Part shown: positions 1 through 64,000 of the stretch, piece after piece | Position numbering within the stretch: the stretch's first letter is position 1 | Layout of the letters: each line of letters starts with the position of its first letter | NCBI GenBank assembly: GCA_007693335.1 | Contig: REDU01000069.1 | Span: 1-64,000 of the forward strand | Reading direction: 5' to 3' | From: Ilumatobacter sp. | GTDB lineage: Bacteria > Actinomycetota > Acidimicrobiia > Acidimicrobiales > Ilumatobacteraceae | Length of the DNA: 64,000 bases | The notes under the pieces: generated by a model | What the model was told of the DNA's origin: nothing | The model's database searches: none | What the model saw: the letters and a program-made list of their open reading frames with translations, nothing else | Made by a program: the position numbers and the translations under genes

Positions 1-50
1 CCCGATTCGGACAGACAGGTCGGGGGTGGGGTGTGGCACGATGGACGGCC

Positions 51-1244
51 GTGAACCGAACCTCAGCTCGTCTCGCCTCGATCGCCCCCTCCGCCACCCT
101 CGCCGTCGACGCCAAGGCCAAGGCCCTGCAGGCCGCCGGCGAGAACGTGATCGGTTTCGGGGCCGGTGAACCCGACTTCCCCACACCCGCCCACATCGTC
201 GAGGCCGCCGTCGAGGCGTGTCGGGATCCGAAGAACCACCGGTACTCGCCGGCGGGCGGTCTCGCCGAGCTGAAGGCCGCGATCGCCGTCAAGACGAAGC
301 GTGACAGCGGGTACGAGATCGAGCCGGCCCAGGTGCTCGTCACCAACGGCGGCAAGCACGCCGTGTACACCGCGTTCGCCGCGCTCTGTGATCCGGGCGA
401 CGAGGTCATCTGCCCGGCGCCGTACTGGACCACGTATCCCGAGGCCATCACGCTGGCCGGTGGCGTGCCCGTGGTGGTCGAGACCGACGACGAGACGAAC
501 TTCAAGGTGACCGTCGAGCAGCTCGATGCGGCGTGCACCGACCGTACGAAGGTGCTGTTGTTCGTGAGCCCCGACAACCCGTCGGGTTCGGTGTACACGC
601 CCGACGAAGTGGCCGCCATCGGTCGCTGGGCCGTCGAACGGAACGTGTGGGTCATCACCGACGAGATCTACGAGCACCTGACGTACGGTCCGCACGAGTT
701 CTCGTCGATGCCGACCCTCGTGCCCGACGTCGCGGAGCAGTGCATCGTGGTGAACGGTGTCGCCAAGACCTACGCGATGACCGGGTGGCGGGTCGGCTGG
801 ATGATCGGCCCTGCCGATGTGATCAAGGCGTCCACGAACTTCCAGAGCCACGCCACCTCCAACGTGGCGAACGTGTCGCAGCGGGCCGCGTTGGCGGCGG
901 TGTCGGGCCCGCTCGACGACGTCGTGATGATGCGCGAGGCCTTCACGCGCCGCGGCGCCGACATGCACCGGATGCTGAACGCGATCGACGGTGTCACCTG
1001 CATCGAGCCCCAGGGCGCCTTCTACTGCTTCCCCAACGTGAGCGGTCTCTTGAACCGGCCCATCGGTGGCCAGGTCGCCACCACCACGTTGGAGCTGGCC
1101 GATCTCGTGCTCGAGCAGGCGAAGGTGGCGTTCGTGCCGGGTGAGGCGTTCGGCGCGCCGGGTTACGCCCGGTTCTCGTTCGCACTCGGCGACGCCGACC
1201 TGGCCGAGGGCATCTCGCGGTTGTCCGACCTGGTGAGTCGCTGA
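51..1244 (+). CDS. aspC: Class I/II aminotransferase, aspartate aminotransferase type
   Basis: This is a cytosolic PLP-dependent aminotransferase of about 397 residues, the usual length for subgroup Ib aspartate aminotransferases. The N-terminus has the family's substrate loop [10 protein letters not shown]. The PLP lysine is Lys239 in [11 protein letters not shown], and [11 protein letters not shown] carries the cofactor Asp/Tyr residues. It should exchange the amino group between aspartate or glutamate and their 2-oxo acids. I chose the GTG at 51 because [13 protein letters not shown] matches the normal N-terminus; a GTG at 33 would add six odd residues. Its last 80 bases overlap the tail of the convergent DUF368 gene. 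Aromatic or prephenate aminotransferase activity cannot be excluded from sequence. Confidence 0.9.
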
Positions 1245-2131
1245 CCGGCGAGTTCCACACCCAGCACCACCACGAAGCCGGCGAGGATCAACAGCACCGG
1301 CGCGACGATGTCACCGGACGGCCACGACATCTCGGTGGTGGCGGTGCCGCCGGGCCATGGCCACAGCACCCGCATGGAGCCGATCATGAGACCGATCATG
1401 GCGGCGATCACCAGGTTGTGGTGATGCTCGAGCAGCCAGTTGAGCAACGTGGAGAAGAGTGCGAGACCCACGATGCAGCCGAGTGCCGTGGCCGCCAACG
1501 CGGCGAGATCGCGTTCGGTGACGGCGCCCAGCACCTCGCTGTACATGCCCAGCATCACCAGGATCAGCGAGCCCGAGATACCGGGGAGGATCATGGCGCA
1601 GATCGCGATCGACCCGGCGAGGAAGAAGATCCACAGCGGCTGGGTGACGATCTTGTCGGCGTCTGACTCGGTGGCCGAGCGCAGGCCGAGCACGAAGAAG
1701 AGCACGACGGCGCTCGCGATCATCAATGAGATCGCCGCCACGTCGACGCTCGACAGCAGCCGCCACGCGACCACGACGGCACCCGTCACGAGACCCAGGA
1801 ACAGCGCCGAGGTGCGGACGGGCTGCTCCTCGAGCAGTCGCGTCAGCAGTGACGAGAGCACGGCCACGGCCATCAGGATCCCGACGAGCAGCGAGATCAG
1901 CCAGATCCACTCGACCACTCTCAACCGGGCACCGATCTCGCCGAACCGGCCCTGGAGCGTGACCTTGAGCACCTGTGCGCCGGCGTGCACGTTGCGGATG
2001 AGCCGGTCGTAGATGCCGACCACCAGTGCGACCGTTCCGCCGGAGACACCGGGCACGATGTCGGCGGTGCCCATGGCGAAGCCGCGCACGACCTGGGGCA
2101 CGATCTGGCGGAGCGGGGAGGCGGTGGGCAC
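1163..2131 (-). CDS. DUF368 family polytopic membrane protein
   Basis: The protein has about 322 residues and many hydrophobic segments. The N-terminal signature [20 protein letters not shown] is typical of DUF368, a bacterial/archaeal membrane family related to undecaprenyl-phosphate translocases (PopT group); that link is family knowledge, not shown here. A second glycine-rich segment, [17 protein letters not shown], looks like an internal duplicate of the first, as expected for this inverted-repeat fold. The start is a GTG at 2131, preceded by a TAGCCT hexamer eight bases upstream, so a leaderless message is likely. The hydrophilic C-terminal tail runs antisense through the last codons of the aminotransferase gene. 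Confidence 0.85.
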
Positions 2132-2139
2132 GACCGGCG

Positions 2140-2145
2140 AGGCTA
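2140..2145 (-). promoter_or_regulatory. -10-like hexamer for the DUF368 gene
   Basis: TAGCCT on the minus strand lies eight bases before the GTG at 2131. This spacing puts the transcription start on or next to the start codon (leaderless). No convincing -35 box is visible. Confidence 0.45.
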
Positions 2146-2180
2146 GCCACCCGGGCCGCGCCGGCGCCGTCGTTGCTCCC

Positions 2181-2232
2181 CGTCCTGGTCAGAGAATCGA
2201 CCGCACGTCCGGTCGATTCTCTGACCAAGACG
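2181..2232 (-). terminator. Long perfect hairpin after cobS, probable transcription terminator
   Basis: An 18-bp perfect stem (2186-2203 with 2210-2227) encloses a 6-base loop. After one mismatch the stem continues for four more pairs (2181-2184 with 2229-2232). It lies just past the cobS stop codon, in the gap before the co-directional DUF368 gene. No U-tract follows in either direction, so it is an actinobacterial-type hairpin terminator at best. It could also be an mRNA 3'-end stabiliser or a protein-binding palindrome. Confidence 0.55.
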
Positions 2233-2247
2233 GGATGGCGGGGTGGG

Positions 2248-2997
2248 TCAGCGCCACCAGAGTTGGTGGCGTGCTGCGAGGGCGGTCACCACCACCAGCA
2301 CGAGGCACTCGGCCACCTGCTCGACCGCGCCCAGCACGTCGCCGGTGATGCCACCCAGCTTGCGGACCGCCAGCCACCCGACCACCACGGCCGCTGCGGC
2401 CGCGGCGAGCGCCAGCGGACCGACCCACCACCCCGTGGCGAGCGCGGCGGCAGCGAGGCCGGCGAGCACACCGATCAGCGCCGGGCCGCGCCGCAGAGTG
2501 CGCGTGTAGTCGGCGCCGAGGCCCTCGGGCTTGGCAGTGGGCGCCACCGTCATGGTGCCGACCGCTGCGGCACGCCCCAGCGAATGTGCGGCCAGCAGAC
2601 CGGCGGCGGCCACCGGCGGGGTGAGTACGGCGAGGCACGCGATGCGCACCAGCATGGATCCCGACAGCGCCGCCACCCCGTAGCTGCCGTGCAGCGGATC
2701 GGCGAGGATACGGAACCGCTGCTCACGGTCCCACCCGCCGGCGAAGGCGTCGGCCACATCCGCCAGGCCGTCCTCGTGGAATGCCCCCGTCAACAGCACG
2801 CCGAGGACCACGGTCACGGCGGCGGCCACCGGCATGGGGACGACCTCGCCGAGCCCGAGGATCACGAGGCCGAGCGCCGTGCCGACGAGGGCGCCGACCA
2901 CGGGGAACCACGGCACCGATCGGGTGAGGCTCGGCGCGGAAGCGGTGCGGACCGGGACCCGGGTGAGGAACTGCAGCGCGCCGAGGAATCCCTGCAC
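2248..2997 (-). CDS. cobS: Adenosylcobinamide-GDP ribazoletransferase (cobalamin synthase)
   Basis: CobS is the integral membrane enzyme that joins adenosylcobinamide-GDP to alpha-ribazole (phosphate), the last step of nucleotide-loop assembly. The protein is mostly hydrophobic, about 249 residues as is usual, and begins with the family pattern QGFLGALQFLTRVPVR. It carries the acidic metal-binding motif GAFHEDGLADVADAF. I place the start at the GTG at 2997, just after the cobT stop. An in-frame GTG at 3018, overlapping cobT by 16 bases, is the alternative. It is the last gene of the cobO-cobU-cobT-cobS run and is followed by a strong hairpin. Confidence 0.9.
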   Translation of the reverse strand: MQGFLGALQFLTRVPVRTASAPSLTRSVPWFPVVGALVGTALGLVILGLGEVVPMPVAAAVTVVLGVLLTGAFHEDGLADVADAFAGGWDREQRFRILADPLHGSYGVAALSGSMLVRIACLAVLTPPVAAAGLLAAHSLGRAAAVGTMTVAPTAKPEGLGADYTRTLRRGPALIGVLAGLAAAALATGWWVGPLALAAAAAAVVVGWLAVRKLGGITGDVLGAVEQVAECLVLVVVTALAARHQLWWR

Positions 2998-3002
2998 AGC
3001 GG

Positions 3003-4034
3003 CTACTGGCCGAACCACTCGGCGAACGTGGGGACGTCGGTGATGCCGGCACATGCCATCGCGACCAGTGGCACCGCCGCCATGGCTCCGCTCCCCTCGC
3101 CGAGCCGCATGTCGAGGTCGAGCAGCGGTCGCTTGCCGAGTCGCTCGAGCAGCTTGCGGTGGCCCGGTTCGGCCGAGCAGTGCCCGACGGCGCAGTGGTC
3201 GAGCGCTGCCGGGTTCACGAACGACAGCGGCATGACCGACGAGGTCACGACGTAGCCGTCGAGCAGCACGGGGATCGACCGCAGGCGGGCGGCCACGGTG
3301 GCGGCGGCGATGGCCACGAGCTCGGCCCCGCCCACCTCGCGGAGCACCTCGAGTGGATCGGTCACGCCGGCGATCCGACGCACCGCCTCCTGGACGGCGG
3401 CGCGCTTGCGGGCCAGCCCGTCGTCGTCGATGCCGGTTCCGCGGCCGACCCAGGCCGCTGTCTCGCCGCCTGCCAGTGCGGCCGCGACCGCGGCCGATGG
3501 CGTGGTGTTGCCGATACCCATCTCGCCGAGGACGAGCAGATCGGTGTCGAGCGCGTCCACGGCGCGGACGGCCTCGGCGACCACCTCGTCGAACCGTTCA
3601 GGGCTCAGCGCCGGCTCGTAGCGGATGTCGCCGGTGGGCCGACCCACACCGACGTCGATGGCGTCCACCTCCGCACCAGCCAGGCGCGCGAACGCGGTGA
3701 TGGTGGAGCGCCCCTGCCGGTACGCCGCCAGCATCGCCTCGGTGATCCCGGTGGGGTAGGCGCTCACCTTGGTGGCCGCCGCGATGCCGTGGTCGGCGGC
3801 GAAGATCAACCCGACCGGGCGCTCGATGCGCGGGGTGGCCGAGTGCTGCCAGCCGGCGATCCACTCGGCGATCTCGTCGAGCCAGCGGAGCGCGCCACTG
3901 GGGCGCAGGATGTCGGCGGCGCGAGCGTGCACCGCGGCGGCGGAGACGTCGTCGCGTCGGGGGAGGCGACCGAGGGCCTCGTTCATCCAACCGGGAACGG
4001 GTCCGGTCGTACCAGCGATGTCCGGTCCGGTCAC
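3003..4034 (-). CDS. cobT: Nicotinate-nucleotide--dimethylbenzimidazole phosphoribosyltransferase
   Basis: CobT activates the lower ligand base by making alpha-ribazole 5'-phosphate from nicotinate mononucleotide. The 343-residue protein has the conserved LGEMGIGNTTPSAA loop and the C-terminal GEGSGA motif. The glutamate of that motif, near residue 313, corresponds to the catalytic Glu317 of the Salmonella enzyme. Translation starts at a GTG whose last two bases belong to the cobU stop codon (GTGA overlap), so the two are translationally coupled. The open frame continues upstream of this start through cobU, but that part is a reading-frame shadow. Confidence 0.92.
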   Translation of the reverse strand: MTGPDIAGTTGPVPGWMNEALGRLPRRDDVSAAAVHARAADILRPSGALRWLDEIAEWIAGWQHSATPRIERPVGLIFAADHGIAAATKVSAYPTGITEAMLAAYRQGRSTITAFARLAGAEVDAIDVGVGRPTGDIRYEPALSPERFDEVVAEAVRAVDALDTDLLVLGEMGIGNTTPSAAVAAALAGGETAAWVGRGTGIDDDGLARKRAAVQEAVRRIAGVTDPLEVLREVGGAELVAIAAATVAARLRSIPVLLDGYVVTSSVMPLSFVNPAALDHCAVGHCSAEPGHRKLLERLGKRPLLDLDMRLGEGSGAMAAVPLVAMACAGITDVPTFAEWFGQ

Positions 4035-4573
4035 AGCAGGCTCACCGGGTCGTGCAGTGGGAGCGCCCGGCCGGCCACGAGGAACAGGGAACGGTCGGCA
4101 GCCGCCACCCAGATCTGGTTCACCCGACCCAGCAGGTCGCGGTACCGCCGACCCTCGTCGGTGGTGGGGTGCACGCCCAGCCCGACCTCGTTCGAGATCA
4201 CGAACGTGGTGGCCGTGCGCTCGGCTGCAGTTCGGGCCGCCGCAGCGGCCAGATCGGTCACCTCGTCGTCGCGGTCGCCGCGCCACATCAGGTTGCTCAC
4301 CCAGAGCGTGAGGCAGTCGACCACGGTGAACGCGTGTCCGCAGCGTTCCAGCGCCCCCACCAGGTCGAGCGGCTCCTCGACGGTGGCCCAGGTGGCGGGT
4401 CGCTCGGCCTGATGCGCGGCGATGCGCGACTCGAGGTCGTGGTCGCCGGCGATCCGTGGGCTGGTGGCCACGAACGTGATGGCCTCGCCGGTGCGCCGCT
4501 CGTGATCGATGGCACGTTCGAGTGCGAAGGTGCTCTTGCCGCTGCGCGCACCGCCGAGGCAGAGCACGAGCAT
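4031..4573 (-). CDS. cobU: Adenosylcobinamide kinase / adenosylcobinamide-phosphate guanylyltransferase
   Basis: This is the bifunctional CobU/CobP enzyme (180 residues) that phosphorylates adenosylcobinamide and adds GMP, giving the substrate for CobS. The P-loop GGARSGKS is at residues 7-14. Further family landmarks are FVATSPRIAGDHDLESRIAAH, which contains the guanylylated-histidine region, and the C-terminal VDCLTLWVSNLM. Its ATG overlaps the cobO stop by one base (TGATG), and its own stop overlaps the cobT start. No signal peptide is present, so it is cytosolic. Confidence 0.93.
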   Translation of the reverse strand: MLVLCLGGARSGKSTFALERAIDHERRTGEAITFVATSPRIAGDHDLESRIAAHQAERPATWATVEEPLDLVGALERCGHAFTVVDCLTLWVSNLMWRGDRDDEVTDLAAAAARTAAERTATTFVISNEVGLGVHPTTDEGRRYRDLLGRVNQIWVAAADRSLFLVAGRALPLHDPVSLL

Positions 4574-5187
4574 CAGTAGTCGATGCCGCGCTTGGCGCGG
4601 ATGCCCTGTCGGTATGCGTGCTTGACCTCGCGCATCTCGGTGACGGTGTCGGCCAGGTCGATGAGCGCCTGCGGGGCATCGCGTCCGGTGATCACCACGT
4701 TCACGTGTTCGGGTCGATCACGGATGGCCGCCACGACGAGCTCGGTGTCGAGCCAGCCCCAGGTGCACAGGTAGGTGAGTTCGTCGAGCACCACGAGACG
4801 GTGTTCACCCGCTGCGATCAACGACGCGGCGCGTTCCCAGCCCTCGGCGGCGTGGGCCTTGTCGTTGGTGAGATCGTCGGAGTCCCAGGTGAAGCCGTCG
4901 CCGAACGCGTACCAGTCGACGCCGAGCTGACGTCCGATCTTCTCCTCACCCACCTTCCAGTCGCCGCTCTTGACGAACTGCACGACCGCCACGTGCCAGT
5001 CGACGGCCAGCGCCCGGATCATCACGCCGAACGCCGACGAGCTCTTGCCCTTGCCGTCGCCGGTGTTGAGCACGACGAGCGATGGCGCCGAGCGCAGACC
5101 GTCGGGTCGGGGATCGTCGGTCGGTGCGTCGGCCGGTGCGGCCGCTGTCACGTCGGTCGAGGGGAGGGGATCGTGTGAATCGCTCAT
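4573..5187 (-). CDS. cobO: Cob(I)alamin adenosyltransferase, CobO/BtuR type
   Basis: This enzyme attaches the 5'-deoxyadenosyl ligand to reduced corrinoid. The protein is about 204 residues. After a variable 30-residue N-terminus it has the P-loop-like NTGDGKGKSSSAFG, then AVVQFVKSGDWKVGEE and VLDELTY, and ends with VKHAYRQGIRAKRGIDY, all typical of the BtuR fold. I chose the ATG at 5187; in-frame ATGs at 5202 and 5208 are possible. A TATGCT hexamer lies ten bases upstream of 5187, so the leader is at most a few bases. It heads the cob operon and is divergent from the B12 importer. The riboswitch in the gap faces the importer, not this gene. Confidence 0.92.
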   Translation of the reverse strand: MSDSHDPLPSTDVTAAAPADAPTDDPRPDGLRSAPSLVVLNTGDGKGKSSSAFGVMIRALAVDWHVAVVQFVKSGDWKVGEEKIGRQLGVDWYAFGDGFTWDSDDLTNDKAHAAEGWERAASLIAAGEHRLVVLDELTYLCTWGWLDTELVVAAIRDRPEHVNVVITGRDAPQALIDLADTVTEMREVKHAYRQGIRAKRGIDY

Positions 5188-5197
5188 GGGTTTTCGG

Positions 5198-5203
5198 AGC
5201 ATA
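5198..5203 (-). promoter_or_regulatory. -10-like hexamer for the cobO operon
   Basis: TATGCT on the minus strand lies ten bases before the cobO ATG at 5187. Together with TATGGT on the plus strand at 5218 it would form a divergent promoter pair in the cobO-btuF gap. Confidence 0.4.
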
Positions 5204-5217
5204 GGCATCCTGCGGTG

Positions 5218-5223
5218 TATGGT
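5218..5223 (+). promoter_or_regulatory. -10-like hexamer for the btuFCD leader
   Basis: TATGGT lies about ten bases upstream of the first conserved base of the cobalamin aptamer. That suits transcription starting near 5230 and a leader of about 210 bases that contains the riboswitch. Confidence 0.4.
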
Positions 5224-5228
5224 CACCT

Positions 5229-5365
5229 CCAGTCGTAGGAACCAGCGAAGTCCGGTGAGATCCCGGCACTGTCCCGCAACGGTGGTCCTGTCCGACGGTC
5301 GATCCCGGCCGGCGAGACGGGCGAGTCCGGTCGCCTGGCCCTGCGAGCGATAACCAGACCCTCGA
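5229..5365 (+). ncRNA. Cobalamin riboswitch aptamer upstream of btuF
   Basis: The plus strand shows the ordered conserved blocks of the B12 element: AGGAACC, then TCCGGTGAGATCCCGG, then the B12 box CACTGTCCCGCAACGG, and after a variable GC-rich arm AGTCCGGTCGCCTGGCC, matching the GYCAGGANACCTGCC-type 3' block. It precedes a B12 substrate-binding lipoprotein gene in the sense direction. Binding of adenosylcobalamin should therefore reduce importer expression. The expression platform appears to be the Shine-Dalgarno hairpin at 5408-5438. Boundaries are approximate. Confidence 0.88.
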
Positions 5366-5407
5366 GGCAAGGGCGGTGCGCAGTCCGGGTCTCCCGGCCG
5401 CAAACCC

Positions 5408-5438
5408 ATCTTGTCCTCCTCATTCGTGGAGGAAAGAT
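5408..5438 (+). promoter_or_regulatory. Shine-Dalgarno-sequestering hairpin of the cobalamin riboswitch
   Basis: Bases 5408-5412 plus 5414-5419 (ATCTT, bulged G, TCCTCC) can pair with 5428-5438 (GGAGGA then AAGAT), around an 8-base loop. The 3' arm contains the whole Shine-Dalgarno site of btuF, which ends seven bases before its ATG at 5441. This is the layout of a translational OFF switch. Confidence 0.7.
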
Positions 5439-5440
5439 CC

Positions 5441-6460
5441 ATGCGTTTCACCAGGTTCGTCGGCGTGCTCGCCGGCGTGAGTCTCCTGATCGCGAGCTGC
5501 GGCAGCGACGACGACTCGACCACCACCACCGTTCCCATCGTGGACGATGCCGAGACCGCCCCCGACGACGAGGCCGTACCGGCTGACGATGGTGCGGCCG
5601 ACGATGCCGGTGGTGCGGTCGGCGACGATGTCGACTCCGGCGACGATGTCGACTCCGGAGACGGTGCCGTCCCCACCCGCATCATCTCGCTCTCGCCCAC
5701 CCACACCGAGATGCTGTTCGCCATCGGCGCCGGCGACCAGGTGGTGGCCGTGGACGACTTCTCGAACTACCCGGCCGAGGCCGCCGAGAAGATGACCGAT
5801 CTGTCGGGCTTCGCCCCCAACGTCGAGGCGATCGCCTCGTTCGAACCCGACCTGGTGGTGACCGACGGGACCAACCCTGATCTGCTCGACCAGCTCGACT
5901 CGCTGGGCATCGCCCGCTGGGAGGGCCCCGCAGCGGTCACGTTCGACGACGTGTACGCCCAGATCGAGGAGCTCGGCGCCGCCACCGGGAACACCGACGG
6001 CGCCGCCGAGGTGGTGTCCTCGATGCGGGCCGAGATCGACGAGATCACGGCCGGGCTCCCCGAGCTCGACGGCCCGCTGACCTACTACCACGAGCTCGAC
6101 AACACGTACTTCTCGATCACGTCCGACACGTTCATCGGGTACGTGTACTCCCAGTTCGGTCTGCGCAGCATCGCCGACCTGGCCGAGGGCAGCGGTGGCC
6201 CGTACCCGCAACTCAACGCCGAGTTCATCCTCTCCGAAGACCCCGATCTCATCTACCTGGCGTGCACCACCTACTGCGGTGAGACCGCGGCGAGCCTGGC
6301 GGGACGTGATGGTTGGGATCAGCTGTCAGCGGTGCAGAACGGCCTCGTGATCGAGCTCGACGACGACACCTCGTCACGTTGGGGTCCGCGCATCGTCGAC
6401 TTCTACCGCCAGGTGGCCGACGGCATCTCGGCGATCGCCGACCTCGACGAAGCGGCCTGA
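5441..6460 (+). CDS. btuF: Vitamin B12 ABC transporter substrate-binding lipoprotein
   Basis: The 339-residue protein starts with a lipoprotein signal peptide; the lipobox is IASC with Cys20. An acidic Asp/Ala/Gly linker follows, roughly residues 22-75, partly built from a duplicated short DNA unit coding GDDVDS. After that comes a helical-backbone binding domain (RIISLSPTHTEMLFAIGAG, then DLSGFAPNVEAIASFEPDLVV) of the BtuF/FhuD class. It should deliver corrinoid to BtuCD at the membrane. The ATG at 5441 is chosen from the strong GGAGGA at 5428; the open frame extends upstream but codes no signal peptide. The riboswitch upstream makes a corrinoid substrate much more likely than a siderophore. 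Confidence 0.88.
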   Translation: MRFTRFVGVLAGVSLLIASCGSDDDSTTTTVPIVDDAETAPDDEAVPADDGAADDAGGAVGDDVDSGDDVDSGDGAVPTRIISLSPTHTEMLFAIGAGDQVVAVDDFSNYPAEAAEKMTDLSGFAPNVEAIASFEPDLVVTDGTNPDLLDQLDSLGIARWEGPAAVTFDDVYAQIEELGAATGNTDGAAEVVSSMRAEIDEITAGLPELDGPLTYYHELDNTYFSITSDTFIGYVYSQFGLRSIADLAEGSGGPYPQLNAEFILSEDPDLIYLACTTYCGETAASLAGRDGWDQLSAVQNGLVIELDDDTSSRWGPRIVDFYRQVADGISAIADLDEAA

Positions 6461-6480
6461 GTCGAGTACCCGGACCGACC

Positions 6481-7566
6481 GTGACCGTCACGAACCAGTA
6501 CGCCGAGACGTTGCTGCCCGGCCGGGCGCGCGCGGTGCGCTGGCCGGCATCTGCGTGGCTGCCCGCCGCATTGGTGCTCGTGATGGTCGCGGTCGTGCTC
6601 GGGGCCATGATCGGCCCGGCGGGACCCACCTGGTGGCGGGTGCCGCTGGCGATGGCCGACCGACTCCCGCTCGTCTCGGTGGACAGCGGCGTGACCGACG
6701 CCGAGTGGAACATCATCTGGCAGATCCGGATGCCACGGGTGCTGCTGGCCGGCATCGTCGGATCGATGCTCTCGATCGCCGGGGCGAGCTATCAGGGCGT
6801 GTTCCGCAACCCGCTGGTCGACCCGTACCTGCTCGGGGCGGCGGCCGGTGCCGGTCTCGGTGCCACCATCGTGTTCACCGTGGCCCGCTCGGCCACCGCC
6901 GACTGGCCCGTCGACCCGGCGCCCACGGTGGCGTTCGCGGCAGCCCTGATGACCGTGTCGGTCACCTACGTGGTCGGCGCCGCGTTCGGCGGGGTGAAGT
7001 CGGGGGTGACGTTGGTGCTGGCCGGCGTGGCCGTCACCTCGCTCGTGACCGCCATCCAGACCTTCCTGCTGCAGCGCAACTCCGAGGTGATCCGCGAGGT
7101 GTACTCGTGGATCCTCGGCCGGCTGTCGACGGCCACATGGGGTGACGTGCGGGTGGTCCTGCCCTACGTGGTCGCGAGCTCGGCGGTGTTGCTGATGCAC
7201 CGCCGTCATCTCGACCTGTTGCGAGTGGGCGACGACGAAGCCACCACGCTGGGCGCGCCGGTGGCCCGCGTCCGCCTCGTGGTCGTGATCGCGGCCACGC
7301 TCGGTACCGCGGCGGTGGTGTCGGTGAGTGGACTGATCGGCTTCGTCGGCATCGTGGTGCCGCATCTGGTGCGCCTCATCGCCGGAACCAGCTATCGGCG
7401 GCTGCTCCCGCTCTCGATGGCGTTCGGCGCCGCGTTCCTGATCCTCGCCGACATTCCCGGCCGGGTGCTCACGAACCCGGCCGAGACGCCGATCGGTGTG
7501 GTCACCGCGTTCCTCGGCGCCCCGTTCTTCATCGTGCTGCTGCGGACCCGGGCGGTGCCGCGATGA
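6481..7566 (+). CDS. btuC: Vitamin B12 ABC transporter permease
   Basis: This FecCD/BtuC-family permease has about 361 residues and some ten hydrophobic segments. Family blocks are present: RMPRVLLAGIVGSMLSIAGA near the N-terminus, the GVFRNPLVDPYLLG loop, and VSVSGLIGFVGIVVPHLVR, the cytoplasmic loop that contacts the ATPase. The GTG at 6481 gives a short cytoplasmic N-terminus and follows the btuF stop by about 20 bases. The stop overlaps the btuD start (ATGA). It forms the channel for corrinoid delivered by BtuF. Confidence 0.9.
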   Translation: MTVTNQYAETLLPGRARAVRWPASAWLPAALVLVMVAVVLGAMIGPAGPTWWRVPLAMADRLPLVSVDSGVTDAEWNIIWQIRMPRVLLAGIVGSMLSIAGASYQGVFRNPLVDPYLLGAAAGAGLGATIVFTVARSATADWPVDPAPTVAFAAALMTVSVTYVVGAAFGGVKSGVTLVLAGVAVTSLVTAIQTFLLQRNSEVIREVYSWILGRLSTATWGDVRVVLPYVVASSAVLLMHRRHLDLLRVGDDEATTLGAPVARVRLVVVIAATLGTAAVVSVSGLIGFVGIVVPHLVRLIAGTSYRRLLPLSMAFGAAFLILADIPGRVLTNPAETPIGVVTAFLGAPFFIVLLRTRAVPR

Positions 7567-8354
7567 GCTCGATCGACGTGCGTGGTCTCAGCGTGCGGTA
7601 CGGGCGCACCGAGGTGCTGCACGGCTTCACCGACTCGCTGCGTTCGGGGGAGTGGCTCGGCCTGATCGGGCCGAACGGTGCCGGGAAGTCGTCGTTGCTC
7701 CGAGCGATCGTCGGCATCGTGCCGAGCGCCGGCGAGATCGATGTGGACGGGTCACCGCTGGCACTGCGCTCGCGGTCGCGACGGGCGGCCCTGGTCGCGT
7801 ACGTGCCCCAGGAGCCGCTGCTGCCAGACGACATGACCGGTGCCGAGTACGTGATGCTCGGACGGTCGCCCTACGTGAGCTACTTCGGCTCGGAGAGCCG
7901 GCACGACCGGGCGATGGTGGCCGACGTGCTGGAGCGTCTCGAGCTGGTCGGCTTCGCCGACCGCCGTCTCGGCACGCTGAGCGGGGGTGAGCGCCAACGC
8001 CTCGTGATCGCCCGGGCGCTCGCCACCGAGGCACCGATCCTGCTGCTGGACGAGCCCACCAGCGCCCTCGACATCGGCCATCAGCAGCAGGCACTCGAGC
8101 TGGTGGCCCGACTGCGGCACGACCACGGGCTCACCGTGATCTCGGCGATGCACGACCTCACGCTGGCCGGGTTGTACAGCGACCGGCTCGCGTTGCTCCA
8201 CGAGGGGTCGGTCGTGGCGAGTGGCCCGGCGGCGGAGGTGCTGCAGGCCGACACGTTGGCCGAGTTCTACGGGGTGCGGGTGTCGGTGCACCACGAGCCC
8301 GACGGCACCGTGGTGGTGATCCCACGACGGGAACACCTCGCCGACGACCACTGA
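7563..8354 (+). CDS. btuD: Vitamin B12 ABC transporter ATP-binding protein
   Basis: This 263-residue ATPase drives the BtuC permease. Walker A is GPNGAGKSS, the signature motif is LSGGERQRLVIARAL, and Walker B is ILLLDEPTSALD, with the H-loop histidine in ISAMHDLTLA. It is the FecE/BtuD type used with FecCD permeases. Its ATG overlaps the btuC stop, so it is the third gene of the riboswitch-controlled operon. The next gene to the right is convergent; 32 bases separate the two stops and include the palindrome GTGGATCCAC (8367-8376). Confidence 0.92.
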   Translation: MSSIDVRGLSVRYGRTEVLHGFTDSLRSGEWLGLIGPNGAGKSSLLRAIVGIVPSAGEIDVDGSPLALRSRSRRAALVAYVPQEPLLPDDMTGAEYVMLGRSPYVSYFGSESRHDRAMVADVLERLELVGFADRRLGTLSGGERQRLVIARALATEAPILLLDEPTSALDIGHQQQALELVARLRHDHGLTVISAMHDLTLAGLYSDRLALLHEGSVVASGPAAEVLQADTLAEFYGVRVSVHHEPDGTVVVIPRREHLADDH

Positions 8355-8386
8355 GCGGATGCCGGTGTGGATCCACGCTCACATCG

Positions 8387-9505
8387 TCAGCCAGTCCGGC
8401 TCGACACCCAGTCGCTGATCAGATCGGTCACGTGATCACGGCCGCCGGTCTCGAAGTAGTGCTCACCCGGTACGAACTCGAGCGCCCGGTCGGTCGACCC
8501 CAGCGCCTTGTGGATCGCCCGGGCGTCGCTCGGGAACACACCGCGGTCGGCCGACGACTGCACCACGAGCGCCGGGACCTCGATGCGCCCGAGGTGCGGC
8601 GCCCCACGGCAGTCCGACTCGCGCAGACTCCACATCGACAGCCACGACCGCAGGGTGTTGGTGCGACCGATGCCGAGCACCCCGGCATTGGCCCGGGCCG
8701 GATCGCCGGCGTAACAACCGGGCTCCCGATCGGAGGGGTCGAGGGTGAGGTCGACGAAACGAGGGTCGGCCCACACCCCGTGCAGGAGGAACAACCGGTC
8801 GCGCGCACCGTCAGCCGCGGCGAGCCGATCGAGCTCGGCGATCGCCCAGTCGGTGATGCGCTCGTTGCGTGCCACCTGTGCGGCGCGGTAGTGCGCCACG
8901 AACTCCGGCTCGAACGGCGGACCGTGTCGCCGATCGAACAGGTCGAGGTCGGAGTCGCGGACGAACGGCTCGTCCTCGTCGACGATCGCAGCATCCATCC
9001 ACGACGTCAGGACCTCGGGTCGGCCCGGGTGGGCGTTGAGCGAGACGTACAGGTCGGCGGCGGGGAGGTCGAACACCGCATCGGCCAGCTCGGTGCCGCG
9101 GGCGGGCCGGATGTCGGGCGCTGTCGCCTGTGACTGGTACGCGGCCATGAGCGATCCGCCGCCCGAATTGCCGAGGATCACCACGGTCTCCACACCGGCG
9201 TTCTCGCGCAGCCATCTCACGCCCACGCCGATGTCGATCACGGCGTGCTCGAGCAGGAAGTAGGCCTCGTTGCCGCGGTAGCGGGTGTTCCAGCCGAGGA
9301 AGCCGAAGCCGTGCTCGGCCAGCAGCGGGGCGAGGTAGTGCTCGGAGAAGTCGACGTTGTAGTGCGTGGCGATGAACGCGGTGGTGGGCGTTCGTCCGGC
9401 CGGCCGGTGGTAGATCCCCTGGCACGGGTTGGGTCCGTGGCCGGCAGCGCCCGCCGTGGGCGACACCGACGACACCCACTCCCGCTCGATCGCCGTCGCC
9501 GTCAT
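8387..9505 (-). CDS. Alpha/beta hydrolase family protein
   Basis: This 372-residue protein of unknown substrate has an alpha/beta-hydrolase fold. The nucleophile elbow is GNSGGG with Ser114. A late acidic residue is in SSADRGVFP and the likely catalytic histidine is in PGEHYFETGG near the C-terminus. There is no signal peptide; the N-terminus is a short Pro/Gly-rich stretch. It follows zwf in the same direction after a 69-base gap rich in GGGCAC repeats (a G-quadruplex motif), so co-transcription with gnd-zwf is possible. An esterase or acyl-CoA/peptide hydrolase role cannot be separated by reading. Confidence 0.8.
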   Translation of the reverse strand: MTATAIEREWVSSVSPTAGAAGHGPNPCQGIYHRPAGRTPTTAFIATHYNVDFSEHYLAPLLAEHGFGFLGWNTRYRGNEAYFLLEHAVIDIGVGVRWLRENAGVETVVILGNSGGGSLMAAYQSQATAPDIRPARGTELADAVFDLPAADLYVSLNAHPGRPEVLTSWMDAAIVDEDEPFVRDSDLDLFDRRHGPPFEPEFVAHYRAAQVARNERITDWAIAELDRLAAADGARDRLFLLHGVWADPRFVDLTLDPSDREPGCYAGDPARANAGVLGIGRTNTLRSWLSMWSLRESDCRGAPHLGRIEVPALVVQSSADRGVFPSDARAIHKALGSTDRALEFVPGEHYFETGGRDHVTDLISDWVSSRTG

Positions 9506-9574
9506 GCCCGTGCCCGTCCCGCCGTGCTGCCCGTGCCCGTGCCCGTCCCCGTCATGCGGAGAGTCTCGCCGAGG

Positions 9575-10980
9575 TCAGACGCTCGGTGGGAACCAGTGGT
9601 CGCCGTCGGCCAGGATGCGCTCGGCTTCCGCCGGCCCCCACGACCCGCGGAAGTAGGGGTGGACCGGGCCGGGGGCGTCGAGCACCGGTTGCACCACCCG
9701 CCAGGTGTGTTCGACCACGTCCTGGCGGGCGAAGCGTCGGGGCGAGCCGGCGATGGCGTCGGCCAGCAACCGTTCGTAGGCCCCCTGGCGTTCGCCGAGC
9801 GCGGTCTCGAAGTCGACCGACACCCCGATCTGCTGGCTCTCGAGACTCGGACCGGGGGTCTTCGCCTGGAGCGCGAACGTGACGCCGTCGCGCGAGCCGA
9901 GACGGAAGCGCACGAGGTTGCGATCGGGCGGCGGGCCGTCGGCATCGTCGAACAGCAGCCGTGGCGGTGACTGGAACTCGACCACGGCCTCGATCGCTCC
10001 GACCTCGAGCCCCTTGCCGACGCGCACGTACCACGGCACCCCGGCCCAACGCCACGAGTCGATCTCGAGACGGGCGGCCATGAACGTCTCGGTGTCGGAT
10101 CCGTGGGCCACCCCCGGTTCGTCGCGGTACCCGACGTACTGACCGCGCACCACCTGGGTCGGATCGATCGGCACCATCGCCGCGCACACCTTCGCCTGTT
10201 CGTCGTGCAGATACTGCGCCGACGCGCCCACGGGCGGCTCCATCGCGAGCAGCGACACCACCTGGAGCAGGTGGTTCTGGAGCACGTCGCGCAGCGCCCC
10301 CACCTCGTCGTAGAACGAACCGCGTCCCTCCACCCCGATCGTCTCCGACATCGTCACCTGCACGCTGCGCACGTACCGCCGGTTCCAGATCGGCTCGAGC
10401 AGGGTGTTCGAGAAACGGAACACCAGCAGGGCCTCGACGCTCTCCTTGCCGAGGTAGTGGTCGATGCGGAAGATCCGCTCCTCGGGGAAGACCTCGTGCA
10501 GCGTGGCGTTGAGCTCGACCGCGGTCGCGAGATCGCGGCCGAACGGCTTCTCGACCACGATGCGGCCGCGCTCGTTGAGCCCGACCGATGCGAGCGAGCT
10601 GGCCACCTCGGGGAACATGTCGGGCGGGATCGCCATGTAGAACACGGCGTTGCTCGAGCCGTGCTGGTCGAGGGCGTCGCGGATGGCCTCCCAGGTCGAG
10701 CGCTCGGAGTAGTCGCCGCCCACCATCTGCATGCGGTCCATCACGCGTTCGACCGTGGCGGCATCGGCGTCGGGCTCGGCGGCCGCGATCGCGGCTCGGA
10801 CGTGCTGACAGAACCGCTCTTCGTCCCATGTACCGCGGGCCACGCCGATCACCGGCAGGTCGAGGCGACCGTGCCGCTCCATCGCGTAGAGCGCCGGGAA
10901 CAGTTTGCGCTTCGCCAGGTCACCCGTGGTCCCGAAGAGGACGAGCGCGTCCGCCGGTGGCTGGTCGACCGGTGAGAGGT

Positions 10981-10984
<4 letters not shown>
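9575..10984 (-). CDS. zwf: Glucose-6-phosphate dehydrogenase
   Basis: This enzyme oxidises glucose 6-phosphate to 6-phosphogluconolactone in the oxidative pentose phosphate pathway. The 469-residue protein has the N-terminal nucleotide-binding motif FGTTGDLAKRKLFPALY and the active-site signature RIDHYLGKE. The GTG start overlaps the gnd stop codon (GTGA), so gnd and zwf are translationally coupled and encode two steps of one pathway. The length fits the usual 460-510 residue range. Confidence 0.95.
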
Positions 10985-12042
<1,058 letters not shown>

Positions 12043-12066
12043 GGCGTCAGCCTGCCACGGCGCGAG

Positions 12067-12072
12067 TACGTT
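12067..12072 (+). promoter_or_regulatory. -10-like hexamer, leaderless, for the gene at 12080
   Basis: TACGTT lies seven bases before the GTG at 12080. The spacing implies a transcript starting at the start codon. Confidence 0.45.
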
Positions 12073-12079
12073 TCGCCCC

Positions 12080-12718
12080 GTGGCGGACCCTCGGGAGCTC
12101 GACCGTGACGTGGCCGGTGCGGCGGCCGCCCATCAGCGACTGCTGGCCGATCTCGACGCCTGGGTGGAGTCGGGTGACGCCGATCCCGCGTCGTCGTCGT
12201 CGCTGCCCGGCTGGAGCATCGGTCACGTGTTGTCGCACCTCGCCCGGAACGCCGTCAGCCACGAACGGATGCTCGACGGACTCGAGCAGTACGACGGTGG
12301 TGCGGAGGGGCGCTCGGCCGAGATCGAGGCGGGGGCTGATCGGCCGGCCGCTGCGCTGGTGCTCGACGTCCGGCGAACGATCTGGTCGCTCGAGTCGCGG
12401 TGGGCGGCTCACACCGACTGGGACGTCACGGTCGATCGTCTCGCCGGGTCGTGCCCGGCCCACGACCTGCCGTTCCGGCGCTGGCGCGAGACCGCCGTCC
12501 ACCATGTCGATCTCGGGATCGGCTACACGTTCGCCGACCTCCCGTCCGACTACGTCCGTCTCGAGCTCCGACGCCTCGAGATGCTCTGGATGGCCCGTCG
12601 GCCGATGGGTCTCACCACGCTCCCCGAGGCCGCGCTCCACCGGCCGCCCCACGAGCGCCTCGCCTGGCTCCTCGGCCGCAGCGCCATCGACGGCCTCCCC
12701 CCGGCGGGCATCTTCTGA
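12080..12718 (+). CDS. Maleylpyruvate isomerase / DinB-fold mycothiol-dependent family protein
   Basis: This 212-residue helical-bundle protein belongs to the DinB/MDMPI superfamily. It has the typical PGWSIGHVLSHLARNA segment, whose histidine is the first metal ligand, and WRETAVHHVDLGIGY, with the later His pair of the metal site. Family members are mycothiol-dependent enzymes, but the substrate cannot be read. The start is the GTG at 12080, supported by the TACGTT hexamer. It is the first of four such paralogues in this window. The palindromic repeat at 12731-12774 follows it. Confidence 0.8.
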   Translation: MADPRELDRDVAGAAAAHQRLLADLDAWVESGDADPASSSSLPGWSIGHVLSHLARNAVSHERMLDGLEQYDGGAEGRSAEIEAGADRPAAALVLDVRRTIWSLESRWAAHTDWDVTVDRLAGSCPAHDLPFRRWRETAVHHVDLGIGYTFADLPSDYVRLELRRLEMLWMARRPMGLTTLPEAALHRPPHERLAWLLGRSAIDGLPPAGIF

Positions 12719-12730
12719 CCAGCCCTCGAC

Positions 12731-12774
12731 CTGTCCGCGGGTTCCGGGGGCTTCCGCCGGTTCGGCGCGGACAG
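12731..12774. repeat. Family A intergenic palindrome, divergent copy
   Basis: A 9-bp perfect inverted repeat, CTGTCCGCG (12731-12739) with CGCGGACAG (12766-12774), brackets a GC-rich core. It resembles the ends of the four other family A elements (14132, 14198, 23360, 26714), though its core is the least similar. Confidence 0.55.
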
Positions 12775-12783
12775 TTCGTGGGT

Positions 12784-12789
12784 TAGCGT
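12784..12789 (+). promoter_or_regulatory. -10-like hexamer, leaderless, for the gene at 12798
   Basis: TAGCGT lies eight bases before the ATG at 12798, directly after the family A palindrome. Confidence 0.45.
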
Positions 12790-12797
12790 CGCGGTCG

Positions 12798-14129
12798 ATG
12801 ACGTTGAGCCCGAAGCGCACCGATCCGTCCACCATCCGCACCGATGATCCCATCGAGCTCTCGACCCGGATCGTCGACGGCGGGAGTGCCGACGAACCCA
12901 CGAACCGGACGTCGAACGAGTTGACCGAGATCGACGACCACCTCTCGATCGTCGAGTCGTTCTCCCACATCTACACGTTCCGCACCGACGATGGGCTCGT
13001 CTGCTTCGACGCCAGCAGTTCGATGACCGGGACGCGAGCGTTCGCCGCCGTCCGCACGTGGGACACCCGACGCGTGAGCGATCTCGTCTACACCCACGGA
13101 CACGTCGACCACGTTGGTGGCAGCGGCGCGGTGGCGGCCGACGCCGACGAACGTGGGTACCGGCGTCCCGAGGTGATCGGCCACGACGCCGTGGTCGACC
13201 GGTTCCACCGGTACCGCGACACCGACGGCTACAACTCGACGATCAACCTCCGCCAGTTCGGCGGCGTGTCGAAGCGTTCGGGGCTGGCGCTCAACGACCG
13301 CGACCGACCGTTCCTCCCGGCCGACACGCTCTGGCCCACCCGCACCTACTCCGATCTCGCCACCGTCTCGGTGGGCGGCACCGACTTCCACCTCCACCAC
13401 GGACGCGGCGAGACCGACGATCACACCTGGGCGTGGATCCCGGCGTACCGGGCGCTGGCGGTGGGTGACTTCGTGACCTGGGTGTTCCCGAACGCAGGGA
13501 ATCCGCAGAAGGTCCAGCGCTATCCGCTCGAGTGGGCGCGGGCGCTGCGGGAGATGCAGGCGTACGACGCCGAGCTACTGCTCCCGGCCCACGGGCTCCC
13601 GGTGCGGGGTGCCGATCGGATCCGGACGGTGCTGGGCGACCTCGCGTCGGTGCTGGAAGGACTGGTGGCCGACACGTTGGAGCGGATGAACACCGGACAG
13701 ACACTGGATGAGATCGTCCAGGAGGTGACCGTGCCCGCCGAGATGCTCGAGCGGCCGTGGCTCCGACCGGTGTACGACGAGCCCGAGTTCGTCGTCCGCA
13801 ACATCTGGCGTCTCTACGGCGGTTGGTGGGGGCAGGACCCCGCCGAGTTGAAGCCGGCACCGCGAGCGGCGTTGGCCACCGAACTGGCCGGTCTCGTCGG
13901 CGGCGTCGAGCCACTCGTTCGCCGGGCGACGGAGCTGGCCGACACCGGCGAGTTCCGGCTCGCCTGCCACCTCATCGAGCTGGCCGTCGGTGCCGAGCCC
14001 GACCATCGTGAGGCCCACGCCGTCCGCGCCGACATCTACCAGCGCCGCCGTGACACCGAGCTGTCGCTGATGTCGAAGGGCGTGTTCGCCGCCGCCGCCC
14101 GCGACTCCCGCGACGTCCTCGACCCCTGA
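12798..14129 (+). CDS. Alkylsulfatase-type metallo-beta-lactamase-fold hydrolase
   Basis: This 443-residue protein has an N-terminal metallo-beta-lactamase domain with the zinc motif THGHVDHVGG and later metal ligands in HHGRGETDDHTW and LLPAHGLPV. It is followed by a helical segment, VRNIWRLYGGWWGQDPAEL, typical of the dimerisation domain of SdsA1-like alkylsulfatases. The C-terminal SCP2-like domain of full-length alkylsulfatases (about 620 residues) is absent. It may hydrolyse sulfate esters or a related substrate; this is inference. No signal peptide is seen. The start is supported by the TAGCGT hexamer at 12784. Confidence 0.8.
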   Translation: MTLSPKRTDPSTIRTDDPIELSTRIVDGGSADEPTNRTSNELTEIDDHLSIVESFSHIYTFRTDDGLVCFDASSSMTGTRAFAAVRTWDTRRVSDLVYTHGHVDHVGGSGAVAADADERGYRRPEVIGHDAVVDRFHRYRDTDGYNSTINLRQFGGVSKRSGLALNDRDRPFLPADTLWPTRTYSDLATVSVGGTDFHLHHGRGETDDHTWAWIPAYRALAVGDFVTWVFPNAGNPQKVQRYPLEWARALREMQAYDAELLLPAHGLPVRGADRIRTVLGDLASVLEGLVADTLERMNTGQTLDEIVQEVTVPAEMLERPWLRPVYDEPEFVVRNIWRLYGGWWGQDPAELKPAPRAALATELAGLVGGVEPLVRRATELADTGEFRLACHLIELAVGAEPDHREAHAVRADIYQRRRDTELSLMSKGVFAAAARDSRDVLDP

Positions 14130-14131
14130 TC

Positions 14132-14185
14132 CCGAACTGTCCGCGGGGATCGGGTGGATCTGCCGGCCCGCCACAGACAGTTCGG
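14132..14185. repeat. Family A intergenic palindrome, copy 2
   Basis: A 10-bp perfect inverted repeat, CCGAACTGTC (14132-14141) and GACAGTTCGG (14176-14185), encloses a core beginning CGCGGGGATCGGGTGGATC. It sits between convergent gene ends and is followed 12 bases later by a near-identical copy. Confidence 0.75.
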
Positions 14186-14197
14186 CTGGGGTGGGGC

Positions 14198-14247
14198 GAA
14201 CTGTCCGCGGGGATCGGGTGGATCCGCCGGCCCGCCACGGACAGTTC
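14198..14247. repeat. Family A intergenic palindrome, copy 3
   Basis: A 10-bp perfect inverted repeat, GAACTGTCCG (14198-14207) and CGGACAGTTC (14238-14247), encloses a core that differs from copy 2 at only a couple of positions. Its right end overlaps the stop codon of the convergent 657-residue gene. The pair may act as a bidirectional terminator. Confidence 0.75.
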
Positions 14248-16219
14248 AACCGGTCGGGCGGGCGAGGGCGGATTCGCCGCTGGCCGCGCTGAGCATCTCG
14301 AGGTAGGTGTCGAGGTCGGCGTCGGCGTCGACCACGGCGCGGAGCCGGGCCCGGACCCGGTGACGGGCGGTGTCGTCGTCGCCCGCAGCCTCCAACTCGT
14401 CGAGCAGTCCGTCGAGCTCGCGCCACGTGGTGGTCGGCACCCCGGCGAGACCGAGGCGCGCCCTGAGCGTGGCGTCGTGGAGCGGCAACGCGAGCACGGT
14501 CGCGACGAAGTCGACGGCGAGGTGGGCGTCGAGACCGGTGTCGGGTACGGCAGCCGGTCGGGTGGCGCCGATGGCGCTCGTGAGTGCTCGCGTGGTCAGG
14601 GTGCTGATCCGACCGGCCAGCGGAGCTCCCGGCGCGTACCACGACACCATCGATCCGAGCAGGGTCATGATCGACGTGGCCTGCGAACGGGCGACGCCGT
14701 GGCGGAACGCGTGCAGCTGATCCTGACGGTCCACGGCGTGGTCGACCAGTGCGATCATCCGGCTCACGTCGGCCAGCGCGGCGGCGAGCTGGGCGCGGGC
14801 GTCACCGACGGTGAGGTGTGGGCGCTGGTCGATCGCCGAGGTGGCCAGCCGGATCTGGTCGGCGCGGAACGCCCCCACCACGACGCCGAGTGCGAGCTGT
14901 GCCGATCGGTCGTCCACCACCTGGCCGACGAAACGGGCGAGCTCGTCGTAGGTCCCGATGTGGATCACCTGGGTGGACGGGCCGTCGGACGCCGGAACGA
15001 CCACGTCGACCGGTAGGCGGACGTCGAGCTTGGGTGCGATCAACGGCGCGAAGGTGCCCCATGCGAGGGCCACGCCGCGCCGGGTGCCGAGGTTGAGCTC
15101 GGCATCGGCCGAGACGGCCACGAAGTCGCCCAGCACCTCGGCCGCGTCGCCGAGCAACTCCGGATCGACGGCGGGGCCCGACAGTGCTGCGGCCACTGCT
15201 GCCTCGACGGCGCCATGGTCGACGTGATCGGCGGTCGCGAGGGCCGTCGCGATCGCCGGATCGGACAGCAGCTGCAGCGCGAGCATCGGCGACCCGCCGA
15301 GTGCGTGCAGCAACTCGTCGAGATCGCGGTGCCGGTCGACCACACGTGGTCGATCCGCCCACTCGCCCGTGCCGGTGCTGTACCCGACCAACCTCGCGGT
15401 GATCGTCACGAGCGTGACGTGGTCGAAGGCATCGGGCGACGAGGCCACCAGCGCGGCCAGGTGCGTCGACGAGGTCGACCGCTCGACCAGGACGTCCCGC
15501 GCCTCCGGGTGGGACGCGGCCAGCCGGCCGAACACGGTGGCCAGGTCGGACCCGAGCCGCTCGAACGAGTGGCCCGACGGGCCCGTGTCGCCGTACAGGT
15601 CGAGGTCGGTGATCTGGCCGGCGGCGTCGAGCACGTGCACCAGCCGATCCACCCCGGTCGGTCCGAGCCGGTCCCACCAGAGGTCGGCGAGCTCGCCGTC
15701 GGCTCGCACACCGTCGAGGCGGGCTGACATCTCGCCGAGGATCCGATCGAGGTACGCCCAGGTGGGGAGGAGTGAGCCACCCCCGGCAGCGGACCGTCGG
15801 AACCGCTCGGCGATGTGGTCGAGGCGGTCGACGAGTTGCCCGTCGGACAGTTCGTCGAGTCCCGTGCTCCCGATCCACCGGGAGAACGCACCGAACTGGT
15901 CGACCAGGCGGGTGATCACACACGGGTGCCCGGTCGCGTCGGGACCGCCCGACACGTCGACGGCTCGCCGCCAGGCGACCATCGCCGTGCTGCCGTGGAT
16001 CGAGTTCACCAGGGGCAGCCACGAGTCCTCGAGGTTCTGGCACATCAGCCGGACCACCCGGATCGCCTCACCGGCGAGCGGATCGTCACACCGGATGTCG
16101 CGCAGCGCTGCGATGGCGTCGATGGACCGGCTCCGCAGCGCGATGATGCGCGCCGGGTCGTAGCCGTAGCCGGTGCCGGCACCGATGCCGTGGTCGGTGC
16201 CGTCGAGCGGCCCGCTCAT
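14246..16219 (-). CDS. Large unknown protein coupled to a WXG100-like gene
   Basis: I do not recognise a named family for this 657-residue protein. It is helical, rich in Ala, Asp, Leu and Val, and has no signal peptide or clear membrane segment. The N-terminal half has an acidic Gly/Tyr-rich start followed by helices with Trp-containing turns (NSIHGSTAMVAWRRAVD, FSRWIGSTGLDEL). The middle contains repeated aspartate-rich helix pairs. The C-terminal third includes a more hydrophobic, Gly-containing stretch around MTLLGSMVSWYAPGAPLAG. Its ATG overlaps the stop of the upstream WXG100-like gene (ATGA), so the two are made together. A role as a large partner of an ESX-type small protein is inference from that pairing. 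No ESX ATPase or pore gene is in this window. Confidence 0.7.
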   Translation of the reverse strand: MSGPLDGTDHGIGAGTGYGYDPARIIALRSRSIDAIAALRDIRCDDPLAGEAIRVVRLMCQNLEDSWLPLVNSIHGSTAMVAWRRAVDVSGGPDATGHPCVITRLVDQFGAFSRWIGSTGLDELSDGQLVDRLDHIAERFRRSAAGGGSLLPTWAYLDRILGEMSARLDGVRADGELADLWWDRLGPTGVDRLVHVLDAAGQITDLDLYGDTGPSGHSFERLGSDLATVFGRLAASHPEARDVLVERSTSSTHLAALVASSPDAFDHVTLVTITARLVGYSTGTGEWADRPRVVDRHRDLDELLHALGGSPMLALQLLSDPAIATALATADHVDHGAVEAAVAAALSGPAVDPELLGDAAEVLGDFVAVSADAELNLGTRRGVALAWGTFAPLIAPKLDVRLPVDVVVPASDGPSTQVIHIGTYDELARFVGQVVDDRSAQLALGVVVGAFRADQIRLATSAIDQRPHLTVGDARAQLAAALADVSRMIALVDHAVDRQDQLHAFRHGVARSQATSIMTLLGSMVSWYAPGAPLAGRISTLTTRALTSAIGATRPAAVPDTGLDAHLAVDFVATVLALPLHDATLRARLGLAGVPTTTWRELDGLLDELEAAGDDDTARHRVRARLRAVVDADADLDTYLEMLSAASGESALARPTG

Positions 16220-16491
16220 GACACGCCGCCGAGCGCGGCTCGTTCCAGTTCGATCTCCGCAGCGCGACGCTCGAGGCGGTGGGCGTCCCAGCGGAGCTCC
16301 TCCGCCGCACGGTGCACCTGGGCCTGGTTGGTGCTCAGGATCCACCGGCACAGGTCGGCCCGCGGGGTGCGCCAGGTGTCGGACCCGGCGTGGGCGTCGA
16401 GCGCCATGGCAGGTGTCGACTCGATGGTGGTCGCCAGCGTGCGCAGGGTGCGGGCACGGCGGCGAAGGTGGTCGGGATCGTGTGTGGACAT
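16216..16491 (-). CDS. WXG100-like small helical protein
   Basis: The 91-residue protein fits the helix-turn-helix hairpin of WXG100/ESX-type proteins. An N-terminal helix (RRRARTLRTLATTIE) leads to a central GSDTWRTPRAD with a turn tryptophan, then a long amphipathic helix (AAEELRWDAHRLERRAAEIE). The usual W-x-G is replaced by W-R-T. It has its own strong Shine-Dalgarno site (GGAGGAA, 16495-16501) and overlaps the next gene by ATGA. Assignment as a type VII secretion substrate is inference; it could be a cytosolic helical partner of the 657-residue protein. Confidence 0.7.
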   Translation of the reverse strand: MSTHDPDHLRRRARTLRTLATTIESTPAMALDAHAGSDTWRTPRADLCRWILSTNQAQVHRAAEELRWDAHRLERRAAEIELERAALGGVS

Positions 16492-16553
16492 GGGTTCCTC
16501 CTCGATCGACGTGTCGACACGCGACCGGTCGGAGGGGAAACGGGGCGCGGGCG

Positions 16554-17042
16554 TCAGAGGTGACGGATCACGTCGTGGTGGTCGAGGCCGGTCGAGGGGT
16601 CGGTGTAGCCGTGCCCGAACGTCTCGAAGCCCTGGGCCAGGTAGAAATCGAGTGCGGTGTCGCGGGCACGCGCCCAGACCATGTCAGCGCCACCGGCGCG
16701 CGCCCGGTCGAGGCCGGCCTCGAGCAGGCGCCTGCCGAGACCGGTGCCACGAACCGCGGGATCGGTCGCCATGCCTCGGAGCTGTACCCCGGCGAGGTGG
16801 GGGTGGTCGGGATGTCGCCGGACGATCCACGTGGAGATCGCGACGAGATCGTCACCTCGTCTGACACCCAGATGGACCGTGTCGGGGCGATCATCCTCGT
16901 CGAAGCGGACCGCTGTGGTCAGGGTGCCCGTCCGCAGCACCGAACGTCGGAGCTCGTGGGTCTCGACCGCCTCGAGCGTGACCACGACGGCCGGCGGCCG
17001 GTCGCCCGGGAGCTGGTGAGCGGCGCCCACGGCCGTGATCAC
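16554..17042 (-). CDS. GNAT family N-acetyltransferase
   Basis: This single-domain GNAT has 162 residues. The acetyl-CoA pyrophosphate loop is RGTGLGRRLLEAGL, preceded by the beta4 strand HLAGVQLRGMATDP. The C-terminal DFYLAQGFETFGHGY is the family's motif B end. The substrate is unknown. Translation starts at a GTG inside the stop codon of the Gfo/Idh oxidoreductase (GTGA), so the pair is coupled. The gap to the WXG100-like gene (16492-16553) holds only that gene's Shine-Dalgarno region. Confidence 0.88.
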   Translation of the reverse strand: MITAVGAAHQLPGDRPPAVVVTLEAVETHELRRSVLRTGTLTTAVRFDEDDRPDTVHLGVRRGDDLVAISTWIVRRHPDHPHLAGVQLRGMATDPAVRGTGLGRRLLEAGLDRARAGGADMVWARARDTALDFYLAQGFETFGHGYTDPSTGLDHHDVIRHL

Positions 17043-18097
17043 CCCGCCCGGTGGAGCGCCACGGTGGCGCCGTCGGTGGCCGCCGATCGATACATCGCAT
17101 CGACCACCCGGTGCGCCTCGACGGCCACGGCCACGTCGGGCCGTGCGGGCGTGCCGGTCATGACCGACCGCACGAAGTCGGCATCGGGGTTGGCCGTCAT
17201 GACCTCGCCCTCGAGGATCGCAGCTGCCTCCAGCTCGAGTCCCTCGCCCTCGAGGACGGTGGTGCTGCCGTCGGTGTCGGTCCACGTGACCGGCCCGGTC
17301 CAGTCGTGGCCGTCGACCACCACGTGACGGTGCCGGCACAGGACCTCGACGCGTCGCAGGCTCGGCCGGGCCAGGTTGTCGTGCCACACGCTCGTGAGCG
17401 AGCCCAGGGCGCCGGTGTCGAAGCGGATGGTGGCCGACACGACGTCCTCGATGCCGTCATGACCGTGCACGTTGCGCTGGTGGGCGTTCACCGATGTGAT
17501 GTCGCCCACGACCATCCGGAGCAGATCGACGTCGTGGATCGAGTGCTCGAGCAGCGTGCCAGCACCCGCACGGTGCCGGTCGGCGCGCCACGTCGAGGCG
17601 TACATGCCCTGGGTGGGGATGTACTGGTCGTCGCGGAACACGACCGCCATGACCTCGCCGGCAGCGGCGTCGCGTACCAACTCCCGGGCGACCAGGAACG
17701 CCGGGCTCCGTCGCAAGACCAGGCCGACCTGGTGGACGATGCCGGCGCCCACGACCATGTCGAGCACCGACTCGGCCGCGGCGAGGTCGACACCGAGCGG
17801 CTTCTCACAGAACACGTGGACACCGCGATCGGCGGCCGCTGCCACGAGACGCGGGTGCTCGCTGGTCCACGAACAGACGTAGACGGCATCGCTCCCGTCG
17901 AGCACCTCGTCCTCCGACCCGGCAACCGTGGAGCCCGACGCCGCCGCGAAGCGCTCGGCGCGGTCGCGGACGGGGTCGTACACGGCGCCGCGAACGAGGT
18001 CGAGACCGCTGCGGTGGAGCAGCTTGGAGTGGAACGTGGCGTTCAGACCGGCGCCGAGGAAGCCGATCCGGGGTCGCTCGATCCTGACAGGGCTCAC
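17039..18097 (-). CDS. Gfo/Idh/MocA family NAD(P)-dependent oxidoreductase
   Basis: This is a 352-residue two-domain dehydrogenase. The N-terminal Rossmann motif is RIGFLGAGLNATFHSKLL, and the family's catalytic lysine lies in VFCEKPLGVD. The C-terminal alpha/beta domain includes LLEHSIHDVDLLRMVVGDI, which holds the usual active-site His and Asp. The likely substrate is a sugar, inositol or their derivative. It lies just downstream of thiQ in the same direction but has its own TAGCGT hexamer over the thiQ stop codon, eight bases before the GTG start, so it may be expressed apart from the TPP-controlled operon. Confidence 0.87.
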   Translation of the reverse strand: MSPVRIERPRIGFLGAGLNATFHSKLLHRSGLDLVRGAVYDPVRDRAERFAAASGSTVAGSEDEVLDGSDAVYVCSWTSEHPRLVAAAADRGVHVFCEKPLGVDLAAAESVLDMVVGAGIVHQVGLVLRRSPAFLVARELVRDAAAGEVMAVVFRDDQYIPTQGMYASTWRADRHRAGAGTLLEHSIHDVDLLRMVVGDITSVNAHQRNVHGHDGIEDVVSATIRFDTGALGSLTSVWHDNLARPSLRRVEVLCRHRHVVVDGHDWTGPVTWTDTDGSTTVLEGEGLELEAAAILEGEVMTANPDADFVRSVMTGTPARPDVAVAVEAHRVVDAMYRSAATDGATVALHRAG

Positions 18098-18105
18098 GGT
18101 CGGCG

Positions 18106-18111
18106 ACGCTA
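18106..18111 (-). promoter_or_regulatory. -10-like hexamer for the Gfo/Idh-GNAT pair
   Basis: TAGCGT on the minus strand lies eight bases before the GTG at 18097 and overlaps the thiQ stop codon. It suggests a leaderless internal promoter that would escape TPP control. Confidence 0.45.
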
Positions 18112-18741
18112 CCGGTCCACGGCCGGCAGCTCGATCACGCGATCGGCAACCGAGTCGGCCTCGGCCCGATCGTGGGTGACCCACACCGCGGTGGTGCCGG
18201 TGGAGCGGAGGATTCCAGCGACCTCCCGGGCGAGACGATCGTGGAGGTCACGGTCGAGTCCTGTGAGGGGCTCGTCCAGGAGCAGCACGGCGGGTCGGGG
18301 CGCGAGCGCCCGGGCCAGAGCGACACGCTTCGCCTCGCCGCCCGACAGGTCGGTCACCCGGCGTCCACCGAAACCGGCCAGTCCCACCAGCTCCAACAAC
18401 TCGTCCACCCGACCCCGCCGCTCGTCGCCCGGCACCCCGGCCATCTCGAGACCGAACCCCACGTTGCCGGCCACGTCCCGATGCGGGAAGAGCTGTTCGT
18501 CCTGGAACACGAGGCCCACATCGCGACGGTGCGTCGGAACGGCGGTCACATCACGACCGCTGATCCGCACCGTTCCGTGGTCGGGCGACTCGAGTCCGGC
18601 CACGATGCGCAGCAGCGTGCTCTTGCCGCTGCCCGACGGTCCGAGCAGCGCGACCACCTCGCCGTCGCCCACGGTGGCCGAGATGTGGTCGAGCACCGTG
18701 ATGCCATCGAACGACATCGTGACGTCAACGATCTCGAGCAC
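18109..18741 (-). CDS. thiQ: Thiamine ABC transporter ATP-binding protein
   Basis: This is a 210-residue ABC ATPase. Walker A is GPSGSGKST, the Q-loop is in VGLVFQDEQLFPHRDV, the signature is LSGGEAKRVALARAL, and Walker B is LLLDEPLTGLD. It belongs to the ferric/thiamine/spermidine import group. It overlaps the permease gene end by 17 bases, with a GTG start at 18741. As the fourth gene behind a TPP riboswitch and next to a two-domain ThiP-like permease, thiamine or a thiamine phosphate is the likely cargo. Confidence 0.87.
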   Translation of the reverse strand: MLEIVDVTMSFDGITVLDHISATVGDGEVVALLGPSGSGKSTLLRIVAGLESPDHGTVRISGRDVTAVPTHRRDVGLVFQDEQLFPHRDVAGNVGFGLEMAGVPGDERRGRVDELLELVGLAGFGGRRVTDLSGGEAKRVALARALAPRPAVLLLDEPLTGLDRDLHDRLAREVAGILRSTGTTAVWVTHDRAEADSVADRVIELPAVDR

Positions 18742-20401
18742 GATCCCTACGATCCGTGCGATCCCCGGCCCCAGCCCCCGGTCCGAACGTGGGCGTGTCG
18801 CCGGATCGCCCTGCGAGTTCCACCGCGAGCACGGCCACGATCGTGGCCGCGGCCAGGATGGACGCGAGTGCAAAGCCCTGCGCCTGCAGCAGCGTGCCGG
18901 TCCGTCCCAGCAGTCGCTCGATCGCGATCGGCATCGTCTCGGCGCCGCTGCGGCTCAGGAAGCTCGTGGCGCCGAACTCGCCGAGCGAGATGGCCGTGGC
19001 GAGGCCCGCTGCCACCGTGAGGGGCCGCCACAGGTTCGGCAGCACCACCGCCCGCCACGCACGGGTCGGTGCGGCACCCAGCGTGGCCGCCGCCTCGAGG
19101 AGGCGCGGTTCCACGCTGCGGAGCACGGTGAGGGTGGTGCGGACCACGAACGGCACCGCCACGAGCGCGTGCCCCACCGGCACCAGCCACCACGAAGCCC
19201 GCCAGTCGAACGGGGCGGTGTCGAAGGTGATCAACATCCCGAACCCGATCGTGACCGCCGAGGTGCCGATCGGCAACATCACGCCGGCGTCGAGCAGTCT
19301 GCCGGTGCGGCCGGTTGCGGCGATCGCCAGCGCCGCCAGCGCGCCGATCACCACGGCGAACAGCGTGGCCCACGCGGCCGTCTGCAACGAGCGCACGAGG
19401 GCGTCGAGGGGATCGACACCGAGGCGGATGCCGGGGCGGACCTCGGCACGTCCGAGGTTGCGCCACGCGGCCGAGGAGAAGCCGTCGGAACCGCGGAACG
19501 ACCGCATGACCAGGGCGCCGAGGGGCAACATCACCACGGCGGCGGTCGCCAGCGCGGTCGTGCCGACCAGCACACGCTGACGGGTCGTGCGGGGTCGGGC
19601 ACGAGCGGCCACGGGACGGATCGCCAGCGCTCGACCGTGACGGCGCTGGCTGGTGGTGGCCCACCCGAGCACCGCCGCGAGGACGACGAGCTGCAGCACC
19701 GTCAACACGGCGGCGTCGCCGATGTCGCCGAGCTGGGTGGCGCGTCTCCAGATCTCGACCTCGATGGTGGCCGTGCCGGCGGTGCCGAGGATGCGGATCA
19801 CGCCGAAGGAGGTGAACGTGAAGAGGAACACGATGGAGCCGGCCGCAGTGAGTGCCGGTCGGAGCAGGGGCAACGTGATGGTCCGGACGACCTGCCACGG
19901 GCTGGCACCGAGGGTGGCCGCCGCGGCCTCGAGGTCGGTCGGCAGGTGCTCCCAGGTGACCCCCACGACGCGCACGACCACTGCGAGGTTGAAGATCACG
20001 TGCGCAGCGAGGATCGCCCACACCCCGCGCTCGAGCGACTCGGGCAGCACGGCGAGCAACGCTGCACCGACCACCACCGTCGGCAGGACGAACACCGAGG
20101 TGAGCAGTCCGACCAGGAGCCGGCGGCCGGCGAACCGGTACCGGGCGATCACGTAGGCGGGGAGGAACCCCACCAGCAACGTGAGGGCGGTGCTGGCCGT
20201 TGCCTGCCACAGCGTGAACCACGCGACCGACCAGGTCCGGCGACGGCTCAGCGTGGTCGTGATCGCATCGGTGCTGATCGCCCGTTCGAGCAGCGTGGCG
20301 AACGGCCACGCGTAGAACACGAGCAGGAACACGACCGGCACCGCGGCAAGTGCGAGCAACACCCGCCGCGGCAGTGTCAGCCCAGGACGATGTCGGTCCA
20401 C
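18725..20401 (-). CDS. thiP: Thiamine ABC transporter permease, fused two-domain type
   Basis: The 558-residue permease contains two homologous halves, each with about six membrane segments and an EAA loop: EAAAATLGASPWQVVRTITL in the first and EAAATLGAAPTRAWRAVVL in the second. That fused layout is typical of ThiP and FbpB. The GTG start at 20401 lies inside the 3' end of the binding-protein gene (25-base overlap), and a charged tail at the C-terminus overlaps thiQ. Context (TPP riboswitch, thiN) favours thiamine over iron. Confidence 0.88.
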   Translation of the reverse strand: MDRHRPGLTLPRRVLLALAAVPVVFLLVFYAWPFATLLERAISTDAITTTLSRRRTWSVAWFTLWQATASTALTLLVGFLPAYVIARYRFAGRRLLVGLLTSVFVLPTVVVGAALLAVLPESLERGVWAILAAHVIFNLAVVVRVVGVTWEHLPTDLEAAAATLGASPWQVVRTITLPLLRPALTAAGSIVFLFTFTSFGVIRILGTAGTATIEVEIWRRATQLGDIGDAAVLTVLQLVVLAAVLGWATTSQRRHGRALAIRPVAARARPRTTRQRVLVGTTALATAAVVMLPLGALVMRSFRGSDGFSSAAWRNLGRAEVRPGIRLGVDPLDALVRSLQTAAWATLFAVVIGALAALAIAATGRTGRLLDAGVMLPIGTSAVTIGFGMLITFDTAPFDWRASWWLVPVGHALVAVPFVVRTTLTVLRSVEPRLLEAAATLGAAPTRAWRAVVLPNLWRPLTVAAGLATAISLGEFGATSFLSRSGAETMPIAIERLLGRTGTLLQAQGFALASILAAATIVAVLAVELAGRSGDTPTFGPGAGAGDRTDRRDRARDR

Positions 20402-21549
20402 TCGTCGATCCAGGCCGAGCGGTGCTCCTCGATGCGTCCGGGCTCGACGGTGAGCGGATCGTCGGGCACCAGCGCGTGCTCGACGAACTCGGCGGGCAGG
20501 TCGACATCGGCGTTGGCCGGGTACACGAACACGTTGAGTGGGAGTTCGGCCTGGAAGCGTTCGGAGACGAGGAAGTCGACCAGGGCGCGGGCAGCCTCGG
20601 GCTCACCGGTGCCGCGTAGCACGCCGGCGAACTCGACCTGACGGAAGCAGGTCGCCTCGATCACGCCGGTGGGCGCGTCGTCGCGGGGCGGATCGGCGAA
20701 GATCACCTCGGCCGGTGGGCTCGAGCCGTAGCTCACCACCAGCGGCTTCGGCCCCCCGCCGGCCCAGGTGAAGCGCTCGTAGTAGGCCTCCGACCAGCCC
20801 TCGACCACCTCGACGCCGTTGGCCCGAAGCGCGCTCCAGTAGTCGGCCCACCCGTCGTCGCCGTAGGTCGCGATCGTGGCCAGCAGGAAGGCCAGCCCGG
20901 GTGATGAGGTGGCCGGGTTCTGCACCACCAGCAGATCGGCGTAGTCGTCGCCCAGGAGATCGTCGAACGTGGTGGGCGGCGCGAGATCGCGCTCGTCGAA
21001 CCAGGCGATGTCGTAGTTGATGCAGACATCGCCGAAGTCGACCGGTGTGGCCTCGTGGTCCGGCACGAGGTCGGTCAGCTCGCTCGGGATGGCGGCCGCC
21101 GCCGGGCTGTCGTACGGCTCGAACACGTCGGCGGCGAGGGCACGCGACAAGAACGTGTTGTCGATGCCCCACATCACGTCCCCCTCGGGGTTGCCGCTGG
21201 TCAGGACCGCCTTCGACACCATCGCCCCGGTGTCGCCGCCCGACAGCAGTTCGATCGTGATGCCCGTCTCGGCGGTGAACGCGTCGAGGGCCTCGTTCAT
21301 CGACGTGTCGATCACGGGGAACGAGTCGTAGGTGAGCAACGTGACCGTACGACCGGCCAGGTCGACGGTGTCGCCATCGCTGATCGTGTCGTCGCTGATC
21401 GTGTCGTCGCTGATCGTGTCGTCGTCGGCCGTGTCGTCGTCACCTCCGCAGGCGGCGAGCACCATCGCAGCGGCCGCCAGCGCGGCGATCGTTCGGCGCA
21501 TGCGCGTCGGGATGCGGGTCCTGGTGGGGATGGGGATGTGGGTGGTCAT
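20377..21549 (-). CDS. thiB: Thiamine ABC transporter substrate-binding lipoprotein
   Basis: This is a 390-residue periplasmic binding protein of the ThiB class. A 16-residue Thr/Pro/Arg-rich N-terminus precedes a lipoprotein signal with lipobox LAAC (Cys34). A short disordered linker follows, made of three tandem DNA copies coding DDTIS. The mature protein starts VTLLTYDSFPVID and has the NPEGDVMWGIDNTFLSRAL segment typical of ThiB. The start at 21549 is supported by GAGGAG (21558-21563) and by ATGA overlap with thiN; an ATG at 21501 would drop the N-terminal extension. It captures thiamine for ThiPQ. Confidence 0.87.
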   Translation of the reverse strand: MTTHIPIPTRTRIPTRMRRTIAALAAAAMVLAACGGDDDTADDDTISDDTISDDTISDGDTVDLAGRTVTLLTYDSFPVIDTSMNEALDAFTAETGITIELLSGGDTGAMVSKAVLTSGNPEGDVMWGIDNTFLSRALAADVFEPYDSPAAAAIPSELTDLVPDHEATPVDFGDVCINYDIAWFDERDLAPPTTFDDLLGDDYADLLVVQNPATSSPGLAFLLATIATYGDDGWADYWSALRANGVEVVEGWSEAYYERFTWAGGGPKPLVVSYGSSPPAEVIFADPPRDDAPTGVIEATCFRQVEFAGVLRGTGEPEAARALVDFLVSERFQAELPLNVFVYPANADVDLPAEFVEHALVPDDPLTVEPGRIEEHRSAWIDEWTDIVLG

Positions 21550-22232
21550 GGCGTGGTCTCCTCGTCGGGGTCGTCCAGGGGGTGATCGGCGTCGGGCTCG
21601 AAGAACACCGTGAGCACGCCGAGGGAGACACGGACGGAGACGGGGGAGGTCTCGACCACGTTGCTCATGCCGCGGCCGACAGCGGGTGCGAGGTCGAACT
21701 GTTCGAGCTCCCAACGGGTGCCCGACATGGCCACGCCGCTGCACGGCCCGTGGAGGGCGAGGATCGACAGCGTGCTGTCGACCCGTGCGTGCAGCGTGGC
21801 TCGCCCCGGTCCGTGCAGCACACGGACGTGCTGATCGCCCCACCAGCACTCGATGAGTGGGATGCTCGTGAGTTCGGGGGCGCCGAGGGCGCCGAGCGCC
21901 GCGATCGTGTGATCGAGGCGGTCGCCGCCGCCGGCCAGCAGCACCAGGCGCTCGGGTGTCATCGAGTTGGCGAATGCGATCGCCAGTTCGGTGTCGGTCT
22001 GGTCCTTGCCCTCGGGGTGTCGCTGGATGGTGGCGTGCTCGGTGGCCCAGGCCAGCCCGTCGGGGCTGATCGAGTCGAGATCACCGATGAGCCCGGCCGG
22101 TGTGAGGCCGGCTGCCAGCGCGTGGTCGAGTCCGCCATCGGCGGCGATCACGATCGCGTTCGCTGGGAGGAGGTGGACGGAGCGGCGATCGAGTGGCTCC
22201 GCTCCGGTGACGATGACGACCGTGTCGTTCAT
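21546..22232 (-). CDS. thiN: Thiamine pyrophosphokinase
   Basis: This enzyme pyrophosphorylates imported thiamine to TPP. The 228-residue protein has the family motifs IAADGGLDHALAAGL, LIGDLDSI, KDQTDTELAIAFA and GGGDRLDHT, followed by a C-terminal beta domain. It is the first gene after a TPP riboswitch and is coupled to thiB, so import and activation are made together and shut off by the product TPP. A Shine-Dalgarno GGAGGA lies just before the ATG at the edge of the riboswitch. Confidence 0.93.
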   Translation of the reverse strand: MNDTVVIVTGAEPLDRRSVHLLPANAIVIAADGGLDHALAAGLTPAGLIGDLDSISPDGLAWATEHATIQRHPEGKDQTDTELAIAFANSMTPERLVLLAGGGDRLDHTIAALGALGAPELTSIPLIECWWGDQHVRVLHGPGRATLHARVDSTLSILALHGPCSGVAMSGTRWELEQFDLAPAVGRGMSNVVETSPVSVRVSLGVLTVFFEPDADHPLDDPDEETTP

Positions 22233-22235
22233 GGA

Positions 22236-22325
22236 CTTCCTCCGCCGGCATTACCCGGATCAGGTTCTCGGGTCGGTGGTCGCAGCCACCCTCTCAGCCC
22301 GCCGATCGTGCGAGCTCCCCGTCTG
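22236..22325 (-). ncRNA. TPP (THI-box) riboswitch upstream of thiN
   Basis: The minus strand shows the THI-box blocks in order: GGGGAGC, GGGCTGAGAGGG, then ACCCGAGAACCTGATCCGGG and TAATGCCGGCGGAGGA. The first contacts the pyrimidine side (CTGAGA) and the second the pyrophosphate side of TPP. The Shine-Dalgarno site of thiN merges into the 3' end of the aptamer, so control of translation initiation is likely. The probable -10 is TAGGGT at 22342-22347. Confidence 0.95.
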
Positions 22326-22341
22326 GTTCGTGTCGGACCCC

Positions 22342-22347
22342 ACCCTA
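22342..22347 (-). promoter_or_regulatory. -10-like hexamer for the thi operon leader
   Basis: TAGGGT on the minus strand lies about 15-20 bases upstream of the first conserved base of the TPP aptamer, a suitable place for the operon promoter. Confidence 0.4.
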
Positions 22348-22368
22348 CCGGCGGCGCGACCATGACCT

Positions 22369-22424
22369 CACTCCGACCGCAGCACTCCGACCGCAGCACT
22401 CCGACCGCAGCACTCCGACCGCAG
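22369..22424. repeat. Tandem repeat, four copies of 14 bp
   Basis: CACTCCGACCGCAG is repeated exactly four times without spacers. It lies between the thi operon promoter and the 3' end of surE, in a gap of 267 bases otherwise occupied by the TPP riboswitch. No gene is visible in 22425-22499. Confidence 0.85.
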
Positions 22425-22499
22425 CGCACACACGTCGGCGCGCTCCGGTCAGAGTTCTCGCCCCGGATCGCGATTCGAGCGGGACCGGTGTGGATCCCG

Positions 22500-23324
22500 T
22501 CAGCGGCCGAACAGGGCCTCGAGCGCGTCGTCGGTGGCGCCGAGGTCGTTGCGGGGTTCGGGGAGGATGCGGCTGAGATAGGTGATCGACACCTCGTCGC
22601 GTTCGATCGTGCCGCCGTCGGTGCCCTCGGGGAGGCGGACCTCATCGCCCCACGACATCTTCACCTGGTACGCACGCTCGTGGCCGGCGATGGGTTCGAG
22701 GTCGGCCGTGGCCATCGCTCGCGGTGGGAGTGTGCCGATCTCGGTGTGGCGCCATCCCTTCATCTCGTCGATCGACAGGTTCGGCACGTTGACGTTCACG
22801 ATCACCGGACTGGCCGGGAGGTCGGCCACGAGTGAGGCCACGATCACGTCGGCCACCTCGGCGGCGGCCTCCCAGTGCTGGTCGTCGAGCATCTCGTCCC
22901 ATCCCTGGCCCTCGATGCCGAACCCGGTCACGGCCTGGCTGACGGCCACACCGCTGAGGCCGCCGTTGCGCCCGGTGAGGCATGCGCCGACGGTGCCCGA
23001 GTGATAGATCGAGCGACCGACGTTGGCGCCGGGGTTGATACCCGACACCACCAGATCGAACGGTGGCCCGAACGCGCCGAGGCGCGAGAACATCACGCAC
23101 AGCCCCGGCGGACCGGTGACGGCCCACACCTCGGGCACGCCGTCCACCTGCACCTCGCGAACCTCCGGATGGATGAGGTGCAGCGCCCCGAGCGCCGCGC
23201 CGGCGCCGGAGTACTCGCGGTCGGGTGCGGCCACCACCACGTCGCCGTGGGCGCACATGTGCCGGGCGAGCACGTGCAGGCCGATCGAGTCGATGCCGTC
23301 GTCGTTCGTCACGAGAATACGCAC
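22500..23324 (-). CDS. surE: 5'/3'-nucleotidase SurE
   Basis: SurE is a metal-dependent survival-protein nucleotidase acting on nucleoside monophosphates. The 274-residue protein has the N-terminal metal site ILVTNDDGIDSIG, then APDREYSGAG and the conserved VVSGINPGANVG segment with SGTVGAC after it. The start is GTG at 23324. It is followed on the same strand by the thi operon's upstream region, so it probably ends its own transcript. The C-terminal 30 residues are longer than in the E. coli protein (253 residues). Confidence 0.93.
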   Translation of the reverse strand: MRILVTNDDGIDSIGLHVLARHMCAHGDVVVAAPDREYSGAGAALGALHLIHPEVREVQVDGVPEVWAVTGPPGLCVMFSRLGAFGPPFDLVVSGINPGANVGRSIYHSGTVGACLTGRNGGLSGVAVSQAVTGFGIEGQGWDEMLDDQHWEAAAEVADVIVASLVADLPASPVIVNVNVPNLSIDEMKGWRHTEIGTLPPRAMATADLEPIAGHERAYQVKMSWGDEVRLPEGTDGGTIERDEVSITYLSRILPEPRNDLGATDDALEALFGR

Positions 23325-23359
23325 CCCCCTTGCCTACCACCTCCGGGTGAACCCCCGAT

Positions 23360-23409
23360 GAATCGTCCGCGCCGATCCGATGGATCCGCCCGATCCTCAC
23401 GGACGGTTC
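23360..23409. repeat. Family A intergenic palindrome, copy 4
   Basis: GAATCGTCCG (23360-23369) and CGGACGGTTC (23400-23409) form an inverted repeat with one mismatch around a core with GATCCGATGGATCCGCC. The pattern and length (50 bp) match copies 2 and 3. It lies between the DMT transporter stop and the surE start. Confidence 0.65.
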
Positions 23410-23420
23410 GGGGAATGGCG

Positions 23421-24350
23421 TCAGGGTTCGGCGGGGGTGACGGCGATGGGGGGTGGGACGGGGCGCCGCTGGCTGGTGATGGTGAACAGGGCGAGCCCGA
23501 TGATCACCAGCACCATGCCCGGCACCTGGGTGGCGGCGATCTGCTCGCCGAGGATCACCCACGCCCAGAACACGGCGAGGGCGGGTTGACCCACCTGCAT
23601 GACACCGATGGCGGCCACGGGCACGTGGTTCTGGGCGAACACGATCAGTCCGTGGGCGGCGATGCCGGTCAACATCGTCAGCAGCCCGACCACGAGCCAG
23701 GCGCGCCCGCTGAGCGGCCAGAGCGCGTCGCGCGCCAGCACGAACGCGATCGGCCCGGCCGACAGCAGCCCGATCGGGATGGCGCACGCCATGAACGTGA
23801 CCGTGTCGATCCGTGACCGGCGGGCCCACTTGGTCGACAGCAGGTAGCCGACCCACAGCGAGAGCACGATCAGCATGAGCAGGTCGCCCTCGAGGGTGGC
23901 CGCTCCCTGGTCGCCGCCGGCGAAGAGCACGATCGCGATGCCGACGATCGAGACCACGCCCCAGCGCATGGCGCGCCAGTTCGGCCGTTCGTGGAAGAGC
24001 AGCGCCCCGGCGGGCACGAGGAGCAGCGGCGACATCGACCCGATGAACTCGGCGTGGGCGATGCTCGTGCGGTTGATGACGGTGAAGAAGACGGCGATGT
24101 TGGCGCCGAAGCAGAGGCCCGCAGGGGCGACACGTCGCCACGTGGCCGCCGTGGGCCACGGGGCGTCGTTCCGGCGATGGTGCACCGAGAGCACGATCCA
24201 CCACACGGCGATCGCGCAGAGCATCCGCCAGAACGCGATCGCGGCGCCGGGCGTCTCGGCCCACTTCACGAGCGGCGAGCTGATCGAGAAGCACAGGACC
24301 GCGACGATCACCGCGGCCAAGCCGAGGAGCCGGCCCGGTGGGCGGCTCAC
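23421..24350 (-). CDS. EamA/DMT family transporter
   Basis: This is a 309-residue protein with about ten membrane segments arranged as two EamA repeats. The N-terminal repeat starts LAAVIVAVLCFSISSPLVKW; the second has VAAIGVMQVGQPALAVFWAWVILGEQ, the conserved segment before the last two helices. It is likely an exporter of small metabolites; the substrate is not predictable. I placed the start at the GTG at 24350. The frame stays open upstream but there it is antisense to the SDR gene. Confidence 0.87.
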   Translation of the reverse strand: MSRPPGRLLGLAAVIVAVLCFSISSPLVKWAETPGAAIAFWRMLCAIAVWWIVLSVHHRRNDAPWPTAATWRRVAPAGLCFGANIAVFFTVINRTSIAHAEFIGSMSPLLLVPAGALLFHERPNWRAMRWGVVSIVGIAIVLFAGGDQGAATLEGDLLMLIVLSLWVGYLLSTKWARRSRIDTVTFMACAIPIGLLSAGPIAFVLARDALWPLSGRAWLVVGLLTMLTGIAAHGLIVFAQNHVPVAAIGVMQVGQPALAVFWAWVILGEQIAATQVPGMVLVIIGLALFTITSQRRPVPPPIAVTPAEP

Positions 24351-24431
24351 GTGGTGACCGTTGCGCCGCGCGGAGCCCCGTGGGGTGCTCCGGATGCGTG
24401 CGGAGGGGCGGCCACCGGGCAAGGTTGACAC

Positions 24432-25208
24432 ATGACTGCTCTGGACGGACGTGTCGCACTGGTGACCGGTGGAGGACGTGGGATCGGCCGAGCGATCTCC
24501 GAGCGTCTCGCCGCTGCGGGGGCCACGGTGGCGGTGAACTATCGACGCGATCGTGAGGCTGCCGACGAGACCGTGGCCGCGATCGCGGCCGCTGGTGGGT
24601 CGGCCGCGGCGTACCAGGCGTCGATCGACGACGCCGAGGCCGACGCCGCGATGGTCGAGGCGGTGGTGAACGACCACGGGTACGTCGACCTGCTCGTGCT
24701 CAACGCCGGGATCGCATCGCGCGGTCGATCGGTGGTCGACACCGATCCGGCCGAGATGGAGCGGGTGGTCGCCACCCACGCGTTCGGTGCGCACCATCTG
24801 TCGCGACTGGTGCTGCCCTCGATGCGCACCCGGCCGCGCGGCGACATCGTGATGATCTCGTCGGTGGCCACCAACTCGATGTCGGCCAACGGCGCGCCGT
24901 ACAACATGGGCAAGGCGGCGCTCGAGGCCTTGGCGTTCACGCTCGCCAAGGAAGAACGTCAGCACGGCGTCCACGTGAACGTCGTGGCCCCTGGGCTCGT
25001 CGAGACCGACATGGGTGTCCGCCTCGCCCGTGCGATCACCGGGAACCGCGAGATGGACGACCTCCGTGCACTCGACGCCGGGTCTCCGTTCGGCCGGGTG
25101 TGTCAGCCCGACGACGTGTCGGGGGTGGTGCTGTTCCTGTGTTCGGACGACGCCGGCTACCTCACCGGTCAGCGCATCGAGGTGGACGGCGGCGGCTCAG
25201 CCGGCTGA
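24432..25208 (+). CDS. SDR family oxidoreductase, FabG-like
   Basis: This classical short-chain dehydrogenase has 258 residues. The NAD(P) motif is TGGGRGIG, the structural motif is LNAGI, and the catalytic residues are a Ser in MISSVATNSM and the Tyr/Lys in YNMGK. The C-terminus ends YLTGQRIEVDGGGSAG, as in FabG-like enzymes. It is probably an acyl or alcohol reductase; no operon partner indicates the substrate. It is convergent with the DinB-like gene that follows. Confidence 0.9.
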   Translation: MTALDGRVALVTGGGRGIGRAISERLAAAGATVAVNYRRDREAADETVAAIAAAGGSAAAYQASIDDAEADAAMVEAVVNDHGYVDLLVLNAGIASRGRSVVDTDPAEMERVVATHAFGAHHLSRLVLPSMRTRPRGDIVMISSVATNSMSANGAPYNMGKAALEALAFTLAKEERQHGVHVNVVAPGLVETDMGVRLARAITGNREMDDLRALDAGSPFGRVCQPDDVSGVVLFLCSDDAGYLTGQRIEVDGGGSAG

Positions 25209-25246
25209 TCCGCGTCATCTGCGAACACCGTGTCGATCCGGGCCGG

Positions 25247-26020
25247 TCAGGTGGTGAGGCGGGACCATCGGGCGGCCACGTCGACGTCGCCCACGACGTC
25301 GATCGCCTCGTCGAGCACGTCGGTGCGACCCCACAGCAGGAGCAGGAGCGACTCGGCGGGACCCCGCACCGCAGCCGCCCCCTTGGCGTGCTCGCGACGC
25401 ATCGACAGCTGACCGTCCTCGGTCCACAGCAGCCACTCGCCGGGAACGTCGGTGCAGTGCACGTGGAGGCTCTCGGTGGGCAGCACGACCGACCCACGAC
25501 CGGCGTTGCGCGGCACGATCACCTCGAACAGTTCGTCGATCCCGTCACTCGCGAGCTCGGGCGGCAGGGGAGTGGTGTCGCCCACGGCCGCCTCGACGTC
25601 CCACCGGTGCACCATGGTCTCGTGGGCCTGGCGCCGCGGCCAGAACGCCGTCACCTGCGGTGTGCCGAACGGGTTCCACGCCGGAGCGTCGTCGGCCAGC
25701 GGACCGAGCGTGTCGGCCAGGGTCTCGGCACCCTCGACCAGCCAGGTGCCGAGGTCGGGTCCGTCGGAGTCGTCGGGTCCGTCGGCGTCGCGACGGGACT
25801 CGTCGCGACCGGCGGGCGGACGCTCACCGTGGAGCACGGCGTACGTGGCCCAGCGGTGCACCCCACCGAGGTGACCGACCAGATCGCCCACGGTCCAGCC
25901 GGGACACGCCTCGACCGCTGCGTCGACGGGTCCGACGGTCAGCACCTCGGCGATGCGGCTCGCGTCGGCGCGCATCTGCGCCAGGTACTCGATGCTCGTG
26001 GGACGACCCGGGGCGTTCAT
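25247..26020 (-). CDS. Maleylpyruvate isomerase family mycothiol-dependent enzyme
   Basis: This 257-residue member of the MDMPI/DinB superfamily has PGWTVGDLVGHLGGVHRW near the N-terminus, with a metal-ligand histidine, and AHETMVHRWDVEAAVG in the middle, holding the other two. The C-terminal domain (PTESLHVHCTDVPGEWLLW) is of the SCP2-like type common in mycothiol-dependent members. The substrate is unknown. The ATG at 26020 has TACCGT eight bases upstream. The promoter is back-to-back with that of nfuA. Confidence 0.85.
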   Translation of the reverse strand: MNAPGRPTSIEYLAQMRADASRIAEVLTVGPVDAAVEACPGWTVGDLVGHLGGVHRWATYAVLHGERPPAGRDESRRDADGPDDSDGPDLGTWLVEGAETLADTLGPLADDAPAWNPFGTPQVTAFWPRRQAHETMVHRWDVEAAVGDTTPLPPELASDGIDELFEVIVPRNAGRGSVVLPTESLHVHCTDVPGEWLLWTEDGQLSMRREHAKGAAAVRGPAESLLLLLWGRTDVLDEAIDVVGDVDVAARWSRLTT

Positions 26021-26028
26021 GAGGGCCG

Positions 26029-26034
26029 ACGGTA
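26029..26034 (-). promoter_or_regulatory. -10-like hexamer for the gene starting at 26020
   Basis: TACCGT on the minus strand, eight bases from the ATG at 26020. Its TA is shared with the TAGCCT hexamer of the divergent nfuA gene. Confidence 0.5.
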
Positions 26035-26038
26035 GCCT
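26033..26038 (+). promoter_or_regulatory. -10-like hexamer for nfuA
   Basis: TAGCCT, eight bases before the ATG at 26047. It overlaps the divergent TACCGT hexamer by the palindromic TA. Confidence 0.5.
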
Positions 26039-26046
26039 CGGAACTC

Positions 26047-26706
26047 ATGAGCCCGCTCGACGCCAGCACGAGTGCGTCCGGCACCGCCGACGCCGACACC
26101 GCCTCCACCAGCGCCCCCATCGTCGAGATCACCGACGCTGCACTCGCCCAGCTGCTCGAGCTGCGCGACGAGGAGCCCGACGCCGACAAGCTCGGTCTCC
26201 GTCTCGCCATCGCGTCGGGATCCGGCGAGGAGTTCCGCTACGACCTGAGTTTCGACGAGTACCTCTCGGCCGGTCACTCCGACGAGGTCCGCACCCACGG
26301 CGATCTGAAGGTGATCATCCCGGGCCCCGACGTCGATCTGATGCAGGGCGCCACGCTCGACCTCACCGAGTCGCAGGGCCTCGTGATCCGCAACCCGAAC
26401 CGGCCGGCGGCGCCGTCGGTCGAGGGTCTCGTCAACGACGATCCGCTGTCGGCCGAGATCGAGGCGATGGTCGCCACCGAGGTGAACCCCGCACTGGCCG
26501 CCCACGGCGGCTTCGTGACCTACGTGGGTCACGACGGTGAGGGCACGGCATTCCTCACGATGGGTGGCGGATGCCACGGCTGCTCGATGAGCAAGATGAC
26601 GATGCTCGACGGTGTGCAGACGATGCTGGCCGACGCCATCGACGGCGTCGAGCGGGTGAAGGACCTCACCGACCACTCGACCGGCGAGAACCCCTTCTAC
26701 AGCTGA
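26047..26706 (+). CDS. nfuA: NfuA-type iron-sulfur cluster carrier
   Basis: The 219-residue protein has an N-terminal degenerate A-type (IscA-like) domain (VEITDAALAQLLELRDEE, then LRLAIASGSGEEFRYDL), without the A-type cysteines, and a C-terminal NifU-like domain. The latter has the cluster-binding pair Cys176/Cys179 in GGGCHGCSMS. This layout is that of NfuA, which delivers 4Fe-4S clusters to client enzymes such as LipA and aconitase. The first 25 residues are low-complexity. No other Isc or Suf gene is in the window; MoaA at 48866 would be a potential client class. Confidence 0.9.
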   Translation: MSPLDASTSASGTADADTASTSAPIVEITDAALAQLLELRDEEPDADKLGLRLAIASGSGEEFRYDLSFDEYLSAGHSDEVRTHGDLKVIIPGPDVDLMQGATLDLTESQGLVIRNPNRPAAPSVEGLVNDDPLSAEIEAMVATEVNPALAAHGGFVTYVGHDGEGTAFLTMGGGCHGCSMSKMTMLDGVQTMLADAIDGVERVKDLTDHSTGENPFYS

Positions 26707-26713
26707 CCCCCCA

Positions 26714-26768
26714 CCGAACTGTCCGCGGCGATCGCTCACATCCGGCCGATCCGGGCAGACAGTTGGGG
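26714..26768. repeat. Family A intergenic palindrome, copy 5
   Basis: CCGAACTGTC (26714-26723) and GACAGTTGGGG (26758-26768) are inverted with one mismatch, around CGCGGCGATCG. It lies between nfuA and the next gene, in the same direction. Confidence 0.65.
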
Positions 26769-26774
26769 AACGCG

Positions 26775-26780
26775 TACGCT
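26775..26780 (+). promoter_or_regulatory. -10-like hexamer for the HMGS-like gene
   Basis: TACGCT lies seven bases before the ATG at 26788, which fits a leaderless transcript. Confidence 0.45.
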
Positions 26781-26787
26781 CGCCTGC

Positions 26788-28248
26788 ATGACGGCGAGCA
26801 TGACGGGGATCGTGGGATACGGGGCGTACCTGCCGTACTGGCGGCTCGACCGCGCCGCGATCGGTGCCGCGCTCGGGGCCGGCGGCGCGAAGGGGTTCCG
26901 CAGCGTCGCGAGCTTCGACGAGGACACCACGTCGATGGCGGTCGAGGCGTCGCGCCGGGCGATCACCGCCGCCGGTGAGGGATACACGCCGTACGCCGTC
27001 TGGTTCTCCACCACGGTGCCCGCCTACCTCGACAAGACCAACGCCACGGCGATCCACGCCGCGCTGGGGCTGCCCAGTTCGGCGGGCGCCTACGACGCCA
27101 TCGGCGGCCTGCGGTCGGGTCTCGGTGCGATGAAGGTGGCCGGGACCTCGACGATGCTCGGCGTGGTCAGCGATGTCCGCACCGGCCTGCCCGGCGGTGC
27201 CGACGAAGCGGCCGGTGGCGACGCCTCCGTCGCGATGTGTTTCGGGAAGTCGAGCGGCGACGGCCACGAGCCGATCGCCGTCGAGATCGGCGGCGCGGCG
27301 GCGGTGGCCGAGTTCACCGACCGTTGGCGCACGCCCGGCGAGTCGACGTCGAGGCAGTGGGAGGAACGCTTCGGCGAGCAGGCGTACCTGCCACTGGCCG
27401 AGGAGGCCGTGGCGGCGGCGTTGAAGGGTGCCGATCTCGAACCGTCGGATCTCGACCATGTGATCGTGACCGGCCTCCATGCCCGGGCCGTGCGCTCGGC
27501 GCCGCGAGCCTGCGGACTCGATCCGAGCACCGTGGTGGACGATCTCACCGCCGAGATCGGGAACACCGGTGCTGCCCACTGGGCGCTCGTGTTGGCCGAT
27601 GTGCTCGACCGCGCCGGCCCCGATCAGACCATCGCCGTCGTGGTGCTGGCCGACGGGGTGGACGTGAGGCTGTGGCGCACCACTGGGGCGATCACCTCGT
27701 ATCGCGACCGCCACGCCGTGCCGACCGTGCGCGAGCAGATCGACGCCACCCGCACCGATCTCGACTACGCCCGGTTCCTCACCTGGCGCGGGTTCCTCCA
27801 CCGCGAGCCACCCCGCCGACCGGAGCCCGATCGCCCCGCCTCGCCGCCCAGTCTGCGCACACACGACTGGAAGTTCGGGCTGGTGGGCAGCCGTGACGAG
27901 ACCGGCTTCGTGCACCTCCCACCGGCTCGGGTGAGCATGGGTTCCGGCGCGGTCGACCGGATGGAACCGGTCCGCATGGCCGACACTCCGGCCACCATCG
28001 CCACGTTCACGATCGACCGACTCGCCTACAGCATGTCGCCGCCGGTGGTGGCGGCCGTCGTCGACTTCGACGGCGGAGGACGCTTCCAGTGCGAACTCAC
28101 CGACGTCGATCCCGACGCCGTGAAGATCGGCGATCGCGTCGAGATGACGTTCCGGCGGCTGTACACGGTCGACGGGATCCACAACTATTTCTGGAAAGCA
28201 CGTCCGGCCGCGACCGGTCACGAAATCGGCACGGGGAAGGGGAACTGA
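26788..28248 (+). CDS. HMG-CoA-synthase-like thiolase-fold protein fused to an OB (DUF35-type) domain
   Basis: The 486-residue protein begins with a thiolase-superfamily fold resembling HMG-CoA synthase (GIVGYGAYLPYWRLDRAAIG, SVASFDEDTTSMAVEASRRA). It ends with an OB-fold of the DUF35 type, roughly residues 350-480. Two expected features seem absent. The position of the acyl-accepting Cys reads YDAIGGLRSGLG, and the zinc-ribbon cysteines of DUF35 are replaced in FGLVGSRDETGFVHLPPARV. It is followed after one base by a thiolase gene, so the two probably form a complex, as thiolase-HMGS-DUF35 proteins do in archaea. The reaction is unknown; a structural or CoA-binding role is possible. Confidence 0.8.
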   Translation: MTASMTGIVGYGAYLPYWRLDRAAIGAALGAGGAKGFRSVASFDEDTTSMAVEASRRAITAAGEGYTPYAVWFSTTVPAYLDKTNATAIHAALGLPSSAGAYDAIGGLRSGLGAMKVAGTSTMLGVVSDVRTGLPGGADEAAGGDASVAMCFGKSSGDGHEPIAVEIGGAAAVAEFTDRWRTPGESTSRQWEERFGEQAYLPLAEEAVAAALKGADLEPSDLDHVIVTGLHARAVRSAPRACGLDPSTVVDDLTAEIGNTGAAHWALVLADVLDRAGPDQTIAVVVLADGVDVRLWRTTGAITSYRDRHAVPTVREQIDATRTDLDYARFLTWRGFLHREPPRRPEPDRPASPPSLRTHDWKFGLVGSRDETGFVHLPPARVSMGSGAVDRMEPVRMADTPATIATFTIDRLAYSMSPPVVAAVVDFDGGGRFQCELTDVDPDAVKIGDRVEMTFRRLYTVDGIHNYFWKARPAATGHEIGTGKGN

Positions 28249-28249
28249 C

Positions 28250-29449
28250 ATGGCGTCCCACGGGATCCGCGACAAGGTGGCCATCGTCGGCCTCGGGTGC
28301 ACCAACTTCGGTGAGCACTGGGACAAATCGACCGACGATCTGCTGATCGACGCGTCGAACGACGCGCTCGCCTCCGCGGGTGTGGCACTGGACGACGTCG
28401 ACGCCTTCTGGCTGGGCACGATGGGATCGGGGCTGTCGGGCATGACGTTGAGTCGCCCGCTGAAGATCGACCACAAGCCGGTCACCCACGTCGAGAACTA
28501 CTGCGCCACCGGCTCCGAGGCGTTCCGCAACGCCTGCTACGCCGTGGCGTCGGGTGCGTACGACGTGGTGATGGCCATCGGCGTCGAGAAGCTCAAGGAC
28601 TCGGGCTACATGGGTCTCGTGGTGCCGTCGCCGGCCCACGACGGCACCGGTTCGCAGCTGACCGCGCCCGCCTCGTTCAGCTTCCTGGCGCCGGCGTACG
28701 CCGAGAAGTACGGCGTGGATCCCCAGGAGATGAAGGACGTGATGACCCGCATCGCGTGGAAGAACCACCGCAACGGTGCGCTCAACCCGCGTGCGCAGTT
28801 CCGCAAGGAGGTGCCGAAGGAGACGATCGCGTGCTCGCCGCTCGTTGCCGGCCCGCTCGGCATCTTCGACTGCTCCGGCGTGAGTGACGGATCGGCCGCC
28901 GCCATCATCGTGCGGGCCGAGGATGCCCACCGCTACACCGATCACCCGGTCTACGTGAAGGCGTTGTCGTTCGTGGCCGGTCCCGCCACCGGTCCGATCG
29001 ATCCGTCGTACGATTACACGAGCTTCACCGAGGTGGTGAGGAGCGCCGAGGATGCCTACCAGCAGGCGGGCATCACCGACCCGCGTGCCGAGCTGGCGAT
29101 GGCCGAGGTGCACGACTGCTTCACTCCCACCGAACTCGTGCTGATGGAAGACCTCGGGTTCGCCGAACGTGGCTTCGGCTGGAAGGAGGTGCTGGCCGGC
29201 ACGTTCGACCTCGACGGCGAGTTGCCGGTGAATCCCGACGGCGGACTCAAGTCGTTCGGTCACCCGATCGGCGCGTCGGGGCTCCGGATGCTGTTCGAGT
29301 GCTGGACGCAGCTGCGCGGTGAGGCCGGTGAGCGTCAGATCGCGAGCGTGGCCGCCGGCAAGACCAAGGCGCTCACCCACAACCTCGGTGGTGGACCGGG
29401 TGCGTGCGTCAGCTTCGTGTCCGTCGTGGGCTCCGAACCCGACGCCTAG
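28250..29449 (+). CDS. Thiolase family protein (SCP2-thiolase type)
   Basis: This is a 399-residue thiolase. The acyl-carrying Cys85 is in ENYCATGSEAFR. The C-terminal catalytic motifs are GHPIGASGLRML (His) and LGGGPGACVSFV (Cys). The N-terminus VAIVGLGCTNFG is typical of SCPx/lipid-transfer-type acetyl-CoA acetyltransferases, which need a DUF35/OB partner. The gene before it supplies such a domain. A GGGGAAGGGGAA Shine-Dalgarno region precedes the ATG. It likely cleaves or condenses a 3-oxoacyl-CoA, perhaps in sterol or branched-chain breakdown (inference). Confidence 0.88.
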   Translation: MASHGIRDKVAIVGLGCTNFGEHWDKSTDDLLIDASNDALASAGVALDDVDAFWLGTMGSGLSGMTLSRPLKIDHKPVTHVENYCATGSEAFRNACYAVASGAYDVVMAIGVEKLKDSGYMGLVVPSPAHDGTGSQLTAPASFSFLAPAYAEKYGVDPQEMKDVMTRIAWKNHRNGALNPRAQFRKEVPKETIACSPLVAGPLGIFDCSGVSDGSAAAIIVRAEDAHRYTDHPVYVKALSFVAGPATGPIDPSYDYTSFTEVVRSAEDAYQQAGITDPRAELAMAEVHDCFTPTELVLMEDLGFAERGFGWKEVLAGTFDLDGELPVNPDGGLKSFGHPIGASGLRMLFECWTQLRGEAGERQIASVAAGKTKALTHNLGGGPGACVSFVSVVGSEPDA

Positions 29450-29452
29450 AGT
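29447..29452 (+). promoter_or_regulatory. -10-like hexamer for the gene at 29460
   Basis: TAGAGT begins with the stop codon of the thiolase gene and lies seven bases before the GTG at 29460. Confidence 0.4.
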
Positions 29453-29459
29453 TCGCACG

Positions 29460-30152
29460 GTGAGTGACAACCCGCCGATCGCACATCTCTACGTCGACGC
29501 GCACCGCTCGTTCGTCGAGCTCGCACGCTCCCTCGGCGACGACGACTGGGCCACGTCGACCCCGTGTTGTCCCGGGTGGTCGGTGCGCGACGTGCTGTCA
29601 CACGTGGCCGGGCTGGCCGACGATCTCGTGAACGGCCGTGTGGACGGCGCTGGTACCGATCCGTGGACCGCCGCGCAGGTCGAGCGATGGCGCGGGGCGC
29701 CGGTCGATGAGCTCCTCGACCAGTGGGAGCAGCAGGCTCCCGGCGTGGCCGAGGTGCTCGAGCAGCTCGGTGAGGTCCGTCCGCCGATCGACTGCTGCAC
29801 CCACGAACACGACGTCCGTCAGGCGCTCGGCCGTCCGGGCAACCGCGACGCCGAGATGGTGGGGTTCGCCACCGCTGCACTCGGTCGGTTGGATACCGCG
29901 GTGCCGGTGGAGGTCGAACTCACCGATGGCCGGCGGTTCGCGTGGACGTCGGTGGAGGCCGAGCACGATCTCCTGGACCACCACGACCGGATCACGGTGC
30001 GCGGCCTCGATCAGTTCGAACTCTTCCGGTCGCGTCTCGGGCGCCGCAGCGCCGATCAGGTGCGGGCCTACGACTGGAGCGAGCCGCCCACCGACGAGAT
30101 CCTCGACGCCTGGTTCAACTTCGGTCCGAGCCCCACCGACATCCACGAATGA
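29460..30152 (+). CDS. Maleylpyruvate isomerase / DinB-fold family protein
   Basis: This is the third DinB/MDMPI-type protein of the window, 230 residues. The N-terminal bundle has PCCPGWSVRDVLSHVAGLADD with the first metal-ligand histidine, and PPIDCCTHEHDVRQALGRPG with the later His residues. A C-terminal beta-rich domain (VEVELTDGRRFAWTSVEAE) follows. The GTG start is supported by the TAGAGT hexamer. It may be read together with the thiolase operon; its substrate is unknown. Two copies of the family B repeat follow. Confidence 0.82.
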   Translation: MSDNPPIAHLYVDAHRSFVELARSLGDDDWATSTPCCPGWSVRDVLSHVAGLADDLVNGRVDGAGTDPWTAAQVERWRGAPVDELLDQWEQQAPGVAEVLEQLGEVRPPIDCCTHEHDVRQALGRPGNRDAEMVGFATAALGRLDTAVPVEVELTDGRRFAWTSVEAEHDLLDHHDRITVRGLDQFELFRSRLGRRSADQVRAYDWSEPPTDEILDAWFNFGPSPTDIHE

Positions 30153-30164
30153 CCGGCCTCAACT

Positions 30165-30231
30165 GACTCTGTGTCGCTCCGGGCCGGGTGGTGCGGCTCC
30201 CAGCGACTCTGTGTCGATCTCGGCCGGTTGG
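30165..30231. repeat. Family B repeat pair, 40-bp period
   Basis: GACTCTGTGTCG occurs at 30165-30176 and again at 30205-30216, exactly 40 bases apart. Each is followed by a GGCCGG-containing stretch, with a GCCG/CGGC hairpin between the copies. The pair fills the gap between the converging ends of the genes at 30152 and 30252. Confidence 0.75.
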
Positions 30232-30251
30232 AGCGGGTGAGTCCGGACGGG

Positions 30252-31457
30252 TCAGGGGGACAGGGCGGACGTCAGGTCGTCGGTGAGATCGGACGGATCT
30301 TCGAGGCCGACCGACAGGCGGATCAGGCCCTCGGTGACGCCGGTGGCCGACTGCTCCTCGGGGGTGAGGCTCACATGGGTGGACGTGGCGGGGTGGCACA
30401 CGAGCGTCTCGGGTCCACCGAGCGAGGTGGCGATCCGGCACAGCCGCACCCGTTGGAGGAACCGTGACGCTGCCTCCCGGCCGCCGGTGAGCTCGAACGC
30501 CAGCACGGTGCCGAACATCGACATCTGACGGCGGGCCAACTCGTGTTGCGGGTGGTCGGCGAGGCCCGGGTAGTGCACGGTCGAGACCGCTGCATGAGCG
30601 GCGAGATGCTCAGCGATGATCTGGGCGGAGCGGGCCTGATGCGTGGTGCGCACGGCGAGCGTGCGGATCCCCCGCAGCGCGTTGAGCGCGTCGAACGGCG
30701 ACGGCGTCGCGCCGTGCAGGACCGAGTAGGCCCAGACGGCGTCGATCAGCTCGCGCTCGCCGGCGATCACGCCGAGGGTGGCGTCGTTGTGCCCCCCGAT
30801 GCCCTTGGTGGCCGAGTGCAGCACGAGGTCGACACCGTGGTCGAGCGGCCGCTGCCCGATCGGGGTGGCGAACGTGGAGTCGACCACCGTGAACGGTCCA
30901 CCGATCGAGCCGAGCTCATCGAGATCGGCCAGCTCGAGGCGCGGATTGGACGGCGTCTCGGCCAGCACCATCATCGTGCGTCCGGGGATCACGGCGGCGG
31001 CGAACGCGCCGGGTTCGGACGCGTCGACGAGGGTGACGTCGATGCCGAGCCGGCGGCACGGACCCTGGAGGAACGCGATGGTGCCGGCGTACAACTGCCG
31101 TTGGGCGACGATGTGATCGCCGGTGGAGCACAGCGCGAACACGGTGGAGGCGACCGCACCCATGCCCGATGCGAAGGCCAGGGCGTCGTCGGCCCCCTCG
31201 AGATCGGCGATGGCCTCCTCGAAGGCACGCACGGTGGGATTGCCGTACCGGCTGTAGAACTCGGCGCCGCGCATCGCCGTGGCGCGGGCGTTGGCGTCGT
31301 CGAGGTCGGCCGACTGCCAGGTGCTCGAGGCCCACAGCGCGGTCGCGAGCGAGGTGCCGCTGGAGCCACGCCCGGCCCGGATGGCCCGACTCGCCGGGCG
31401 CAGACCGGTCGACCCCGCCGGATCGACCCGCGCCGGATCAGCCGGCTCAGGTGACAC
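30252..31457 (-). CDS. Cys/Met metabolism PLP-dependent enzyme (trans-sulfuration family)
   Basis: This 401-residue member of the cystathionine gamma-synthase/lyase and O-acyl-homoserine sulfhydrylase family has the motifs FYSRYGNPTVRAFEEAIADL, LAFASGMGAVAS, and the PLP lysine in LHSATKGIGGHND. The C-terminal substrate loop region is SLGGPETLVCHPATSTH. The first 30 residues are a Pro/Arg-rich extension. Exact activity (gamma-synthase, gamma-lyase or methionine gamma-lyase) cannot be decided. Its GTG start lies ten bases inside the end of the VOC gene, so it is the last gene of a leftward group. Confidence 0.87.
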   Translation of the reverse strand: MSPEPADPARVDPAGSTGLRPASRAIRAGRGSSGTSLATALWASSTWQSADLDDANARATAMRGAEFYSRYGNPTVRAFEEAIADLEGADDALAFASGMGAVASTVFALCSTGDHIVAQRQLYAGTIAFLQGPCRRLGIDVTLVDASEPGAFAAAVIPGRTMMVLAETPSNPRLELADLDELGSIGGPFTVVDSTFATPIGQRPLDHGVDLVLHSATKGIGGHNDATLGVIAGERELIDAVWAYSVLHGATPSPFDALNALRGIRTLAVRTTHQARSAQIIAEHLAAHAAVSTVHYPGLADHPQHELARRQMSMFGTVLAFELTGGREAASRFLQRVRLCRIATSLGGPETLVCHPATSTHVSLTPEEQSATGVTEGLIRLSVGLEDPSDLTDDLTSALSP

Positions 31458-31857
31458 AGAACTCGTTGCCTTCCGGGTCGAGCATGACGACCCACCAGTC
31501 GCCGCCCTCGTCGACGCGCCGCACCTGGGTGGCTCCGGCGTCGATCAGCGCCGCCACCTTGGCGGTGCGGTCGCCGTCGGAACCGCCGGCGCGCACGTCG
31601 AGGTGGGCTCGGGGGTGGGCACCGTTGGTGTCGGCGGAGCGCAGGAAGACGATCCGCGGGCCGGTTCCATCCGGATCGACGATGGCGCTGACCGACCCGG
31701 CCGGTGGTACGGGTAGCTGGTGTGAACGTAGGTAGTCGCCCCACGACAGGTAGCCGGCGGGCGGCGATTCGACGTGGTACCCGAGGGCGACCGACCAGAA
31801 CTCCGCCATCCGATCCGCGTCAGCGCAGTCGAAGGTGATCTGGAACGGTGTGCCCAC
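31447..31857 (-). CDS. VOC (glyoxalase/dioxygenase superfamily) protein
   Basis: This 136-residue single VOC protein is made of two beta-alpha-beta-beta-beta modules. The first begins FQITFDCADADRMAEFWSVALGY and the second HPRAHLDVRAGG; a metal-site glutamate is likely in the C-terminal MLDPEGNEFCVT. This subfamily is common in Actinobacteria and has no known substrate. I prefer the GTG at 31857, which starts right at the domain. A GTG at 31932 overlaps the previous stop codon (GTGA) but would add 25 His/Arg-rich residues that look non-native. Confidence 0.83.
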   Translation of the reverse strand: MGTPFQITFDCADADRMAEFWSVALGYHVESPPAGYLSWGDYLRSHQLPVPPAGSVSAIVDPDGTGPRIVFLRSADTNGAHPRAHLDVRAGGSDGDRTAKVAALIDAGATQVRRVDEGGDWWVVMLDPEGNEFCVT

Positions 31858-31928
31858 AGCGGTGAAACCTATCCGCCGCGTCCCGCCGACGTCCCGGTGC
31901 CGATGGACCTGGTGGACGTGGTGCTCGG

Positions 31929-32735
31929 TCACCGGTCACCGAGGCGGCTGACGGCCTCGTCGTGCAGCAGCCCGTTGCTGGAGATGGCGGTGTCGTGTTC
32001 GTGGGTGGGTTCGCCGTGCCGATCGGTGAACCGGCCGCCGGCCTCCTCGACCACCACCCGCACGGCGGCGAGGTCGTACGGCGCCACGCCCACGGCGTCG
32101 ACGGCGAGGTCGATGGCACCCTCGGCCACCAGGGTGTGCTGCCAGAAGTCGCCGAAGCCGCGGGCGCGACGGGCGCCCTGGATGAGCTCGACGAGCTGAT
32201 GCGTGCGCCCGAGCTCGTCCCAACCCTCCGAGAACGTGATCGAGACCTGGGCATCGGCGAGGCGGTCGGTGGTCGAGACCTGACACGGCCGACCGTCGGC
32301 GAACGCGCCCGAGCCCCGTCCGGCCCACCATCGTCGGTTCATCGCCGGCGCCGACACCACACCCACGATCACACCGTGATCGACATGGGTGAGTGCGAGC
32401 AGCGTGGCCCACACCGGGATGCCGCGCACGAATCCCGATGTGCCGTCGATCGGGTCGATCACCCACCTCCACGGCGAGTGGACGTCGCCGGTGAGCCCGT
32501 GCTCCTCGCCGAACACACCGTGGTGGGGGCGGGCACGCACGAGTCGGTCGGCCACCATCCGTTCGGCGCCCCGGTCGGCCTCGGTCACCTCGGTGCGGTT
32601 CTGCTTCCAGTCGAGCGTGAACGAGCGGTGCTCGTAGACCGGCAGGGTGAGTGCGTCGCACTCGTCGGCCAGCTCGAGTGCGAGGTCGAGCTCGGCGGTC
32701 ACCAGTGCGGGATCGAGGTCGGGGAGCGCGGTCAT
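31929..32735 (-). CDS. hisN: Inositol monophosphatase family protein, probable histidinol-phosphatase
   Basis: This is a 268-residue Mg-dependent, Li-sensitive-type phosphatase. The metal ligands are in GEEHG (residues 76-80) and DPIDGTSGF (94-102), with a further Asp in the C-terminal VGVAPYDLAAVRVVVEEAGG. Actinobacterial members of this length are often HisN, which makes histidinol, so I give that symbol with reservation; inositol-1-phosphatase or 3'-phosphoadenosine phosphatase activity remains possible. No other his gene lies nearby. It starts five bases before the crotonase stop and may be co-transcribed with it. Confidence 0.75.
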   Translation of the reverse strand: MTALPDLDPALVTAELDLALELADECDALTLPVYEHRSFTLDWKQNRTEVTEADRGAERMVADRLVRARPHHGVFGEEHGLTGDVHSPWRWVIDPIDGTSGFVRGIPVWATLLALTHVDHGVIVGVVSAPAMNRRWWAGRGSGAFADGRPCQVSTTDRLADAQVSITFSEGWDELGRTHQLVELIQGARRARGFGDFWQHTLVAEGAIDLAVDAVGVAPYDLAAVRVVVEEAGGRFTDRHGEPTHEHDTAISSNGLLHDEAVSRLGDR

Positions 32736-32739
32736 GTCG

Positions 32740-33597
32740 TCAGCGCTCCGCCGTGACGTCGGAGGTGAAGTCGGGGGAGCGGCGCTCCTGCAGGGCACTC
32801 AGACCCTCCGCCGCGTCGGCCCCGAGGAAGTTGAGCATCTCGTAGGCGAGGGAGGCCTCGAAGTTCGGCAGTGCCTGCCGGAGCCAGTGGTTGAGTGCGC
32901 GCTTGGTGAGTCGCGTGGCGTCACGCGGGCCACGGGCGAGCTTCTCCGCCACGGCGTGGGCGGTCGGGAGCACCTCATCGGCGGGCACGGCACGTGAGAC
33001 CAGCCCGATCCGTTCGGCCTCCCGGCCATCGAGGAAGTCGGCGGTCAGCAGGTAGTACTTGGCCTTGGCCATCCCGCACAGCAGCGGCCAGATCGCAACC
33101 GCGTGATCGCCGGCCGCGACGCCGAGACGGATGTGGCCGTCGGAGAGTCGGGTGTCCTGGTCGATGATGCTCACATCGGCCATCAGTGCAACGGCCAGAC
33201 CGGCGCCCACCGCCACACCGTTGATGGCCGACACGATGGGTGTGTCGCACTCGATCATCGTGCGGACGATGTCGCCGGCTTCGCGCATGACCCGCATGGT
33301 CTGGGCGTGGTTGCCGACCTGCTCGGCGATCCAGTCGAGATCGCCGCCGGCGGAGAACGCGGTGCCGGCTCCGGTGACGACCACGGCCCGCACGCTCTCG
33401 TCGCGGTCGATCACCGCGAAGATCCGCGACAGCTGCTCGTGCATCGCCGCGTCGGTGGCGTTGAGCTTGCCGGGGTTGTCGAGGGTGATCCGGAGCACCC
33501 CGTGCTCGTGACGCTCGAACGCGAGCCGGTCGAAGCCGGCATACGGGTCGCCTGGGGACGACGAGGGGGACGGGGACGACGAGACGGGACCGGTCAC
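32740..33597 (-). CDS. Crotonase-fold enoyl-CoA hydratase/isomerase family protein
   Basis: The 285-residue crotonase has the oxyanion-hole segments GTAFSAGGDLDWI and INGVAVGAGLAVALMADVSI, and the usual C-terminal helices. In a hand alignment, the two catalytic glutamates of classical hydratases fall at SDGHIRLG and AKAKYYLLTA, where no Glu is present. It may therefore catalyse another crotonase reaction (isomerase, thioesterase or lyase). A Ser/Pro-rich N-terminal tail of about 20 residues precedes the fold. The GTG at 33597 has a TAGTGT hexamer seven bases upstream, inside the end of dxs. Confidence 0.85.
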   Translation of the reverse strand: MTGPVSSSPSPSSSPGDPYAGFDRLAFERHEHGVLRITLDNPGKLNATDAAMHEQLSRIFAVIDRDESVRAVVVTGAGTAFSAGGDLDWIAEQVGNHAQTMRVMREAGDIVRTMIECDTPIVSAINGVAVGAGLAVALMADVSIIDQDTRLSDGHIRLGVAAGDHAVAIWPLLCGMAKAKYYLLTADFLDGREAERIGLVSRAVPADEVLPTAHAVAEKLARGPRDATRLTKRALNHWLRQALPNFEASLAYEMLNFLGADAAEGLSALQERRSPDFTSDVTAER

Positions 33598-33604
33598 GGA
33601 CCGG

Positions 33605-33610
33605 ACACTA
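33605..33610 (-). promoter_or_regulatory. -10-like hexamer for the crotonase gene
   Basis: TAGTGT on the minus strand, seven bases before the GTG at 33597, overlapping the dxs stop codon. Confidence 0.45.
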
Positions 33611-35590
33611 CGACGCGTCGCGACGTGCGCCTGAGTTCCCGGGTGCGGAGCGGCCGCAGACGGTGCGGACCGTGTCGGCGATGCCCTGGGCGTGGAGCCC
33701 CAACTGCTCGTGGATGCGGTCGGGGTTGGCTGCGTGCGGGATGAACTTCGTGGGGACCCCGAGCGCTTCGATCGGCACGACCGGGTCGAGGGTGCCCACG
33801 GCGTCGCCGATCGAGACCCCGATGCCACCTTCGCGGATACCGTCCTCGACGGTCACGACGCAGTGGTGCGCAGCGGCGTCGGCGATCATGGTCGGGTCGA
33901 GTGGGGCGCAGCACCGGACGTCCCACACGGTGGCGTCGATGCCCTCGGCCGCGAGCAGTTCGGCCGCCTTGAGCGCGTTGGCCACCATCTTGCCGATGGC
34001 CAGGAGACACACGGATCCGTCGCCGGCGCGCAGCTTGTGGCCCTCGAGCCCTGCGCCGATGTCCTCAGGATCGACCATCCGGGCCGAGCCCCGCGGGTAG
34101 CGGATGGCGACCGGGCCACTGGCGGCCAGGCCGACGGCGTCGTGCAGCATCTGCTGGAGCTCTTGCGCGCTCGACGGGGCGAGCACCCGCATGCCCGGCA
34201 CCTTCGACAGCAGTGCCATGTCGTACACGCCGTGGTGGCTGGCACCGTCTGGCCCCGTCACGCCGGCGCGGTCGAGGCAGAAGATCACTCCGAGGCGGTG
34301 CAGTGCCACGTCGTACACGACCTGGTCCCAGGCCCGCGACAGGAACGTCGAGTAGATGGCGACCACCGGGAGCAGACCGGACATCGCCATGCCGGCGGCC
34401 CCGGCCACCGCGTGCTGTTCGGCGATACCGACGTCGAAGCAGCGGTCGGGGAACCGGTCCTGGAACGGGATCAACCCGGTGGGTCCCGGCATGGCCGCCG
34501 TCACGGCCACGAGACGGGGCTCCGCCTCGGCCTCCTTGATGACCGCCTCGGCGAAGGCCTGGGTGTACCCGGTGGGAACGGCCTTGGGAGGCCCGGTGAT
34601 CGGGTCGAACACGGGTGCATCGTGGAGGTTCTTCTCGTCGTCGTCCTCGGCGGGCGGGTAACCGCGACCTTTCTGCGTGAGCACGTGCACCACGATCGGC
34701 CCTTCGGCCGACAGCTCGATGGCGTTGTGGAACGCGTCCTCGAGCGACTCCATGTCGTGACCGTCGATCGGGCCGACGTAGCGCACGCCCAGTGCCTCGA
34801 AGAACGAGGGCGGCTGGAGGAACTCGCGCACCCCGGCCTTGATGGCCTCGACCGCCCGCTCGGCCTGGGTGCCCACGCCCGGCACATGGAGCAAGAAGTC
34901 CTCGAGCTTGCGTTGGCGACGGACGTACACCGGGTTGAGACGGATGTCGGTGAGGGCGTGGGCGAGCTTGTCGGTGAGACGGTCGGAGATGCTCGGGTGT
35001 TCGGCCCGCTCGTCGGCCCCTTGCACGTTGGCCGACAGGTTCGACACCGTCGGGGCGTAGCTGCGGCCGTTGTCGTTGAGCACGATGATCACGCGACGCT
35101 TCGAGTGACCGAGGTTGTTGAGCGCCTCGTAGGCGAGCCCGCCCGTCATGGAGCCGTCGCCGATCACGGCCACGATGTGGCGGTGCGGGTCGACACCGGC
35201 ATCGCGCGCGACGGCCATGCCGTACGCGTACGAGAGCACGGTGGAGGCGTGGCTGTTCTCGATGTAGTCGTGCCGGCTCTCCTCGCGGCTCGGGTACCCC
35301 GAGAGCCCGTCGGCCTGACGGAGACGTTCGAACTGCGCCCGGCGGCCGGTCACGATCTTGTGCACGTACGCCTGGTGTCCGGTGTCCCACAAGATGGCGT
35401 CGGTGGGGGAGTCGAACACGCGGTGCAGCGCCAGCGACAGCTCGACGGCACCGAGGTTCGACCCCAGGTGCCCGCCCGTCTCGGCCACTGCCGACACGAT
35501 GAAATCGCGGATCTCACCCGCGAGGGTGCCGACCTCGTCGTACGACAGCCCTCGTAGATCCGCCGGTTCGTCGATTCGCTCCAGGAACAT
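33608..35590 (-). CDS. dxs: 1-deoxy-D-xylulose-5-phosphate synthase
   Basis: Dxs condenses pyruvate and glyceraldehyde 3-phosphate, the first step of the MEP isoprenoid pathway, using thiamine diphosphate. The 660-residue protein has the N-terminal HLGSNLGAVELSLALHRVF, the ThDP/Mg motif VIGDGSMTGGLAYEALNN, the catalytic-Glu region DVGIAEQHAVAGAAGMA and the C-terminal transketolase-like domain. The ATG at 35590 has TAGCGT ten bases upstream. As a ThDP enzyme it depends on the thiamine import and kinase genes found earlier in the window. No other MEP gene is visible here. Confidence 0.95.
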   Translation of the reverse strand: MFLERIDEPADLRGLSYDEVGTLAGEIRDFIVSAVAETGGHLGSNLGAVELSLALHRVFDSPTDAILWDTGHQAYVHKIVTGRRAQFERLRQADGLSGYPSREESRHDYIENSHASTVLSYAYGMAVARDAGVDPHRHIVAVIGDGSMTGGLAYEALNNLGHSKRRVIIVLNDNGRSYAPTVSNLSANVQGADERAEHPSISDRLTDKLAHALTDIRLNPVYVRRQRKLEDFLLHVPGVGTQAERAVEAIKAGVREFLQPPSFFEALGVRYVGPIDGHDMESLEDAFHNAIELSAEGPIVVHVLTQKGRGYPPAEDDDEKNLHDAPVFDPITGPPKAVPTGYTQAFAEAVIKEAEAEPRLVAVTAAMPGPTGLIPFQDRFPDRCFDVGIAEQHAVAGAAGMAMSGLLPVVAIYSTFLSRAWDQVVYDVALHRLGVIFCLDRAGVTGPDGASHHGVYDMALLSKVPGMRVLAPSSAQELQQMLHDAVGLAASGPVAIRYPRGSARMVDPEDIGAGLEGHKLRAGDGSVCLLAIGKMVANALKAAELLAAEGIDATVWDVRCCAPLDPTMIADAAAHHCVVTVEDGIREGGIGVSIGDAVGTLDPVVPIEALGVPTKFIPHAANPDRIHEQLGLHAQGIADTVRTVCGRSAPGNSGARRDAS

Positions 35591-35600
35591 GGCGCCGCCG

Positions 35601-35606
35601 ACGCTA
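35601..35606 (-). promoter_or_regulatory. -10-like hexamer for dxs
   Basis: TAGCGT on the minus strand, ten bases before the dxs ATG, giving at most a very short leader. Confidence 0.4.
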
Positions 35607-35662
35607 CTGCCACACGACGGCGGCCGTGCACTCCCGCTGGTACCGGACCGATCACCCACTCC

Positions 35663-35668
35663 TAGTGT
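35663..35668 (+). promoter_or_regulatory. -10-like hexamer for the SDR gene at 35677
   Basis: TAGTGT lies eight bases before the ATG at 35677 (leaderless geometry). Confidence 0.45.
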
Positions 35669-35676
35669 TCGGAGCC

Positions 35677-36513
35677 ATGACCGATCGCGGATCGCCCACC
35701 GCCGGAACGACCGCACCGACCCCCGTGTCGCACGGATCGCCGTTCGACCTGACCGGGCACGTCGCCCTCGTGACCGGTGGCAACAGCGGGATCGGCCTCG
35801 GGATGGCCGAGGCGCTGGCGCTCCACGGTTCCCGCGTGTGCATCTGGGGGACCAACCCCGACAAGAACGACGCCGCGGCCGACCGGCTCGCGACTCACGG
35901 TGTGGACGTGGTGTCGATCGTGTGTGATGTGGGCGACGAGGACGCGGTCGAAGCCGCCACCGCCGAGACGGTCGAGCAGTTCGGCCGGATCGATTCGTGT
36001 TTCGTGAACGCCGGTGTTGGTGGGCAGGCCCCGAGCTTCGTGGGGATGACGACCGACGAGTGGCGGCGGGTGATGCGGGTGAATCTCGACGGTGCGTTCT
36101 TCACGGCGCGCGCCGTGACCCGGCACATGGTCGAACGGTACGGCGATGGCGACCGACGCGGTGGCTCACTCGTGTTCACCACGTCGGGTTCGGCGCTGTA
36201 CGGCCAACAGCGCGGCCAGCACTACGGGGCGTCGAAGGCCGGGCTGATCTCGATGATGAAGGCCATCGCGGTCGAGCACGCGCGTCACGGCATCCGGTCG
36301 AACGCGGTGTTGCCCGGGTGGATCGAGAGCGACATGACGGCGGGCGCGTTCGGGTGGGAGACGTTCGTCGAACGGGTGCTGCCCCGCGTGCCGTTGCGGC
36401 GCTGGGGTGATCCGTCCGACTTCGGCGGGCTGGCCGTGTACCTGGCCAGCACCGCCAGCGGGTACCACACCGGCGACGTGATCACGATCGACGGTGGCTA
36501 CCACTCGTTCTGA
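35677..36513 (+). CDS. SDR family oxidoreductase
   Basis: This is a 278-residue classical short-chain dehydrogenase. After a 25-residue Thr/Pro-rich N-terminus come ALVTGGNSGIGLGMAEAL (cofactor motif), VNAGVGG, and the catalytic Tyr/Lys in HYGASKAG, with Ser in FTTSGSALYG. It ends YHTGDVITIDGGYHSF. The Asn/Thr-free cofactor pocket after the second strand (CIWGTNPDKN) does not decide NAD versus NADP. The substrate is unknown. The start at 35677 is supported by the TAGTGT hexamer; an open frame upstream overlaps the dxs promoter and is not expected to be translated. Confidence 0.88.
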   Translation: MTDRGSPTAGTTAPTPVSHGSPFDLTGHVALVTGGNSGIGLGMAEALALHGSRVCIWGTNPDKNDAAADRLATHGVDVVSIVCDVGDEDAVEAATAETVEQFGRIDSCFVNAGVGGQAPSFVGMTTDEWRRVMRVNLDGAFFTARAVTRHMVERYGDGDRRGGSLVFTTSGSALYGQQRGQHYGASKAGLISMMKAIAVEHARHGIRSNAVLPGWIESDMTAGAFGWETFVERVLPRVPLRRWGDPSDFGGLAVYLASTASGYHTGDVITIDGGYHSF

Positions 36514-36528
36514 GCCAGGGGAGGGTCG

Positions 36529-37512
36529 TCAGAAGCCCTGGGTGGCGAGGAACCGACGGTCGAGCCGGTCCTGGTTCCAGCGGTGCATCCCCCAGCCGAT
36601 GACCGCACCCGTCGTGAACACCAGCAGACCTCCCAGACCGTCGAGCCACCAGTGGTTGCCGGTCACGATGATGCAGAACAGCGTGACGAGCGGGTAGAGC
36701 AGCATCGCCACCTTCCATCGTCGACGACGAAGCAGCGGGAACATGGCGATGGCGCACCACGTGGACCACCCGATGTGGAGGCTCGGCATGGCGGCGTACT
36801 GGTTCGAGATCGAGGCGAACGTCGAGGAGTCGAACGACCAGAGCGCGCCGTACTCGGCCATCGTGTCGACGTAGCCGAACGTGCCGTCGACACGGAGATC
36901 GGACGCGATGCACCGACCGCCGAACTCGTTGACGCCTTCCCACGGACAGGGTTGGTCGAGCAGCCGCGGCGGCATCAGCGGGAAGAACGCGAAGCCGATG
37001 ATGGCCAGTGCGGTCATGGCGGCGAGGGTGTTGCGCCACTGGGGGAAGACCGCCGGACGCTTCCAGAACAACACGGCGAACACGGCGAGGGTCACGATGA
37101 AGTGCGCCGTGCCGTAGAAGATGTTCCAGAGTTCGATGGCCGGCATGTTCTCGAGCCACCACTGCTGGATGGTCGGCTCGGGGTAGAGGCCCATCGCCTG
37201 CTGCCAGCGGATGATGCGCTCGGCATTGCGGAACGCAGCAGTGGGGATGCCCTCAGCGGCGATCCGGTTCGAGCCGAACTGGTTCCGGATCCACGAGTAG
37301 ACCAGGTAGAAGACGAGGACGATCAGCGCCTCCTTCCACCAGTACAGCCGGTGGGGGCGCTCGAACGAGTCGACGCGCGCTGCTTCGGCCGCCTCGATCG
37401 TCGCCTCGTCGGCCGGTGTCGGGGCGACGTCGGTCAGCTCGCCGCGCTCACCCGACTCCAGGGCCGCCCCCTCCGGTCCGATGCGAGCGGCGTCGTCATC
37501 GGCCGCGTGCAT
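36529..37512 (-). CDS. PAP2 superfamily membrane phosphatase/phosphotransferase (Aur1-like)
   Basis: This 327-residue protein has a soluble acidic N-terminus of about 60 residues, then about six membrane segments. The PAP2 active-site motifs are SLHIGWS (catalytic His region) and GNHWWLDGLGG. This variant with SLH and NHWWLD resembles the inositol-phosphorylceramide-synthase-like (Aur1/PAP2_3) branch. It may move phospho-headgroups of lipids or dephosphorylate lipid phosphates; inference. I chose the ATG at 37512, which has TATCCT nine bases upstream. An in-frame ATG at 37590 would overlap the start codon of the divergent gene. Confidence 0.83.
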   Translation of the reverse strand: MHAADDDAARIGPEGAALESGERGELTDVAPTPADEATIEAAEAARVDSFERPHRLYWWKEALIVLVFYLVYSWIRNQFGSNRIAAEGIPTAAFRNAERIIRWQQAMGLYPEPTIQQWWLENMPAIELWNIFYGTAHFIVTLAVFAVLFWKRPAVFPQWRNTLAAMTALAIIGFAFFPLMPPRLLDQPCPWEGVNEFGGRCIASDLRVDGTFGYVDTMAEYGALWSFDSSTFASISNQYAAMPSLHIGWSTWCAIAMFPLLRRRRWKVAMLLYPLVTLFCIIVTGNHWWLDGLGGLLVFTTGAVIGWGMHRWNQDRLDRRFLATQGF

Positions 37513-37521
37513 GAACCACTG

Positions 37522-37527
37522 AGGATA
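37522..37527 (-). promoter_or_regulatory. -10-like hexamer for the PAP2 gene
   Basis: TATCCT on the minus strand, nine bases before the ATG at 37512; it favours that start over the ATG at 37590. Confidence 0.4.
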
Positions 37528-37576
37528 CGCCGACACGCCGATCCGGTGCGGTCGGTTCCGCCGTGACGTGGGGCGG

Positions 37577-37582
37577 TACGGT
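37577..37582 (+). promoter_or_regulatory. -10-like hexamer for the ThDP enzyme gene
   Basis: TACGGT lies six bases before the ATG at 37589. Confidence 0.4.
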
Positions 37583-37588
37583 GCCGTC

Positions 37589-39223
37589 ATGAGCGATCAC
37601 ACAGGGGTACAGCTCGACCGACACGCCGGCGAACAGGCGATCGCCGCGATCCTCGGCTTCGGCACCGACGTCATGTTCACGCTGAACGGCGGCCACATCT
37701 GGCCGCTGTACGACGGTGCTCGCAACCAGGGGATGCGGGTGGTCGACACGCGGCACGAGCAGGCCGCCACGTTCGCCGCCGAGGCCTACGCCAAGCTCAC
37801 CCGCCGCCCGGGCTTCGCCGCGCTCACGGCCGGTCCGGGAATCACCAACGGGGTGTCGGCCATCACCTCCGCGCACTTCAACGGTTCGCCGCTCGTGGTG
37901 CTGGGCGGTCGGGCGCCGCAGGGCCGGTGGGGCGCCGGGTCGCTCCAGGAGCTCGACCACGTGCCGATCGTCGCCTCGATCACCAAGTCGGCCGGCACCG
38001 TGACCGATCCGTCCGAGGCGGGCACCGAGGTGTTCGCCGCCGCCCGGCTCGCGATGGAACCGCACCGGGGTCCGGTGTTCCTCGACTTCCCGCTCGACGT
38101 GTTCGGCCCGTCGTCCGGACACGTCCCGGCCCCGCAGGAGTGCGACGGGCGCGGTGCCGCACCCGACGACCAGGCCGTCGCCCGACTGGCCGAGATGATC
38201 GCCGGGGCGGAACGACCGGCGTTCGTGGTCGGCTCCGACGTCTACTGGGACGGCGCGTGGGACGAGCTCCGCGCCGCGGTGGAGCACCTGCGCGTGCCGT
38301 GCTTCTTCAACGGGCTCGGTCGTGGAATGCTGCCGGCCGATCACGAGCTGGCGTTCTTGCGCACCCGCGGCGTGCTCAAGCAGCGGGCCGATCTCGTCGT
38401 GGTGCTCGGTACGCCGCTCGACTTCCGACTCGGGTTCGGCTCGTTCGGCTCGGCCACGGTCGCGCACGTGGTCGACGCAGAGGCACAGCGAGCCGGCCAT
38501 GTCGACGTCCACACCGTGGTCGGCGATCACCGGCTCGTGCTCGCAGCGCTCGCCGACCACACGGGTGAACGTCGCGATCACGAGACCTGGATCGCCGAGC
38601 TGAGCGCCTCCGAGAAGTCGGCCGCCGCCGACGAGCAGCCCCTGCTCGCCGCTGGTGGCGACACGGTGAAGCCGTCGCGCATCTACGGCGAGCTGCGCCA
38701 GCGGCTCGAGCGCGATGCCGTCGTGATCTGCGACGGCGGCGACTTCGCCTCGTACGCCGGCAAGTTCGTCGAGGTGTTCGAGCCCGGCTGCTGGCTCGAC
38801 ACCGGCCCGTACGGCTGCTTGGGCAACGGGATCGGGTACGCCATCGCGGCTCGGGTGGTGCGCCCCGAGTCGCAGGTGGTCGTACTGCTGGGCGACGGCG
38901 CCGCGGGTTTCGGGTTGATGGACGTCGATTCGCTGGTGCGTCACCGGCTGCCGGTCGTGATGGTGGTCGGCAACAACGGCATGTGGGGTCTCGAGAAGCA
39001 TCCGATGCAGGCGATCTACGGGTGGGACGTCGCATGCGACCTGCAGCCCGATCTGCGCTACGACGATGTCGTGCGTGCGCTGGGTGGCGCCGGTGAGACG
39101 GTCACGACACCCGATGGCATCGGGCCGGCGTTCGACCGAGCGTTCGCCAGTGGCGTGCCGTACCTCGTGAACGTGATGACCGATCCGGCAGACGTGTATC
39201 CGAGGTCGAGCAACCTGGCGTGA
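37589..39223 (+). CDS. Thiamine-diphosphate-dependent enzyme, acetolactate synthase-like
   Basis: This 544-residue ThDP enzyme has the three-domain layout of acetolactate synthase, oxalyl-CoA decarboxylase and glyoxylate carboligase. The cofactor-activating Glu57 is in DTRHEQAATFAAEAYA. The ThDP/Mg motif is LLGDGAAGFGLMD, with VGNNGMWG about 25 residues later. It stands alone with no regulatory ilvN subunit, so a catabolic or 2-hydroxyacyl-CoA lyase-type role is more likely than branched-chain amino acid synthesis (inference). It diverges from the PAP2 gene over 76 bases. Confidence 0.87.
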   Translation: MSDHTGVQLDRHAGEQAIAAILGFGTDVMFTLNGGHIWPLYDGARNQGMRVVDTRHEQAATFAAEAYAKLTRRPGFAALTAGPGITNGVSAITSAHFNGSPLVVLGGRAPQGRWGAGSLQELDHVPIVASITKSAGTVTDPSEAGTEVFAAARLAMEPHRGPVFLDFPLDVFGPSSGHVPAPQECDGRGAAPDDQAVARLAEMIAGAERPAFVVGSDVYWDGAWDELRAAVEHLRVPCFFNGLGRGMLPADHELAFLRTRGVLKQRADLVVVLGTPLDFRLGFGSFGSATVAHVVDAEAQRAGHVDVHTVVGDHRLVLAALADHTGERRDHETWIAELSASEKSAAADEQPLLAAGGDTVKPSRIYGELRQRLERDAVVICDGGDFASYAGKFVEVFEPGCWLDTGPYGCLGNGIGYAIAARVVRPESQVVVLLGDGAAGFGLMDVDSLVRHRLPVVMVVGNNGMWGLEKHPMQAIYGWDVACDLQPDLRYDDVVRALGGAGETVTTPDGIGPAFDRAFASGVPYLVNVMTDPADVYPRSSNLA

Positions 39224-39280
39224 CCGTGGGTGAACCGGGCTGGCGGGGTCGATCCCGCCGGAGCGGAGCGGGTGCTCGGC

Positions 39281-39658
39281 TCAGCTGCACTTGCCCATGA
39301 AGCGGTCGCGATCGACCACCACACGGGTCACCTTGCCGGCGGCCACGAGACCGCGCTGGTCCGATGCGGTCACGTGGAACATCAGCCGTCGACCCTCGAT
39401 GCGTTCGAGCACCGCTTCGGCCACGACGTGTTCTCCGACCGGGGTCGGCTGGAGATGATCGACCTGCACGCGCATGCCCACGGAGGTGCAGTTCGGGCCG
39501 AGCACGTCGTGCAGCGCCACACAGGTGGCCTCCTCGCAGAGGGCGACCACACGGGGGGTACCCAGCACGTCGACCTCACCGGAGCCGAGCGAACGCGCCG
39601 TATCGGCTTCCGTCACCACCAGCTTCGCATCTCCACGGAGTCCCGTCGCCAAGTCCAC
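39281..39658 (-). CDS. Thioesterase, fluoroacetyl-CoA-specific-like hotdog protein
   Basis: This 125-residue single hotdog-domain protein is of the FlK-like thioesterase class. The segment VVALCEEATCVALHDVL holds the active-site Glu, and SVGMRVQVDHLQPTPVGEHV includes the catalytic His region. It probably hydrolyses a small acyl-CoA. The GTG at 39658 has TAGCGT eight bases upstream; an ATG at 39688 would overlap the divergent tldD start. The 57-base gap to the previous gene shows nothing further. Confidence 0.82.
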   Translation of the reverse strand: MDLATGLRGDAKLVVTEADTARSLGSGEVDVLGTPRVVALCEEATCVALHDVLGPNCTSVGMRVQVDHLQPTPVGEHVVAEAVLERIEGRRLMFHVTASDQRGLVAAGKVTRVVVDRDRFMGKCS

Positions 39659-39666
39659 GGCGACCA

Positions 39667-39672
39667 ACGCTA
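39667..39672 (-). promoter_or_regulatory. -10-like hexamer for the thioesterase gene
   Basis: TAGCGT on the minus strand, eight bases before the GTG at 39658. On the plus strand the same TA begins TAACGC, ten bases upstream of the tldD ATG. Confidence 0.45.
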
Positions 39673-39686
39673 ACGCTCCCCGTAGC

Positions 39687-41087
39687 ATGAACCACGTGAT
39701 CGACCGTGATGTCCTGGAACGGGTGCTCGCCGGCGCGTTGCGCACGGGAGCCGATTTCGCCGAGGTGTACGCAGAAGACAAGCGATCGACCTCGGCCTCT
39801 CTCGACGACGGCCGGGTCGAGCAGATGTCGAGCGGTCGCGACCGTGGCGCCGGTATCCGGGTGGTGGCCGGCGACACCACGGGCTACGCGCACACCTCGG
39901 ATCTCAGCGAGCGCGGGTTGCTCGACGCGGCGGCCGCCGCGGCGGCAGCGGCGTCGAGCGGCGGTGGTGGGGCCAAGGTGATCGGCCTCACCCCGCGTGA
40001 GCGGCACGTCGTCAACTCGGTCGTGCAGTCGCCCACCGACATCGCGAAGACCGCCAAGGTCGAGCTGCTCCAGCGGGTCGACGAGGCAGCCCGCGCCGCC
40101 GGCAGCGAGATCGTGCAGGTGTCGGCCGGCTACGGCGACAGCCAGAAGCGGGTGCTGATCGCCAACTCCGACGGGCTCTTCGCCGACGACGAACAGACCA
40201 GGGTGCTGATGCGCATCAGCGCCATCGCCAACGGCGACACCGGCATGCAGACCGGTTTCCAGTCGATGGGGCACACGGTCGGGTGGGAGATCTTCGACTC
40301 GGTCGACGTCGAGGAGCTGGCACGCGACGCCGCCCGGCAGGCCATCACCAAGCTGAGGGCCCGACCGGCGCCCTCGGGCGCGGTGCCGGTGGTCATCAAG
40401 CACGGCAGCGGTGGTGTGCTGTTCCACGAGGCGTGTGGTCACGGTCTCGAGGCCGATCATGTCGCGAAGGGTGCCAGTGTCTACGCGAACAAGGTGGGCG
40501 AGCTCGTGGCGTCGCCGCTCGTCACCCTGGTGGACGACGGCACGCTGGCGGGCGAGTGGGGCACCCTCGGCATCGACGACGAGGGCCACCCGACCCAGCG
40601 CAACACGCTGATCGAAGACGGTGTGCTCACCGACTACATGTGGGACTTCCTGCGGTCGCGCAAGGACGGTCACGCCCAGAGCGGCAACGGTCGCCGGCAG
40701 AGCTACATGCACCTGCCCATGGTGCGGATGACCAACACGTTCGTGCTCGACGGCCCCGACGATCCCGACGACATCATCTCGTCGACCGACCACGGCGTCT
40801 ACATCGCCAAGCTCGGTGGCGGCCAGGTCAACACCGCCTCGGGTGACTTCGTGTTCGGCATGACCGAGGCCTATCTCATCGAGGGCGGCGAGATCACCGA
40901 GCCGCTGCGCGAGGGCAACCTCATCGGCAACGGGCCCGAGGTGCTCCGCGACATCGACATGCTCGGCAACGACTTCGCGATGGGCAACCCGGGCACCTGC
41001 GGCAAGGACGGCCAGGGCGTGCCGGTGGGCGATGGTCAGCCCACGCTGCGCGTGAAGTCCCTCACCATCGGCGGGACGGCGGCGTGA
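39687..41087 (+). CDS. tldD: TldD metalloprotease subunit
   Basis: TldD is the zinc-bearing catalytic subunit of the TldD/TldE protease, which trims peptides such as RiPP or antitoxin precursors. The 466-residue protein has the HExxxH motif HEACGH at residues 247-252. Typical surrounding blocks are VIKHGSGGVLFHEACGHGLE and, later, GEITEPLREGNLIGNG and LGNDFAMGNPGTCGKDGQGV. The N-terminal domain has an alanine run. Its stop overlaps the tldE start (GTGA). No RiPP precursor or maturation gene is seen beside it, so the substrate is unknown. Confidence 0.93.
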   Translation: MNHVIDRDVLERVLAGALRTGADFAEVYAEDKRSTSASLDDGRVEQMSSGRDRGAGIRVVAGDTTGYAHTSDLSERGLLDAAAAAAAAASSGGGGAKVIGLTPRERHVVNSVVQSPTDIAKTAKVELLQRVDEAARAAGSEIVQVSAGYGDSQKRVLIANSDGLFADDEQTRVLMRISAIANGDTGMQTGFQSMGHTVGWEIFDSVDVEELARDAARQAITKLRARPAPSGAVPVVIKHGSGGVLFHEACGHGLEADHVAKGASVYANKVGELVASPLVTLVDDGTLAGEWGTLGIDDEGHPTQRNTLIEDGVLTDYMWDFLRSRKDGHAQSGNGRRQSYMHLPMVRMTNTFVLDGPDDPDDIISSTDHGVYIAKLGGGQVNTASGDFVFGMTEAYLIEGGEITEPLREGNLIGNGPEVLRDIDMLGNDFAMGNPGTCGKDGQGVPVGDGQPTLRVKSLTIGGTAA

Positions 41088-42484
41088 GCGGCTCGAACAG
41101 CTCGACCTCCACCAGCACCGGTTCGAACGGCGCGGCGCCCGACGGCGCCGAATTGCTCGCCATCGCCGACCGGGTGGTGGCCAGCGCCGTCCCCGGTGAG
41201 CAGGTCGAGGCCTATGTGTCGCGTGGCGGCGAGACCGAGATCCGGGTGTACCAGGGCGAGGTCGAGCACTTCGTGTCGGCGCAGGCCGAGGGCATCGGCA
41301 TCCGTGTGATCCGCGACGGTCGCACCGGGTTCGCGTATGCGGGCACGCTCGATCCGGCCTCGATCGACGAGGTGCTGGCCGATGCACGCGACAACCTCAC
41401 CTTCGGCACCGTCGACGAATGGGCCGGTCTCGCCGAACCCGACCACGTACCCGTGACCGATCAGGTGCTGTGGAACGACGAGCTGGCCGGGTTCGCCACC
41501 GATCGCAAGATCGAGCTGGCCCGTGAGCTCGAGCGGCTCTCGACCTCGTTCGACCCTCGGGTCCGGGTGGACGACGCGAACTACTCCGATGCGTCCGGCG
41601 AGGCCGCCGTCGCCACCACGACCGGCATCCGTACGTGGGGACGCGAGAACGGCTGCTACGTGAGCGTGTCGACCCTGGCCGACGAGGGGGGCGAGACGCA
41701 GAGCGGCTTCGGTTTCAGCGTGGGGCGCAGTCCCACCGAGTTCGACCTCGAGAAGGCCGCCCGCGATGCGTCCGATCGCGCCACCCGGCTGCTCGGTGCC
41801 ACCAAGCCCGCCAGTCGCCGCCTCACCATCGTGCTCGACCCGTTCGTGACGGCGCAGTTCCTGGCGGTGATCTCCGCGACGCTCAACGGCGAAGCCGTGG
41901 TGAAGGGTCGCAGCCTCTTCCGCGATCGTCTCGGTGAGGAGGTCGCCGCGCCGATCTTCACCCTCGTCGACGACCCCACCGATCCACGCGCCTACACCTC
42001 TACCGAGGTCGACGGCGAGGGCCTGGCCGCCCGCCGCAACGTGCTCATCGACGATGGGGTGCTCCGCCAGTTCTCGCACGCCTCGTACTCCGCCCGTCGG
42101 GCCGGCACCACGTCCACCGGCAATGCCGTGCGCGGCGGGTTCCGCGGCACGCCGGGCGTCGGAGCGTTGGCGTTGCAGCTGGCCCCGGGTGAACGCACCC
42201 AGGCCGAGATCGTGGCCGACATCGACGACGGGTTGCTGGTGCAGAGCGTCAGTGGCATCCACTCCGGTGTCAACCCGATCAGCGGCGACTTCTCCACCGG
42301 TGCCGCCGGGCTGCTCATCTCGGGCGGTGAGGTCGGTGCGCCGGTGCGTGAGTTCACGATCGCCTCCACGCTGCAGCGCATGCTGAACGACGTGATCGAG
42401 GTGGGCGGCGACGTCGACTGGCTCCCGATGCGCGCCGCCGGTGTGAGCCTCGTGATCCGCGACGTCACCATGTCCGGCGCCTGA
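41084..42484 (+). CDS. tldE: TldE/PmbA protease subunit
   Basis: This 466-residue partner of TldD lacks the HExxxH zinc motif, as expected for TldE/PmbA. Family blocks are VEHFVSAQAEGIGIRVIRDG in the N-terminal domain and the C-terminal GVNPISGDFSTGAAGLLISGG (in two parts), VREFTIASTLQRML and DVDWLPMRAAGVSLVI. The first 20 residues are a Ser/Thr-rich tail. The GTG start is within the tldD stop codon, so the heterodimer subunits are made together. Confidence 0.92.
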   Translation: MSGSNSSTSTSTGSNGAAPDGAELLAIADRVVASAVPGEQVEAYVSRGGETEIRVYQGEVEHFVSAQAEGIGIRVIRDGRTGFAYAGTLDPASIDEVLADARDNLTFGTVDEWAGLAEPDHVPVTDQVLWNDELAGFATDRKIELARELERLSTSFDPRVRVDDANYSDASGEAAVATTTGIRTWGRENGCYVSVSTLADEGGETQSGFGFSVGRSPTEFDLEKAARDASDRATRLLGATKPASRRLTIVLDPFVTAQFLAVISATLNGEAVVKGRSLFRDRLGEEVAAPIFTLVDDPTDPRAYTSTEVDGEGLAARRNVLIDDGVLRQFSHASYSARRAGTTSTGNAVRGGFRGTPGVGALALQLAPGERTQAEIVADIDDGLLVQSVSGIHSGVNPISGDFSTGAAGLLISGGEVGAPVREFTIASTLQRMLNDVIEVGGDVDWLPMRAAGVSLVIRDVTMSGA

Positions 42485-42523
42485 TCCGCCGACTCCTCGG
42501 CCCGGCCCAGCCCCGGCCCAGAT

Positions 42524-42583
42524 CGACACAGAGTCCCCAACTGCCGCGAAATGCGGCCCAGATCGACACAGAGGTGGTTGCTG
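42524..42583. repeat. Family B repeat pair, 40-bp period (opposite orientation)
   Basis: CGACACAGAG occurs at 42524-42533 and 42564-42573, exactly 40 bases apart, each preceded by CGGCCCAGAT. It is the reverse complement of the family B unit at 30165. A GCCGC/GCGGC hairpin lies between the copies. It fills the gap between the converging tldE and RmlD-like genes. Confidence 0.75.
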
Positions 42584-42600
42584 CCGCGATGTGCGCCGGA

Positions 42601-43425
42601 TCAGGGGGACGGCGGGATGGGGAGGCCGGCGGCGAGGGTGCGGCAGGTGATGCCGAGGGTGGCGGCGCGGGTGGGGTCGAGCACGACGTGGCCCGGGCGG
42701 TCGAGACCCGATGCGGCGATGGAGCCCGTCGGCACCGCGGTCGGATCACGACCGAGCCACGTCGCCACGTGGCGGGCGAACGCGGCGCGGTCGACGGGGT
42801 CGGGGGCCACCACGTGCAACGGGCCGAGCACCGACGGGTCACCGGCGAGATGCAGCACGGCGGCGGCCACGTCGTCCACCCGGGTGAAGCACCGCACCTC
42901 GTCGGTGAAGAACCGCATGTCGGCCTCCCCGTCGAGCACCCGGCGCACGTCGAGCTGACACGGGGCCGAGCCGTCGCCGGCGTACATGAGCGACGTCCGG
43001 ATCATCACCGCCCCGGGGCAGCGGTCCATCACCTCCCGCTCGGCCATCGCCTTCCAACGGCCGTAGTCGTGCACCGGGGTGGGGTGATCGTCTTCGGTGT
43101 ACGGCTCCGGACGACCGGCGAAGAGCGCGTCGGTCGAGAGGTGCACGAGTCGAGCGCCACTGGCCGCGGCGGCCTCGGCCGTGATCGCCGAGCCGTCGAC
43201 GATCACCTGCTCGTCGTCCTTGCGGTAGGCGAGGTGTGCGATCGCGGCGGGTTGCACGAGCTCGACGTGTCGGGTGACGGCGCCGGCGTCGACCACGTCC
43301 ATCTCGACCGACGCGGGGTGGACGACGTCCCAGCCGGCCACTGCCGCCATGGCGACCACGTGGCGGCCGAGGAGACCGGCGCCACCGGTCACGAGAAGTC
43401 GTGGCGCAGCGGCGGATCCGGGCAC
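42601..43425 (-). CDS. RmlD-like NAD(P)-dependent sugar-nucleotide reductase family protein
   Basis: This 274-residue extended-SDR protein has the N-terminal motif LLVTGGAGLLGRHVV, then LVHLSTDALFAG and YGRWKAMAEREVM, the YxxxK catalytic pair, in the pattern of dTDP-4-dehydrorhamnose reductases. It is isolated from other rml genes, so the substrate may be another sugar nucleotide or isoprenoid. The GTG at 43425 has TAACAT six bases upstream. It diverges from the PHP gene. Confidence 0.85.
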   Translation of the reverse strand: MPGSAAAPRLLVTGGAGLLGRHVVAMAAVAGWDVVHPASVEMDVVDAGAVTRHVELVQPAAIAHLAYRKDDEQVIVDGSAITAEAAAASGARLVHLSTDALFAGRPEPYTEDDHPTPVHDYGRWKAMAEREVMDRCPGAVMIRTSLMYAGDGSAPCQLDVRRVLDGEADMRFFTDEVRCFTRVDDVAAAVLHLAGDPSVLGPLHVVAPDPVDRAAFARHVATWLGRDPTAVPTGSIAASGLDRPGHVVLDPTRAATLGITCRTLAAGLPIPPSP

Positions 43426-43431
43426 ACCGGG

Positions 43432-43437
43432 ATGTTA
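43432..43437 (-). promoter_or_regulatory. -10-like hexamer for the RmlD-like gene
   Basis: TAACAT on the minus strand, six bases before the GTG at 43425. Confidence 0.4.
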
Positions 43438-43480
43438 CGGCTGGGATGGTGCGGCAGACCGGACGGGCGGACCAGACCAC

Positions 43481-43486
43481 TACCGT
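43481..43486 (+). promoter_or_regulatory. -10-like hexamer for the PHP-domain gene
   Basis: TACCGT lies seven bases before the GTG at 43494 and favours that start over an ATG at 43446. Confidence 0.45.
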
Positions 43487-43493
43487 TGGTGAG

Positions 43494-44195
43494 GTGACGA
43501 GCGCCGTCGATCGCCATCCGCATCTGGCGGCGCCGTGCCCCGATGGCTGGGTGCGGGTCGATCTCCACAGCCACACGATGTGGAGTGGCGACAGCACCAC
43601 CACCCCCGAGGAGATCGAGCGGGCCGTGGTCGACTCGTGCATCGATGTGCTGTGCATCACCGATCACAACGCCATCGCCGGTGCCGTCGAGCTGGCCGAT
43701 CGGCTCACGTGCCGGGTCGTGGTGGGCGAGGAGATGCGCACGAGCGCCGGCGAGCTGATCGGGCTGTTCCTGACCGAGCGGGTGCCGATGGGTGCGCCGC
43801 CCGCCGAGACCGCCCGGCTGATCCGTGACCAGGGCGGGGTGGTGTACGTGCCGCACCCGTTCGACCCGATGCGCCGACATCTCGCCGCCGACGCGCTGGT
43901 CGAGTTGGTGAACGATGGACTCGTCGACGCGATGGAGGTGTTGAACGCCAAGACCTCGCTCGCGAGCCTCAACCGGCGGGCCGAGGCGTTCGCCACCCAC
44001 CACGGTCTGCATGCCGGCGCCGGCAGCGACGCCCACGTGCCCGACGCCATCGGAGCGGCGTACGTCGAGATGCCCGACTTCGATGGGCCCGGTGAGTTCC
44101 TCGAGCACCTGCCGCTGGGACGGGTGGTGGGCCACCACTGGGACCAGGCCCGCCCGTGGACGCCGCGCATCGTGCCGTCCACCTCACGGGGCTGA
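43494..44195 (+). CDS. PHP-domain metal-dependent phosphoesterase
   Basis: This 233-residue PHP protein has the metal-binding motifs VDLHSHTMWSGDS, CITDHNAI, VPHPFDPM and AGSDAHVPDAIG, the full set for a trinuclear-metal PHP phosphoesterase. Relatives hydrolyse nucleoside 3',5'-bisphosphates or polymerase-type phosphoesters; the substrate here is not clear. There are no extra domains. The start is at GTG 43494, supported by the -10 hexamer. It is convergent with the SAF-domain gene, eight bases apart. Confidence 0.87.
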   Translation: MTSAVDRHPHLAAPCPDGWVRVDLHSHTMWSGDSTTTPEEIERAVVDSCIDVLCITDHNAIAGAVELADRLTCRVVVGEEMRTSAGELIGLFLTERVPMGAPPAETARLIRDQGGVVYVPHPFDPMRRHLAADALVELVNDGLVDAMEVLNAKTSLASLNRRAEAFATHHGLHAGAGSDAHVPDAIGAAYVEMPDFDGPGEFLEHLPLGRVVGHHWDQARPWTPRIVPSTSRG

Positions 44196-44202
44196 GCGAG
44201 CG

Positions 44203-44835
44203 TCACGGTGCGAGCAGCAGGCTGACCCCGGCCGGACCGGTGGCCGCGGCCGCGACCATCGGTGCGATGGCGGCATCGACCGCCACGATCACGCGGTCGT
44301 CCACGACGCCCACCACCGTCGCCCGTTCGGCCAGCACGATGCCGTCGGTCGTGACGACCACGGGATCGCCGGGTCGCGCGCCCGAGGCGATGCGTTCGGT
44401 CAGCGTGACGGCCACCTCGTGATCGCCGAGGAAGGTCCGCGGCCCGGAGGTGGCTCCCACATCGGCATCGGTGACGGTGCTGCCTGCCGGGAGGTGGCGA
44501 CGGGCCACGGCGGCGGGGTCGAGGACGCTGGGATCGAGCGCCCGTTCGGGCACCACGGCGACGGGGTGGTCGACCACCGCGGTCGCGTCCGCCAGCGGGG
44601 TGCCCGCCTCGACGTCGGTGGTGGCGATCAGCACCGGTCGGGTGTCGCCCCAGCGCGACCGTTCGGCGTCGATGCCGGCGGTGTACGACATGGTGGTCCA
44701 CGCCGCCACTGCGACGAGGCCGATCATGATCGAGCGGTGCAACAACGGTCGTCGCGCCAGTTCGTGGCGGCTCCGCGAGGTGATCGTGGACCTCGGCGGC
44801 CGTGACGACTGCGACGATCTCGACATGATCGGCAC
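44203..44835 (-). CDS. SAF-domain membrane-anchored protein (CpaB/FlgA-like)
   Basis: This 210-residue protein has a basic Ser/Arg-rich cytoplasmic N-terminus, one membrane segment (MIGLVAVAAWTTMSYTAG) and an extracytoplasmic SAF domain. The domain starts VLIATTDVEAGTPLADATAV and continues with the LPAGSTVTDADVG repeat. SAF proteins of this shape (CpaB/RcpC) assist pilus assembly, but no tad/flp gene is in the window. The GTG at 44835 is supported by GGAGGT (44843-44848) seven bases away, one of the few clear Shine-Dalgarno sites here. Confidence 0.8.
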   Translation of the reverse strand: MPIMSRSSQSSRPPRSTITSRSRHELARRPLLHRSIMIGLVAVAAWTTMSYTAGIDAERSRWGDTRPVLIATTDVEAGTPLADATAVVDHPVAVVPERALDPSVLDPAAVARRHLPAGSTVTDADVGATSGPRTFLGDHEVAVTLTERIASGARPGDPVVVTTDGIVLAERATVVGVVDDRVIVAVDAAIAPMVAAAATGPAGVSLLLAP

Positions 44836-44901
44836 TGTGGGTACCTCCGTTCCGGAACACGGGACGGGGAGGTCGGTGCGGTCGACGCTATCGGCGTCGG
44901 G

Positions 44902-45702
44902 TCAGGGCAGGGTCGGCAGCGCGGCAGCCAGCAGCGCGCGCACCGCGGTGACGTTGGCCGCCATGGTCTCGAGCACGGCGTCCATGGTGACCGGTTCGTG
45001 ACCGTCCACGCCGGCGTCGTGATCGGTCACGAGGGCGACGGTGGCGTACGGCAGGCCGGCCTCGGCGGCCAGCACCGACTCGGGGTAGCCCGTCATGTTG
45101 ACGACGTCCCAGCCCATCTGGCGGAACCAACGACTCTCGGCGCGGGTCGAGAAACGTGGACCGTTGATCACGACCATCGTGCCGCCGTCGTGCACGGTCA
45201 CCCCCGTGGAGCGGCCGGCTTCCACGAGCGCCAGCCGCAGCTGCGGGTCGTAGGGATCGGCGAACGTCTGGTGGTGGAGCGGGAAGTCAGCCCCCGGGCT
45301 GCCGTCGGGCGCACCGAGATCGTGGAAGGTGTCGGGCCGGCCCCAGGTGCGGTCGACGATCTGGTCGACCACCATGAACTCACCGGGGCGGAGGTCGGCT
45401 CGCAGCGAACCGACCGAGCACGGTCCGATCAGCGCCCGCACGCCCAGCGACGCCATCGCCCAGACGTTGGCCCGGAACGGCACCCGGTGGGCGGCGAACT
45501 GGTGACGGCGGCCGTGGCGCGGGAGGAACGCCACCCGCCGTCCGGCCAGGGTGCCGACGGTGATGGGTGCGGCGGGTGGACCGAACGGGGTGGTGTGCTC
45601 GACCTCGACCGCGTCGCTGAGGAGTTCGTAGAACCCAGAACCCCCGATGATCCCGATCTCGGCGCCGAGTTCCCCGGCGTCGTCGCTGATCGGGATCAGC
45701 AC
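44902..45702 (-). CDS. mtnP: S-methyl-5'-thioadenosine phosphorylase / purine nucleoside phosphorylase family
   Basis: This 266-residue MTAP/PNP-family enzyme has the N-terminal phosphate motif EIGIIGGSGFYELL, then FLPRHGRRHQFAAHRVPFRA (in two blocks) and the signature VVINGPRFSTRAESRWFR. It phosphorolyses methylthioadenosine (or a purine nucleoside) to adenine and sugar phosphate. The GTG start is one base after the FmdB stop codon, so the two share an mRNA. Some residues of the base pocket are family-variable, so a 6-oxopurine substrate is possible. Confidence 0.88.
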   Translation of the reverse strand: MLIPISDDAGELGAEIGIIGGSGFYELLSDAVEVEHTTPFGPPAAPITVGTLAGRRVAFLPRHGRRHQFAAHRVPFRANVWAMASLGVRALIGPCSVGSLRADLRPGEFMVVDQIVDRTWGRPDTFHDLGAPDGSPGADFPLHHQTFADPYDPQLRLALVEAGRSTGVTVHDGGTMVVINGPRFSTRAESRWFRQMGWDVVNMTGYPESVLAAEAGLPYATVALVTDHDAGVDGHEPVTMDAVLETMAANVTAVRALLAAALPTLP

Positions 45703-45703
45703 G

Positions 45704-46129
45704 TCAGCTGCTCCCGGAGCCGGATGACTTCCCGGTGGGGGTCGACGTACTCGTGGAGGAGCTCGCGGTGCCGCTGGCCGCACCGGACTCCTTCGTTGCG
45801 GACTCCTTCGTGCCGGACTCCTTCGTGCCGGAGTCCTTCGAGTCACCCGACGACGTCGAGGACGAGTCGCCCGTGGGGCCCTCGGAGCTCGAACCCGACG
45901 AGTCACCCGAACCGTTACCGCCCGATGACTTCGCCGAGCCACCCCGGCTGTCGGTCTTGTAGAAGCCCGACCCCTTGAAGGTGACGCCGACGGGTTGGAA
46001 CACCTTCTTCACCGGCATCGACTCGCCGGTGGACGGGTGGACGTGCGTGGTGAGGGTGTCGTCGGTGAACGCCTGCTGGACCTCGATCGTCTCGCCGGTG
46101 TCCACGAACTTGTAGACGTAGGTGGGCAT
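45704..46129 (-). CDS. FmdB-like small regulatory-type protein lacking the zinc cysteines
   Basis: The 141-residue protein starts MPTYVYKFVDTGETIEVQQ and has VKKVFQPVGVTFKGSGFYKTD, the hallmarks of the FmdB family. The CxxC pairs that normally bind zinc are replaced, with VDTGE at the first and HVHPSTGE at the second position. The C-terminal 70 residues are a Gly/Ser/Thr/Lys disordered tail, partly tandem copies of a short unit coding KESGT. The ATG at 46129 has TAGCTT eight bases upstream. It leads into mtnP. Function is unknown. Confidence 0.85.
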   Translation of the reverse strand: MPTYVYKFVDTGETIEVQQAFTDDTLTTHVHPSTGESMPVKKVFQPVGVTFKGSGFYKTDSRGGSAKSSGGNGSGDSSGSSSEGPTGDSSSTSSGDSKDSGTKESGTKESATKESGAASGTASSSTSTSTPTGKSSGSGSS

Positions 46130-46137
46130 CGGCGGGA

Positions 46138-46143
46138 AAGCTA
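46138..46143 (-). promoter_or_regulatory. -10-like hexamer for the FmdB-like gene
   Basis: TAGCTT on the minus strand, eight bases before the ATG at 46129; it shares its TA with the galU hexamer. Confidence 0.5.
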
Positions 46144-46147
46144 TCGT
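46142..46147 (+). promoter_or_regulatory. -10-like hexamer for galU
   Basis: TATCGT lies seven bases before the galU ATG at 46155. Only 25 bases separate the two divergent start codons. Confidence 0.5.
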
Positions 46148-46154
46148 CCGAATC

Positions 46155-47018
46155 ATGCAGGTCCGCAGCGCTGTCATTCCCGCGGCCGGGATGGGGACTC
46201 GTTTCCTCCCGGTCACCAAGGCCGTTCCGAAGGAGCTGCTCCCCATCGGCGACCAACCCGCGTTGCAACTCGTGATCGACGAGGCACTGGGCGCCGGCAT
46301 CGATCACATCGTGCTCGTGAGCAGTCGCGACAAGCCGGCCATCGAGTCGTACTTCGCACCATCGCCCGAGTTGGTGGAGTCGCTCGAGGCCAAGGGCAAG
46401 TCGGACGTCGCGGAACGGCTGCGGGCGATCGGCCGTGACTGGCGGGTGTCGATCGTGTACCAGGACTCGCCCCGCGGGCTGGGACACGCCGTGGGATGTG
46501 CACGCGACGCCGTGGGCGACCATCCGTTCGCCGTGCTGCTGCCCGACGAGATCATGGGCGACTCGTCGTTGCTCGCCCAGATGAACGGGGTGTGCCTCTC
46601 GACCGGCGGCAGTGTGGTGGGGTTGAAGCAGGTGCCGCGCAACGAGGTGAGCGCCTACGGCGTGATCGATCCCGGTGGCCCGGTCGACGACGACGGGGTG
46701 GTGCCGGTGCAGGGTCTGGTCGAGAAACCCCCCGCCGGCGAGGCCCCCAGCGATCTCATCATCATCGGCCGCTACGTGCTGACCGCCGACGTGTTCGACG
46801 AGATCGCCGCCCTGAAGCCGGGCGCGGGCGGCGAGCTCCAGCTCACCGATGCGCTGCTGGCACAGGCTCTGCGCTCGCCGTTCCACGGCGTGCTCTCGCG
46901 GATCGCCCGCCACGACACGGGCACTCCGTTCGGGTTCCTCGCCGCGGCCATCGAGATCGGCCTCGACGACCCCGAGATGGGCCCCGATCTCCGCGCGTTC
47001 CTCGCCACCCTCACCTGA
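46155..47018 (+). CDS. galU: UTP--glucose-1-phosphate uridylyltransferase
   Basis: This enzyme makes UDP-glucose from UTP and glucose 1-phosphate. The 287-residue protein has the nucleotide-binding N-terminus AVIPAAGMGTRFLPVTKAVP and the substrate segment KELLPIGDQPALQLVIDEAL. Further GalU blocks are VLLPDEIMG and VEKPPAGEAPSDLIIIGRYV (in two parts). It supplies cell-envelope glycan synthesis together with the phosphohexomutase at 59667, which can provide glucose 1-phosphate (inference). The start is fixed by the N-terminus and the leaderless hexamer. Confidence 0.93.
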   Translation: MQVRSAVIPAAGMGTRFLPVTKAVPKELLPIGDQPALQLVIDEALGAGIDHIVLVSSRDKPAIESYFAPSPELVESLEAKGKSDVAERLRAIGRDWRVSIVYQDSPRGLGHAVGCARDAVGDHPFAVLLPDEIMGDSSLLAQMNGVCLSTGGSVVGLKQVPRNEVSAYGVIDPGGPVDDDGVVPVQGLVEKPPAGEAPSDLIIIGRYVLTADVFDEIAALKPGAGGELQLTDALLAQALRSPFHGVLSRIARHDTGTPFGFLAAAIEIGLDDPEMGPDLRAFLATLT

Positions 47019-47039
47019 ACAGCCCTCCCTCGTTCGGGG

Positions 47040-47594
47040 TCAGCGGCGGCGGAAGTGGGCGGGGGCGTCGAGCACGAGCCCGTACTCGTCCACGTCGAAC
47101 TCGCTGACCACACCGGTGCCCGAGCGCTCGATGCTCCATCGCCGCTCGGTCAGCCGCCGGAACCGGTGGCGCACCGGAGTGACGCCGAGGGTCTCGACGT
47201 CGATCAGCACGACGGGGAACTCCATCTCGTCGCCCACGTCGAGCGGGAGGCGGCGGAGCGGCAGGGTGTTGGTGAACGGCGTGCAGTCGAGGTCGATGTC
47301 GTGGCAGCCGTCGAGCTCGGGCCGATGGGCGCCGTTCACCTCGCCCCAGCGGGCGTGACCGTCGGTGGCGAGCCACAGATCGGGCTCGTCGAGGTCGCGG
47401 AACAGCAGGAACTGGCGGACGTGCCAGGTGGGTGACAGCCGCACGACGTAGTGGATCTTCTCGCGGCCGACCTCGCCCGAGGCCGTCCATCCCTCGTTCT
47501 CCCAGCGCAGGGTCAGCGTCTCGTCGTGCACGGTGTCCCACGTCTGCCAGCGCGCCGTGTACCCGTCGGCGGGGAACGCGGTGTGTACGGACAT
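47040..47594 (-). CDS. Putative glycolipid-binding family protein
   Basis: This 184-residue, mostly beta-strand protein has no signal peptide. The segments YTARWQTWDTVHDETLTLRW, IHYVVRLSPTWHVRQFLL, DCTPFTNTLPLRRLPLDVGD (each conserved in order) and the C-terminal RRLTERRWSIERSGTGVV match the putative glycolipid-binding domain family (PF06475 as I recall it). Family function rests on limited experimental evidence. The ATG at 47594 is used. It is convergent with galU (21 bases apart) and divergent from moeA. Confidence 0.72.
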   Translation of the reverse strand: MSVHTAFPADGYTARWQTWDTVHDETLTLRWENEGWTASGEVGREKIHYVVRLSPTWHVRQFLLFRDLDEPDLWLATDGHARWGEVNGAHRPELDGCHDIDLDCTPFTNTLPLRRLPLDVGDEMEFPVVLIDVETLGVTPVRHRFRRLTERRWSIERSGTGVVSEFDVDEYGLVLDAPAHFRRR

Positions 47595-47634
47595 CGGTCC
47601 AGTCTGGCGGCAGCAGCGTCCGAACCTGACCCGG

Positions 47635-47640
47635 TACCGT
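47635..47640 (+). promoter_or_regulatory. -10-like hexamer for moeA
   Basis: TACCGT lies six bases before the GTG at 47647. Confidence 0.4.
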
Positions 47641-47646
47641 GCTCGT

Positions 47647-48849
47647 GTGACGCCGCTCACCGATGCCCAGTCCCTGGTGCTCAGCGCCTGCTCGCCCCTC
47701 GACCCGGTCGAGGTCGACCTCACGGCCGCCGCCGGGCTGGTGCTCGCCGCCGACGTGGTGGCCGCCGAGCAGGTGCCACCGTTCGCGAACACCGCCGTCG
47801 ACGGCTACGCCGTGCGAGCGGCCGACATGGCGACGGTTCCGGTCGAGCTCGAGGTGGTCGACGAGGTCGCGGCCGGGGCCACGACCGACCGCGTGATCGG
47901 CGCCGGCGAGGCGATCCGGATCATGACGGGTGCGCCCATGCCGCCCGGGGCCGACGCCGTGGTGATGGTCGAGGACAGTGAACGGGTCGGTGATGACCGG
48001 GTGCGGCTGATCCGCTCGGTCGAGGCCGGCGCTGCCGTGCGCGGCGCCGGCGACGATGTACAGCCCGGCGACCTGCTGTTCGAGGCCGGCACCGTCATCC
48101 GTCCCGCCGTGCTGGCGGTGCTCGCCAGCGTGAACGTGCGCCGACCGCTCGTCCACCCCCGGGTGCGGGTGGCCGTGCTGTCGACCGGCGACGAGCTGGT
48201 GGACGACGGTTCGCCGCTGCGACCCGGTCAGATCCGCGAGAGCAACCGCACGATGCTGGTGGCCCTGCTCGACGACCTCGGCTGCGACGTGGTCGATCTC
48301 GGCATCGTTCCCGATCACGAGGCCGAGCTCGAGCGGGTGTTGCGCGCGGCCGCGAGCGGGGTGGACGCCATCGTGTCGAGCGGCGGTGTGAGCATGGGCG
48401 ACTACGACGTGGTGAAGGCGGTCCTCGGCCGGATCGCCGACATGCAGTGGATGCAGATCGCCATCAAGCCGGCCAAGCCCTTCGCGTTCGGGCGGCTCGA
48501 CGGGGTGCCGATCTTCGGGCTCCCCGGCAATCCGGTCAGCTCCCTCGTGAGCTTCGAGATGCTGGCGCTCCCGGCGTTGCGGCGGATGATGGGTCACCGG
48601 CGGCTGGCCCGCCCGAGTGTGGTGGCGGTGGCCGATCACGGCTTCGATCGCCGTCCCGACGGCAAGGTGCACCTCGTGCGCGTCACGGTCGAGTGGCACG
48701 ACGACGGCCGGGCCCACGTGCTGCCGGTGGGTGCCCAGGGGAGTCACCAACTGGCGGCCACGGCGCTGGCGGACGCGATCGCGGTGCTGCCCGACGGCGA
48801 CGGCGTACCGGCGGGCGCCGAGGTCGCGATCGTCATGCTGTCGGGCTGA
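47647..48849 (+). CDS. moeA: Molybdopterin molybdotransferase
   Basis: MoeA inserts molybdate into adenylylated molybdopterin. The 400-residue protein has FANTAVDGYAVRAAD near the N-terminus, the MoaB/Mog-like domain with STGDELVDDGSPLRPGQIRE and VSSGGVSMGDYDVVK, and FGLPGNPVSSLVSFEML before the C-terminal beta domain. It begins the moeA-moaA-moaC group on the plus strand. The GTG at 47647 gives the normal N-terminus (DAQSLVLSACSPL) and has TACCGT just upstream. Confidence 0.94.
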   Translation: MTPLTDAQSLVLSACSPLDPVEVDLTAAAGLVLAADVVAAEQVPPFANTAVDGYAVRAADMATVPVELEVVDEVAAGATTDRVIGAGEAIRIMTGAPMPPGADAVVMVEDSERVGDDRVRLIRSVEAGAAVRGAGDDVQPGDLLFEAGTVIRPAVLAVLASVNVRRPLVHPRVRVAVLSTGDELVDDGSPLRPGQIRESNRTMLVALLDDLGCDVVDLGIVPDHEAELERVLRAAASGVDAIVSSGGVSMGDYDVVKAVLGRIADMQWMQIAIKPAKPFAFGRLDGVPIFGLPGNPVSSLVSFEMLALPALRRMMGHRRLARPSVVAVADHGFDRRPDGKVHLVRVTVEWHDDGRAHVLPVGAQGSHQLAATALADAIAVLPDGDGVPAGAEVAIVMLSG

Positions 48850-48853
48850 CCCG

Positions 48854-48859
48854 TAGGAT
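48854..48859 (+). promoter_or_regulatory. -10-like hexamer for moaA
   Basis: TAGGAT lies six bases before the ATG at 48866, just after the moeA stop codon. Confidence 0.4.
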
Positions 48860-48865
48860 GGCCGG

Positions 48866-49858
48866 ATGGCAGGGGCACGAGATCTGGTCGATCCCTTCGG
48901 CCGCGTGATCCACGATCTCCGGATCTCGATCACCGACCGGTGCAACTTCAGGTGCACCTACTGCATGCCGGCCGAGGGGATGCAGTGGTTGCCACGCTCG
49001 GAGGTGATGACGTTCGAGGAGATCGAGCGGCTCGCCCGGTTGTTCGTCGAGCGGTACGGCGTCGAGGGCATCCGTCTCACCGGTGGCGAGCCCACCGTGC
49101 GGGCGCATCTGCCCGTGCTCGTGTCGAAGCTCGCTGCGCTGGGTGTCGACCTCGCGATGACCACCAACGGCGCCACGTTGCCCCTCGTGGCCCACGAGCT
49201 GCGCGAGTCGGGCCTCCGGCGGGTCAACATCAGCCTCGACACGCTCGACCGGGAGAAGTTCCATCGGATGACCCGGCGTGACGAGCTGGTCCGGGTGCTC
49301 GACGGCATCGAGGCCGCGCAGGAGGCCGGATTCGATCCGGTGAAGATCAACACCGTGGTCGAGCGGGGGGTGAACGACGACGAGATCGTCGCCCTCGCTG
49401 CGTACGGTCGTGACCAGGGTGTCGAGGTCCGCTTCATCGAGTTCATGCCGCTCGACGCCACCGGCCACTGGATGAGCGACAAGGTGGTCGGGCAGGACGA
49501 GATCGTGGCCGCGCTCGCGGCGGAGTTCCCGATGGAGCAGATGCCCGCACGGGGCGCGGCTCCCGCCGACCGGTGGCGCTACCTCGACGGTCGGGGCACC
49601 GTGGGCATCATCCCGACGGTCACCAAGCCGTTCTGCGGCGACTGCGACCGGGTGCGTCTGACGGCCGAGGGGCAGTTCCGCACCTGCCTGTTCGCCACCG
49701 ACGAGTTCGACCTGATGACGGCCATGCGTGCGGGTGAGACCGACGACGAGTTGGCGGTCCGGATCGAGCGAGCCGTTGGCACCAAGTGGGCAGGACACCG
49801 CATCAACCAGGTGAACTTCGTCCGACCCGGACGGTCGATGAGCCAGATCGGTGGCTGA
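48866..49858 (+). CDS. moaA: GTP 3',8-cyclase
   Basis: This radical-SAM enzyme starts molybdopterin synthesis from GTP. The SAM cluster cysteines are Cys26, Cys30 and Cys33 in CNFRCTYC. The second cluster is held by the C-terminal CGDCDRVRLTAEGQFRTC pattern. The protein is 330 residues and ends in the functionally important Gly-Gly. The ATG at 48866 follows the moeA stop by 16 bases and has its own TAGGAT hexamer. Confidence 0.95.
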   Translation: MAGARDLVDPFGRVIHDLRISITDRCNFRCTYCMPAEGMQWLPRSEVMTFEEIERLARLFVERYGVEGIRLTGGEPTVRAHLPVLVSKLAALGVDLAMTTNGATLPLVAHELRESGLRRVNISLDTLDREKFHRMTRRDELVRVLDGIEAAQEAGFDPVKINTVVERGVNDDEIVALAAYGRDQGVEVRFIEFMPLDATGHWMSDKVVGQDEIVAALAAEFPMEQMPARGAAPADRWRYLDGRGTVGIIPTVTKPFCGDCDRVRLTAEGQFRTCLFATDEFDLMTAMRAGETDDELAVRIERAVGTKWAGHRINQVNFVRPGRSMSQIGG

Positions 49859-49946
49859 GTCGGTGCCCGGGCGGCGGTCGCGGACGGCGGTCACCGACGG
49901 GCATGAACGCGTGACGAAACGATGACGGCTACGATCGGGGATCGTC

Positions 49947-50522
<576 letters not shown>

Positions 50523-50609
50523 TGAATACAGCGGTGCTCTCCCCGACGTCCACGTCGAACGCGTGCGCCGAGCATCCGACACTCGCACGAACAGGAGATC
50601 GATAGGGCA

Positions 50610-51275
50610 ATGGGTCAACTCGTCCTCCTGGTGGTGGCCGCGGCGTGGGCCGCTGTGCTCCTCCCACCGCTGCTGCGCTCACGGGTCGAGAACCGGCCGA
50701 ACTCGTCGGTGGTCGACTTCCGCCGGCAGTTGAACCGTCTGCAGAGCACGGTACCCACCAGGGCCGGTGGCTCGCTCCGTCCGGTCGGTCGTCAGCTGGC
50801 GCCGTCACCGCTGCAGCGTCCGGCCGCGTCCGGACGTCCCGGAGCCCCCGCCACCCGCGGCCGGGCCCCGATGGCCCGCACGAGCGACGGTCAACGGGCG
50901 CATCACACCAGCCACATCCCCACCCACCGGCCAGGTGGGGTGCACCAGGCCCGTCACGAGTCCGCATCGATGCGTCCCCGCCGTCACGGCGATGCCACCG
51001 GCGGTCACGAGCGCTCCCATCGTCAGGCCCAGGTCCGTCGGTCGTCCCCGGCCAACGACCTGCGGCGTCGGCGCACCAGCGTGCTGTTCATGCTCGTGCT
51101 CGCCACGGCCAGCACCCTGTTCCTCGCGGCCACCACCAAGGCCACCGTGATGCTCTATGTGTTCGCGCTCGCGTTCCTCGCGCTCTGCGGGTACGTGTAC
51201 CTGTTGGCTCAGATCCGCCAGCGCGAGCAGCAGTCGTGGCCGGCCGCACGGCCCCACGACCACGCACCCCGCTGA
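50610..51275 (+). CDS. Hypothetical two-segment membrane protein
   Basis: I do not recognise this 221-residue protein. An N-terminal membrane segment (LVLLVVAAAWAAVLLPPLL) is followed by a basic, Arg/Pro/His-rich loop of about 120 residues. Two closely spaced membrane segments near the C-terminus (SVLFMLVLATASTLFLAATT and VMLYVFALAFLALCGYVYLL) precede a short polar tail. Proteins with this outline are common and uncharacterised in Actinobacteria. It has an AGGAGA site 11 bases before the ATG and a two-box promoter upstream. The tRNA gene follows. Confidence 0.75.
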   Translation: MGQLVLLVVAAAWAAVLLPPLLRSRVENRPNSSVVDFRRQLNRLQSTVPTRAGGSLRPVGRQLAPSPLQRPAASGRPGAPATRGRAPMARTSDGQRAHHTSHIPTHRPGGVHQARHESASMRPRRHGDATGGHERSHRQAQVRRSSPANDLRRRRTSVLFMLVLATASTLFLAATTKATVMLYVFALAFLALCGYVYLLAQIRQREQQSWPAARPHDHAPR

Positions 51276-51298
51276 CGCCGATCGCATCAGCGCCCGGA

Positions 51299-51304
51299 TA
51301 CACT
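51299..51304 (+). promoter_or_regulatory. -10-like hexamer for tRNA-Ala
   Basis: TACACT lies 13 bases before the mature 5' end of the tRNA, a normal distance for a short 5' leader removed by RNase P. Confidence 0.45.
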
Positions 51305-51317
51305 CTCACCTCGCTGC

Positions 51318-51390
51318 GGGGCTGTAGCTCAGTTGGTAGAGCGCGACAATCGCACTGTCGAGGCCAGGGGTTCGATTCCCCTCAGCTCCA
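51318..51390 (+). tRNA. tRNA-Ala (anticodon CGC)
   Basis: The 73 bases fold as a complete cloverleaf. The acceptor stem pairs GGGGCTG with CAGCTCC and contains the G3-U70 wobble that marks alanine tRNAs. The D arm is GCTC/GAGC, the anticodon stem CGACA/TGTCG, and the T arm AGGGG/CCCCT with loop TTCGATT. The loop ATCGCAC places CGC at positions 34-36, reading GCG codons. The 3' CCA is not encoded. Confidence 0.96.
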
Positions 51391-51444
51391 CGTAGAGATC
51401 CGGCGACGTCCACCGAGGTCGCCGGACGTCGCCCGACGTGGGGC

Positions 51445-52251
51445 TCAGAAGGGGACGGGCTGACCGAGCAGACCGTCGCCTCGTCCACGTCCGGACAGGA
51501 TCCGGCAGAACTCGACGGCGTCGATGGTGATCTCCTCGCCGCCGCTGCCGTGCCGGTAGCGGCCACCGGCGGGTCCGGTGAGGTGGAGGGTGAACGCCCG
51601 TCCGTGTCGGCGGGCCCATTCGGCCACGGCGTCGGCCACGAGGCGACCGTCGTGGTCGGAGGTGAGCGTCATCGGCGTACCGACGGCGTCGGCGAGGTCG
51701 CTGCGGTGCATCCACGTGTCGCGGGTGAGGATGATGTCGAGCAGGTACCCCATCCGCCAGGTCTCGGTGGTGCCGTCGCCGGGGTCCTGCTGCTTCAGCG
51801 GGGCCAGGCGCATCAACCGACGCCGGGACCGCCACCGGGCGGCCACCGGGCCGGCCGCCGCCAGCCGATCGATCAGCTCGTCGGTGGAGAGGCCGGCCGT
51901 GCGCTCGACCTGCACCGCAGTGAGCCCGTCGATGAACGGTCCGTCGCCGGCGGCCCTGCCGCCGGCGCGCATCATGCGCATCATCGGGAGCAGCCCCGTG
52001 AACGTCTCGGTCATGCCCAGGACATGTCCGACCATCGCGCGGACGTCCCACAGCTCGCAGCTCGTGGGACGTGTCCAGTCCTCGGGATCGAGGGCTCGCA
52101 GGGCGTCGACCAGACGTGACACCTCGTTGGTGGCCAGCTCGGTCGCCTCGGGGCGCTCCAGGGCTGGGATCGCAGCGATGTCCACGCCGCTCATGATGCT
52201 CGAATCGGCCATGCCGCCCGAATCGGTCGTGCTCGCATCCGACCCCATCAT
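51445..52251 (-). CDS. Maleylpyruvate isomerase / DinB-fold family protein
   Basis: This is the fourth DinB/MDMPI-type protein in the window, 268 residues. After a Ser/Asp/Gly-rich start it has TSCELWDVRAMVGHVLGMTE, with the first metal-ligand histidine. The MGYLLDIILTRDTWMHRSDL segment has the His of the third helix, and a C-terminal beta domain (FTLHLTGPAGGRYRHG) follows. The ATG overlaps the stop of the flavodiiron-type gene (ATGA), so the two are co-translated, which suggests a shared pathway. The substrate is unknown. Confidence 0.8.
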   Translation of the reverse strand: MMGSDASTTDSGGMADSSIMSGVDIAAIPALERPEATELATNEVSRLVDALRALDPEDWTRPTSCELWDVRAMVGHVLGMTETFTGLLPMMRMMRAGGRAAGDGPFIDGLTAVQVERTAGLSTDELIDRLAAAGPVAARWRSRRRLMRLAPLKQQDPGDGTTETWRMGYLLDIILTRDTWMHRSDLADAVGTPMTLTSDHDGRLVADAVAEWARRHGRAFTLHLTGPAGGRYRHGSGGEEITIDAVEFCRILSGRGRGDGLLGQPVPF

Positions 52252-53015
52252 GCGACCGCCGGGTGGTCGGTCGCCCGGGCCAGGCGGGCTGCGTAGCCGT
52301 CGGCCAGACCGTCGAGCACCGCCGCGCCGTCACCGGCGAACGCCGGCCCGTGCATCAGCGCCAACGTTCGTGGGGCGAGCCCCGCGAGCCGTCGGATCGT
52401 GGGTGCCGTGGCCGGGGTCAGGCTGGTGGCACCGAACATGTCGTCGGCAGCGAATGCGCCGGTCACGATGTCGGTGTCGTGGACGATGGCCGGGGCGTCG
52501 CCGGTCTGGGTCCCGAGGTCGCCGCAGAACAACGTCCGGGTCGTCTCGTCGAACACCACCTGCGCCTCCCATCCGTGTGGGACGTGCGGGGTCGTCAACA
52601 GTCGGATCGTGTGGCCGCCGATGTCGAGACGTCCGTCGTCGTCCATCGGGCGCGGCGGTCGATCTGCGAGGTCGTTCAGCGACACATCGCAGCCGAGGCC
52701 GTTGAACACCACCTCGGCGTTCGGAGCTGCGGCCAGCCAGTGATTCATGGAGCCGCACTCATCGGACTCGACGTGCCCGAAACTGATCCAGCGGAGGCGG
52801 TCGAGGGCGATCACCTTGGCGACGGCGTCACTGATCAGCGGGAACATCGCACGTGGACCCGTGTGGAACAGCAGCGGCTCGTCGGCGGCGATGAGGAACT
52901 GGTTGAAGGTGAATCCGCCGGGGACGGCGTCGTCGACGTAGGTCGACATCCGGTAGACGTCCTCGGCGATCTCGTGAACGGTGGTCTGCATGTCGCCCAT
53001 GCTGCGCAGCGACAC
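52248..53015 (-). CDS. Metallo-beta-lactamase-fold protein with flavodiiron-type metal ligands
   Basis: This 255-residue MBL-fold protein does not have HxHxDH. Instead it has GHVESDECGS, the H-x-E-x-D pattern of flavodiiron proteins. The remaining ligands also fit: His in PHVPHGWEAQ about 66 residues later, Asp 19 residues after that (LFCGDLG), and a final His in LALMHGP about 56 residues on. No flavodoxin domain follows, as in single-domain oxygen-binding diiron (ODP) proteins. It may sense or reduce oxygen or NO, or be a hydrolase; inference. It is coupled to the DinB-like gene and follows the LuxR regulator in the same direction. In-frame ATGs at 53000 and 52991 are alternative starts. Confidence 0.8.
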   Translation of the reverse strand: MSLRSMGDMQTTVHEIAEDVYRMSTYVDDAVPGGFTFNQFLIAADEPLLFHTGPRAMFPLISDAVAKVIALDRLRWISFGHVESDECGSMNHWLAAAPNAEVVFNGLGCDVSLNDLADRPPRPMDDDGRLDIGGHTIRLLTTPHVPHGWEAQVVFDETTRTLFCGDLGTQTGDAPAIVHDTDIVTGAFAADDMFGATSLTPATAPTIRRLAGLAPRTLALMHGPAFAGDGAAVLDGLADGYAARLARATDHPAVA

Positions 53016-53042
53016 CGCTGCGGCGCATCGGGCACCACACCC

Positions 53043-55940
53043 TCAATCTGTGATCCGGACCACCCAGGTAGCGAGATCGGCCCGGTTCCGGATGCCGGTT
53101 CGATCGAACAGGCTGGAGACATGCCGCTCGACGGTCTTGGGGGACAGGTGGAGCCGGCCGGCGATCTCCCGGTTGGAGCACCCCTCGACGATCAGGTGCA
53201 AGACGTCGAGCTCTCGACTCGTGATGCCCACGCTCCGGAGGTGCTCGGGCACCGGTGACGACCCGCGTCCTCTCCTGGGCATCTTCTCACCCGCTCGACC
53301 CATCGCGATGCGACACCGTCGCGCGATGGCGTCGAACCCCGCCGTGGCGAAGAAGGCCTCGGCCGGTCGGAGGACCGTGCCCGGCTCACCCCAGCCGTCG
53401 CGCAGCTGTGCCTCGGCGACCATGAGATTGATGTAGTGGGCCGTGCCGAGTGCCGCGACGTACTGCCGACTGCGAGCGAGACCGGTCCTCACCAGCTCAC
53501 TGGCATCGTGGCCGCGACCCTGCCGGCCGAGGGTGACCGCCCGAGCGAGGTCGAGGACGGCGTCGAGGGTGTCCCACCACTGCAGATGGGTGAGACCCTG
53601 GAGCTCGGCCTGGGCGGACACGCCGAGATCGTCGTCGTCGATCGAGTGCAGGATCACCCACAGCAGCCGGTTCGGGTAGATCGACGTGGTGACCGGGGCG
53701 ACCGCCACGTACTCCATCATCCGGTCGAGGTCGATGCGGAGCTGCTCACGATCGTCGCGGACGATCGAGCGGGTGGCGTGCACCCGACCCCAGAGGTCGC
53801 CGAGGATCCTCGGATCGTCGGGGTCCCGTTCCAGCGCTCGGGTGACGGCGGCGTCCATCGACTCGGTGTCGTCACGGAGGGCGTGGGCGCCCGCCAGCCA
53901 CAGTTCGGCCACCTGGAGCGTCGCCAGCCCGTACCGACGGCTCGCGTCGACACAGCTCTGGGCGCGTTCCAGGCAACGCTCACGGTCGAACGCCGCCAAC
54001 GCGATGTCGGCCAACGACAGGTCCATGACGGCCACGGTGACCATCGCTCCATGGCGAGCTGCCAGGTCGCGGGTCTCCCAGAGCCCGGTCGTGTCACCAT
54101 CGATCCAGCGTTCGAGCGCGATCTCCTGGCGGGCACGCAGTTGCCACTCGGCCAGATCGTTCGCCTCGGCGATGCCGGCGGCTCGCTCGAACGCCGCGAT
54201 GGCCTGTTCGGGGGACCGTGTCCTGATGACCCGGCCGAGCACCTCGAGCGCCTCGCACGCCACTGCGGGACGCCCACCGGTCGTGGCGTGCTCCACCGCC
54301 GCGCGAGCGACCTGCTCGGCGGTCGTGAGGTCGTCGGTGTCGAGAGCGACATGGGCCGCGACGGCCTCCACATCGGCGATGAGAGCGCCCGGTCCGGCGT
54401 TCTCCACCAGCAGGCGTGCTCGATCGGTGAAGTCCGCAGCGGTCTCGAGGTCACCGGCGGCGATGGCTGATCGAGCGAGCACGATGAGCAGACCGACGCG
54501 TCGCTCGGCGTCGACCTCGTCGGTGTCCATGCGGTCGGCCAGGGGACGACCGACGGCGATGGCGTCGAGCGGTTTCCCGGACTGTGACGCGATCTGCACG
54601 AAACACTCGTCGGCATCGAGTCCGGCCGACGAATCGGCAGCCAGGGCACGAGCGCGCCCGATCGTCGCCTCGGCCGTGGCGAGCGCTCCCGCACGGAGTG
54701 CACGACGGGAGCTCTCGACCAGGCGCTCGGAGGCGACCACGTGGTCACCCGCCTGCTCCGCGAGCTCGGCAGCGAGCTCGCACCAGGGGCCGGGGAGGTC
54801 GGGATGAGCGTTCTCCACGGCCGGCCATGCCCGGCGAGCCAGCTCCCGTCGCTCGGGTGGCAGGAGGTCGGCCAGCACCGCCTCGCGTGTCAGCACGTGT
54901 CGGAAGCGGAAGTCCTGGCCGTCGACCTCGACGAGCTGGGCGTCCACGGCCTCGCGGAGGGCATCGACGGTGGTGCGTCCATCGACGTCGGCCACCGCGG
55001 GGATGAGGTTCCAGTCGAACCTGCGACCGAGCACCGCGGCTGCCTGGACCACCCTGCGGGTGGATGGTTCGAACGTCGCCATCCGCGTCCTGATCGACCG
55101 GGAGACGTCGGTCGGTACCGACGGGGTGAGCGCGCCCGTGGTCGCCCATCCGCCGTCGTGGACGAGCACCTGTGACGAGACGAGACCAGCGAGCAGCTCC
55201 TCGGCGAGGAACGGGTTGCCGTCGCTGTGCGACACGACGAACTCCACCACGTCCGCGGGGGCGGATGCCTCGCCGAGCGCCGCCACGACGAGACGCTCGA
55301 TCTCGTCGGAGGTCAGCGCCGACAGCTCGGCAACGATGGCTGAAGGATGTCGTCGGAGTCGAGCGAGCGTGTCGACGGCACCATCGAGACGAGCGGTCGC
55401 GATGCACAGGACGCGCTGGTCGACCAGAGCGTCAGCGAAGTACTCGACCATCGCGAGGGTCTCGACATCGGCCCAGTGCAGATCCTCGATCAACAGCACG
55501 GCACCCGACCGCCGAGCGAGCACACCCAGCAGTCGAACCGCCGCTTCGTTGACCACGACCGGCGACTCGTCGATCCCGACCTCGGTCGTGACCCGCCAGG
55601 CGGGCACCAATCGTCCGAGATGTCCCTCGAAGCCGGCCAGGTCGGGTGTCGCCGGGCGTCCGCCGCCTCGGAAGGCGCCGAGGAAGGCCTCCGTCAGCGG
55701 ACGGTAGGGCACCGACGCGCCCTCGGGGACCGACCGTCCCGAAAGCATCGCGAGCCCGGCGTGCTCGGCACGTGCGAGCGACTCGCGTGCGAGGCGGGAC
55801 TTCCCCGCTCCGGCCTCCCCGACGATGACCACCACACCGCCGTTGCCTGCAGCGGCCTCGTCGATCCCCCGCCCCAGCACGTCCAGCTCACGTTCGCGTC
55901 CCACCACGACGGGGCACAACACGGATCGGGCGGCGACCAT
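53043..55940 (-). CDS. LuxR-family transcriptional regulator with N-terminal AAA ATPase (LAL type)
   Basis: The 965-residue protein has the layout of large ATP-binding LuxR (LAL) regulators. A P-loop ATPase domain has Walker A GEAGAGKS at residues 41-48 and Walker B VLLIEDLHWAD near residue 150. A long helical, TPR-like middle follows. The C-terminal LuxR helix-turn-helix spans about the last 60 residues (LTSRELDVLHLIVEGCSNRE, then SPKTVERHVSSLF). It binds DNA, probably after sensing a ligand or partner. It is the first gene of a leftward group with the flavodiiron-type and DinB-like genes, which it may control (inference). Confidence 0.92.
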   Translation of the reverse strand: MVAARSVLCPVVVGRERELDVLGRGIDEAAAGNGGVVVIVGEAGAGKSRLARESLARAEHAGLAMLSGRSVPEGASVPYRPLTEAFLGAFRGGGRPATPDLAGFEGHLGRLVPAWRVTTEVGIDESPVVVNEAAVRLLGVLARRSGAVLLIEDLHWADVETLAMVEYFADALVDQRVLCIATARLDGAVDTLARLRRHPSAIVAELSALTSDEIERLVVAALGEASAPADVVEFVVSHSDGNPFLAEELLAGLVSSQVLVHDGGWATTGALTPSVPTDVSRSIRTRMATFEPSTRRVVQAAAVLGRRFDWNLIPAVADVDGRTTVDALREAVDAQLVEVDGQDFRFRHVLTREAVLADLLPPERRELARRAWPAVENAHPDLPGPWCELAAELAEQAGDHVVASERLVESSRRALRAGALATAEATIGRARALAADSSAGLDADECFVQIASQSGKPLDAIAVGRPLADRMDTDEVDAERRVGLLIVLARSAIAAGDLETAADFTDRARLLVENAGPGALIADVEAVAAHVALDTDDLTTAEQVARAAVEHATTGGRPAVACEALEVLGRVIRTRSPEQAIAAFERAAGIAEANDLAEWQLRARQEIALERWIDGDTTGLWETRDLAARHGAMVTVAVMDLSLADIALAAFDRERCLERAQSCVDASRRYGLATLQVAELWLAGAHALRDDTESMDAAVTRALERDPDDPRILGDLWGRVHATRSIVRDDREQLRIDLDRMMEYVAVAPVTTSIYPNRLLWVILHSIDDDDLGVSAQAELQGLTHLQWWDTLDAVLDLARAVTLGRQGRGHDASELVRTGLARSRQYVAALGTAHYINLMVAEAQLRDGWGEPGTVLRPAEAFFATAGFDAIARRCRIAMGRAGEKMPRRGRGSSPVPEHLRSVGITSRELDVLHLIVEGCSNREIAGRLHLSPKTVERHVSSLFDRTGIRNRADLATWVVRITD

Positions 55941-56048
55941 GCTCCATCATCGCCCACCGTCCGTCGCCTCCGCGACCACCGGTTCGGTCCCGTCCGGATC
56001 GGAGGTGGCCGCGGGCACGAGCGTCCGCAGGCGCCGAACCCCGAGCAG

Positions 56049-58619
56049 TCAGGTGGTGAGGGCGACCGCGAGCGCGTCGGCCTCGCGGGTGCGCAGATCA
56101 GTGTTGACCTGCTGACGTTCGAGCAGCTGATCCATCGTCTTCATCGCCTGCGTGATGGGGTGCTCGTCGAAGAAGGCGCGCACATCCGTCACGAGCTCGG
56201 GACGGTTCAGCATCGTGATCGAGCCGACCATCCGGACGATCGTGTTCGACGGGAAGCGGTCGAGCGCCTCGGCCCAGCGTTCACGCACGAACGCCCACGA
56301 GGCGGCGCCGTGGTGGCGGTTCGCGATGCAGCCCCGCAGCAGGAACGGCGCGTTCTGGGTCTTGACCTCTCCGCTCATGGCCAGCTCACAGGTGCGTGCC
56401 ACCAGCTCGGCGTCGTCGAACTCGGCCAGCGCGAAGAGATGACGGAGTTGCTCCTGGGGTGTCGCCCCATTGCGGAACCCGTCGAGCATCCGTTCGTAGT
56501 CGGTGTGGTCGCCGGTGGCGGCCACGACCGACGTGGCGGCCGACACGAGTTCGGGATCGACCGATCCGGGCTCGGAGCCGGAGCGATCGAACAGCGCCCG
56601 ACAGTGGAGCTTCATCGGCGTGTCATCGCCCAACACCGCCAGCGCTGCCACCAGCAGACCGCGCAGCTTGCCGACCAGATCGTCCTCGTCGTCGGTCGGG
56701 TCGGCCAATGCATCGACCCTGGGCGCGAGGAGCGCGGCCACACGCGACTGGAACGCCGCGTAGGCCTCACCCTCGAGAATCCGCCCGAGTCCGCGCAGTC
56801 CGCCCACGATCGCCTGCCAGACGGCGAGATCGGTCTCGGCGCCGAAGCCCTCGACGAACTCGAGGAAGTCCGTCGCGGCGAGACGTCCGGCCACCACTGC
56901 GTTCCAGGCATCGTCCACCAGGTTGTAGCGCTCGAGGGTGTCGAGATCGGCGAGGGCATCTCCCGACAGCCGACCGCGCAGCTCATCGTCGTAGGCCACC
57001 CGGAAGAACCCGTGACCGCCGGCGTTCACGATCACGGGAGCGTGAGCGTCGGCGAGGGGGACGCGCACCTCGTCGCCCTCGTGGAGGTACCGATCGGTGC
57101 GGTCGCCCTGGCGGACGGTGATCGGCACCACCCATCGGGTGCCGTCGTCGGCTGCATCGGCGGCGAACGAGAAACGCGACTGCCCGAGCACCAACTCATC
57201 GCCGTCGATGGAGGCCGTCACCAGCGGGTAGCCGGGCTGCCAGATCCACGAGTCCATCATCCGGCGCACCGGTTCGCCGCTGGTGTGCTCGATCGCGTCC
57301 CACAGGTCGTTGGTCTCGGTGTTCGCGTACGAATGGGTCCGCAGGTAGTGGTTCACGCCCTCCCGGAACCGCTCGGTGCCGAGGTACTGCTCGAGCATGC
57401 GGAGCAGGGCCCCGCCCTTCTGGTAGGTGAGCACGTCGAACATGCCCTCGCAGTCGGCGGGGGAGCGAACGTCGTACTCGACGGATCGAGTGCTCGACAG
57501 CGAGTCGGTCTCGAACGCCACGCTGCGCTCGAGTCCGAAGCTGGTCCAGCGCTGCCAATCGGGGCGGTAGGCGTCGCACGCCGCGAGCTCCATGAACGTG
57601 GCGAACGCCTCGTTCAGCCAGATGCCGTTCCACCAGCTCATGGTGACGAGATCGCCGAACCACATGTGGGCGAGCTCGTGGGCCACCACATCGGCCACCA
57701 GTTGCTGCTCGTTCTGCGTCGACGTCTCGGGATCGACCAGCAGCAGGTTCTCGCGGAACGTGATGCAGCCGAGGTTCTCCATGGCTCCCGCGGCGAAGTC
57801 GGGCAGTGCCACCAGATCGACCTTGTCGCCCGGGTAGGCGATGCCGTAGTAGTCCTGGAACCAGCGCAGGCAGAACGCGCCCACGTCGAGCCCGAACCCG
57901 GTCAGGTGCGACTTGCCGGGCACGTGCACGATGCGCAGCGGGATGCCGTCGACGTCGACGGTCTCGCTGATCTCGAGCGGGCCCACCACGAACGCGACGA
58001 GGTAGGTGCTCATCACCATCGTGTCGGCGAAGGTGATCGACATCTTCGGCGGCGTGCCGTCGGCCGGCTCGTGCGCCTCGCGGCGCAGTTCCGGACCGTT
58101 CGAGATCGCGACCAGTGCCGGGTCGACCACGAGGGTGATCCCGAACACGGCCTTGAAGTCGGGCTCGTCCCAGCACGGGAAGGCCCGCCGGCAGTCGGTC
58201 GACTGCATCTGGGTCGTGGCGATCACCCGTTCCACACCGTCAGCGTCGTTGTACGTGCTGCGGTAGAAGCCGCGCAGCTTGTCGTTGAGCACACCGTCGA
58301 AGAAGATCGTGAGCGTGTGGGCGCCGGGGGTCAGCGGCTCGACGGGGGTCAGGAACAACCGCTCGGTGTCGGTGTCGAGGCGGTGGGCAGCCTCCACGAA
58401 GTCGATCCGGCAGAGGTGGATGTCGAGTTCGATGGCGTTCAACACCACTTCGGTGAGCGGTTCGTCACCGGTCACCTCGAATTCGACGTGCACCGTGCCG
58501 GCGAACGATCCGGCCACGAGGTCGGGGTACAGGGTGACGTCGTACCGGCTGGGTACGGCGGTGCGCGGGAGACGGTAGGGATCGAGTTCGGCGGTGATGG
58601 TCGAAGCGGAGTCGGTCAC
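56049..58619 (-). CDS. pepN: Aminopeptidase N (M1 family zinc peptidase)
   Basis: This 856-residue M1 aminopeptidase has the exopeptidase motif GAMENLG and the zinc motif HELAH at residues 314-318 with Glu337. The N-terminal beta domain, catalytic domain and C-terminal ERAP1-like helical domain (NLVDDAWNAVVAGRLAATDF onwards) are all present, so the enzyme is complete. It is cytosolic and removes N-terminal residues from peptides. The GTG at 58619 is supported by TACCAT seven bases upstream; the frame is open for 154 more codons, but these lie antisense to the kinase gene. Confidence 0.95.
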   Translation of the reverse strand: MTDSASTITAELDPYRLPRTAVPSRYDVTLYPDLVAGSFAGTVHVEFEVTGDEPLTEVVLNAIELDIHLCRIDFVEAAHRLDTDTERLFLTPVEPLTPGAHTLTIFFDGVLNDKLRGFYRSTYNDADGVERVIATTQMQSTDCRRAFPCWDEPDFKAVFGITLVVDPALVAISNGPELRREAHEPADGTPPKMSITFADTMVMSTYLVAFVVGPLEISETVDVDGIPLRIVHVPGKSHLTGFGLDVGAFCLRWFQDYYGIAYPGDKVDLVALPDFAAGAMENLGCITFRENLLLVDPETSTQNEQQLVADVVAHELAHMWFGDLVTMSWWNGIWLNEAFATFMELAACDAYRPDWQRWTSFGLERSVAFETDSLSSTRSVEYDVRSPADCEGMFDVLTYQKGGALLRMLEQYLGTERFREGVNHYLRTHSYANTETNDLWDAIEHTSGEPVRRMMDSWIWQPGYPLVTASIDGDELVLGQSRFSFAADAADDGTRWVVPITVRQGDRTDRYLHEGDEVRVPLADAHAPVIVNAGGHGFFRVAYDDELRGRLSGDALADLDTLERYNLVDDAWNAVVAGRLAATDFLEFVEGFGAETDLAVWQAIVGGLRGLGRILEGEAYAAFQSRVAALLAPRVDALADPTDDEDDLVGKLRGLLVAALAVLGDDTPMKLHCRALFDRSGSEPGSVDPELVSAATSVVAATGDHTDYERMLDGFRNGATPQEQLRHLFALAEFDDAELVARTCELAMSGEVKTQNAPFLLRGCIANRHHGAASWAFVRERWAEALDRFPSNTIVRMVGSITMLNRPELVTDVRAFFDEHPITQAMKTMDQLLERQQVNTDLRTREADALAVALTT

Positions 58620-58626
58620 CCGGCGG

Positions 58627-58632
58627 ATGGTA
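58627..58632 (-). promoter_or_regulatory. -10-like hexamer for pepN
   Basis: TACCAT on the minus strand, seven bases before the GTG at 58619; its divergent neighbour is TAACGT at 58652. Confidence 0.45.
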
Positions 58633-58651
58633 CCGGCGTCCCTGCGGCCGG

Positions 58652-58657
58652 TAACGT
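58652..58657 (+). promoter_or_regulatory. -10-like hexamer for the PfkB-type kinase gene
   Basis: TAACGT lies eight bases before the GTG at 58666. Confidence 0.45.
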
Positions 58658-58665
58658 CGTCGGTC

Positions 58666-59670
58666 GTGTCCAGCATGGTCGTGTCCAGCAACGGTGATGC
58701 CCGGTACGACGTCGTGGGGATCGGGAACGCCCTCGTCGACGTGATCGCCCACGCCGACGATCTCTTCATCACCGAGCACGAGCTCGTGAAGGGGTCGATG
58801 ACCCTGGTCGAGACCGACCGGGCCGTGCAGCTGTACCGGGCGCTCGGGTCGGCCGTCGAGATGAGCGGCGGCTCCGCGGCGAACACGATGTGCGGTGTCG
58901 CCAGCTTCGGTGGTCGCGCCGCGTACGTCGGCAAGGTCAGCGACGACGATCTCGGCCAGGTGTTCGGCCACGACCTGCTCGCCGTGGGTGTCAACTTCCG
59001 TCCGGGCGCACCGGCCGACGGCGTGCCCACCGGGCGCTGCATCATCGTCGTCACCCCCGATGCACAGCGCACGATGAACACCTACCTCGGGGTGTCGAGC
59101 CTGCTGTGCCCGCCCGATCTCGACGAAGCGACCATCGCCGACGGTCGGGTGCTCTACATGGAGGGCTACCTGTACGACCGCGACGACGCCAAGGACGCGT
59201 TCCGCACGGCGGCTGCGATCGCCCACGAGGCGGGTCGGAAGGTCTCGCTCACCCTCTCGGACTCGTTCTGTGTCGACCGGCATCGCGACGACTTCCTCGC
59301 GCTGGTGTCCGACGAGGTCGACATCCTGTTCGGCAACGACGACGAACTGTGCTCGCTCTACCGCACCGAGTCGTTCGACCACGCCATCACCGAGGTCCGT
59401 CAGCACTGTCAGCTCGCCGTGATCACCGTGGGCGCCGACGGCTCGTACGTGGTCACCCACGATGACGTGGTGCACGTGCCGGCCGAACCGGTCACCCGGG
59501 TGATCGACACCACCGGGGCCGGCGATCTGTACGCCGCCGGCTTCCTCTACGGGTACACCCAGGGCCGCGACCACGCCGGCTGCGGTCGTCTGGGCTCGAT
59601 CGCCGCCGCCGAGGTCATCTCCCACGTCGGCCCCCGCCCACTGGTGGAGTTGCGTACCCTGGCGTCGTGA
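58666..59670 (+). CDS. PfkB-family carbohydrate/adenosine kinase
   Basis: This is a 334-residue ribokinase-superfamily kinase. The N-terminal VVGIGNALVDVIAHADD and SGGSAANTMCGVASFGGRAAYV (in two blocks) bind the sugar. The C-terminal signature VIDTTGAGDLYAAGFLYGYT holds the catalytic Asp and the anion hole. The closest type by eye is the adenosine-kinase-like group. The substrate is not certain. The GTG at 58666 is favoured by the -10 hexamer; ATG 58675 and GTG 58681 are alternatives. Its stop overlaps the mutase start (GTGA). Confidence 0.88.
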   Translation: MSSMVVSSNGDARYDVVGIGNALVDVIAHADDLFITEHELVKGSMTLVETDRAVQLYRALGSAVEMSGGSAANTMCGVASFGGRAAYVGKVSDDDLGQVFGHDLLAVGVNFRPGAPADGVPTGRCIIVVTPDAQRTMNTYLGVSSLLCPPDLDEATIADGRVLYMEGYLYDRDDAKDAFRTAAAIAHEAGRKVSLTLSDSFCVDRHRDDFLALVSDEVDILFGNDDELCSLYRTESFDHAITEVRQHCQLAVITVGADGSYVVTHDDVVHVPAEPVTRVIDTTGAGDLYAAGFLYGYTQGRDHAGCGRLGSIAAAEVISHVGPRPLVELRTLAS

Positions 59671-61283
59671 CCGATGTGAACCCGACCGATCCCGCCGAGG
59701 TTCGTGCCACGGCCGAGCGTTGGCTCGCCGCCGAGCCCGACCACGACATGCGGGACGAGCTCACCGAGTTGCTGGCCGGTCCCGACGATGAGCTGCTGGA
59801 GCGCTTCGGCGGTCGTCTGCAGTTCGGTACCGCCGGCCTGCGCGCCGCCGTGGGTGCCGGGCCGCTGCGCATGAACCGTCTGGTCGTACAGCAGGCCGCT
59901 GCTGGCCTCGCGGCGCATCTGCTCGCCACCGATCCGCGGGCACGTGAGCGCGGCGTCATCATCGCCTTCGACGCCCGACGCAAGAGCGATCTGTTCGCGA
60001 GTGACACGGCGCGAGTGATGGCAGCGCAGGGGATCCGGGCCATGGTGTTCGACCGTGTCCTGCCCACGCCGGTGCTCGCCTGGTCGATCGAACAGGTCGA
60101 CGCCGCCGCCGGTGTGGTCGTCACCGCCTCGCACAACCCGCCCGCCGACAACGGCTACAAGGTGTACCTCGGCGACGGCGCACAGATCGTGCCGCCCCAC
60201 GACCAGCTGATCTCCGATCGGATCGACGCGGTCGACCCGACGGCGGTGCCGATGTCCGACGCCGACGATCCCCTGATCGGCGCCGTGGGTCAGGATCTCA
60301 TCGACGCCTACGTCGAGATGGCGGCGTCGGTCCGGCTCCGTCCGGAGGTTCCGGGGGTCGGTGTCGCGTACACGCCCATGCACGGCGTGGCCGGCGAGCT
60401 CATGGTGCGCACGTTCGAGGCGGCCGGCTACGAGGCCCCCGTGCTGGTCGATCAGCAGTTCCGTCCCGATCCCACGTTCCCCACCGTGGCGTTCCCGAAC
60501 CCCGAGGAGCCCGGTGCGATGGACCTGCTGCTCGACGTGGCGGCTGGCGCCGGTGCCCAGGTGGCGATCGCCAGCGATCCCGACGGCGACCGTCTCGGCG
60601 CCGCCATCCCGCAGGCGGATGGTGGCTGGCGTCGGCTCGGGGGTGACGAGATCGGTTGGCTGTTCGCCGACCACATCCTGCGCAACACCAGCGGGAACGA
60701 TCGCCTCGTCATCACCACCCTGGTGTCGTCATCGTTGCTGACCCGCATGGCCGAGACCCACGGGGTGCACTCGGCCGAGACGTTCACCGGGTTCAAGTGG
60801 ATCGGGCGCACGATCCTCGACCATCCCCATCTGCGGTTCGTGTTCGGGTACGAGCAGGCCCTCGGTTACCTCGTTGCGCCGCGCCCGCTCGACAAGGACG
60901 GCATCTCGGCCGCCGTGATGTTCGCCGAGATCGCCGCCGTGGCCGCCGCCGAAGGTGTCACCCTCCAGGATCGTCTCGACGCGATCACCGCCGAGTACGG
61001 CCGGTACACGATGGCCGAGGCGTCCATCCGGATGGAACCCGCCGTGGCGGCCGCGAAGGTGGCCGAGCTGCGCGCCTCACCCCCCGCCGAGCTCGACGGC
61101 CGCCCGGTGGTGGAGGTGTCGACCTTCCCCGAGGCGGGCCTCCTGCGCCTCGTGCTCGAGGGCGGCATCCGGGTCCAGGTCCGCCCCAGCGGCACCGAGC
61201 CCAAGGTGAAGCTCTACGGCGAAGCGGTCGACGCCGACCCCACCCCCGCCGTCCAGGCCCTCACCCACCACCTCACGAACTGA
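59667..61283 (+). CDS. Phospho-sugar mutase (phosphoglucomutase/phosphomannomutase)
   Basis: This is a 538-residue alpha-D-phosphohexomutase with all four domains. The phosphorylated serine is Ser155 in TASHNPPADNGYKVYL. The metal loop is SDPDGDRLGAAIP, the sugar loop GYEQALGYLV, and the phosphate-binding loop RPSGTEPKVKLY near the C-terminus. It interconverts sugar 1- and 6-phosphates, possibly feeding GalU. It is translationally coupled to the PfkB kinase. Its last two codons and stop lie inside the outer end of the family C repeat. Confidence 0.92.
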   Translation: MTDVNPTDPAEVRATAERWLAAEPDHDMRDELTELLAGPDDELLERFGGRLQFGTAGLRAAVGAGPLRMNRLVVQQAAAGLAAHLLATDPRARERGVIIAFDARRKSDLFASDTARVMAAQGIRAMVFDRVLPTPVLAWSIEQVDAAAGVVVTASHNPPADNGYKVYLGDGAQIVPPHDQLISDRIDAVDPTAVPMSDADDPLIGAVGQDLIDAYVEMAASVRLRPEVPGVGVAYTPMHGVAGELMVRTFEAAGYEAPVLVDQQFRPDPTFPTVAFPNPEEPGAMDLLLDVAAGAGAQVAIASDPDGDRLGAAIPQADGGWRRLGGDEIGWLFADHILRNTSGNDRLVITTLVSSSLLTRMAETHGVHSAETFTGFKWIGRTILDHPHLRFVFGYEQALGYLVAPRPLDKDGISAAVMFAEIAAVAAAEGVTLQDRLDAITAEYGRYTMAEASIRMEPAVAAAKVAELRASPPAELDGRPVVEVSTFPEAGLLRLVLEGGIRVQVRPSGTEPKVKLYGEAVDADPTPAVQALTHHLTN

Positions 61284-61333
61284 CGTGGGGTCAAGGGTGT
61301 CCTCGTTGACATTGGCGCGGTGAGAATCAAGCG
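61274..61333 (+). repeat. Family C repeat, left copy 1
   Basis: The 57-bp core (61277-61333, starting GAACTGACGTGGGG) is repeated without a change at 61342-61398. With the outer CAC included, its first 53 bases recur inverted at 62371-62423. The outer edge contains the last codons and TGA of the phosphohexomutase gene. Confidence 0.92.
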
Positions 61334-61341
61334 AACGCCAG

Positions 61342-61398
61342 GAACTGACGTGGGGTCAAGGGTGTCCTCGTTGACATTGGCGCGGTGAGAATCAAGCG
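61342..61398 (+). repeat. Family C repeat, left copy 2
   Basis: An exact second copy of the 57-bp unit, with an 8-base spacer (period 65 bp). The stop codon of the DUF559-like gene lies in its right end. Confidence 0.92.
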
Positions 61399-62366
61399 AC
61401 GTCGCGGCGGCGCGCTCGGTACATGCTCCTGATCTGGCGGATCGTCTGCTGCCGGCGGTCCCACACCGACTCGTCGAAGCGCACCACGTGCCACCCCACC
61501 TCGCTGCACTCGCGATCGCGTTGTTGGTCCTGGCGCTGGGCGACATCACCTCCGTGCCACCACGAGTGTCCGGGTTCGATGGCGAACCGGATGTCGGGCC
61601 ATGCGAGATCGAGATGGATCACGACCCCGCTGTTGAGCAGGAGTGGGTGCTGCCGCTCCGGCTCGGGCAGCCCGGCGCTGAGCGCGAGGTCGACGAGGAG
61701 CTGTTCGAGGCCGGTGGTGGCCGGACGGTCGATGTCGGCGACCCGCTCCAACCAGGCCTCGAACCGGGCGACGCCCGTCCGACCACGGCGGCGGATCGCC
61801 GCCAGATACTCCGCCGCGCGGCCGGGAGTCACCAGTTGAAGATGCCATGCGTCCTCCGCAGCGCGCTGGAACGACCTCTCCGGGAGTTCGGCCGCCAGGT
61901 CGAACAGCGTTCGCAGGGGACTCGCCACCGAGAGACCGTCGGGGTGCTCGGGGCGTTCTTCCTCGTCGAGCCAGCTCGTCAACGCGATTGTTGCCCACTC
62001 GGGTGCCGCCAACCTGCGCCTTTCGTGGATGGTGATCTCGATCGGCTCCGCCGGCATCCTGCGGAGTCCGTGGATCCGGCCTGCTGTCGTTCCGCTCAAG
62101 AAGCTCCCGGGGGGAGCCAGGAGATGCAGCATGGTGCATCGGGCCTCGAAGGTGTCGCAGTGCGCGCGGAGTCCCACGACACCGTGCATGGGCCTGACGA
62201 CGAGTCCGGACGCGACGGCCGCTGCCACGCTCTGGCGAGAGATCCCGAGCGCGCCGAGTTGCGCCACGGTGGCGACCCAGTGCTGGCGGGAGAACAGATC
62301 GATGACGCCGGGACGGTGCAGCATGCTCCTGGTGTGCATGCGGAGCACCGCAAAAGGGAAAGTCAC
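61392..62366 (-). CDS. DUF559-type (Vsr-like) nuclease domain protein with N-terminal winged-helix domain
   Basis: This protein of up to 324 residues has an N-terminal winged-helix segment like the AbiEi antitoxin family (FSRQHWVATVAQLGALGISR, then SGLVVRPMHGVVGLR). A middle domain has SGTTAGRIHGLRRMP and SPLRTLFDLAAELP. The C-terminal DUF559-like fold, related to very-short-patch-repair endonucleases, has DLAWPDIRFAIEPGH and QDQQRDRECSEVGWHVVRFD. Acidic and basic active-site candidates are present, so a nuclease is plausible but unproven. GTG 62366, ATG 62339 and ATG 62324 are all possible starts; the last fits the domain best. The gene sits alone between family C inverted repeats. Confidence 0.78.
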   Translation of the reverse strand: MTFPFAVLRMHTRSMLHRPGVIDLFSRQHWVATVAQLGALGISRQSVAAAVASGLVVRPMHGVVGLRAHCDTFEARCTMLHLLAPPGSFLSGTTAGRIHGLRRMPAEPIEITIHERRRLAAPEWATIALTSWLDEEERPEHPDGLSVASPLRTLFDLAAELPERSFQRAAEDAWHLQLVTPGRAAEYLAAIRRRGRTGVARFEAWLERVADIDRPATTGLEQLLVDLALSAGLPEPERQHPLLLNSGVVIHLDLAWPDIRFAIEPGHSWWHGGDVAQRQDQQRDRECSEVGWHVVRFDESVWDRRQQTIRQIRSMYRARRRDVA

Positions 62367-62370
62367 ATGG

Positions 62371-62423
62371 TTCTCACCGCGCGAATGTCAACGAGGACAC
62401 CCTTGACTCGACGTCAGTTCGTG
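62371..62423 (-). repeat. Family C repeat, right inverted copy
   Basis: Read on the minus strand it matches the left copies over 53 bases with three mismatches (GTCGAG for GTGGGG, and ATTCGC for ATTGGC). Its outer edge contains the last codons and TGA of the membrane protein gene. The inner end is five bases from the longest possible DUF559 reading frame. Confidence 0.9.
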
Positions 62424-63985
62424 GCGGTGTGGAGGGTGAAGGTGTCGTTGGACCAGAGCTGGGTGTAGCGGTCGGGATCGATCGTCACGGAGACGGCGTC
62501 GTCGGGGGTGTTCTGGAGGACGATGTGGGTGAGCACGTCGGCGGCGCGGTCGACGGGACGGAACTCGTCGACCTGGATCGCCCGACGGTCGGTGCGTTGC
62601 GTCATGGCGCGGGCCTTGAAGAACCCGATCACGTCGTCAGGACCGGTGTGTCGCGACACGGCGGCGAACATCTCGAGCGACTCGGGACTGTCGGGGCCCC
62701 ACACCACGTGGCCGTCACGTGCGAACTCGCGGGCCGACACGGCGCGATCGGCCACCTTCACCGCGTTGCCGACCACCACCAGTGCGACCAGCGACAGGGC
62801 CACGGCCGCACCGATCCGGTGCCGTGGCAGTCGTCGGGACAGCTCGCGCAGGGCGATGAGCACGAAGATCAGCGCGAGCGGCCCCACCAGGGCCACGTAG
62901 CGGCTCCCGGGGGCTCGGAAACTGCCGCCGATCATGAGCAGGGCGATCATGCAGGCCGCGATCGGGAGATCGAGCTGTGGTCGCCGCCACAGCGCCACGC
63001 CGAGCCCGGCCACGAGGAGCAGGAGGAAGATCGCGACGGCGATCGCTCCGAGGGCGGCGTTGCCGAGCACGGTCGGACCGTCGCTCGCGATCTGTTGCAG
63101 CCCGATCGACTCCATCACGTGGCCGAGGTGGTTCGGGGCGAAACGAACGACGTTGTGGAGGCCGTTGCCCGTGTAGCTCGGCACCAACGTGCTCGGCAGG
63201 AGCAGCTCGCTCAGCGCGATGGTGCCCCCCGCCGCGGCGAACGGCAGTGCGAGGCGGCCGAGTACCGGTGTCGCGAGACGCCGGAGTTCGTCGCGGTCGA
63301 TCGGTTGCCCGTCGAGGCGCCGCTCGCGGGACCACCGGGCGATGGCAGCGACCTGCGCGATGCCGATGGCGCCGATCACGGCCAGACCCTCCCGTCGGAC
63401 GAGGAACGCGCCGGCCGCCACGGCCCCCATCACGACCAGTGGCCACACGGGGGCGCCCAGCGTGACCAGCGACGACCGGACCCGACGCGAGTCGAGCACG
63501 ACCAGTGCGGTGACCGCCACCGCCATGAACGAGATCTCGCTCTGGACGAGCTCGGCCCAACCCACGTACTGGGGCGACAGCGCCAGCACCAGCAACCCGC
63601 TCATCGCCAGACCGAGCCCCACCCGCGGTCGTGCCAGCAGGTACCAGGCCCCCAGGAACCAGCAGAAGAACAGCGCCTGGGCCACCACCAGACGGTCGAG
63701 ATCGGTGCCGAGCAACGCCACGAACGGCGAGAGCAGCAGCGGGAAACCCCACGGGTACATCGGTGGACTGAACTCGGGGAGTCCGGAGCGCTCGACGGTG
63801 AAGCGGTTGTCGGCCACGACATCACGCACGCCGCCGGAGAAGATCGCCTCGGCCTGGCGGACGTAGAGCGCCCAGTCGTCCCCCCACCAGTGACCCGGAC
63901 GCCGGGTCAGGAACACGATCGCGACGGTGGCGATCAGGACGAGTCCGACTGCTGCGGCTTCACGCCGCCGCGCGGTGTGGTTCAC
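62414..63985 (-). CDS. Multi-pass membrane protein, probable GT-C-type glycosyltransferase
   Basis: This 523-residue protein has about ten to twelve membrane segments. The first extracytoplasmic loop has GHWWGDDWALYVRQAEAIF, with the acidic pair typical of ArnT/PMT-like (GT39/GT-C) enzymes, and PPMYPWGFPLLLSPFVALLG after it. A soluble C-terminal domain of about 100 residues starts near DGHVVWGPDSPESLEMFAAV. It may transfer sugar from a polyprenyl carrier; inference. The GTG start at 63985 is close to the window end, so an upstream start cannot be ruled out. Confidence 0.75.
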   Translation of the reverse strand: MNHTARRREAAAVGLVLIATVAIVFLTRRPGHWWGDDWALYVRQAEAIFSGGVRDVVADNRFTVERSGLPEFSPPMYPWGFPLLLSPFVALLGTDLDRLVVAQALFFCWFLGAWYLLARPRVGLGLAMSGLLVLALSPQYVGWAELVQSEISFMAVAVTALVVLDSRRVRSSLVTLGAPVWPLVVMGAVAAGAFLVRREGLAVIGAIGIAQVAAIARWSRERRLDGQPIDRDELRRLATPVLGRLALPFAAAGGTIALSELLLPSTLVPSYTGNGLHNVVRFAPNHLGHVMESIGLQQIASDGPTVLGNAALGAIAVAIFLLLLVAGLGVALWRRPQLDLPIAACMIALLMIGGSFRAPGSRYVALVGPLALIFVLIALRELSRRLPRHRIGAAVALSLVALVVVGNAVKVADRAVSAREFARDGHVVWGPDSPESLEMFAAVSRHTGPDDVIGFFKARAMTQRTDRRAIQVDEFRPVDRAADVLTHIVLQNTPDDAVSVTIDPDRYTQLWSNDTFTLHTATN

Positions 63986-64000
63986 CGTCGTGGCGGAGCG

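Follow-up and report, generated by a model that had tools for sequence, protein, structure and literature searches.

The window, i.e., the whole stretch of DNA analysed here (64,000 nucleotides), contains two adjoining reading frames, the extents of which coincide exactly with the original prediction; all features of this pair lie on the forward strand. The first frame (26788..28248, 486 aa) was characterised by profile matches and an AlphaFold model as a fusion protein, in which an HMGS/KASIII-like pseudo-synthase is joined to an OB domain, and the second (28250-29449, 399 aa), starting one base past the first, encodes a thiolase. The HMGS-like domain comprises residues 5-338 (26800..27801), as delimited by a match to NF003274 and alignment to 6esq_I, and scored 124.6 bits with NF003274, below the cut-off of 244, and 28.6 bits with PF08541, while the fusion reached 69.8 bits with TIGR00748, below the cut-off of 353.35. 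It is followed by an interdomain linker of low confidence (residues 341-358; 27808..27861; pLDDT about 55-62 in the block 341-360) with Arg344 and Arg357, both of which are found in 111/111 aligned fusions, by a degenerate zinc ribbon, recognised by alignment and devoid of Cys (residues 362-392; 27871..27963), and by the OB domain (PF01796; residues 395-473; 27970..28206), for which the profile match at 401-456 (54.6 bits) exceeded the gathering score of 27.1. These matches bear out the predicted fusion of HMGS-like and OB parts.

Modelled with AlphaFold (mean pLDDT 86.9, pTM 0.90), the fusion aligned best with 6esq_I in VIA (Z 40.5, 325 residues, rmsd 2.2), followed by 9skh_A (39.4), 5m3k_A PhlA (38.7), 9vbo_A MucA (35.6) and thereafter other HMG-CoA synthases, where rows within 1 Z were treated as tied. 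Foldseek likewise ranked 6esq, PhlA-type and MucA complexes first, and the best folds are accordingly the HMGS-like subunits of thiolase complexes. For comparison 128 fusions were aligned, 111 from MAG and genome searches (window included) and 17 from plasmids; rows were kept from 180 bits upwards and from a length of 420 residues for the fusion or 340 for the thiolase, and the loci L002, L003 and L008, which repeat the window or its paralogue, were taken out of the counts. The plasmid search yielded 35 records, in 33 of which a single place spanned 80% of the query or more, and the phage records searched gave no match. Among the papers listed in literature searches, none dealt with the fused HMGS-like/OB protein itself; fusions of DUF35 proteins to members of the thiolase superfamily are stated in general terms (PMC2954200). 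Across the fusions the OB domain is more conserved than the HMGS-like part (mean column entropy 1.31 vs 1.78).

In the HMGS-like domain the residues expected of a synthase are missing. In the alignment to 6esq (chain I) the catalytic Cys of HMGCS, C114, pairs with Leu108 (27109..27111) and the catalytic Glu, E82, with Thr76 (27013..27015), and in 0/128 fusions was a Cys or a Glu, respectively, found in these columns; the acyl-Cys loop reads IGGLRSG, just as had been predicted. The HMGCS His column, which we take to be that of the catalytic His, holds Thr228 (27469..27471) and a His in 1/128 fusions. In 19/128 fusions residues 74-78 include a Glu, so that a shifted Glu is conceivable there, and in only three do residues 106-110 include a Cys, at position 110. 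A conserved Cys elsewhere in the protein, named beforehand as the observation that would speak against the prediction, was searched for and a displaced catalytic Cys was ruled out: the column richest in Cys (45/111) is located in the OB domain. The picture did not change with further loci collected by means of the HMGS model, as the fused ones are without Cys. Apart from these, L172 has both Cys and Glu and resembles a standard HMGS, and L171 (G269:C323) is an HMGS-like frame of about 391 aa that lacks both the OB part and the Cys, possibly an unfused relative. Since the loss holds across 128 fusions, it is not a chance pattern and is family-wide instead of peculiar to the window protein. Around the dead site, residues are nevertheless well kept, with Asp103 in 126/128, Arg or Lys109 in 127/128 and His264 in 99/128 fusions, and His231 and Arg233 likewise conserved in most of the 128; this counts against a pure scaffold, which need not keep them.

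The zinc ribbon has lost its Cys in the window as predicted, the four positions reading D370, T372, S383 and S386 (0/4 Cys). Among the 128 fusions, four ribbon Cys were counted in 49, five in 4, one in 2 and none in 73, so that the zinc site is nearly all-or-none. Because many relatives with a dead active site retain all four Cys, the zinc loss is separate from the loss of the active site. On a tree built without the ribbon columns, five zinc-site changes were obtained, at least three of them forced by well supported branches, a rough count, as the tree was built quickly, has long branches and does not give the direction of change. For a control, OB proteins of 35 loci were drawn from the own genome and from others of its order, minus three unplaced ones (L202, L214, L217) and minus L003, a fusion paralogue and the only one to match the fusion model over the HMGS-like part. 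Outside the fusion family (n=31), 24 had a Cys4 ribbon, in two a His stood alongside three Cys (L193, L198) and five had no Cys (L005, L007, L205, L208, L216). The assumption that zinc loss is special to the fusion was consequently rejected: the loss is real, yet not unique to the fusion family, because Cys-free ribbons also occur in 5/31 non-fusion OB proteins. As to the ribbons with His, that of L198 (genome G319) reads C-x3-H-x8-C-x2-C, a Cys3His1 pattern, and that of L193 (G316) about C-x2-H-x10-C-x2-C; zinc is bound by four Cys in all homologues compared in PMC12329534 except Shy, and the Cys3His1 pattern is described there as conserved only among Shy proteins. In L208 and L216 the ribbon-Cys-free OB domain lies in long frames, of which the fusion model matches essentially the OB part only; a putative MaoC-like partner domain was read from the letters of both.

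The thiolase (28250..29449) belongs to the NF004810 (PRK06157) family (606.5 bits vs a cut-off of 403) and displays an SCP2-thiolase-like HDCF motif. Its nucleophile Cys85 (28502..28504), His288-Asp289-Cys290 of HDCF (29111..29119) and His338 of GHP (29261..29263) are each found in 101/101 relatives, and Cys85, HDCF (288-291) and GHP (337-339) as a whole are invariant in these and in the 16/16 plasmid partners aligned, from which the unannotated partner in L131 was omitted. At that locus, in Paraburkholderia sp. PGU19 (L131 10447-11716), an unannotated open frame beside the fusion begins like a thiolase. The Cys/His/Cys set ascribed to the thiolase in the original prediction is thus retained, the second Cys being that of HDCF, with Asn378 at the position of the classical CxGGGxG Cys. 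HDCF is regarded as the mark of SCP2-thiolases, where aldolases have YDHF or YDCY instead (PMC12329534). This motif of steroid side-chain aldolases (Ltp2, Sal) is absent, HDCF being present in the window and in 16/16 plasmid partners, and with HDCF, a nucleophilic Cys and the GHP His the window thiolase has the features of the SCP2 type. It aligned with 6esq_A at E 4.2e-55, with the motifs CxxG, HDCF and GH in common.

That the fusion is partnered with a thiolase was confirmed beyond the window. A thiolase was located at most 300 nt downstream of the fusion in 29/29 loci (L010-L038), in 65/80 loci (L039-L118) and, by tblastn, in 14/14 plasmid loci, and in L135 and L138 it adjoins the fusion by annotation. 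The exceptions among L039-L118 comprise 11 loci with a more distant thiolase and four without one in reach, three of which lie at a contig end, while L067 has about 2 kb of room. In Natrinema the order of the two genes is reversed. One genome (G274) possesses three fusions, each with its own adjoining thiolase, and the same applies to both fusions of the window's own genome. Identities of fusion and thiolase were correlated over 117 loci with r 0.93, a value that includes shared ancestry. The two genes, as these arrangements show, travel together.

The surroundings of the window pair comprise NifU-like, MDMPI and SDR genes, with no catabolic operon around; two MDMPI-type (mycothiol-dependent isomerase-like) genes, 25250-26020 (-) and 29466-30149 (+), flank the NifU-fusion-thiolase stretch. 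In the 17 plasmid stretches read, neighbours include acyl-CoA dehydrogenases, MaoC/crotonase hydratases, SDRs, CoA-transferases and AMP-binding ligases, with SDR, MaoC, fusion and thiolase in consecutive order in plasmids of Sphingomonas paeninsulae and Variovorax paradoxus, and with ring-hydroxylating dioxygenases close by in R. qingshengii, M. avium, Variovorax SRS16 and Niveispirillum; the Natrinema stretch showed no beta-oxidation-like operon. Clustering of the neighbours of 80 MAG loci returned SDR, NifU-like, CoA-transferase III, acyl-CoA dehydrogenase and MDMPI proteins, no fixed operon, and five of ten representatives without a Pfam match. Relatives of the pair are found in many bacteria and often stand near breakdown genes, the annotated ones in operons that resemble those for beta-oxidation.

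The paralogous pair of the own genome (contig C124; L173, 502-8831) adjoins two SDRs, an enoyl-CoA hydratase (NF005925, 417 bits), a FabK-like protein and IpdA-like and IpdB-like proteins with 338 and 268 bits, respectively, to chains of 6co6, presumably IpdAB. This neighbourhood points to a possible steroid ring degradation in the own genome. A thiolase step follows IpdAB, performed by FadA6 or another thiolase, and the identity of the thiolase in the steroid HIP pathway is called less clear by the authors (PMC5380842). An association with ipdAB as a general rule was rejected, the hits being confined to L173 and the overlapping L185 among the loci searched. Since only the C124 region had IpdA/IpdB matches, this lead concerns the paralogue and does not extend to the window pair.

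The pair probably constitutes a two-component degradative acyl-CoA thiolase, the fused partner of which is a pseudo-synthase scaffold and a clamp for CoA and substrate; most likely the fusion is a built-in support for the thiolase, not a new catalyst. Two genes would yield one enzyme, with the chemistry carried out by the thiolase alone. By analogy with the archaeal and PhlABC complexes we infer that the HMGS-like domain, inert and dimeric, would dock on the thiolase dimer and act as its scaffold, and that the fused OB domain, zinc-free as it would be in the lineage of the window, would take the place of a separate DUF35 protein or PhlB, bridge both and close the acyl-CoA cavity. The gene neighbourhoods suggest that the complex may work mainly in the direction of breakdown, cleaving 3-oxoacyl-CoA, which acyl-CoA dehydrogenase, MaoC/crotonase hydratase and SDR dehydrogenase acting on ring-derived or branched acids would supply. 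Of the two roles originally offered for the fusion, that of a scaffold stood, and no evidence was found that the fusion carries out a new reaction of its own; the interpretation was in part supported, with the known precedent of PhlA (PMC6392133) and the family-wide extent of the loss missing from it.

Other readings have to be weighed against the same evidence. PhlA and MucA, which also lack the Cys, rank with the closest relatives of solved structure, and the pair could accordingly be a biosynthetic C-acyltransferase like PhlABC or MucABC with an aromatic or enol acceptor; this is unlikely, as beta- and ring-oxidation genes predominate around the 17 plasmid loci, and the thiolase scores far above the cut-off of its thiolase model, whereas its match to PhlC reaches only E 1.9e-24 and ranks behind many other thiolases. 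The conservation of Asp103, Arg109, His231, Arg233 and His264 could also indicate some new chemistry or ligand sensing of the HMGS-like domain's own, which we consider rather unlikely in a fusion without any conserved Cys, all the more since Asp103 and the basic residue at 109 are common to HMGCS and PhlA and may therefore partly reflect upkeep of the fold. If the thiolase acted by itself and the fusion were merely its chaperone or regulator, this would agree with the proposal that the complex requires PhlA and PhlB in order to fold correctly (PMC6392133), but the pairing in most loci and the conservation of the OB domain suggest a lasting part and render such a role improbable.

A functional HMG-CoA synthase complex of the mevalonate pathway is brought to mind by archaeal HMGCS as the nearest solved relative of the fusion. 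It is nonetheless very improbable, given that Cys, Glu and His are gone and that the scores fall short of both the NF003274 and the TIGR00748 cut-offs; moreover, neither a match to HMG-CoA reductase nor an HMGS above cut-off was found in the genome (93.7% complete), and DXS of the MEP route, the rival to mevalonate, is encoded in the window (33662-35578), and because of the missing reductase and the presence of DXS, mevalonate synthesis is unlikely altogether.

The two-component thiolase with its inert partner bears on annotation, where relatives of the fusion are listed only as 'OB-fold domain-containing protein' or 'hydroxymethylglutaryl-CoA synthase' and the neighbour as 'acetyl-CoA acetyltransferase': with this reading entries in many genomes would be corrected, and such genes would no longer be tallied as mevalonate genes. 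The pair is also a candidate thiolase for pathways in which the thiolase is unsettled, e.g. the steroid HIP pathway, and active HMGS, inert PhlA, inert fusions with ribbon Cys and inert fusions without them form a natural series for the question of how an enzyme turns into a scaffold. More tentatively, the fusion may mark out an uncharacterised group of degradative thiolases with two components, represented in Acidimicrobiia, Rokubacteria, Rhodococcus, sphingomonads and other taxa. In this group the dead HMGS would serve as a half-site (Asp103, Arg109, His231, Arg233, His264) that recognises 3-oxoacyl-CoAs of ring-opened steroid, alicyclic or aromatic type, and zinc might have been lost on several occasions while the OB clamp changed its shape.

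Systems of this kind are already known, since an inert PhlA and DUF35 fusions have been described (PMC6392133; PMC2954200); the one-chain form, with or without a zinc site, and the catabolic setting are the variant. The link to the archaeal thiolase/HMGCS/DUF35 complex (6ESQ) drawn in the original prediction holds, as this complex has the same three folds as the window pair and is its best PDB match in sequence and fold. However, its HMGS is active (Cys114, Glu82), whereas the HMGS-like domain of the window is inert, and its DUF35 protein is separate and has ribbon Cys, whereas the OB domain of the window is fused and without them. The archaeal complex is arranged much like PhlABC, with CoA at the interface of the three proteins (PMC6392133). 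The phloroglucinol C-acyltransferases PhlABC (PpATase) and CsATase (5M3K, 9SKH) comprise an inert HMGS-like PhlA, an active thiolase-like PhlC and an OB protein, PhlB, and the window pair has counterparts of all three: an inert HMGS-like part, an OB part and an active subunit of the thiolase fold. PhlA, already termed inactive (PMC2954200), has Gly115 and Cys83 in place of Cys and Glu, acyl transfer involves PhlC residues only, and PhlB mediates the binding of the PhlA and PhlC dimers (PMC6392133). In contrast to the single reading frame for the HMGS-like and OB parts in the window, PhlABC consists of three separate subunits; PhlB retains a Cys4 zinc, where the OB domain of the window has no ribbon Cys, and the reaction is a biosynthetic acyl transfer to a phenolic carbon without CoA. 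MucABC of Streptococcus (9VBO), with an HMGS-like MucA that like the fusion has no Cys at the acyl-Cys position, is also made of separate subunits and acetylates in mutanocyclin biosynthesis (PMC10161427). Finally, in the DUF35 proteins ChsH2 and Shy, which act with the steroid aldolases Ltp2 and Sal, the OB domain forms one chain with another enzyme domain and docks to a partner of the thiolase fold (PMC12329534), but this partner is an aldolase with YDHF or YDCY, whereas that of the window has HDCF, and zinc (C4 or C3H1) is present, whereas the fusion of the window has no ribbon Cys.
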